The notes under the pieces: generated by a model
Told to the model about the DNA's origin: nothing
Seen by the model: only the letters and a program-made list of their open reading frames with translations
The model's database searches: none
Origin: Mariprofundus sp.
GTDB lineage: Bacteria > Pseudomonadota > Zetaproteobacteria > Mariprofundales > Mariprofundaceae
Length of the DNA: 35,952 nt
Direction of reading: 5' to 3'
Assembly: GCA_027019785.1 (NCBI GenBank)
Contig: JALUWF010000293.1
Span: forward strand, 1-35,952
Shown: piece after piece, positions 1 to 35,952 of the stretch
Position numbering within the stretch: position 1 is the stretch's first letter
Layout of the letters: each line of letters begins with the position of its first letter
Translations under genes and position numbers: made by a program

Positions 1-978
1 CTTGCTTCGCAGTGCGCGCCACCAGCGATTGCCTTCATAGGTTTGCCACATGATTAATGCAGGCACCGCGCGCAACCATTCTGCAGCGCGTTGCAGCATG
101 GACAGAGCCAGCGCGGTCGCCGCATCCAGACCAAACAGCTGGCCGGCCAGCACGTAGCCGGCCTCCTGCACACCCAGCCCCGCTGGAGATATGAATGCCA
201 CGGAACGCAGCGCCGCAATGATTGCCTCCAGTGCAATCACCTGATGCCATGCAAGTGGATGGCCGATATATCGTAATCCCACCCAGGCGGCCATCGCGCC
301 GATAAACCAGGCCAGCAGATGAATCAAAAAAGCCATCAACACCGCGCCTCTGCGATGATATATGCGCTTTGTAATCGCATGAATGCCTTGCATGGAGATG
401 CGAACCGGCTCCAGCCAGCCGCTGGTCCACTGTGATACCACAGCTTCAATCCGCAACAACAGGCCGGCATTCTGCGCATAGGCGAAACCACCGATGGCGG
501 CGGCGGCAACCAATAATCCGGCAAGCGTGGGCACAATAAATGATGCCCCCGGCAGGGTAAAGCCGACAAGCAACACGCCCGCCAGCGTATAGATAATCTG
601 GCTGGCCAGCGCTTCGGTCAGATCCACCAGCGTGGCGGCGGCGGCCTGCGGTTGATCCATTCCGGCCATGGTCAAGATGCGCATACCCGCCAGTTCACTG
701 CCAAGCGGCGGCGTAATCCACATTTCACCAACCGCATCCCGCACCCAGCGCGCACGTACAAATACGCCAAAGCCGGGCACTGATTCAGGCGGAGAAACCA
801 GTCGCCATGCGACAGCGCACAGGATGACCGGCAGCATGTGAACCATCGCCATCAGCGTGACCCCCATCCAGCCGGCAGCCGCAATTGCCTCGCCGATTTT
901 GCCGATGCCGCTGTAGGCAAACAGGATTATCGCCAGCAACAGGCCCGCCATCAGGCTGATCCATACGCCCTTTTTCAT
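1..978 (-). CDS. hpnL: HpnL-like / lysylphosphatidylglycerol synthase TM-family (flippase-like) membrane protein, truncated by the window edge
   Basis: Minus-strand frame from ATG at 978 (MKKGVWISLMAGLLLAIILFAYSG...) stays open to position 1 (...RWWRALRSK). It is absent from the ORF track because no stop lies in the window. Hydrophobic multi-TM protein with GEMWITPPLGSELAG-type and SPAGLGVQEAG motifs; ATGA overlap with hpnK. Confidence 0.75.
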   Translation of the reverse strand, partial: MKKGVWISLMAGLLLAIILFAYSGIGKIGEAIAAAGWMGVTLMAMVHMLPVILCAVAWRLVSPPESVPGFGVFVRARWVRDAVGEMWITPPLGSELAGMRILTMAGMDQPQAAAATLVDLTEALASQIIYTLAGVLLVGFTLPGASFIVPTLAGLLVAAAAIGGFAYAQNAGLLLRIEAVVSQWTSGWLEPVRISMQGIHAITKRIYHRRGAVLMAFLIHLLAWFIGAMAAWVGLRYIGHPLAWHQVIALEAIIAALRSVAFISPAGLGVQEAGYVLAGQLFGLDAATALALSMLQRAAEWLRAVPALIMWQTYEGNRWWRALRSK

Positions 979-1835
979 CATCTGTGCAAACCGTCAAAAG
1001 AGATCAATTTCATCCCTGCCTGTTCAACCAGTTTACGCATCGCCGGATCGGCCATGGCCTGAAACTCCTCCACGCAGCGATAATGCGACGGCAATGCATC
1101 TTCTCCGCGCCAGTGGCGCGTGGCCGGATGACAATAGATTTCGCTCACCCCGTCCGGCAGTTCGCGTAAAAATCGTTTCACCCGTTCAGGCGTCATATCG
1201 CCGCTATCGTGCAAACCGAACATGTAATCATTGCATCGTATGTCGTTGCTGTGCAGGCGCTGACGCATACGCAGCAGGCGTGCGGCAGAGCATAGCCATG
1301 CAAGCCATCGGGACAGCGGGCGCTGATGTTGGGCGCGCCATGAGGCCAGTGGTGGCTCCACCGGCCAGCGTACGCTTTTGATTCCAAACTCATCCGCCAT
1401 GCGCACCAATAACCCCACAATCGTAGGATGCTGATGAAAATGATGGTGGGCATTGACATGATCCAGTGTAAGTTCGGTGGCAAGAAACAGGGAGAACTGG
1501 GCACGCATTTCCCGCTCTACCTGTTGTTGCAAACGCGGTTGAAAAAAAATGCGCGCGCCAATCATTGCCGGGTTACGATGGAAACGACCATCAGCAGCGA
1601 CCAGATCGGGAATCTCGTCCGGCGGCAGCGCAGGGCGTCCATCCACCAGCACCAGATGCAATCCAACCCCGAGCCTGGGCATAGCGCGGGCTCGCGTGAT
1701 GGCATCTGCCGCCATTTTTCCTGTCACCATCAGACTAGCACAGGTCAAGATGCCGTTTCGGTGCGCATCCTCTACGGCTTCATTGACCGGTAGCGCCAGA
1801 CCAAAATCGTCAGCTGTGCAGATCAGTTGCTTCAA
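978..1835 (-). CDS. hpnK: HpnK, YdjC/ChbG-like carbohydrate deacetylase family (hopanoid-associated)
   Basis: Protein starts (M)KQLICTADDFGLALPVNEAVEDAHRNGILTCASLMV with LTLDHVNAHHHFHQHP metal-site motif, typical of YdjC/HpnK. Start codon is TTG; an in-frame TGA lies just upstream. Confidence 0.82.
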   Translation of the reverse strand: MKQLICTADDFGLALPVNEAVEDAHRNGILTCASLMVTGKMAADAITRARAMPRLGVGLHLVLVDGRPALPPDEIPDLVAADGRFHRNPAMIGARIFFQPRLQQQVEREMRAQFSLFLATELTLDHVNAHHHFHQHPTIVGLLVRMADEFGIKSVRWPVEPPLASWRAQHQRPLSRWLAWLCSAARLLRMRQRLHSNDIRCNDYMFGLHDSGDMTPERVKRFLRELPDGVSEIYCHPATRHWRGEDALPSHYRCVEEFQAMADPAMRKLVEQAGMKLISFDGLHR

Positions 1836-2124
1836 GGTTCCGTATCATTCACAGGTTGCAACACCCGTGCCAATCGAATGCCGACGTGAAACACAAAGCT
1901 GTATTGATCATCTTCCTCGACATCCGTAAACATGCTATTGAATTTTTTAATCCGCGCGCGCAGGCGAGCCATGTTAGCACGCCAGGCAGAAAGTGCAGGG
2001 TAATCTGTTTCGGCAGTTTGCTGACGATAACCTGTTGTGCATCCCTGACCTTTACCGGCAGATAAAGCGCCCCGACATATACATCAAAAAATAACGCTGC
2101 AGTGATCCACCGTTTCATCATCAA
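1832..2124 (-). pseudogene. Decayed chalcone-isomerase-like domain protein (frameshifted)
   Basis: Frame of ORF 1849..2124 gives LFFDVYVGALYLPVKVRDAQQVIVSKLPKQITLHFL (chalcone isomerase-like N half). The continuation lies in a different frame: SAWRANMARLRARIKKFNSMFTDVEEDDQYSFVF. A third frame gives IGTGVATCE, resembling the PGTGTRVTINGE motif. Confidence 0.6.
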
Positions 2125-2230
2125 CTCCTGGCAAGAAATGCTGTGATGTATGAAAGTGGATGTCCACCAGTTATGCCAAATCAGTTACCAAAGCACTCCA
2201 CGCCTTTACCCTCAGCCTGTATGGTTTGTT

Positions 2231-2701
2231 TCAGGAGTCAACCAGGCCCATCTGACGTGCTTCAAAAATCGCTTCTGAACGGGAGTGAACTTTGAGTTTT
2301 TTATAGATGCGCTTGGCATGGGTCTGAATCGTTGCCAGCTTGCAATCCAGCAGGTTCGCTGCTTCGCTGTAGCTGTAGCCCCTAGAAAATATGTTCAAAA
2401 CCTGGTTTTCCTTACTGGATAGCATGTTGCCATGCAGCGCAGCTTTACTTCGACGCTGACCTGTATCAAATGTTTTTTTGGATGACAAGGCCAGCAACAT
2501 TTCAAGTTCAGGCAGGTCTTTCGCCATGGAAGCATGTAATGACTGTAAACATTGATAGGCAGCGAGTAGTGCATCCCGTTCGCTCAGATCGCCCCCTGAT
2601 GGGTTTAACATCAGAGGATGAAGCTCACTGCAATAGTGCAGCATTTGCGCGCGAAGCTTGTCCAGATTAAGCGTTCGATAATAAAGCCGTTCCATCAGCA
2701 C
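2231..2701 (-). CDS. LuxR/GerE-type HTH transcriptional regulator without receiver domain
   Basis: C-terminal SSKENQVLNIFSRGYSYSEAANLLDCKLATIQTHAKRIYKKLKVHSRSEAIFEARQMGLV is a canonical LuxR HTH. The N-terminus is not recognisable as REC. Confidence 0.85.
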   Translation of the reverse strand: MLMERLYYRTLNLDKLRAQMLHYCSELHPLMLNPSGGDLSERDALLAAYQCLQSLHASMAKDLPELEMLLALSSKKTFDTGQRRSKAALHGNMLSSKENQVLNIFSRGYSYSEAANLLDCKLATIQTHAKRIYKKLKVHSRSEAIFEARQMGLVDS

Positions 2702-2779
2702 TACCTCCCCGCAAAGTCAATGTGCTATATATAGACCAAGATCCGGGAGATTGCAAACTTTAACAGGTTAGACAACCTG

Positions 2780-4909
2780 CTATTCGGCCGACTGGTGCAT
2801 CACCTCATAGAGCGTAGCTTTCAGTGCTTTGGCATTGAATGGTTTTTGCAGAAAAGAATCGGGCCTGTCTCCGCGAATCAGAGCGCCGGCCTCGATTTCC
2901 GAATATCCGGATACCAGAATAATAGGCACGCCGGGGTCAACCTGACGCATCCCGGCCATCGCTTCGACGCCGCCCAGCACAGGCATGGTCATATCCAGTA
3001 GAACCGCAACAAGATTATCATGCCGCCTGCCAAACAACTCCAGCCCCTCTTTACCATCTTCAGCAGTAACCACGTCAAAATTCATATTTTCGATCAATAA
3101 CCGAGCCACATTGCGTACCCGCAAATCATCATCGACAACCAGTACCTTGCCATCGCCCTGCCATGCATCGACTTCAACGGTGCTGACAACCTTGGCGCTG
3201 AATGCCTGTGTGGTCAAGGGCAGGTAGACTCGAAATGCACTACCCTTACCGGGCGTACTGAAAACCTGAAGCGCCCCGTGATGCCCCCGCACAATGCCAA
3301 GAACTGCCGACAACCCCAAACCGCTGCCGGTCTCCTTGGTGGTGAAAAAAGGATCAAAGATCTTGTCCTGCATCTCCTGGCTCATGCCGCAACCGGTATC
3401 CCGCACCTCAAGAATCACATACTCTCCTGCCGATAACTCCCTGCCATTATATAGCGTGGACAACTGCTCATGATCCATCTTTCTGACGCCGCTGGATACC
3501 TTGATCTCTCCACTTGCACTACCAATCGCATCAGCGGAATTGACGATGAAATTCAGAATCAGCTGCTGAATCTGGGCTTGGTCTCCTTCTATACCAGGTA
3601 AATGACTGTTCAGTTTTATTTTCAGGGCGATATTGCTGCTAACGGACGCACGGATCAGTTTACCCATCGACTTGACCATGTCATTGAGGTTAATCACGCG
3701 CATTTCATAGCTACCCTTGCCGGCATAGGCCAGCATCTGCTTGCATAACTCTGCGGCGTTATCGCAGGAGTCAACAATATTATCAATATGTCCGATGACG
3801 GCAGGTTTATCCTCCAGCCTGCCTCTGGCCAGTTCGGCATTGCCCAGAATCGCGGTCAGCAGATTATTGAAATCATGCGCAATGCCGCCAGCCAGCACGC
3901 CAAGCGATTCAAGCCGCTGGGCATGCTCCAGTTGCGCTTTTAACTGATGATGCTCGGCATCATGTTCTTTCTGTTTGCTGACATCCTCCGCCGTAACCAG
4001 AAAAGATTGTTTACCTTCATACGTCAGCGGGCATGACTGCAGCTTGGCCACCGTCTGCCCACCGTTTTTATGTAGCACTCGCCGCTCAATGATCGGTGCG
4101 GGCAAACCTGATGCAGCCATGCGTTCAATGCGTTGTTTGACCTGTTCACGATCATCGCGATGCACATAATCAAAGATGGATGTTCCGATTATCTCTTCGG
4201 GGCTATCAGCACCCCACAAACGGGCTGCGGCCATATTGCAATAGAGCCACTTATCATTGCAATGTACGCCAAGCGCATGCGGTAACAGATCCATCAAACG
4301 CCTGTAGCCGGTTTTACTATCCGCCAACAGGTGCTGCTCATGTTTCAGGTTGCTGGTTGTTTCAGATAACCGATTTTGACTACTATCCTGTACTTTTTCA
4401 CGCCACCGAACTGTATAAGTTGCAATCAAACTGAATGCCACGTAGGCCAGACAGATATAGGCCAGTTTTTGCCAGACTATATCGTCAAGCGTTGTACTCA
4501 AGGCTGCAATAACAATGGCGTAAACAATCGTCCACGCCAGACCTGTGCGTGAACCGGAACTCAAACAGGCAATAAACGGAAACCCGAAACTCCAGATAAA
4601 TCCGATCTCACTATACCCCCCCTGCAGGAACAGCAGGGAAAACAGAATGGCAGGGTGCAAAATAAACAGGTTCTGTTGCAGCAGGGGCGCATCCTGTCTG
4701 CTTGTCCACCAGTACAGACCCGCCAGCGTCGCCACCATGCCCAACTCAATCTGGCCGAGGCCATATAAATTCTGCGTAAAATTAATCAGGCTGAAGGCGC
4801 AGACAAAGGGAATCGCCACCAACAGGGATAGCTGCAATGGATTCATCGCCAGCACGGTAGAACGTGCGCCTCCCGATGTCACGCTATTTGCCATGACTGC
4901 CACATCCAT
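2780..4909 (-). CDS. Membrane PAS-domain hybrid histidine kinase with C-terminal receiver
   Basis: N-terminal TM segments; PAS region; H-box QRLESLGVLAGGIAHDFNNLLTAILGNAELA; G-boxes DTGCGMSQEMQDKIFDPFFTTKETGSGLGLSAVLGIVRGHHGALQV; receiver VLVVDDDLRVRN...LLDMTMPVLGG...PIILVSGYSE. Confidence 0.92.
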   Translation of the reverse strand: MDVAVMANSVTSGGARSTVLAMNPLQLSLLVAIPFVCAFSLINFTQNLYGLGQIELGMVATLAGLYWWTSRQDAPLLQQNLFILHPAILFSLLFLQGGYSEIGFIWSFGFPFIACLSSGSRTGLAWTIVYAIVIAALSTTLDDIVWQKLAYICLAYVAFSLIATYTVRWREKVQDSSQNRLSETTSNLKHEQHLLADSKTGYRRLMDLLPHALGVHCNDKWLYCNMAAARLWGADSPEEIIGTSIFDYVHRDDREQVKQRIERMAASGLPAPIIERRVLHKNGGQTVAKLQSCPLTYEGKQSFLVTAEDVSKQKEHDAEHHQLKAQLEHAQRLESLGVLAGGIAHDFNNLLTAILGNAELARGRLEDKPAVIGHIDNIVDSCDNAAELCKQMLAYAGKGSYEMRVINLNDMVKSMGKLIRASVSSNIALKIKLNSHLPGIEGDQAQIQQLILNFIVNSADAIGSASGEIKVSSGVRKMDHEQLSTLYNGRELSAGEYVILEVRDTGCGMSQEMQDKIFDPFFTTKETGSGLGLSAVLGIVRGHHGALQVFSTPGKGSAFRVYLPLTTQAFSAKVVSTVEVDAWQGDGKVLVVDDDLRVRNVARLLIENMNFDVVTAEDGKEGLELFGRRHDNLVAVLLDMTMPVLGGVEAMAGMRQVDPGVPIILVSGYSEIEAGALIRGDRPDSFLQKPFNAKALKATLYEVMHQSAE

Positions 4910-4987
4910 ATCTCAACATACACAGTTCATAGCAAATCAGAAGCATTTTGCGCATGTTTCGATCAATTACTGACATGCTTTTCTCCA

Positions 4988-7624
4988 TTATATCGTCTGC
5001 ATGATAGCGCGTAACGCCTCCGGTGAATACGGTTTCTGGATAAATCCCGCCAGTCCCTGTCCAACAAAACGACTCGTTGCATCCTGTTCGTTGTAACCAC
5101 TGGTAAGGATTACTTTCACATCGGCATTGGTCCTGCGCAGTTCCCTGAAACATGCCTTGCCATCCATCTTCGGCATGGTCATATCCATTAGCACCCCGAC
5201 AATCTCATCCTGGTGCTGACGATACACGTCCAGTCCTTGCAGCCCATTTTCCGCCGTAAAGATTGAAAAGCCCATATCTTCCAGCATCATTGCTGCAACT
5301 TCTCTGATAGTCTCCTCGTCATCAACGACCAGAATTGCGCCCCTGCCCTGCCATCGCGTGACTTGCTGCGTTGGCAAGCGTTGATCCACCGGTTGTTCGG
5401 AGGCCGGCAGCAATATTTTAAAGGTCGTGCCTTTGCCTGGTTCGCTGTACACCCGCAGCGCGCCATGGTGGCCGCGTATGATGCCGAGCACGGCGCTCAT
5501 ACCCAGCCCGCGACCCGTGAATTTGGTGGTGAAAAACGGATCAAATATTTTCTTCATGGTGTCAGCATCCATGCCGCAACCGGTATCGGACACTTCGATA
5601 TAGACATAGCGCCCTTGCGGCAGTGTTTCGCCGGAAATGGCAGCCTGCAAATAACTGCCATCGGCATGCATGACACCGGTAGAAAAGGAGATCACGCCGC
5701 TTTTATCACCAATGGCTTCGTTGGCATTGGTGATCAGATTCAGAATGACCTGTTGAAGTTGGGCCATATCCGCTTCAACGGCCGGCAGATGTTCAGCCAG
5801 GTGATATTTGATGACCACATTCTTCCTGATCGATACTTCCATCAATCGCGTCATCTCCTCCACCATGTCCGACAGATTGATCGCCTTGACCACAAATTTC
5901 CCCTTACCCGAATAGGCCAGCATCTGCCTGCACAAGTCCGAGGCCCGCTGCGTCGATGCCTCAATACGGGCCAGTTTCTCCTTGGCAGGAGACGCATCAT
6001 CGAGGCTGCGCTCAGCCATGGCGGCATTACCCATGATGGCGGTCAGAATATTGTTGAAATCGTGCGCAATACCGCCTGCCAGAATGCCAAGGCTCTCCAG
6101 CCTCTGGGTATGCTCCAGTTGCTGATTACGTTTGCGCTCCTCGGTCAGATCCCGCGCGATAACAGAGTAGTGAGTGACATGGCCATTGGCGTCTTTATGG
6201 GCAGTAAATACCGCTGATGCAGGCACCTCATGTCCATCCTGATGCAAAAACGTACACTCCACCTGACAACTGCCCTGCTGCTCGGCAATCGGAAAAATCC
6301 GCTCTTTCAGCCGTTTACTCTCTTCTACAGGATGAAAATCGCTGATCATCTTGTCATGAATCTGCGTATCAGGCGCCAGCCCAACCATCTTCAGACCCGC
6401 CGTATTCACATACAACACATGGCCATCAACATCAGCGGTGCCGACAAAATCGGATGTCAGCTCGAGAATGGCGGCCAGACGGGAAATCTCTTCCTCGCGT
6501 TGCCGACGTTCACTAATGTCATGAATAACCACCTGAATCACAGAATGATTGTTCCAAAAGACCGGCATCGCCTCTACTTCGGCGATGAAACTACGACCGT
6601 CAGAACGTAGCAGTTGCTCCTCAGCCAAGGTGGCCGGTTCCCGCCTCTGCATCACCTGTTGCATCCGTTCCACAATCATTTGTCGCGAATCTGCATGCAC
6701 AAAATCCATCATATTCCTGCCTGTCAAAACATCCGTCGGCAAGCCGGCCATACGACAGGCCGCAGGATTGGCATAGACAATCACGCCCTGTTCATGCACC
6801 AGCACGCCATCAGGCAGCATATCCAGCAGATGACGTTGATTCTCTTCGTTGCGGGCCAGGCGTCGATCAGCCATAGCAGACTGATCAAGCGCAGCCATCA
6901 CCAGTACGCCGCCCTGAATCAGGCCGGTAATGATCGTCAGTATCATCGCCATCAACTGTGTATCCAGTCCATTTAGCGGCCCATTCTGGAGCGGCAGCGC
7001 AAAGAAGTGCACGGCCGCCATGCCGCTGTAGTGCATGGAAGATACAGCCAAGCCCATGACCACGGCGGCCGACAGCTTAAGGCGCATCTCTCCAAACACC
7101 TGGCTTTGGCGCAGGTGATTGGAAATCCATAGTGCAGCTGAAGAGGCTGCTATAGCAATGATGACAGAGGCGGCAACCCATAGGTAATTATAGGACATCG
7201 ATGCCGCCATCTGCATCGCGGCCATGCCCGTATAGTGCATGCCGGCAATGCCGCTACCCATCAGCGTCCCCACCCCCAGCAGGCGTTTGCCGCTCAGCCT
7301 GCCGCCCCGGCGCAACGGCAGAATGCCGAGGGTCGAAAAACCAATGCCGACCAGCAGTGACAGCAGTGTCAACCCGCCATCATAACGCACAGGCACGGAG
7401 ATATTCAATGCCAGCATAGCGATAAAGTGCATGGTCCAGATTCCGGCCCCGAGGCTCACGCCAAACACCAGCGCCCACAGCGTCGTACGACCCGGGCCAG
7501 CGTCATGATCATGGATACGCGGCACTGCTGCCAGCGCCACAAAAGCGGATACGGTGGCAATCGCCACCGACAACACTACCAAAGCGTAGTTATAGCTAAC
7601 GGGCAGTTCGTGAAGCACAGCCAA
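4988..7624 (-). CDS. MHYT-domain, dual-PAS hybrid histidine kinase with C-terminal receiver
   Basis: Repeated MHY/MHF motifs in TM region (WTMHFIAMLA, GMHYTGMAAMQM, SMHYSGMAAVHF); two PAS regions; HK H-box GILAGGIAHDFNNILTAIMGNAAMAERS; REC with ILVVDDEETIREVA. Track start is TTG at 7624; an in-frame GTG lies two codons later. Confidence 0.92.
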   Translation of the reverse strand: MAVLHELPVSYNYALVVLSVAIATVSAFVALAAVPRIHDHDAGPGRTTLWALVFGVSLGAGIWTMHFIAMLALNISVPVRYDGGLTLLSLLVGIGFSTLGILPLRRGGRLSGKRLLGVGTLMGSGIAGMHYTGMAAMQMAASMSYNYLWVAASVIIAIAASSAALWISNHLRQSQVFGEMRLKLSAAVVMGLAVSSMHYSGMAAVHFFALPLQNGPLNGLDTQLMAMILTIITGLIQGGVLVMAALDQSAMADRRLARNEENQRHLLDMLPDGVLVHEQGVIVYANPAACRMAGLPTDVLTGRNMMDFVHADSRQMIVERMQQVMQRREPATLAEEQLLRSDGRSFIAEVEAMPVFWNNHSVIQVVIHDISERRQREEEISRLAAILELTSDFVGTADVDGHVLYVNTAGLKMVGLAPDTQIHDKMISDFHPVEESKRLKERIFPIAEQQGSCQVECTFLHQDGHEVPASAVFTAHKDANGHVTHYSVIARDLTEERKRNQQLEHTQRLESLGILAGGIAHDFNNILTAIMGNAAMAERSLDDASPAKEKLARIEASTQRASDLCRQMLAYSGKGKFVVKAINLSDMVEEMTRLMEVSIRKNVVIKYHLAEHLPAVEADMAQLQQVILNLITNANEAIGDKSGVISFSTGVMHADGSYLQAAISGETLPQGRYVYIEVSDTGCGMDADTMKKIFDPFFTTKFTGRGLGMSAVLGIIRGHHGALRVYSEPGKGTTFKILLPASEQPVDQRLPTQQVTRWQGRGAILVVDDEETIREVAAMMLEDMGFSIFTAENGLQGLDVYRQHQDEIVGVLMDMTMPKMDGKACFRELRRTNADVKVILTSGYNEQDATSRFVGQGLAGFIQKPYSPEALRAIMQTI

Positions 7625-8308
7625 TCAGTCGATCACTTTCACGCCCTTCGGCGTGCCCATCAGCACCACATCGGCCCCCTGATGCGAGAAAATGCCATTG
7701 GTCACCACACCGGGGATGCTGTTCAGGTGATCTTCCAGGCCGCGTGCATCGGTAATTTTCAGGCCATGCACGTCAATAATAATATTACCATTATCGGTCA
7801 CGAAATCTTCACGCAGCACAGGCTCTCCGCCCAGTTCTCTGGCCGCATTGGCCACCAGCGCACCAGCCATGGGAATCACCTCGATTGGCAAAGGAAATGT
7901 GCCAAGATGCTCCACCTGCTTGCTCTCATCAACAATGCAGACGAAAGCATCGGATGCCGCCGCCACAATTTTTTCGCGTGTCAGTGCGCCGCCGCCTCCC
8001 TTGGTGAGATTCTTGCCGGCATCAAATTCATCGGCCCCGTCGATATAGACCGACAGCGCATCCACCTGCGTTAATGCTTCATTTAAATCCATGACGTCTA
8101 TACCATGGCCGCTCAATCGGGCAGCAGTGGCCTCTGAGCTGGCCACGGCACCGAGAATCTCATCCTTCATGGCGGCCAGCGCATCGATGAACATATTGGC
8201 CGTAGAGCCGGTGCCAACACCGATAATGGTATCCGCTTTCACATATTCAAGCGCCGCCTCGGCCACCTGTTGTTTCATTTCATTCTGTTTAGTTTCGTTC
8301 CGGATCAT
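7625..8308 (-). CDS. rpiA: Ribose-5-phosphate isomerase A
   Basis: [54 protein letters not shown] at 8308 (MIRNETK) preceded by a purine-rich SD (ggagggaggggta). Confidence 0.96.
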
Positions 8309-8400
8309 TACCCCTCCCTCCTTATGGATCATCAATGGATCAGATGAATGGGCAGACTAACCCATAGTCCGACTTTCAGCAAAGCAGATGAATAGCTAGT

Positions 8401-9150
8401 GTGACGCACATGAGTGGATTCCCTGTATTTGAACATATTGCCAGTAGTGATTTAATGCTTAGCGGGCTGGTGGCGCTGGGAGTACTGCAACTGACATGGT
8501 TCTCTGTGATGATTCTGCGTCGTGGCGCGCCACCGCTCACCATTCAACACGCGATTGCGCCGCTATTGACGATCTGGGTGCTGATGTGGCCGGTTTATGT
8601 CGATAGCAACTGGTTATGGAGTGGCCTTGCAGCGCTCATATTGCCGGCCATTCTAGCCAATATTCTGCCCTCGCCGTTCTGGCATCATCTGCGCGTCGCA
8701 TGGACAGGTCAAACAAAAAATTCAGCGCTTAATATATACCCGATCCTGCCACTGTTGCCGCTTACCCACTTTATCGCCGCTCTGATCATTGCCGGGTTGT
8801 GGTTCACACATATTCCCGAATTTGGTTTCGGACTGGCGCTGTGCCTCTGCCTGGCCTTCCCTGCGGCATTCTGGGCGGATCATCTGGGAACAGGCCATAC
8901 CGCCTTGCTCAAGCTCGGGTTTCCGGCCCATCCGGAACAGACGCTAGCCGGCCACCTGCTGCTGATGGTCGCCTGCACCGCTCTGCTGTGCTGGAGTCTG
9001 CATGTATACCACGGCACCGCCTGGACATCACTGCTGATTGCCACCCTGATCCCGGCCATCGCTGCCTCGGTTACCCGTGCGCTGATACCGAGCCAGTGGA
9101 ATGCGCCCGCCGCCATGCTGGCCATGGGCTTTGTCATGTGGCTTCTCTAG
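8401..9150 (+). CDS. Multi-spanning membrane protein of unknown function
   Basis: 249-aa ORF, hydrophobic throughout, only convincing plus-strand gene in this part of the window. Starts GTG at 8401 or ATG at 8410; followed by a terminator at 9241..9281. Confidence 0.72.
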   Translation: MTHMSGFPVFEHIASSDLMLSGLVALGVLQLTWFSVMILRRGAPPLTIQHAIAPLLTIWVLMWPVYVDSNWLWSGLAALILPAILANILPSPFWHHLRVAWTGQTKNSALNIYPILPLLPLTHFIAALIIAGLWFTHIPEFGFGLALCLCLAFPAAFWADHLGTGHTALLKLGFPAHPEQTLAGHLLLMVACTALLCWSLHVYHGTAWTSLLIATLIPAIAASVTRALIPSQWNAPAAMLAMGFVMWLL

Positions 9151-9158
9151 CCCCGCCG

Positions 9159-9200
9159 CGCATGGACTTTTTCCATCCCGTGAGATGAAACCCTGATGAC
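9159..9200. repeat. GACTTYTTCCAYYCCGTG element, copy 1
   Basis: gcgcatggactttttccatcccgtgagatgaaaccctgatgac, immediately after the stop of the 8401..9150 CDS. Confidence 0.7.
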
Positions 9201-9240
9201 TTCATCAAATTTTATCACACACCAAAAGATCAATTCCAAT

Positions 9241-9281
9241 CATGAAAAAAGGGCGGCCTCTCGGGCCGCCCTTTTTTCATG
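9241..9281. terminator. Bidirectional rho-independent terminator
   Basis: catgaaaaaagggcggcc-tctcg-ggccgcccttttttcatg: perfect 18-bp stem with flanking A/T tracts, between convergent genes. Confidence 0.93.
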
Positions 9282-9330
9282 ACATGTCACGAATCGTTGA
9301 TTCCTGACAAATCAGACTGATTTCACAAGA

Positions 9331-9693
9331 TCAGATCTTGCCTGCCGCCACTGCAGCAAACAGCGCTTTGGCCGCTTCATCCTCGTGACCCTTGATCAGC
9401 CGCTTGTACTGCGCGGTCATCAAACCTGCCTTATGCTTCCACTTGCTGTTGGAACTGGCAATCTTGCGATCACTTACCTTGAAACCGCTCTTGAACACCG
9501 CTGCCAGCGTCTCCGCATTACCATAAGCTGCCGCCACATCTTTCCAGGCAGGGCCAACCTTCTTCTTGCCTACCTTGTGACAAGCCTTGCACGACTTGAC
9601 GTTGAACGATTTTGCACTGGCATCAGCCGGAGCCATAACACCTGCACCCAGCACGAATGCGGCCGTGGCCGCCATCAACATTATTTTCTTCAT
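9331..9693 (-). CDS. Small secreted monohaem c-type cytochrome
   Basis: Signal peptide MKKIMLMAATAAFVLGAGVMAPADASA; CxxCH haem site (SCKACHKVG); candidate Met ligand in KAGLMTAQ. Confidence 0.87.
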   Translation of the reverse strand: MKKIMLMAATAAFVLGAGVMAPADASAKSFNVKSCKACHKVGKKKVGPAWKDVAAAYGNAETLAAVFKSGFKVSDRKIASSNSKWKHKAGLMTAQYKRLIKGHEDEAAKALFAAVAAGKI

Positions 9694-9849
9694 TCGGATA
9701 ATCCTCCTCTTGAGTTTTGGGGTCGTCGCACTAAACGAAATCGACGATGGTGAAACATTAGCATGAAGTCGTCACCACTCCATAGGCAATAAATACGCCT
9801 ATTAGCGGAAAAAAGACCCCATCTGCCTGGCCCGCATAATCACATCACC

Positions 9850-9879
9850 AAAAAAGGCAACCCGAAGGTCGCCTTTTTG
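9850..9879 (-). terminator. Rho-independent terminator downstream of PP2C gene
   Basis: aaaaaggcaacc-cgaa-ggtcgccttttt hairpin, one mismatch, with T tract on both strands. Confidence 0.8.
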
Positions 9880-9963
9880 TTAAAATCAAAGGTCAGGAAT
9901 GGGGGGGGTAGATAAGAAAAATCCGCCATAAACACTTGACCTGATAAGCTTACTAAACATGTA

Positions 9964-10770
9964 CTACTTTCGTAACAGCCGGGAAAACAGCCCCCCTTTC
10001 GACTTGGCCCTGGCCACTTTGATCAGAATCACAGAAATATTATCCGGTCCGCCGGCTTTATTGGCCATATCTATCAACAGCTTCGCGGCTTTCGGCAATT
10101 GCGACTGCTGCTCCATTAATACATGTACAATGGCCTCATCGGACACCACATCCGTCAGTCCGTCCGAACTCATCAGATACAGATCCCCTGCCCTGACCAT
10201 ATCTTCGACAAGATCAGGCTCCACCCCCGGCTCCACGCCCAACGCGCGAGTGACCAGATTCTTGATTCTGGAGTTGCGGGCGTCATCAGCCGACAACAAA
10301 CCGCGCCGCACCTGCTCATGCACCAGCGAATGATCTTCCGTCACATGAGTCAGGCGCTTGTCGCGCAGCCGGTACATACGCGAGTCGCCCACATGCGCAG
10401 CCGTGATGCGATCACCGTACAGGTAAGTTACCAGCACGGTCGTGCCCATACCGGCACACGCCTCTTCCGTGCGTGCTGTCCGGTAGATCGCTTCATTGGC
10501 AGCTTCAACCGACTGGCGCACCAGCATGGATGCTTCAGTGAAGCCGGTCTGGGCATTGATCTGTTCAGCCTCTATACCGGATCGCTCTGTTTTGATCATC
10601 TCTCCAATCACACTCACAGCCATGGCGCTGGCCACTTCACCGGCATTATATCCTCCCATGCCGTCAGCCAAAATGGCAACACCATGCTCGGGAAATACGG
10701 CAACATCATCCTCATTATGATCACGCCTGACCCCGACATCAGTCATCGCATACATTTCCCAAGCTATCAT
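9964..10770 (-). CDS. PP2C-family Ser/Thr protein phosphatase
   Basis: MTDVGVRRDHNEDD, ILADGMGGYNAGEVAS, ITAAHVGDSRMYRLRD, LYLMSSDGLTDVVSD, AGGPDNISVILI: full PP2C motif set. Confidence 0.95.
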   Translation of the reverse strand: MIAWEMYAMTDVGVRRDHNEDDVAVFPEHGVAILADGMGGYNAGEVASAMAVSVIGEMIKTERSGIEAEQINAQTGFTEASMLVRQSVEAANEAIYRTARTEEACAGMGTTVLVTYLYGDRITAAHVGDSRMYRLRDKRLTHVTEDHSLVHEQVRRGLLSADDARNSRIKNLVTRALGVEPGVEPDLVEDMVRAGDLYLMSSDGLTDVVSDEAIVHVLMEQQSQLPKAAKLLIDMANKAGGPDNISVILIKVARAKSKGGLFSRLLRK

Positions 10771-13160
10771 TGTCCACCTCCCTGATGTTTTAATTCGCTT
10801 AGGCAGGCGGCGATTCGAGCCAGCACGGCATCAGCGCTCTCAATCCGCTGATCCGCTTTTTTGGTTAACAGGTGGTCAATCAGCCTGCTCACGCACTCCG
10901 GCACATCAGCATTGTGCTGACGCACATCCGTGTGCGGTTGCTTGGCGATCTTGAACATCAACTTTGAAATGGATGCAGCGCGGAAGGGGCGAACGCTGCT
11001 GACCAGTTCATAGAGCATCACGCCGAGCGAAAACAGATCCGAACGACCATCCAGCTGTTTGCCCGAGAGCTGCTCCGGCGACATATAGGAGGGCGTACCC
11101 AGCACGGTGCCTGATCTTTTCTTGCTCGATTCATTGATATGGGCGATCCCGAAATCGGTCACTTTGACGCTTTTATTCTTTAGAATCATGATATTGGCCG
11201 GCTTTATGTCGCGATGAATCACCCCATGTGCATGCGCATACCTCAATGCTTCAGCCACCTTGGCAATAATCTTCAGGGTCGTCGTCACGGGCAACAGCTT
11301 ACCTTTTTTGGTGTAGGAAACCAGATCGACGCCATCGAGAAATTCCATAGCAATATAGGCCAGATCATACTCATCGCCGGCATCGAAAATGGTGACGATA
11401 TTCGGATGATTGAGCATGCCGGCAATTTCAGCTTCATGGAAAAACTTCGCCTTGACCTCCTCCAACTCATCCGGCTCGAACTCCTGTGACAATGCCATTG
11501 TCTTGATCGCCACCTGACGATTGATTTTCGGATCTCTGCCCAAATAGACCGTACCCATACCCCCCTTGCCCAACTCGCTGATAATTTCATAACGACCCAG
11601 CACAGGGTTGCTGTCGCCATTTTTCAGCAGTGATGACAGTGCCGAGTTGGCATCTTTGCCTTCGCCGGCCTGCTGCGCATTTTTGGCTTGGATAAGACGC
11701 ACCTGAACATCCCGAAAATCCGCTTGCTGGTTCATCACATGCGTATAGGCCGCCACGGCCTGGTCGAACTCTCGTTTGCGTTCAAAGGCTTGGGCCAGGT
11801 CGTACAGGATTTGGGCCATATCTTCATCAAATGGGCATGCAAGGAACTTTTCAAGCGCTTTATCCAGCATGCCCTGACTTTTGAAAGATAGCCCCAGCAT
11901 CCTGTTGGTTTCATCCAGTCCGCTCCTCACCTGCGGCTGCCTGTTGCGATCGAACAGCAGCTGCGTCGCGACAAACAGCAGGTGTCCTGAGACCAGCAAT
12001 AGCGCAGCGGAGAGCGTCTGCAGCCATACAGCGTAGCTGTCCAGTGTCTCCCATTCGGCGGCGACCAATATCAGCAGCAATGCAGCTGACAGCGGCACTG
12101 CAAGCCTCGGGGTCAGGCGTGGCAACAGCACAATCAGGTATAGCCCGATCAACAGTAGCAAGCCCATCTCAACCGCATGCGCCCAGGCCGGACGGCTGAT
12201 GTAGCGATCCTGTAAAATACTTTGCAGCACATCGCCCGTAAACGCCATGCGACTCATGGAGCCAGCCGGCGTCATTAGCAATTTTTCACTACTGCCGATC
12301 AGGACAATTTTATCCTTGAAGGTATCAGCATCCATCTGCTCCGACAGAACCTGTTGCAATGTATAGGAGCTGAAATCATCTGTGTGCGCAGCATTAGGAA
12401 AATAGGGGTACATCCGCAACATGGCATCCGTTGCAAGATTCATGGCCCCCAGTTCGATATCCGTCCCCAGATTGATGCGGATATCCGCCAACGGAATATT
12501 CAGCACTCTGGCAGCGAGCATCAGTGGCATGGATGGGAAATATTTACCGGCGTAGGTAATAGCCAGCGGCTCACTACGCACCACGCCATCGGCATCTCCG
12601 AATACGCTCAAATGCCCGACCCCGGCAGAGGCCTGAATCAACGATGCATAAGGATAACGCAATGTACTTGCCTTGATCGGCTCGGCCGCAACGTCAGTGG
12701 CATTGACATGACTAATGCTCAGTCCGGCCAGTTCGTGCGGCAGAATGTCATTGGCATATTCATGGCTTGTCAAGACAGTCGCAAACAGAGGCAGCAGCGT
12801 CATACCCGAGCGGCGCACGGCCTGCTGCAATACAGCCTCCCCGGCATTCGCCATCTCATCGCTCTTGTCGTACAACTGATCGAGCGCAATCACAGTTGCG
12901 CCGGCAGCGGACAGTTTATCGATGACGCTGGCGATCATCGGCTGCACTGCAGCAGTGAGGGATTGCTTATCCATGTTGATCAATACGATGCGACTGTCTG
13001 CCGGGTCCTCCGAGCTGCTCAGTTGATAATCATAGGCCATTACTTCCATGCGCTGAAACGGCTGAAATGCATACTGATATGCCGCCAGAAACAGCAGCGT
13101 CACCACAACACCGACGAACCAGCCCGATTTCCAGACAGCACCAGGGTTCAAAAAACGCAC
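10767..13160 (-). CDS. CHASE2-TM-TPR-Ser/Thr protein kinase
   Basis: N-terminal CHASE2-like region (SSEDPADSRIVLINMDKQSL...IALDQLYDKS), TM helices, TPR-like segment (DKALEKFLACPF...FDQAVAAYTHVM), C-terminal kinase (ELGKGGMGTVYLGRD, VAIKTM, VIHRDIKPANIMIL, VTDFGIAH, GTPSYMSPEQL). ATGA overlap with the PP2C gene. Confidence 0.93.
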   Translation of the reverse strand: MRFLNPGAVWKSGWFVGVVVTLLFLAAYQYAFQPFQRMEVMAYDYQLSSSEDPADSRIVLINMDKQSLTAAVQPMIASVIDKLSAAGATVIALDQLYDKSDEMANAGEAVLQQAVRRSGMTLLPLFATVLTSHEYANDILPHELAGLSISHVNATDVAAEPIKASTLRYPYASLIQASAGVGHLSVFGDADGVVRSEPLAITYAGKYFPSMPLMLAARVLNIPLADIRINLGTDIELGAMNLATDAMLRMYPYFPNAAHTDDFSSYTLQQVLSEQMDADTFKDKIVLIGSSEKLLMTPAGSMSRMAFTGDVLQSILQDRYISRPAWAHAVEMGLLLLIGLYLIVLLPRLTPRLAVPLSAALLLILVAAEWETLDSYAVWLQTLSAALLLVSGHLLFVATQLLFDRNRQPQVRSGLDETNRMLGLSFKSQGMLDKALEKFLACPFDEDMAQILYDLAQAFERKREFDQAVAAYTHVMNQQADFRDVQVRLIQAKNAQQAGEGKDANSALSSLLKNGDSNPVLGRYEIISELGKGGMGTVYLGRDPKINRQVAIKTMALSQEFEPDELEEVKAKFFHEAEIAGMLNHPNIVTIFDAGDEYDLAYIAMEFLDGVDLVSYTKKGKLLPVTTTLKIIAKVAEALRYAHAHGVIHRDIKPANIMILKNKSVKVTDFGIAHINESSKKRSGTVLGTPSYMSPEQLSGKQLDGRSDLFSLGVMLYELVSSVRPFRAASISKLMFKIAKQPHTDVRQHNADVPECVSRLIDHLLTKKADQRIESADAVLARIAACLSELKHQGGGQ

Positions 13161-13177
13161 CTCCAGTCACGCGTTCG

Positions 13178-13261
13178 ACTTCTTCCATCCCGTGGGGTGA
13201 AGTCCCACCACGGGGTAAAATCACGCCATCACGTTGCTTGTTTCATCTGTTTCATGTTAAA
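13178..13261. repeat. GACTTYTTCCAYYCCGTG element, copy 2
   Basis: gacttcttccatcccgtggggtgaagtcccaccacgggg...gtttcatgttaa, directly upstream of the CHASE2 kinase start; shares core with copies 1 and 3 and the TTTCATGTTAA tail with copy 3. Confidence 0.65.
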
Positions 13262-13461
13262 AAGTCTGACACACGCACCGCAACCATGCGCCCCAGGGTG
13301 ATCAGTTCATACGGCACTGAATACTCCATAAATCGCCATCATTTTACAGCACCGTGATAGCATGACAGGAGAACTTGTCTGATCAGGGGCCGGAAAAATA
13401 TTTTAGCGAATAGATATTGACACGAATCGAACGCCTCCGTACGGTTCGCGCTCTTTCAAAT

Positions 13462-13537
13462 TCCCCGATAGTTCAGTTGGTAGAACGGTGGACTGTTAAT
13501 CCATATGTCGCAGGTTCGAGTCCTGCTCGGGGAGCCA
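13462..13537 (+). tRNA. tRNA-Asn (GTT)
   Basis: tccccgatagttcagttggtagaacggtggactGTTaatccatatgtcgcaggttcgagtcctgctcggggagcca: cloverleaf with encoded CCA. Confidence 0.96.
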
Positions 13538-13551
13538 TTTCAGACCAAATC

Positions 13552-13577
13552 AGGGCACCCTTTCGGGTGCCCTTTTT
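13552..13577 (+). terminator. Terminator downstream of tRNA-Asn
   Basis: agggcaccc-tttc-gggtgccct followed by ttttt. Confidence 0.88.
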
Positions 13578-13597
13578 CGTTTGCTTTGCATAGATGG

Positions 13598-13638
13598 AAA
13601 AAAAAGCCCGCCGGGCCAAAGGCCAGACGGGCTTTTTT
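13598..13638 (-). terminator. Terminator downstream of rpsT
   Basis: aaaaaaagcccg...cgggcttttttag inverted repeat with an internal ggcc/ggcc pair. Confidence 0.82.
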
Positions 13639-13655
13639 AGAATTCAGGAACAGAT

Positions 13656-13919
13656 TCAGGAAATGGCTTTTACTTTCGCATTCAGGCGAGATACGCGGCG
13701 TGAGGCCTGCCTTGCGTGAATCTGGTTTTTACGACCAGCGCGATCAAGCTCTGATGTTGCAGATTTCAAGGCAACTGCAGCTGCTTCCTTGTCGCCAGTC
13801 TCTACGGCAGTCAATACCTTCTTAATCTCGGTACGCATTGCAGATTTCTGGTCGCGATTCTGCAGACGCTTTTTCTCGTCCTGACGAGCACGTTTCATTG
13901 CTGATGCATGGTTTGCCAC
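13656..13919 (-). CDS. rpsT: 30S ribosomal protein S20
   Basis: (V)ANHASAMKRARQDEKKRLQNRDQKSAMRTEIKKVLTAVETGD...; GTG start at 13919. The longer track ORF to 14033 is an unlikely N-terminal extension. Confidence 0.95.
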   Translation of the reverse strand: MANHASAMKRARQDEKKRLQNRDQKSAMRTEIKKVLTAVETGDKEAAAVALKSATSELDRAGRKNQIHARQASRRVSRLNAKVKAIS

Positions 13920-14069
13920 GTTGGTATATCTCCTTGCAGCCACTGCTGCGCCTTGTATTGAGGCGCGGAAACTTACCGTCTCATCTCCTGCTGTCAACCC
14001 AAAATCCGGCCGGAATCCGACATGGGAGGACAATTACATTAATATAGCTTTCCTCAAAAGTCTTTTTTT

Positions 14070-14239
14070 ACCACAGAGGACACAGAGAGCACAGAGAAAA
14101 AAACGAAACTGAAAGTCTTCGAAGGTACCGCACGATTTTGTGTATACATGGTTAAAATTGCACCTACATTCATCCTGCATGATTACTCAATTGATTTGAT
14201 TCTTTTGACTTTCTCTGTGCTCTCTGTGTCCTCTGTGGT
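14070..14239. repeat. Periodic-array inverted element A
   Basis: Exact 30-bp inverted repeat: accacagaggacacagagagcacagagaaa (14070..14099) and tttctctgtgctctctgtgtcctctgtggt (14210..14239). Arms consist of about 9-nt CTCTGTG-type units. Confidence 0.95.
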
Positions 14240-14307
14240 GAGTGTTTTTCTTATCCTTTGGGCGCTCCGCTATAAAATTCATGCGATTGGCCTGCGACAT
14301 GGATCAT

Positions 14308-14910
14308 TCAAGATAAATATTGCCGTAACATGGCGTCTGTTTTTAACACCTGTTGATGTAATTCTGCCATACCAGATGTGTTGCTGATGATGAAATCAGC
14401 CGCCTTGCGTCGTTCGGCGTCACTGCATTGCCGGGCTACAACCGTCCCGAATTCAGCCCCGCTCCTGTCTCCCCGCGCCAGCACTCTCCGACGCCTTGTA
14501 TCTTCATCGGCCAGCACCACAACCACTGCATCCATACGCGATACACCGCCCGACTCCAGCAATACCGATGCCTCGATCAGCACATAACCGCCCTGTTGTT
14601 GTTGCTGCAACCACTCTTCTTCAGCCTGCCAGATCAGCGGGTGCATGATGGCATTGAGTTTCGCCACCTGTTCGGCATCGGAAAAACAGCGCTGCGCTAA
14701 TTTTTTTCTGTTCAATGCACCGTCCCTGGTTAAAATATCCCCGCCAAAAGTCTCCAGCAATCGCGCCAGCCCTGCGCTGTTGGGCGCAACAACGGCATGG
14801 CCGACCTGATCCAGATCCAGCACTGCGACATTGAGCTCGGCAAACATCGCCGCAACCGTACTCTTGCCGCTGCCGATGCCGCCGGTCAATCCAACCCGAT
14901 GCGGACTCAT
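14308..14910 (-). CDS. coaE: Dephospho-CoA kinase
   Basis: MSPHRVGLTGGIGSGKSTVAAMFAELNVAVLDLDQVGH..., P-loop and CoaE motifs; ATG at 14910. Confidence 0.95.
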   Translation of the reverse strand: MSPHRVGLTGGIGSGKSTVAAMFAELNVAVLDLDQVGHAVVAPNSAGLARLLETFGGDILTRDGALNRKKLAQRCFSDAEQVAKLNAIMHPLIWQAEEEWLQQQQQGGYVLIEASVLLESGGVSRMDAVVVVLADEDTRRRRVLARGDRSGAEFGTVVARQCSDAERRKAADFIISNTSGMAELHQQVLKTDAMLRQYLS

Positions 14911-14929
14911 GCGGGATAATCCACCCGGC

Positions 14930-15700
14930 CTATGCATGCAAGCCCGCCACATGCAGATACCAGCCCAACAGATCTTCGCCCCACACCAGCCAGATCATGC
15001 CGGCTGCGGCCAAATAGGGGCCGAACGGAATTTCAGCTCTCAATCCTTTTTTTGAAAGCAGCAGAAACAGCGAGCCAAGCAGCGCGCCGACAACCGAAGA
15101 GACCAGTACGATAAAGGGTAGCGCCTGCCAACCCATAAATGCACCCAGCATAGCCAGCAGCTTGAAATCGCCATGGCCCATGCCCTCGCGTCCGGTCAGC
15201 CACAAAAACAGTCGTGCAATCGACCAGAACAGGCCATAACCGGCCAGCGCCCCGATCAGAGCATCCTGCCAACTGCCCAACCACCATGAAAAGAGCAAGC
15301 CAGCAGCAATCCCCGGCCAGGTCAGTGCATTGGGCAACAGACCTGTTTCCAGGTCAATCACGCTCAGCACCCAGAGTAAAAAAAACAGGCATAAGGCCGC
15401 CGCCAGTTCGGCAGTCGCCCCAAAATGAACCGCCAACAGCCCCCAACTCACCCCCATCAGCAATTCCAGCAATGGATAACGCCATGCAATCGGCGCATGA
15501 CAATGGCGACAGCGACCGCGCAACATCAACCATGATATCAGGGGGATATTATCATAGGCGGCAATGGCATGACTGCAGGTCGGGCAGTGGCTGCCGGGAA
15601 ACGCAATCGACTCACGCCGGGGAATGCGATAGACGCAGACATTGGCAAAACTGCCAACCATCAGTCCGAGTATGCCGCATAACAGCGACAGTTCGTTCAT
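14930..15700 (-). CDS. pilD: Type IV prepilin peptidase / N-methyltransferase
   Basis: GSFANVCVYRIPRRES, CPTCSHAIAAYDNIPLISWLMLRGRCRHC (four-Cys), SVIDLETGLLP, GREGMGHGDFKLLAMLGAFMGW. Confidence 0.95.
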   Translation of the reverse strand: MNELSLLCGILGLMVGSFANVCVYRIPRRESIAFPGSHCPTCSHAIAAYDNIPLISWLMLRGRCRHCHAPIAWRYPLLELLMGVSWGLLAVHFGATAELAAALCLFFLLWVLSVIDLETGLLPNALTWPGIAAGLLFSWWLGSWQDALIGALAGYGLFWSIARLFLWLTGREGMGHGDFKLLAMLGAFMGWQALPFIVLVSSVVGALLGSLFLLLSKKGLRAEIPFGPYLAAAGMIWLVWGEDLLGWYLHVAGLHA

Positions 15701-17094
15701 ACCTCCGCATCCGGTGCATGGCCTTTTTTCAGACGATAGCGCAGCGAACGGAAACTGATACCCAGGGCTTCGGCGGCGCGGGTGATATTGCCGCCGCTAT
15801 CGGCCAGCGCTTCATCAATCAACTGCTGCTCCATGGCCGCCACCCATGTATCCAGATCACCACCCTGCTGCTGCATACTCTGCAGTGAAATCTGCAAACC
15901 GCCCTGTACGCCGGAATACATCTCGGCCAGCAGCGTCGCATCCAGCTCACTGTCTTCCGACAGCGCCAGCATACGCTGCATCAGATTTTCCAACTCCCGC
16001 ACATTGCCCATAAACGGCAATGACACCAGCTCTTTCAGACAACCATCCGTCAGACGGGCGCGACCTTCGCTATATTGCCGCACAATCTCTCTGGCCAGCA
16101 GCGGGATATCCTCCCGGCGCTGTCTGAGCGGCGGCATATGCACCGGCACCACATTCAACCGGAAAAACAGATCGCCGCGAAAATGACCCTGCTGCACTTC
16201 CGCTTCCAGATCGCGGTTGGTCGCGGCAATCACGCGCACATCCACATCGTGTTCACGATCATCGCCCACCCGGCGCACTCGCTTTTCCTGCAACACCCTG
16301 AGCAATTTTACCTGCGCCGATAGCGGCAATTCGCCCACTTCATCGAGAAACAGGGTGCCGCCACTGGCCGATTCAATCAGTCCGGCACGATCCGACTCAG
16401 CCCCGGTAAACGCCCCCTTACGATGCCCGAACAGTTCGGACTCAAACAATCCTTCGGGGATAGCGCCGCAATGCACCGGGATAAAAACACCTTTGGCGCG
16501 GGTTGACCATGCATGCACGACCCGCGCAGCCAACTCCTTGCCTGTGCCGGACTCACCGGAAATCAGCACTGTAAAATCTGACCTTGCGGCCCGTCTCAAA
16601 CGCTCTCGCACCCGCTGCATCGCTTCCGACTCGCCGAGCAACATGTCCCCTGCCGACTCGGTGCTCCCCCCTTCTTCATCCGCACCTTCCTGTTGCGCTG
16701 ACTGACGAGCAATCCCGCCGCTGTGGGCCGCCGCATCAAACAGTGCCCGCTCAACTGCAGAGGCCAGTTCCTCGCCCGATACCGGCTTAGTCAGATAATC
16801 AAAGGCGCCCTGCTTCATGGCAGCCACCGCCGTATCGGCACTGGCATAGGCAGTGAGCAACAGCACCCGCGCCTGCGGCTGTAGTTTTCTCGCCATGGCG
16901 ATCACCTCCAGACCCGCATCACGGCCTTCCATGCGCAGATCGGTCAACACCACATCAAAAGAGCGGCGTTGCAGCTGGCGATCAGCCTCCGCCGGAGCCG
17001 CACAGCTACACACCTGATGCCCCTGTAACTCCAGCCCCATCGACAACACCTTGCGCGCATTCGCCTCATCTTCCACCAGCAGAATATCAGCCAT
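15697..17094 (-). CDS. pilR: Sigma-54-dependent response regulator, PilR-type
   Basis: REC (ILLVEDEANARKVL), AAA+ GESGTGKELAARVVH and GAFTGAESDRAG (GAFTGA motif), Fis-like HTH NITRAAEALGISFRSLRYRLKK. Next to pilS/pilD. Confidence 0.92.
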   Translation of the reverse strand: MADILLVEDEANARKVLSMGLELQGHQVCSCAAPAEADRQLQRRSFDVVLTDLRMEGRDAGLEVIAMARKLQPQARVLLLTAYASADTAVAAMKQGAFDYLTKPVSGEELASAVERALFDAAAHSGGIARQSAQQEGADEEGGSTESAGDMLLGESEAMQRVRERLRRAARSDFTVLISGESGTGKELAARVVHAWSTRAKGVFIPVHCGAIPEGLFESELFGHRKGAFTGAESDRAGLIESASGGTLFLDEVGELPLSAQVKLLRVLQEKRVRRVGDDREHDVDVRVIAATNRDLEAEVQQGHFRGDLFFRLNVVPVHMPPLRQRREDIPLLAREIVRQYSEGRARLTDGCLKELVSLPFMGNVRELENLMQRMLALSEDSELDATLLAEMYSGVQGGLQISLQSMQQQGGDLDTWVAAMEQQLIDEALADSGGNITRAAEALGISFRSLRYRLKKGHAPDAEV

Positions 17095-17108
17095 CTTTCA
17101 TCTCCACA

Positions 17109-18629
17109 CTATTCCCCATTCCCCTGCTCACCATCCAGCGGCCCTACAACCTGAAAACAGACCTTGCCTGCATCCGCCTGCACCGACACAGTCCAACCAT
17201 TGACCAAGCACACCTGTCTGACCGTAGCCAAACCCAGCCCGATGCCACTGGAACGACCAGTCACAAACGGTTCGAACAGACTGTCACGAATATCACCCGG
17301 CAGTTCGCCATCATTGCATACCCTTAGCGTCCAGTCCCCGCCATCAGTCGTCAATGCCAGCCCGACGCGACTCTCGGGCAAACGATTGGCCAGCGCATTG
17401 GAGAGCAGATTATCCGCAACCAGACGAAAATGATCCCCATCAATCTCCAGTTCATCCACCCGGCAATCCGCCTGTACTTGCACGCGATGGGCGATTTCCA
17501 CCCGCGCCAGGGTCTGCCTGATCACCTCCGGCATATAGGTTAACACTGGTGCCGGCTGCAAGGGTTTGGCGTAATCCAGCATCATGGTGACCAGCCTGTT
17601 CAGACGCTGTGTTTCATCCTGCAGGATCGCCTGCATCGCCGCCCGGCTCTCCGGCTTGACTGCCATCAGTTCCAGTCCCTGAGCCATGGTCTGAATGGGA
17701 TTGCGAATTTCATGCGCCAGCATAGCTGCCATCCTGCCCAACAGAGCCATTTTTTCCTGCTGTAACAGCTGCTTCTCAAGGCGTCTGACGTCCGAGATAT
17801 CGACAAGCGTCAGCAGCCACGCGGCATCATCTTCATCTGACAACTGACGCACCATCAGTAACAGATTGCGCTGTGCATCGTCGGCTGAATTTGCATATTC
17901 ACACTGGAATGTCGTGCGTTGCGACTGCTGGAAAAACTTGCTCAGCGCCGGGATGGCCAGCAACGTCGCGACCGTCTGATGGCCCAGTAATGATCTGGCC
18001 GCCGTATTCATGTCGGTCACTTGCAGAGCCCGATCCAGCACAATCACGCCCTCGGCCATTTCGGACATGATATGATCGTGCAAATCTTTGAGTTCCCTGT
18101 GCTGCCGGACAGCCTGATCACTCTGCGCCCGCAAACTGGCATGACGCCGGGCAATATAGGCCATCACGCCCCCGACCAGCATCAGGGCGGAGACCTGCAT
18201 CAGCACATGCAACGCCTGTTGCGTGTTTAGCCCGTCACTGCGGGCCAGCCATGCCTCGCCATAGACCGCCGACAGATAACCCGAGCATGCGAGGATACTG
18301 ATCACGATGGGCAGCAGTCGTCGGGCGTGCGTCCCGGAAGCGATAATAATCAGCCCATACAGAAACGAGAACGGACTGAACACACCGCCACTGGCAAAGA
18401 TCAGGATACTGGCGAGCGTGGTATCGGATGCATACTGGAACACCCACTGGTTTTTTTCGGATATCCGACTGGAGATCATCGCCATCTGAATCAGCAGCAT
18501 CAGCAAAAACAGCACCCCGGTTGAAATGATCAACTGCTGCTGATACAGCTGCGAGGCGGGATAGACCCACAGCACCACCACCATGGCAATCACCGACGCC
18601 GCCATGGCGCGATACAAAATCAGTTGCAT
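17109..18629 (-). CDS. pilS: Sensor histidine kinase, PilS-type
   Basis: N-terminal TM helices, PAS-like region, H-box AAMLAHEIRNPIQTMAQGLELM, GLGLATVRQVCLVNGWTVSV; immediately upstream of pilR. Confidence 0.9.
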   Translation of the reverse strand: MQLILYRAMAASVIAMVVVLWVYPASQLYQQQLIISTGVLFLLMLLIQMAMISSRISEKNQWVFQYASDTTLASILIFASGGVFSPFSFLYGLIIIASGTHARRLLPIVISILACSGYLSAVYGEAWLARSDGLNTQQALHVLMQVSALMLVGGVMAYIARRHASLRAQSDQAVRQHRELKDLHDHIMSEMAEGVIVLDRALQVTDMNTAARSLLGHQTVATLLAIPALSKFFQQSQRTTFQCEYANSADDAQRNLLLMVRQLSDEDDAAWLLTLVDISDVRRLEKQLLQQEKMALLGRMAAMLAHEIRNPIQTMAQGLELMAVKPESRAAMQAILQDETQRLNRLVTMMLDYAKPLQPAPVLTYMPEVIRQTLARVEIAHRVQVQADCRVDELEIDGDHFRLVADNLLSNALANRLPESRVGLALTTDGGDWTLRVCNDGELPGDIRDSLFEPFVTGRSSGIGLGLATVRQVCLVNGWTVSVQADAGKVCFQVVGPLDGEQGNGE

Positions 18630-18699
18630 ATCAACCGCACTGGCTGCATGTCAACGATCTTTTCGGAGGCCAAACGATGCGAAAGCGATGCCAAACCAA

Positions 18700-19893
18700 T
18701 CAGACGATAGAAGCCATTTTGAAGATCGGCAAATACATCGAAATCACCAGTCCGCCAATGACAACACCGAGGAAGGCCATGATGATCGGTTCCATCAACT
18801 GCTGCATATTATCCACCGCCGTATCGACCTCTTCCTCATAAAAATCTGCAATCTTGCCCAGCATCTCTTCCAGACTGCCGGTCTGTTCGCCAATGGAGAT
18901 CATCTGCGTCACCATCAGCGGAAAAATTTTACTGGCTTCCAGCGGCGTAGTCAGCGTTTGTCCTTGCGATATCGACTCTTTGGAGGAAAGAATCACCTCT
19001 TCAATCACCACATTGCCGGCGGTTTCGGCCACCGTGTCCAGCGATTCCAGAATCGGCACGCCGGCGGCGCTGAGTGTGGAAAAGGTGCGGCAGAAACGGG
19101 CCACCGACGCCTTGCGCAACACATCGCCAAGCACAGGCAGTACAAGCAACAACTTGTCCATCTGATAACGCCCTTTGGGCGTCGTGTAGATGGCCCGAAC
19201 CGCCATCACCATCAAAATCGGCGCTCCGACCACAACATACCAGTAGGCCACAAACACATTGGATATCGCAATAGTAATCTGGGTCGGGGCAGGCAATTCA
19301 GCGCCAAAATCGGCAAACATATCGCCAAAAACCGGAATAACAAAAATCATCAGAATGGCGGTGACAATAAAAGAGACCACCAGAATGGCGATGGGGTAAA
19401 CCATGGCTGATTTAATTTTGGCTTTCAGGCTCAGTGCTTTTTCCTTGTATATGCAGAGCCGGAGCAGAATCGTATCGAGAATACCGCCCTGTTCGCCAGC
19501 CTCGACCAGAGCACAGGTCAGGCGATCAAACTCATCGGGGAACTGACGCATCGTTTCACCCAGCGGATTACCGCCTTCCAGGCTCTGACGCACTTCTCGC
19601 AACAGCTTGACCATAGCTTTTTTTTCGGCGCCGCGTTCTGACAGCTCGAAGCACTGTACCAGCGGCAGTCCGGCATTGATCATGGTGGAGAGCTGGCGAA
19701 AGAAAATAGAAATATCCTTATCGTCAACCTTCTCTGGAAACAGGTTGATTTCAATCGGCTTCTTCTTTACTTTGACATCCACCAACCCCTTGCGCCGCAG
19801 AATTGCCGTCGCAATTTCACGTCTGGGCGCCTCCATCTCGCCGCTTTGCGCGTCTCCCTGCTTGTTTTTCGCCTGCCAAATAAATGTCGCCAT
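18700..19893 (-). CDS. pilC: Type IV pilus inner-membrane platform protein PilC
   Basis: MATFIWQAKNKQGDAQSGEMEAP..., GspF/PilC hydrophobic domains, ISIGEQTGSLEEMLGKIADFYEEEVDTAVDNMQQLMEPIIMAFLG. Confidence 0.95.
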   Translation of the reverse strand: MATFIWQAKNKQGDAQSGEMEAPRREIATAILRRKGLVDVKVKKKPIEINLFPEKVDDKDISIFFRQLSTMINAGLPLVQCFELSERGAEKKAMVKLLREVRQSLEGGNPLGETMRQFPDEFDRLTCALVEAGEQGGILDTILLRLCIYKEKALSLKAKIKSAMVYPIAILVVSFIVTAILMIFVIPVFGDMFADFGAELPAPTQITIAISNVFVAYWYVVVGAPILMVMAVRAIYTTPKGRYQMDKLLLVLPVLGDVLRKASVARFCRTFSTLSAAGVPILESLDTVAETAGNVVIEEVILSSKESISQGQTLTTPLEASKIFPLMVTQMISIGEQTGSLEEMLGKIADFYEEEVDTAVDNMQQLMEPIIMAFLGVVIGGLVISMYLPIFKMASIV

Positions 19894-19900
19894 CAGTTCT

Positions 19901-20028
19901 ATCTCCCAACCCGGCATAGCCGGAACCCAACAGGAAACTCTTGAACCACAGAGTACACAGAGGAGGTCAAAATCTTTATGTTTTGCTTTTCTCTGCTTTT
20001 CCTCTGTGCTCTCTGTGTCCTCTGTGGT
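19901..20028. repeat. Periodic-array inverted element B with shared left flank
   Basis: aaccacagagtacacagaggag (19944..19965) inverted against cctctgtgctctctgtgtcctctgtggt (20001..20028). Left flank caacccggcatagccggaacccaacaggaaa resembles the left flank of element D. Confidence 0.88.
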
Positions 20029-20096
20029 GAGAATCTTTTGATTTTATGATTTTTGCTTCTTGTACATTTTGCACGAGCTATTTTTCGTAAGGGACT

Positions 20097-20140
20097 AACG
20101 CACATGGACTTTTTCCACTCCGTGATCATGTTTCATGTTA
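20097..20140. repeat. GACTTYTTCCAYYCCGTG element, copy 3
   Basis: acgcacatggactttttccactccgtgatcatgtttcatgttaa, abutting the pilB stop; matches 9159..9200 and 13178..13261. Confidence 0.75.
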
Positions 20141-21850
20141 ATCCGGCACTGTCACGCGCAGACATTCGGCCAGAGAAATCTCGCCGCTTTTCACTTTTTC
20201 CAATGCCTCCATGCGCAATGTTTTGACGCCCTGACGGATGGCAATAGCATTAATTCTGTCTGAATTTTCACCGGCATAAACGGCTTCCCTGATCTCATCA
20301 AACACCGGCATTACCTGATAAATACCGGTTCTGCCCTTATAGCCGGTACCGTTACAGCTCTGACATCCACTACCGCACATGGGGCGAAAACCGGCCAGTT
20401 CGCTTTCAGGCACGCCTGCATCCAGCAGGGCAGCCACTGGAATCTGCTTGGATGTTTTGCAATCCGGGCAGATACGCCGGGCCAGACGCTGGGCGGAAAC
20501 CAGATTAATGGCGGAACCCACCAAGAATGGCTCAATACCCATATTGATCAAGCGTGTCATGGTGGAGGGCGCATCATTGGTATGCAGTGTCGCCAACACC
20601 AGATGACCGGTCAACGCCGCCTTGATGCCGATTGCAGCAGTTTCATAATCGCGAATTTCGCCGACCAATATAATATCAGGGTCCTGACGCATAAAAGAGC
20701 GTAACACAGCCGGAAAATCCAGCCCGATATCCGTATTCACATTCACCTGATTGATGCCCATGAAATTGAATTCGACAGGATCCTCAGCAGTGCAAATATT
20801 CACTCCGGGTTGATTCAGTTCGGACACCGCCGAATAGAGACTGACCGTTTTGCCCGAACCGGTCGGCCCTGTCACCAGCACCATGCCATACGGCCTGTGA
20901 ATCGCCTCCTGCAACCATGTCAGGGCTTTGCCCGCATAACCTAATTTACTCATGTCCAGTTGCAGACTGGATGGATCAAGCAGGCGCATCACTACCTTCT
21001 CACCAAACAGGGTAGGCAGTACGGAGACACGAAAATCAACCGTTTTAGCGCGCGACAGGCGCAATTTAATGCGTCCATCCTGTGGCAAGCGGCGTTCGGA
21101 GATATCGAGTCGGGCCAAAATCTTCAGCCGTGACACAATAGCCTCGCGCATACCCAGACTCGGCCGCATGATCTCATGCAGCACGCCATCAACACGGTAA
21201 CGCACACGCAATACTTTTTCATAGGGCTCAAGATGGATATCGGATGCGCCGCGCTTGATTGCATCCATCAGAATCAGATTGACCAGCCTGACAATCGGGG
21301 CAGCCTCGATCTCCGCCGATAGTGAATATTCGTCAATATCCTTTTCGGATGTATCCACGACCTCAACATCCATGGCGCCAAGGTCGGCCATGACCTGTTG
21401 CAACTGTTCATCGTTATCGCTCAGTTCGTCCAGCTTTCGGTTCAACTGGCTTTCGGATGCCACAAAGAGCTCAATCTTGCAGCCGCTGATAAAGGCAATT
21501 TCATCCAGACTGTTGATATCATAGGGATCAACTACAGCCAGTTGAAGTTTGTTGGCCTTGCGTTTCAGCGGCAGCGCCAAGTTCTTGCGCAGCACATTCA
21601 GCGGAATCTTGCTGGCATCCGGGTCAATTTTGATCTGTTCCAGATCGATAGACGGGCAACCGAATGAGGCGGTCAGGAATGTAACCAGTTCAGGCTCGGT
21701 AAAAATTTGCTGTCGCACCAGTTGCGTGGTCAAGCTATCGCCATGCAGTTTGGCTTCACGCAATACCTGATCGAGTTGCTCCCGGCTGATCCTCTGCTGC
21801 CTGAGCAACATGTCGCCCAACCGTGACCGATTCACGCTATGCCTTCCCAA
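20138..21850 (-). CDS. pilB: Type IV pilus assembly ATPase PilB
   Basis: VTGPTGSGKTVSLYSAV, CTAEDPVEFNFMGINQVNV, RSFMRQDPDIILVGEIRDYETA, four-Cys CPDC...CQSC. GspE/PilB N-terminal domain. Confidence 0.96.
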   Translation of the reverse strand: MGRHSVNRSRLGDMLLRQQRISREQLDQVLREAKLHGDSLTTQLVRQQIFTEPELVTFLTASFGCPSIDLEQIKIDPDASKIPLNVLRKNLALPLKRKANKLQLAVVDPYDINSLDEIAFISGCKIELFVASESQLNRKLDELSDNDEQLQQVMADLGAMDVEVVDTSEKDIDEYSLSAEIEAAPIVRLVNLILMDAIKRGASDIHLEPYEKVLRVRYRVDGVLHEIMRPSLGMREAIVSRLKILARLDISERRLPQDGRIKLRLSRAKTVDFRVSVLPTLFGEKVVMRLLDPSSLQLDMSKLGYAGKALTWLQEAIHRPYGMVLVTGPTGSGKTVSLYSAVSELNQPGVNICTAEDPVEFNFMGINQVNVNTDIGLDFPAVLRSFMRQDPDIILVGEIRDYETAAIGIKAALTGHLVLATLHTNDAPSTMTRLINMGIEPFLVGSAINLVSAQRLARRICPDCKTSKQIPVAALLDAGVPESELAGFRPMCGSGCQSCNGTGYKGRTGIYQVMPVFDEIREAVYAGENSDRINAIAIRQGVKTLRMEALEKVKSGEISLAECLRVTVPD

Positions 21851-22719
21851 CCCTGTAATTCAACATACTGACGGCCTAGGTGCTGTTGCATATATCGCAA
21901 TGTCCGGCTGCACTCGGGGCTGTCGCAATGGTGCCACCAGGCAAATGAAGCCGCGCCCTGAGCAATCAGCATGGGCAAGCCGTCGACGCACAGTCGCCCG
22001 CTATCCGTTGCCGATCTGACAAATGCAGTGCCCCCATCCGGTTGATAAACTGCATCAATAGCCGACCCAGAACCTGTTAATATAAATGGGAAATCCTGAT
22101 CCTGTTTCAATCCTATCGTGGTGGTGTTGATCAGCAAACAGGCATCAGCGCTGGCCCTGCTGACATGATCCTGCCGCCACAACAGTGGCTGACAGTTTAA
22201 ATCCGGATATGACGCCTGCGCCGATGTCAGCAGTGCTGCCAGGCGTTCATGATTACGATTACAGATATGGATCTGGCCGGGATGCAGCTCAGCCAGTGCG
22301 CGTAGCACCGCACGTGCGGTACCGCCGGCGCCGAACAACAACACCTGCCGCCCTTCAACATCCACCTTGAGCCCTTCAATCACGGCCTTGAATCCCAGCC
22401 AGTCGGTATTGGTAGCCTGCCAGCCGCGTTCACCCCGGCGCACCGTATTTACAGCGCCAATCAAGTTGGCATCAGCATCGGCATCCACCATCTGAAAGAC
22501 CGATTCCTTGTGCGGCACTGTAACATTGAAGCCCTGCACACCTAATGCCCATAATCCATCCATGGCGGGCGCGAGCATCTCCGGCGCCACTGCAAACGGC
22601 AGATACACAGCATTGCAATGGGCATCATGCAAAAAACGCATCTGAAAGCGCGGTGAAAGCGAGTGTTTCACCGGCCATCCAATAATGCCATAACTCTTTG
22701 TCGTTGCGTCTATGTTCAT
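21832..22719 (-). CDS. aroE: Shikimate dehydrogenase
   Basis: MNIDATTKSYGIIGWPVKHSLSPRFQMRFLHDAH, GFNVTVPHKESVF, NTDWLGFKAVIEG, LLFGAGGTARAVLRAL. Overlaps pilB start. Confidence 0.95.
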   Translation of the reverse strand: MNIDATTKSYGIIGWPVKHSLSPRFQMRFLHDAHCNAVYLPFAVAPEMLAPAMDGLWALGVQGFNVTVPHKESVFQMVDADADANLIGAVNTVRRGERGWQATNTDWLGFKAVIEGLKVDVEGRQVLLFGAGGTARAVLRALAELHPGQIHICNRNHERLAALLTSAQASYPDLNCQPLLWRQDHVSRASADACLLINTTTIGLKQDQDFPFILTGSGSAIDAVYQPDGGTAFVRSATDSGRLCVDGLPMLIAQGAASFAWWHHCDSPECSRTLRYMQQHLGRQYVELQGWEGIA

Positions 22720-22784
22720 CCCCGTCAGCTTAGAAACAGAACCCCGATGTGTCAAAGTTTGTCATATTGCAACTATTCAGCATG

Positions 22785-22846
22785 ACTGGAGATGCGGCTT
22801 TAACCGCGTATATTTGCATCGTTTGCACGGCTAAAGCCGTACCTCC
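22785..22846. repeat. REP-like palindrome copy 1
   Basis: actggagatgcggctttaaccgcgtatatttgcatcgtttgcacggctaaagccgtacctcc; same layout as 30141..30200. Confidence 0.82.
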
Positions 22847-22862
22847 GGATCGGTTCTTGAGC

Positions 22863-23756
22863 TCAATGCCCGACAACAAGCGCCTGCCAGCGGGGATTGA
22901 TCACATTGCCGGAGAGACTGAATGCCGCCACCTTGCCACCAAGCATGGCTGCAATCGCATTGTCCCTGCGCATCGGTTGCAGTCGAATGCGACCATGAAT
23001 GCCCCACTGTTGCAGTAACGGTCCGGCTATATGGATAGTGCCCTGACCGGACAGTTTCAGGCTCGAACCGCCCGTAAGCGTCCATTGCCATGATTTTCCA
23101 GATGCTTTGCCAGACAATTTTCCAGACGCTTTGCCGGCCTTCAACAGCAGCCGATAATCACCGAGTGGTTTGTCCAGCCCGGTTACATCAGTTGCCGCCG
23201 AATGCCATTCCAGCTTGATATTGCCATCGACAGGCATCCCGCTGGCAGCATCAAGCAGCATATCGCCCGCCAGTATGAGTCGCCCGCCGACATGAATCGG
23301 CAGTGTTAAACGCCGCTGCCAGAACGGTTGCAACAACGCCACATCCAAATCGCCTTGCAGCCCGGATATACCAATATGACCGGACTGCCAGATCAACAGC
23401 GTTTCGAGTCGCTGACCATTGCTGTTAGCCAACAGGTGGATAGCGGCACGCGCTTTCAACAGCGAACTCCATGCCGGCGTGAGGGTCAACGTATCGATCA
23501 TCATTGGTGCCGGCCACCGGGCCGACCGGATAGAGAGATGCTCCAGATGCAGCGTGAAGCCATCCACATGCAGGCGTTGATATTGCACCACCATGCCGTG
23601 TTGGTACGCCTGATTGTCAATCTGCTCCTGCAACCACGCATCCGGTTGCCAGCGCAGCAGTACAAACAGTGCTACAGCCAGTACAAAAAACAGGCACAGA
23701 TGCCACCATGACAAACCTTGTCGGCGCTCGGATATTGAACGGTTTGAGGCGCTCAT
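22863..23756 (-). CDS. Type II secretion GspN-like protein
   Basis: Single N-terminal TM helix plus a region with GspN-like pattern (VVQYQRLHVDGFTLHLEHLSIRSA..., HIAGPLLQQWGIHGRIRLQPM). Recognition by pattern only. Confidence 0.6.
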   Translation of the reverse strand: MSASNRSISERRQGLSWWHLCLFFVLAVALFVLLRWQPDAWLQEQIDNQAYQHGMVVQYQRLHVDGFTLHLEHLSIRSARWPAPMMIDTLTLTPAWSSLLKARAAIHLLANSNGQRLETLLIWQSGHIGISGLQGDLDVALLQPFWQRRLTLPIHVGGRLILAGDMLLDAASGMPVDGNIKLEWHSAATDVTGLDKPLGDYRLLLKAGKASGKLSGKASGKSWQWTLTGGSSLKLSGQGTIHIAGPLLQQWGIHGRIRLQPMRRDNAIAAMLGGKVAAFSLSGNVINPRWQALVVGH

Positions 23757-23792
23757 CCGCCTGCTCCCCTGTCAGCGAAACTCAACACGGGC

Positions 23793-24785
23793 TCACTTGA
23801 TAGCCCAGTTCAGACCGACAGTGACAGAGATATCCTGCGTGGTCACCTGGCTGATGTTTTCAACGATGGCGGCATGCCAACCCATCTCGGGCGACAAGCT
23901 GCCGCGCATTCCGAAGGCAATCAGAAAAGGTGGATGATCCAGCCCGGAAATGCCGCTATTGTAAGGTGAGTTTCCACCCTGAGCCTGCACGATAAGAGCT
24001 GCGCTGTGGAACAACTGGTAACCTGCCGTCACCGAGCCGCGCAGATACGTGTCGTAACGGATACCCGGCACGTTACCTGCCAGCGGTTGAACCACCCACC
24101 CCTCCAGATGGCCAAACCAGCCACGGTTTTTCCACGAGGCGACAGCGCCGACTCCTACATCAGGAGCGCCGCTGCCCCAGCCGCGCTGCTTTGATGCAGT
24201 CGGCAGCTTCACTGCCGCCAGCGCCGCCAGAGCCCACCCCTCGTCTTCAACCAGGCGATATCGTCCTGACAGCACCACATTTCCCATCTCTACGAGGCTA
24301 CGCCCCTGCCAGCGAACACCTTTGCCATTATCAAACAGATAGGCAAAACTATTATTCGGTCTGAGACTCCGCCCGTTATCAGAAAATCCGAAAGCGTCAT
24401 GAAAAGAACGGATAGCATCGTCAAAAACGCCACTGGAAGGTGCCAGAACGGGAACCCGAAGGGTCAGCTCCAAGTCTGAATTCACAGCGTAGCGAACAAC
24501 AGGCTCCAGTACATAAAGCTCCATATCCGCCAGCAGATGCGATTTGGCTGCGTTATCAATGATATTGACTGTTGAATAGTGCTGATTAAGCTCAAAAAAC
24601 CAGCTTCGATCATAGGAGCGCAAAGCGGAGTCCGGAGTGGGATCAAAGAACCGCATCATGGGAGGATAGAGATTGCGTACCGGCAGTGGCATCGTCATAT
24701 CCGCCGCCTCGACAGATGCGATGGAGCCAGGCGCGATAAAGCATATTACCATGCAAACAATTCCAGCCAAGCAATAGATTCGCCT
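23793..24785 (-). CDS. DUF3187-like exported / outer-membrane protein
   Basis: Signal peptide MRRIYCLAGIVCMVICFIAPGSIASVEAA; LPVRNLYPPMMRFFDPTPDSA, beta-rich C-terminus ending in SVTVGLNWAIK. Start assigned at the MRRIYC methionine. Confidence 0.65.
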   Translation of the reverse strand, partial: RRIYCLAGIVCMVICFIAPGSIASVEAADMTMPLPVRNLYPPMMRFFDPTPDSALRSYDRSWFFELNQHYSTVNIIDNAAKSHLLADMELYVLEPVVRYAVNSDLELTLRVPVLAPSSGVFDDAIRSFHDAFGFSDNGRSLRPNNSFAYLFDNGKGVRWQGRSLVEMGNVVLSGRYRLVEDEGWALAALAAVKLPTASKQRGWGSGAPDVGVGAVASWKNRGWFGHLEGWVVQPLAGNVPGIRYDTYLRGSVTAGYQLFHSAALIVQAQGGNSPYNSGISGLDHPPFLIAFGMRGSLSPEMGWHAAIVENISQVTTQDISVTVGLNWAIK

Positions 24786-24850
24786 CATGTCCGCTCCTCC
24801 CGACTTCTTTGGCCGGGATGATAACAAACCGATCTGGAAGAACCATGAAA

Positions 24851-24897
24851 ACAAAAAAAGCCCCGCGTCACCGGATGGTGGCGCAGGGTTTTTTTGT
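24851..24897 (-). terminator. Candidate terminator hairpin next to tRNA-Asp
   Basis: acaaaaaaagccccgcgtcacc...ggtggcgcagggtttttttgt near-complete inverted repeat with A/T tracts. Confidence 0.8.
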
Positions 24898-24898
24898 A

Positions 24899-24975
24899 TG
24901 GCGGAGCGGACGGGACTCGAACCCGCGACCTCCGGCGTGACAGGCCGGCATTCTAACCAACTGAACTACCACTCC
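24899..24975 (-). tRNA. tRNA-Asp (GTC)
   Basis: Reverse complement ggagtggtagttcagttggttagaatgccggcctGTCacgccggaggtcgcgggttcgagtcccgtccgctccgcca. Confidence 0.96.
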
Positions 24976-25095
24976 AGTTTGTTGCAATGTGTTGCCTAGG
25001 CAACTGTTGCAGCGGGGCGCAACTTAATCATTTACTGATGCGAAATCAACCCTGAATTCCCACTGAAACATAAGCCTCCGGTCAGGAGGCTTATA

Positions 25096-25171
25096 TGGTG
25101 GGCGCTGCAGGGCTCGAACCTGCGACCTACGGCTTGTAAGGCCGTTGCTCTCCCAGCTGAGCTAAGCGCCC
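25096..25171 (-). tRNA. tRNA-Val (TAC)
   Basis: Reverse complement gggcgcttagctcagctgggagagcaacggcctTACaagccgtaggtcgcaggttcgagccctgcagcgcccacca. Confidence 0.96.
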
Positions 25172-25176
25172 GAAAA

Positions 25177-25202
25177 AAACAAGGGCATGAATGCCCTTGT
25201 TT
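25177..25202 (-). terminator. Terminator downstream of hupB
   Basis: aaacaagggcat-ga-atgcccttgttt, perfect 12-bp stem. Confidence 0.85.
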
Positions 25203-25231
25203 AAAGAAACGGAATGATCCGCTTCCGGAAT

Positions 25232-25504
25232 TTACTTAACTGCGTCTTTCAGAGCCTTGCCGGCTTTGAACTTCGGCGCCTTGGATGCTGCTACCTGAAT
25301 GGTTTCACCCGTCCGGGGGTTACGTGCCGTACGAGCTGCACGATCAGCTACTGAGAAGGTGCCAAACCCGACCAGACTCACGGCATCTCCATTTGCCAGT
25401 GTACTGGTAATACCACCCAGAACAGCCTCAACAGCTTCACCAGCCGCTGCCTTGCTTAAATCCGCTGTTGCGGCTACGTGATTAATCAATTCTGCTTTGT
25501 TCAT
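25232..25504 (-). CDS. hupB: HU family DNA-binding protein
   Basis: [69 protein letters not shown]. Confidence 0.95.
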
Positions 25505-25596
25505 TATTCCTCCCGCTTCATTCAATGGGACGCGAACTATACGCAACGAACCCCATATCCTGTCAACCAGTTTTTTTTATTTATTATATTTAAGAC

Positions 25597-28041
25597 TTAA
25601 TGCGCTAGCGCTGATTTGTCTTTCAGATATATATCCGCAACGGCACCCGGCACAAAACTTCCCGGTATACTCATACCTGCAGGCAGTCGCGTCAAGGCGT
25701 GTTCCAACACCTCATCCATGTTTTTCACGGCATGTACTTCAAGGGCTTCCAGAACATCCTCATGGATATCCTTTAAATCCTTTAAGTTTTCTTCGGGAAT
25801 GATCGCATCAGTCAGGCCGCCCCGATGGGCTGCCAACAACTTCTCCTTCAACCCTCCAATCGGCAATGCCTTGCCACGCAGGGTAATTTCACCAGTCATA
25901 CAGACATGCCTGTTGACAGCAATACCTGTCAGGGCGGAGACAATGGATGTAGCCATTGCCAGTCCGGCCGACGGGCCATCTTTCGGAATAGCCCCTTCCG
26001 GAACATGCACATGAATATCCACCTGTTGATGGAAATCGGGTTTCAGGCCCAGTTGAGCAGCCCGTGAACGCACATACGTCAACGCCGCCTGAATAGATTC
26101 CTGCATCACATCACCCAGTTGCCCGGTTACTGTCAGCTTACCCTTGCCCGGCATCAGCGCTGTTTCGATCTGCAGCAACTCACCGCCGACTTCGGTCCAG
26201 GCCAGCCCGGTTACCACGCCGATCTCGTCTTTCTCTTCAGCCAGACCGAAACGGTACTTGCGCACGCCCAAATAGGTTTCAATATCAGTAGCCGACAGCG
26301 CCAGTTGCAACGGCGCGCCGTCCTGCAGCGGCTGGCTTACAAACTTGCGCGCCGCCTTGCGACACAACTTGGCCAGGCAGCGCGACAGACTGCGCACCCC
26401 GGCTTCCCGCGTGTAGTAGCGAATCATCTCGGTCAGGGCCGAATCATCCAGCTGAAACTGATCCGCATGCAGACCGTGATTGCGCCGCTGCTTGTCGAGC
26501 AGATAACGACGCGCAATTTCCAGCTTTTCGTGCTCGGTGTAGCCGGAGATATGGATAATCTCCATACGATCCAGCAGCGGGCCGGGAATATTCAAACTGT
26601 TGGCCGTGGTAATAAACATCACCTCGGAGAGGTCGTAATCCACCTCCATATAGTGATCATTAAAGCTGTGATTCTGTTCCGGATCGAGAACTTCCAGCAG
26701 TGCGGAAGCCGGATCACCGCGAAAATCAGCCCCCAGCTTGTCAATCTCATCGAGCAGGAACAGCGGGTTTCTGGTTGTCGCCTTTTTCATCGACTGGATC
26801 ACCTTGCCCGGCATGGAACCGATATAGGTGCGTCGATGGCCGCGAATTTCCGCTTCGTCACGTACGCCGCCCAGACTCATACGTACATACTGACGTTTGG
26901 TGGCACGGGCAATCGATTTGGCCAGTGATGTCTTGCCCACCCCCGGCGGGCCGACAAAACAGAGAATCGGCCCCTTCATTGTACGCACCAGCCTGAGCAC
27001 GGCCAGATGCTCGATAATACGCTCCTTGACCTTCTCCAGACCATAATGATCTTCATCCAGCACACGTCCGGCCGCATCAATATCCTTACTGGTTCTGGAT
27101 CGTTTTTTCCATGGAATATCAATCAGCCAGTCGAGATAATTGCGCACCACCGTCGCTTCCGCACTCATCGGCGGCATCATCTTCAATCGCTTGAACTCCG
27201 CCTCGGCTTTCTCTTTAGCTTCCCGGCTTAAACCCAGCGTCTGAATCTTCTTTTCCAGTTGCTGCAGATCATCGGCGGCATCTTCATCGCCGAGCTCTTT
27301 CTGAATGGCCTTCATCTGTTCAGACAGGTAATAGTCGCGCTGGCTCTTCTCCATCTGGCGCTTGACCCGGCTGCGAATGCGCTTGTCGACCTGCATCAAC
27401 TCCATCTCGTTTTCCATCAGACCGTAGAGCCGCTCCAGCCGATCCATCACGCCAGCCATTTCAAGCAGTTCCTGTTTATCTTCCACTTTCAGATTCAGAT
27501 GAGCGGCAATCGTGTCCGCCAGCTTATCCACCTCATCGACTGCCGAAACCGACACCATCACTTCCGGCGGCAATTTCTTGTTCAGTTTGACATAAGATTC
27601 GAATTTCTGGATCAGCGAACGGACGACAACATCAAGCTCATGCTCATCATTGGCCGCTTCCGGCATCCGTTGGTAGCTGGCGCTCAGATAGTCATCCGTG
27701 GCGGTCATATCGTGAACCAGCGTACGCGCGCCGCCCTCTACCAGCACCTTGATCGTGCCATCAGGCAGCTTCAACAGTTGCAGGATGCTGCCGATGACGC
27801 CTACAGTATACAGATCGTCCGGGCCCGGATCATCCATCGTCGCATCTTTCTGCGTCACCAGCAGAACCTGCTTATCCGAAGCCATGACCTCTTCCAGCGC
27901 CCGCACCGATTTATCGCGCCCGACAAATAGCGGCACAATCATGTAAGGAAATACAACAATATCGCGCAACGGCAGCACCGGCAGCACTCCCTGATGCACG
28001 GCAGTGTCGCATTCGATGTCCTTATTGATCCATTCAGCCAC
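25597..28041 (-). CDS. lon: ATP-dependent protease Lon
   Basis: [43 protein letters not shown], catalytic region [20 protein letters not shown]. Confidence 0.98.
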
Positions 28042-28072
28042 AATAAGCTCCTGTTAAATTAGAAAAAGCCTT

Positions 28073-28172
28073 CACCGCAGAGTACGCAGAGTTTCGCAGA
28101 GGGAATTTAACCAACCTTAATGAGCTGGACTTGTTTCTCATCTGCGTTCACCCGCGTTTATCTGTGGTTTCT
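28073..28172. repeat. Periodic-array inverted element C
   Basis: caccgcagagtacgcagagtttcgcagagggaa (28073..28105) against ttctcatctgcgttcacccgcgtttatctgtggtttctg (28134..28172); degenerate inverted arrays. Confidence 0.75.
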
Positions 28173-28209
28173 GCCTTTGATTTCGTTGAGATGTTTATAT
28201 AATACAGGG

Positions 28210-29475
28210 TCAGGAGGCGGCTTCCAGCTTCTGTTCGCCGTCACCCTTGAACACCAGCACCGGCCTGGAACTGCCTTCGACCGCTTCGCGATTGACGACG
28301 CATTTTTCCACGCCTGTCATGGTCGGGATATCGTACATTACATCCAGCATCACCGATTCCATAATCGCCCTCAAGCCCCGCGCGCCGGTTTTGCGTTCAA
28401 TGGCTTTCTCGGCAATCGCCTCCAGCGCATCATCGGTAAAGGAGACTGCGACGCCGTCATAAGCCATCAAGGCGGCATACTGTTTCACCAGCGCATTTTT
28501 CGGCTCGGTCAGGATTCTCAACAGAGCTTCCTTATCCAGATGGCTCAATGTCGCCACCGCTGGCAAACGCCCCACCAATTCAGGAATCAGACCGTATTTA
28601 ATCAAGTCTTCCGGCTCCACCTGACTTAAAATGACGCCGATATCTTTCTCATCATCGGTCTCAACCTGCGCCCCGAAACCGATGGAACGCGGCTTACCCT
28701 TGGCTTCAATCAGTTTCTCCAGGCCGTTAAATGCGCCGCCCAGCACAAACAGGATATTGGTGGTATCCACCTGCATAAATTCCTGCTGCGGATGTTTGCG
28801 TCCGCCCTGCGGCGGTACCGCAGCCACAGTACCCTCAATCAGTTTCAGCAGCGCCTGCTGCACGCCTTCGCCGGATACATCACGGGTGATCGACGGCCCT
28901 TCCGCCTTGCGCGATAGTTTATCCACCTCATCAATATAGACGATGCCGCGCTGCGCCTTATCAACGTCATAATCGGCAGCCTGCAACAGTTTCAGAATAA
29001 TATTCTCGACATCCTCGCCCACATAGCCGGCTTCGGTCAGCGTGGTGGCGTCGGCCATCACGAACGGCACATCGAATACGCGCGCCAGCGTCTGGGCCAG
29101 CAGCGTTTTACCGCAGCCTGTCGGGCCGAGCAGCAACACATTGGACTTGGAAATTTCCACGTCATTTTTTTCATTGTGATCGATACGTTTATAATGATTG
29201 TACACCGCCACCGACAGCAATCGCTTGGGCCCTTCCTGGCCAATCACATAATCATCGAGAAAGGCCTTAATCTCGGCCGGACGCGGCAGACCGCTATCGG
29301 CCTTCTCATCTTTCTGTTCACCTGAAAGCTCTTCTACAATGATTTCATTGCACAATTCAATGCATTCATCACAGATAAAAACAGTCGGTCCGGCAATTAG
29401 TTTTTTGACATCATGCTGCGATTTACCGCAAAATGAGCAATATAAAGTGTTGTCGCCGCTATTTTGAGTCGTCAT
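28210..29475 (-). CDS. clpX: ATP-dependent Clp protease ATP-binding subunit ClpX
   Basis: [30 protein letters not shown] zinc-binding N-terminus; [21 protein letters not shown] at 29475. Confidence 0.98.
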
Positions 29476-30103
29476 CTGCACCTCGGTCTGTCTGATCTTC
29501 GCCCGGATTTTCAGCCACATCCGCACGCGATGTCAGCACATCATCCACCAAACCGTAATCTTTTGCCTCATCAGCGGTCAAGAAATAATCCCGTTCGACA
29601 TCATCGGCCAGCTTATCCAGCGGCTGACCGGTATGCTCGGCCAACATCTCGTTCAGATGATCCTTGAGCTTCAGAATTTCACGTGCATGAATCTCGATAT
29701 CAGTCGCCTGCCCCTGGAATCCGCCCAACGGCTGATGAATCATAATGCGGGCATTGGGCAGCGCATAGCGTTTTCCAGCCGCGCCCGCCGCCAGCAGATG
29801 CGCCCCCATACTGGCCGCCTGACCAACGCACAGGGTGGATACGTCGCAGCGTATATATTGCATGGTATCGTAAATAGCGAGGCCGGATGTCACTACACCG
29901 CCCGGACTATTGATGTAGAGATAAATATCCTTATCCGGGCCTTCCGACTCCAGAAACAGCAACTGGGCGATAATCAGATTGGCAACATGATCATCCACCG
30001 GCCCGTTGAGAAAAACAATGCGTTCTTTGAGCAGACGCGAATAGATATCGTAGGAGCGCTCTCCCCGTGCTGTTTGCTCGACGACCATCGGAACCAGATT
30101 CAT
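29459..30103 (-). CDS. clpP: ATP-dependent Clp protease proteolytic subunit ClpP
   Basis: [70 protein letters not shown] at 30103. Confidence 0.98.
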
Positions 30104-30140
30104 ATTTTCTCCTTTTATTCTGCCGCACTTATTCTGCCGC

Positions 30141-30200
30141 ACTGGAAGCGCGGCTTCAGCCGTGCTATCGAATGGTTTGCGCGGCTAAAGCCGCACCTCC
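30141..30200. repeat. REP-like palindrome copy 2
   Basis: actggaagcgcggcttcagccgtgctatcgaatggtttgcgcggctaaagccgcacctcc; related to 22785..22846. Confidence 0.82.
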
Positions 30201-30248
30201 ATGTGATTTATGTTCACTATCGCGCCCAATAAAGCCACACCCATGGCT

Positions 30249-31580
30249 TTATTGGACTTGCTCTTGTTCCGCCTGCCAGTCAGATAGCGCTTTGGTAGCT
30301 GCCGTAGTGTTGGCCTCGGAGACAATATATGCAATACACTCGCGTTCCAGCAAGTTTTCACGCAGCGATGCCATCTGCTCCTGCTGACTTCTGATCCATG
30401 TTTTGAACTGGTCGCGCTGCTCTTCCGGATACTGCTGCGACTGGCGATCCAGTTCCGCATCAACCTGAGCATCGTCGATAGAGATATCGGCGGATTCACG
30501 TACTTTCTGTAGCAATACCGACAATTTCAGGCCGCGCTCAGAACGCGCGCGCACTTCCTCTATGAACGCCTCATCCTTCAACATATCAGCCGGCGGATCC
30601 ATGCCCTGCTGTTTCATATTATCCAGCACGCGTTTGGTGGTTTCGCGCATATCCTGCTCCAGCAGCGCTTTGGGCATGCTGATGTCATGGGCTGCCAGCA
30701 ATGCATCAAGCGCCGCCTCACGCGTGGCCAAAAATGATGCCTGTCCGGCTTCTTCATCCAGGCGTTCTTTAGCATCGGCTCGCAGTGCTGCGCCATCATC
30801 AAAGCCCAGCATGACTGCCAGTGCATCTTCATCCTCCGCCGTTTCAGGCTTGCCGACGCTCTTCACCACTGTGGCAAAGACGGCATCCTTGCCGACCAGA
30901 TGGGCGGCCTGATAATCGCTCGGAAAGCTCACTTCAATAGTAACATCATCACCTGCCACGCTACCGATCAACTGCTCTTCAAAACCGGGGATAAAACGAC
31001 CTTCGCCCAACACCAGTGGCACATCCTCACCCTTGCCGCCATCAAATTCTTCTCCATCAATCACGCCGACAAAATCGATATGCAACTGATCGCCCGTTTC
31101 AGCCTTGCGTTCGGCCTCAATTTCAAACTTCACCTGCGATTTCTGCAAGCGTTCCAGCACCGAATCCACATCGCTTGTTTCGACTTCCACCGTGGTCGCA
31201 TCAAATGTCAGTTTGGAAATATCGCTCAAATCCACCGTTGGCCATGTCGTGACTTGCATGGTGAATTCGAAGCCGGAGGCCGGCTGCATAGTCGGAATAT
31301 CCAGCATCGGCTGCACAGCCGGGATCAAACCGGAGGATTCAATAGCCGCGACATAATGCGCCTGCACCAGTTCCGACACCGTATCCTCATGCAATTTTGG
31401 CCCGAACTGCTGCTTCAGGTGCGCCGGCGGCGTTTTGCCAGGACGAAAACCCGGCAACTTGGCCTGACGGCTGAGCTTCAATAACTGTTCGTTATAGATG
31501 CGGTCATATTCACCCTGCGGCACGGTGACATGCACCTGATATTCGTGACGCCCTAACTCTTTTACGTCTGTTTGAATCAT
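30249..31580 (-). CDS. tig: Trigger factor
   Basis: MIQTDVKELGRHEYQVHVTVPQGEYDRIYNEQLLKLSRQAKLPGFRPGKTPPAHLKQQFG; FKBP-like middle domain; ATG at 31580. Confidence 0.97.
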   Translation of the reverse strand: MIQTDVKELGRHEYQVHVTVPQGEYDRIYNEQLLKLSRQAKLPGFRPGKTPPAHLKQQFGPKLHEDTVSELVQAHYVAAIESSGLIPAVQPMLDIPTMQPASGFEFTMQVTTWPTVDLSDISKLTFDATTVEVETSDVDSVLERLQKSQVKFEIEAERKAETGDQLHIDFVGVIDGEEFDGGKGEDVPLVLGEGRFIPGFEEQLIGSVAGDDVTIEVSFPSDYQAAHLVGKDAVFATVVKSVGKPETAEDEDALAVMLGFDDGAALRADAKERLDEEAGQASFLATREAALDALLAAHDISMPKALLEQDMRETTKRVLDNMKQQGMDPPADMLKDEAFIEEVRARSERGLKLSVLLQKVRESADISIDDAQVDAELDRQSQQYPEEQRDQFKTWIRSQQEQMASLRENLLERECIAYIVSEANTTAATKALSDWQAEQEQVQ

Positions 31581-31593
31581 CTCATTTCTCCAT

Positions 31594-31751
31594 GTGAACA
31601 TAAAAACATTCCAAACATCAATCCAGAATGTTCACGCGACCCACGGACGGGTCGCCAAAATCATGTGCGCCAGCACTTGATTTTGTGAGCAAAGGCAAAA
31701 TGACACTTTTACCTTTGCGCACTGAATAAATGCACGGATGCAGTTATTCAG
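31594..31751 (-). promoter_or_regulatory. Structured leader/intergenic region between tRNA-Leu and tig with five consecutive hairpins
   Basis: H1 gtgaacat/atgttcac (31594..31635); H2 gcgaccc/gggtcgc (31636..31655); H3 aaaatcatgtgc/gcacttgatttt (31657..31684); H4 gcaaaggcaaaa/cttttacctttgc-type (31689..31718); H5 ctgaataaatgca/tgcagttattcag (31722..31751). Confidence 0.72.
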
Positions 31752-31763
31752 CTCCTAGCAATC

Positions 31764-31847
31764 TGGTACGAGGAGGGGGAGTCGAACCCCCACACCAAAG
31801 GTACTGGCACCTAAAGCCAGCGCGTCTACCAGTTCCGCCATCCTCGC
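31764..31847 (-). tRNA. tRNA-Leu (TAG)
   Basis: Reverse complement gcgaggatggcggaactggtagacgcgctggctTAGgtgccagtacctttggtgtgggggttcgactccccctcctcgtacca, long variable arm, encoded CCA. Confidence 0.95.
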
Positions 31848-31984
31848 CTATATATCAATAAAAAAGGAGCAAGGTTATACCTTACCCCCCCTGTCGCAAA
31901 ACGGTGGCGAATGATGCCACCAGTCAACCTGAAATCAAGCAAAGTATATGGAGACATCAGGAAAAACTACCTCTTTGGAAATAG

Positions 31985-33412
<1,428 letters not shown>

Positions 33413-33430
33413 AGCCGCACTTCCTGTATA

Positions 33431-33576
33431 TACCCAAGCCCAGCAAGCCGGAACCAAACGGGAAAAACTAAAAACCCCCGCCACTGATTTCACGAATCAT
33501 CACTGATCATAAAACCTTCAAATTGCCTTCTGCATATTGCCTTTTAATTCGTGGTCATTCGTGTCATTCGTGGCCA
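33431..33576. repeat. Periodic-array inverted element D with shared left flank
   Basis: Left arm ccactgatttcacgaatcatcactgat (33481..33507), right arm attcgtggtcattcgtgtcattcgtggcca (33547..33576). Flank caagcccagcaagccggaaccaaacgggaaa matches element B flank. Confidence 0.78.
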
Positions 33577-33587
33577 GGTTTGCTTTA

Positions 33588-34697
33588 CTAAAATAAGTAC
33601 TTGGCCTGTTGATTCCCAGAATTCAGATAAGTGGCCCAGGCTGCGGCGGCGCGTTGCAGCAACATGGCGGCATCTGTCATGATCTTGCCTGGCGGGTAGT
33701 CGGCAGGCATGGCGGCAATCACCCTGTCAAAATGTTGCTCCATATCCGGCCAGGCCGTCACCCGCCCGGAAATCAGCGCAGTTTTAACACTATAATCGAG
33801 CGCCTTTCGAGCTACAATCGCCGGCAATTTACCGCACAGTGTCTGGGCATCGCTCCACCCTTCTCCCGTCACCACCCAGTCCGCTGTTGCAACGGCCTGC
33901 TCAAAGCCGCAGGCATGCATCACATATCCGGCACCTGAAATCATGTCTGCGCCCAGCAGTTTCAGCGCAAACCCCAACCCTCCGGCACCACCCGCCCCTG
34001 CATCACACATCACCGATACCCCGAAGGCCTGCTCACATATGCTGGCCCAGTGCTGCATGGCAGTTTCAACTTCAGTGAGTTGATCGTTCTGAATGCCTTT
34101 CTGAGGCCCGTAAACATGCACCGCGCCCTGGCTGCCGCATAAGGGATTTTGCACATCAGACAAAATCATCATCCGCACACGTTTCAAACGCGGATCCATG
34201 CCATCCGGATCAACCCGAACAGCCTTCATCATGCCATTTAAATCGGATGAAACAGGAGCGCCTGCATGGTCGGTTACACCGCAACCAAGCCGGGTGAGCA
34301 GACCCAAACCGCCATCCACCGTGGCGCTGCCGCCAAGCGCAATGCGGATGTCCTCTACGCCGGCATCCAGAGCAGATAACACCGCCGCACCTATGCGTTC
34401 ACTGCCTCGCTCAAACACATCAAGCTGCATTTCCGGCAAATTCAAACCGATCAATCGAGCCGATTCGATCAGAGCAAAATGGCCAACATTGTCATCCGCA
34501 AAAAGCAGATCACCGCACACCGTGCCGCCGCATGCGGCGTGCAACAGATCCAGCGTCCCCTCACCGCCATCGGCCAACGGCATCGCAACTATTTCGGCAT
34601 CCGGCATCACCGAACTGATCCCTGCCGCCATCGCACTGGCAGCCTCAGCCGCTGTCAGCGAGCCTTTAAATGCATCGGGCGCAAGCAGCATCTTCAT
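33588..34697 (-). CDS. Glycerate kinase (GlxK/GarK type)
   Basis: MKMLLAPDAFKGSLTAAEAASAMAAGI, MPLADGGEGTLDLL, IRIALGGSATVDGGLGLL, GAGGAGGLGFAL. Confidence 0.95.
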   Translation of the reverse strand: MKMLLAPDAFKGSLTAAEAASAMAAGISSVMPDAEIVAMPLADGGEGTLDLLHAACGGTVCGDLLFADDNVGHFALIESARLIGLNLPEMQLDVFERGSERIGAAVLSALDAGVEDIRIALGGSATVDGGLGLLTRLGCGVTDHAGAPVSSDLNGMMKAVRVDPDGMDPRLKRVRMMILSDVQNPLCGSQGAVHVYGPQKGIQNDQLTEVETAMQHWASICEQAFGVSVMCDAGAGGAGGLGFALKLLGADMISGAGYVMHACGFEQAVATADWVVTGEGWSDAQTLCGKLPAIVARKALDYSVKTALISGRVTAWPDMEQHFDRVIAAMPADYPPGKIMTDAAMLLQRAAAAWATYLNSGNQQAKYLF

Positions 34698-34810
34698 ACC
34701 CGGCGTCTGTTATTTGTCATGTTTCCTCCAACTATTTTGTAAATTTTATCTCTTACACACAGAAGATTTACTCAAAGACGAAGCAAGAGCGCAATCATTG
34801 CTGGTCAGCC

Positions 34811-34945
34811 GTGCAGAATGTTTGGGTGATGGTGGATAAGCTGACATCAGTCCGTGCTGATCGAATCAAAAGTTGTATCGGTACCCTGAATATCAAACAA
34901 CGGATAGAACTTGATAAGGCAGTAAAACTCTGGCTTGGCCTGTAA
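34811..34945 (+). pseudogene. C-terminal remnant of a MazF/PemK-type toxin
   Basis: Frame of ORF 34670..34945: NVWVMVDKLTSVRADRIKSCIGTLNIKQRIELDKAVKLWLGL*, matching the VMVDKL...RIG..IG.L...AL.LWLGL pattern of MazF C-termini; no N-terminal half present. Confidence 0.6.
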
Positions 34946-34969
34946 GCATGCCACTCATGGCATTGGCGA

Positions 34970-35015
34970 GTATTCCGATGAACTCGGCCACCGATTCCAG
35001 TGATCGCGGCTACCC
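34970..35015. mobile_element. Possible IS21-family element end remnant
   Basis: Two successive 23-nt units: gtattccgatgaactcggccacc and gattccagtgatcgcggctaccc, resembling repeated terminal motifs seen near IS21-type istAB elements. No transposase present. Confidence 0.35.
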
Positions 35016-35033
35016 TGGAACTTTAAAATCGTG

Positions 35034-35840
35034 TTAATTATCAAGATCTGAAAGCCCGACCCTGTTTTTTTGAAAACCACGTAAAAAAGAATCAAATGAC
35101 TTATCTCCACACGCACATTTAAGCAGCGCAGCCATTTCTTTATAGGATTCCTTTTGTCTCGCCAGTTCTTCTTTTGAAATCTCGAATGGCTCAAAGGTAT
35201 CATCAACAAGAATATCAGACATGTTTGTACCTTTTTTCATTCGATACATATGCCTGCACCCGCCCTCAGCGTAGTCCCAATAAGATTCCAGGATAGCCTT
35301 AAAAATGCCCCACCTTTCCATTGTTTTTTTCTTATTAAACCCATTAGAGTCTATGAACAATATCTTGGCATTGTGAAATTCAGTTAAGTAGCCAGCCATA
35401 AATGAACACAATATTGAAATCGTATCTGACGAACATTTCTCAGCGAAAGCATGGAACCCGATTTGGTTAGGTTCTCGACCACTTGAATAATAATATTTAT
35501 CAAAACATATTTCCATGCCTTCCGGAACAGAGCTTATCATATCTGCTTCAAATTCTTTGTCTGTAGAGCTTAAATAAAGATTGCCCACTCTGTTTTTAAG
35601 GTTGCCTGATTTTGTGACGTATGTATAAATAAAAGAACATATAATACTGCTGAATTCTCCAGATGAACTGTTTTCTGAATAAGTCCAGGAGTCAGGCGAA
35701 AGCCCGTACTTAACTGCATGATTAACGTACGGAGCAGAGAACTCGTCATCCTCATCTCCCCACCACGCAGGGTTTTTCTGGATTTGCTTATGGTTTTTAA
35801 CAATTCTGCGAAATGTTTCTTTTTGGTATCGTGATTTCAT
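35034..35840 (-). CDS. Hypothetical protein, AT-rich orphan
   Basis: 269-270-aa ORF (MKSRYQKETFRRIVKNHKQIQKNPAWWGDEDDEFS...) with visibly lower GC than neighbours; ATG at 35840, track start is TTG at 35846. No family recognised. Confidence 0.7.
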   Translation of the reverse strand: MKSRYQKETFRRIVKNHKQIQKNPAWWGDEDDEFSAPYVNHAVKYGLSPDSWTYSENSSSGEFSSIICSFIYTYVTKSGNLKNRVGNLYLSSTDKEFEADMISSVPEGMEICFDKYYYSSGREPNQIGFHAFAEKCSSDTISILCSFMAGYLTEFHNAKILFIDSNGFNKKKTMERWGIFKAILESYWDYAEGGCRHMYRMKKGTNMSDILVDDTFEPFEISKEELARQKESYKEMAALLKCACGDKSFDSFLRGFQKNRVGLSDLDN

Positions 35841-35952
35841 GTTCAATCCCTTAAAAATCGCTCTTAAGCATTATTATAACGCTTCCTGCCAACATCAACA
35901 GCTTTTTTACGGTTCATCTCCGCTCAGAAGCAGAAGAAAGAAAGGGGTCAAG

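Follow-up and report, generated by a model that had tools for sequence, protein, structure and literature searches.

A hairpin array between tRNA-Leu and tig in Mariprofundus is a copy of an IS5-type MITE with candidate CsrA-binding loops

Five inverted repeats fill the space between the genes for tRNA-Leu(TAG) and trigger factor (tig) in a 35,952-nt stretch of Mariprofundus sp. DNA, here called the window. Downstream of the array are tig, clpP, clpX and lon, with purB on the other side. Does the array belong to tig, or is it something that landed there? The initial annotation described five near-perfect hairpins, in the minus-strand order tRNA-Leu, H5, H4, H3, H2, H1, SD and ATG, and read them as a structured leader controlling a chaperone/protease operon or as a processing array separating tRNA-Leu from the mRNA, possibly a new structured-RNA family. 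The sequence confirms all five repeats and their order, with tig starting at 31580. The features of the locus are as follows.

30249..31580, minus strand: tig (trigger factor), the downstream neighbour (TIGR00115, 372.5 bits)
31588-31591: SD (GGAG) of tig, outside the element
31605..31754, minus strand: whole five-hairpin element, an IS5-type MITE copy written in tig orientation (covariance model 141.5 bits, E 7.7e-36; empty site in G007)
31605..31634, minus strand: H1, degenerate terminal-repeat hairpin of the element (MFE and family-wide stem; alternative pairing 31594-31601/31628-31635)
31636..31655, plus strand: H2 hairpin, loop C-ACGGAC-G (31642-31649), a CsrA-type ANGGAX hexaloop
31656..31685, no strand assigned: H3 hairpin, without a GGA loop
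31689..31718, no strand assigned: H4 hairpin, inner stem A/T-rich, without a GGA loop
31722..31751, plus strand: H5 hairpin, loop C-ACGGAT-G (31733-31740), a CsrA-type ANGGAX hexaloop
31755..31758, no strand assigned: CTAG, the YTAR target at the tRNA-side end (sequence; family-wide YTAR duplication)
31764..31847, minus strand: tRNA-Leu(TAG), the upstream neighbour

The gap (31581-31763, 183 nt) is strongly folded. Its minus strand has an MFE of -72.3 kcal/mol against -47.8 +/- 4.1 for dinucleotide shuffles (z -5.9, 0 of 200 shuffles), and the plus strand comes close to this (z -5.6). For H1, the 8/8-bp pairing GTGAACAT/ATGTTCAC around 26 nt exists, but only as an alternative to the inner stem at about 31605-31634, which is found in the MFE structure and across the family. 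A search of the array for intrinsic terminators and sigma-70 promoters found none.

Conservation upstream of tig in relatives, the mark of a cis-regulatory leader, was not found. The five closest tig orthologues (82-87% identical protein) have tRNA-Leu to tig gaps of 16, 16, 17, 17 and 47 nt, and the hairpins are absent from all five. In G007, CACATGGAGAAATGAG directly follows the tRNA CCA, and the same 16 bases end the leader in the window; G007 therefore represents the empty site. A structured tig leader, or an array serving processing or insulation between tRNA-Leu and tig, is accordingly extremely unlikely. The gaps of 16-17 nt in several relatives do suggest that tRNA-Leu and tig are probably cotranscribed in the window, so the insert would lie within the tig transcript, and the more distant relative G016 carries its own, separately placed copy in the same gap, a second insertion there. 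Against both versions of this reading stand the hairpin-free gaps of the nearest relatives, the empty site and the copies dispersed over many unrelated loci. The SD lies outside the hairpins, the array lacks a terminator pattern and the conserved loops, described below, lie on the other strand. A tig-specific leader was thus rejected by synteny, with the conserved loop motif on the strand antisense to tig as a further ground. An element linked to tRNA genes was rejected as well, as a tRNA is found within 200 nt of only 5 among 107 copies.

The tRNA-Leu/tig gap of several relatives looks as if it tolerates insertions. Other, apparently unrelated hairpin-rich inserts of 90-180 nt are found there upstream of tig in L016, L022, L025 and L032. 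In one clade (L012-L015) the gap contains a hairpin and then a run of T (GGATGTTCTGA..TCAGAGCATCCTTTTTT), together looking like an intrinsic terminator, and the stem of this hairpin resembles the terminal hairpin of the five-hairpin element.

To see where else the array occurs, the leader was compared by BLAST with 100 relatives, and the H5-H2 segment was found at many loci. Named records with the element come from iron-oxidizing Zetaproteobacteria, mostly Mariprofundaceae, and a few Gammaproteobacteria. A covariance model built from 54 copies was run on 78 genomes of Zetaproteobacteria and, with an E cut-off of 1e-6, detects it in 40 of them. Relatives have up to at least 36 copies per genome, 36 being the number of candidates scored. 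In the genome studied here the number of matches is 10 with the E 1e-6 cut-off and 13 when this is relaxed to E 0.001; a match within the window at 5580-5747 (12.7 bits, E 0.046) was taken as chance. The element is about 155 bp long, has no coding content and no transposase gene, and by a simple ORF call is intergenic in 137 of 160 copies. A left-end fragment of it lies directly upstream of another tRNA-Leu gene in the same genome (L002:1454-1501).

The ends identify the family. Intact copies run from approximately GGAWRCKCTGAWWAA to its inverse, with YTAR on the flanks. With fixed anchors, 30 copies have YTAR at each end, and in 27 of these the two 4-mers are identical, against a permutation mean of 8.9 and a maximum of 19 in 10,000. 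The terminal inverted repeats are shared with autonomous IS5 elements: GGAGATGCTGATTAA in L146 and in its MITE neighbour, and GGATACTCTGAAAAACT in L164. L146, in G004, has an intact transposase of the IS5 family (NCBIfam NF033581, 323.7 bits; cut-off 140), and the MITE copy lies directly beside it. IS elements with the same ends and targets are also present in G017 (L164, frameshifted) and G034 (L166, internally deleted). The family thus combines shared terminal repeats, a 4-bp YTAR duplication, small size, lack of a transposase, multiple copies and an IS5 partner transposase. A REP/RAYT or IS200/IS605-type hairpin element was rejected because the family has inverted terminal repeats, YTAR duplication and DDE (IS5) partners. 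The array between tRNA-Leu and tig is an old inserted copy of this non-autonomous IS5-type MITE of about 155 bp. The ends of the window copy are degenerate and match at the level of the family. Its left end is on the tRNA side; the right end has decayed, so the right boundary is approximate, and the copy of the target sequence on the tig side is now unrecognizable. From the matches in ends and targets, we infer that autonomous IS5 elements with the same terminal repeats would mobilize the family in trans into YTAR targets.

What, then, is kept in the body of the element? In the 54 copies, 33 of 54 pairs have changes on both sides, with 283 cells changed on both sides against 93.6 in shuffled and 42-72 in slid structures. 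Paired cells amount to 90%, compared with 34-45% in slid structures, but this percentage is biased upward because the structure was derived from the same sequences, and the double changes are the stronger evidence. The pairs were counted on a consensus structure drawn up manually from the hairpins that the copies share; an RNAalifold consensus on the MAFFT alignment was poor. Judged on the aligned copies, the compensatory changes show that the body is kept for its fold and not for its sequence. Rfam, at gathering and relaxed thresholds, returned only the tRNA and chance matches. With this and the strong covariation, the suggestion of a new structured-RNA family was borne out.

Mismatches tell the two strands apart. 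On the tig strand, A-C outnumbers G-U by 109 to 61 parsimony events (p 3e-4). In 62 further matches the cells are 130 to 57, and the model behind their alignment favours G-U on the tig strand, i.e. against the observed asymmetry. The A-C cells of the tig strand are G-U pairs on the opposite strand, which is the more stable one in 38 of the 54 copies; in the window copy it is the tig strand that folds more stably. We rejected an RNA function for the tig strand, as G-U is depleted relative to A-C there and the loops lack GGA. The strand data point to RNA, or single-stranded DNA, of the strand that is antisense to tig in the window. The asymmetry is about 2:1, and a strongly selected RNA would be expected to show a stronger one. 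Both kinds of mismatch are frequent, as they would be in an ordinary MITE derived from IS5 whose palindromes have no RNA function and persist through template-switch repair of quasi-palindromes or because transposition needs cruciform or single-stranded DNA hairpins. The clear terminal repeats, target duplications and IS5 partners also suit this explanation, which we nevertheless regard as unlikely on the evidence of the loops and hosts that follows.

On the strand antisense to tig (plus in the window), the H5 and H2 loops read A(N)GGAX and are closed by C-G, giving two such loops placed directly on a C-G closed stem. A(N)GGA is found on this strand in 132 (H5) and 139 (H2) of 160 copies. On the tig strand the counts are 2/160 and 3/160, in H4 and H3 they are 1-3/160, and in shuffled loops the motif reaches 8-9%. 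The full C-A(N)GGAX-G is present in 117/160 (H2) and 121/160 (H5). The four motif columns carry about 1.5-1.9 bits, and the N and X columns 0.3-0.9 bits. A common form of H5 in the family is UACAUGGACGU, and some lineages have a pentaloop form without N (GGCAGGATGC). In published work, a high-affinity CsrA/RsmA (RsmE) site consists of an A(N)GGAX loop seated immediately on a stem closed by C-G (PMC4005645), and the loops of the element are close to the CsrA SELEX consensus RUACARGGAUGU (PMC7652899). An ordinary MITE fails to predict a fixed A, GGA and closing C-G while N, X and the stems vary.

Two other origins of the loops were weighed: they may bind a different RNA-binding protein, or the TCC/GGA loops may be relics of transposon ends recognized by the transposase, in which TCC stands next to YTAR. 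The loop TCC-N-T does resemble the IS5-type ends, which also have TCC-YTAR. GGA loops persist, however, in copies whose ends lack TCC (e.g. CAGCCCGTTGA), the N position is free to vary and is not restricted to a pyrimidine, and the register on the C-G closed stem is that of CsrA sites. We consider this pair of possibilities very unlikely.

Our preferred reading, which we hold to be probable, is that of a mobile IS5-type element whose antisense RNA is a candidate two-site CsrA-binding module, either a decoy or a portable CsrA site. RNA of the strand antisense to tig would form the H2 and H5 hairpins with their CsrA-type loops, spaced by H3 and H4. We saw no promoter of its own for the strand with the GGA loops; that RNA might arise where read-through or antisense transcription crosses one or other of the many copies. 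It would bind CsrA through H2 and H5, perhaps with one dimer bridging both. Through the putative binding, the dispersed copies could act as a decoy in trans, or a copy could serve in cis as a CsrA site that is portable, and the benefit might lie in the trans decoy, in cis control of neighbours or in control of the element itself. Copies are oriented almost at random relative to flanking genes (codirectional 42 vs 26, p 0.07), and the loops persist either way, which makes a general cis role doubtful. Loops kept whatever the gene orientation would suit the ordinary MITE as well; together with the near-random orientation, they fit a trans role, or selection acting on those copies that serve as active sources. 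In the sense transcript of tig the loops read UCC, and therefore no direct CsrA control of tig is expected from the window copy. With this non-binding complement, the element would be mainly a structured spacer in the tRNA-tig transcript.

We also examined hosts outside the order. Eight genomes from other families of the phylum carry the element (G041, G048, G057, G135, G169, G171, G193 and G219). Their copies keep the hairpin order with different stem sequences, and several have quite different ends, e.g. CAGCCCGTTGA or CAGGCTGTTGAA, flanked by CTAG, TTAG or TTAA. The loops are mostly kept in these distant hosts despite the different stems and ends; the exceptions are G135, G193 and part of G219, where they have changed or disappeared. 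In the gammaproteobacterial L272, L273, L274 and L204 the core is conserved with terminal repeats (CAGCCCGTTGA, CAGGCTGTTGAA, GAGCCTGTCGC) unlike the IS5-type GGA ends. A further step is to see here a transposable family of putative CsrA-binding RNAs whose conserved cargo, the two-site module, moves between genomes and classes with differing transposon ends around it; this we hold to be evenly balanced.

Some copies are longer. Among the long copies examined, five (L041, L042, L092, L104 and L065) contain an additional insert that adds one more C-AGGA hairpin to the same strand, or two in the case of L092, and L219 and L220 have the insert in reverse orientation. This nested, hairpin-rich insert of about 70 nt lies between H3 and H2 in L041, L042, L104 and L092 and inside H4 in L065, L219 and L220. 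Found in either orientation and in most cases bringing another C-AGGA loop, it may be a mobile or repeat element in its own right.

To what extent does the element occur together with csrA? The genome studied here has two csrA genes. Among Zetaproteobacteria at least 85% complete, the element is present in 33 of 51 genomes with csrA and in 0 of 9 without (p 3e-4); by genus the counts are 12 of 14 and 0 of 4 (p 0.005). All eight hosts outside the order encode csrA, and one of them, G169, has nine csrA-family genes. In two incomplete genomes, G067 (74%) and G073 (69%), the element is present and csrA was undetected. The association is partly phylogenetic and counts as support, not proof. An ordinary MITE predicts neither this association nor the strand asymmetry.

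The element resembles IS5-family, Correia/NEMIS, ERIC and Coxiella QMITE elements, the structured bacterial MITEs that have been reviewed (PMC10969869), in being short, non-autonomous, multicopy and mostly intergenic, with inverted ends, target duplications and stable RNA folds. Some known structured MITEs affect mRNA decay, and CsrA is unmentioned in the same review (PMC10969869). Unlike those MITEs, the element has five separate hairpins with strong compensatory change and CsrA-type loops on one strand, and its core is kept under different terminal repeats. Like CsrB/CsrC and RsmX/RsmY/RsmZ, it has A(N)GGAX loops on a C-G closed stem, in the hexaloop and pentaloop forms found in RsmZ (PMC4005645). 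Those RNAs are dedicated sRNA genes with more sites, whereas the element is transposable, lacks a known promoter and carries two sites, or three in certain long variants. The Rfam CsrB, CsrC and Rsm models gave no match to it, so it would work like CsrB/Rsm RNAs but is not filed as one.

The closest precedents are TwoAYGGAY and the suggested CsrA binding of the IS200 5'tnpA RNA. TwoAYGGAY RNA (RF01731) is a proposed CsrA binder with two hairpins bearing AYGGAY-like loops (PMC4333381). The element likewise has two such hairpins, but two others sit between them; TwoAYGGAY is not described as a mobile element in that paper, and with its Rfam model 11 loci gave no match up to E 10 and the window region none at E 5. 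For the IS200 5'tnpA RNA of Salmonella, CsrA binding was raised as a possibility (PMC12594629). It too is a structured RNA from a transposable element, but it derives from a transposase mRNA and not a MITE, and its sites are described only as minimal GGA trinucleotides. In a literature search mostly outside subscription journals, we found no report linking MITEs with CsrA or Zetaproteobacteria with MITEs, none describing the element and none describing a CsrA antagonist of Zetaproteobacteria. The element is a new family that joins structured MITEs and putative CsrA-binding RNAs, and as a mobile CsrA decoy it appears to be undescribed.

Bacterial MITEs are usually viewed as passive debris that occasionally affects nearby mRNAs. 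If compensatory selection maintains the fold of a MITE, and its loops fit the CsrA site in two classes of proteobacteria, mobile DNA would be linked through it to a global post-transcriptional regulator; the element also points to candidate CsrA antagonists in Zetaproteobacteria. If the two-site module is indeed cargo, mobile DNA would supply hosts that have csrA with further decoys of a global regulator, or further sites for it to bind.
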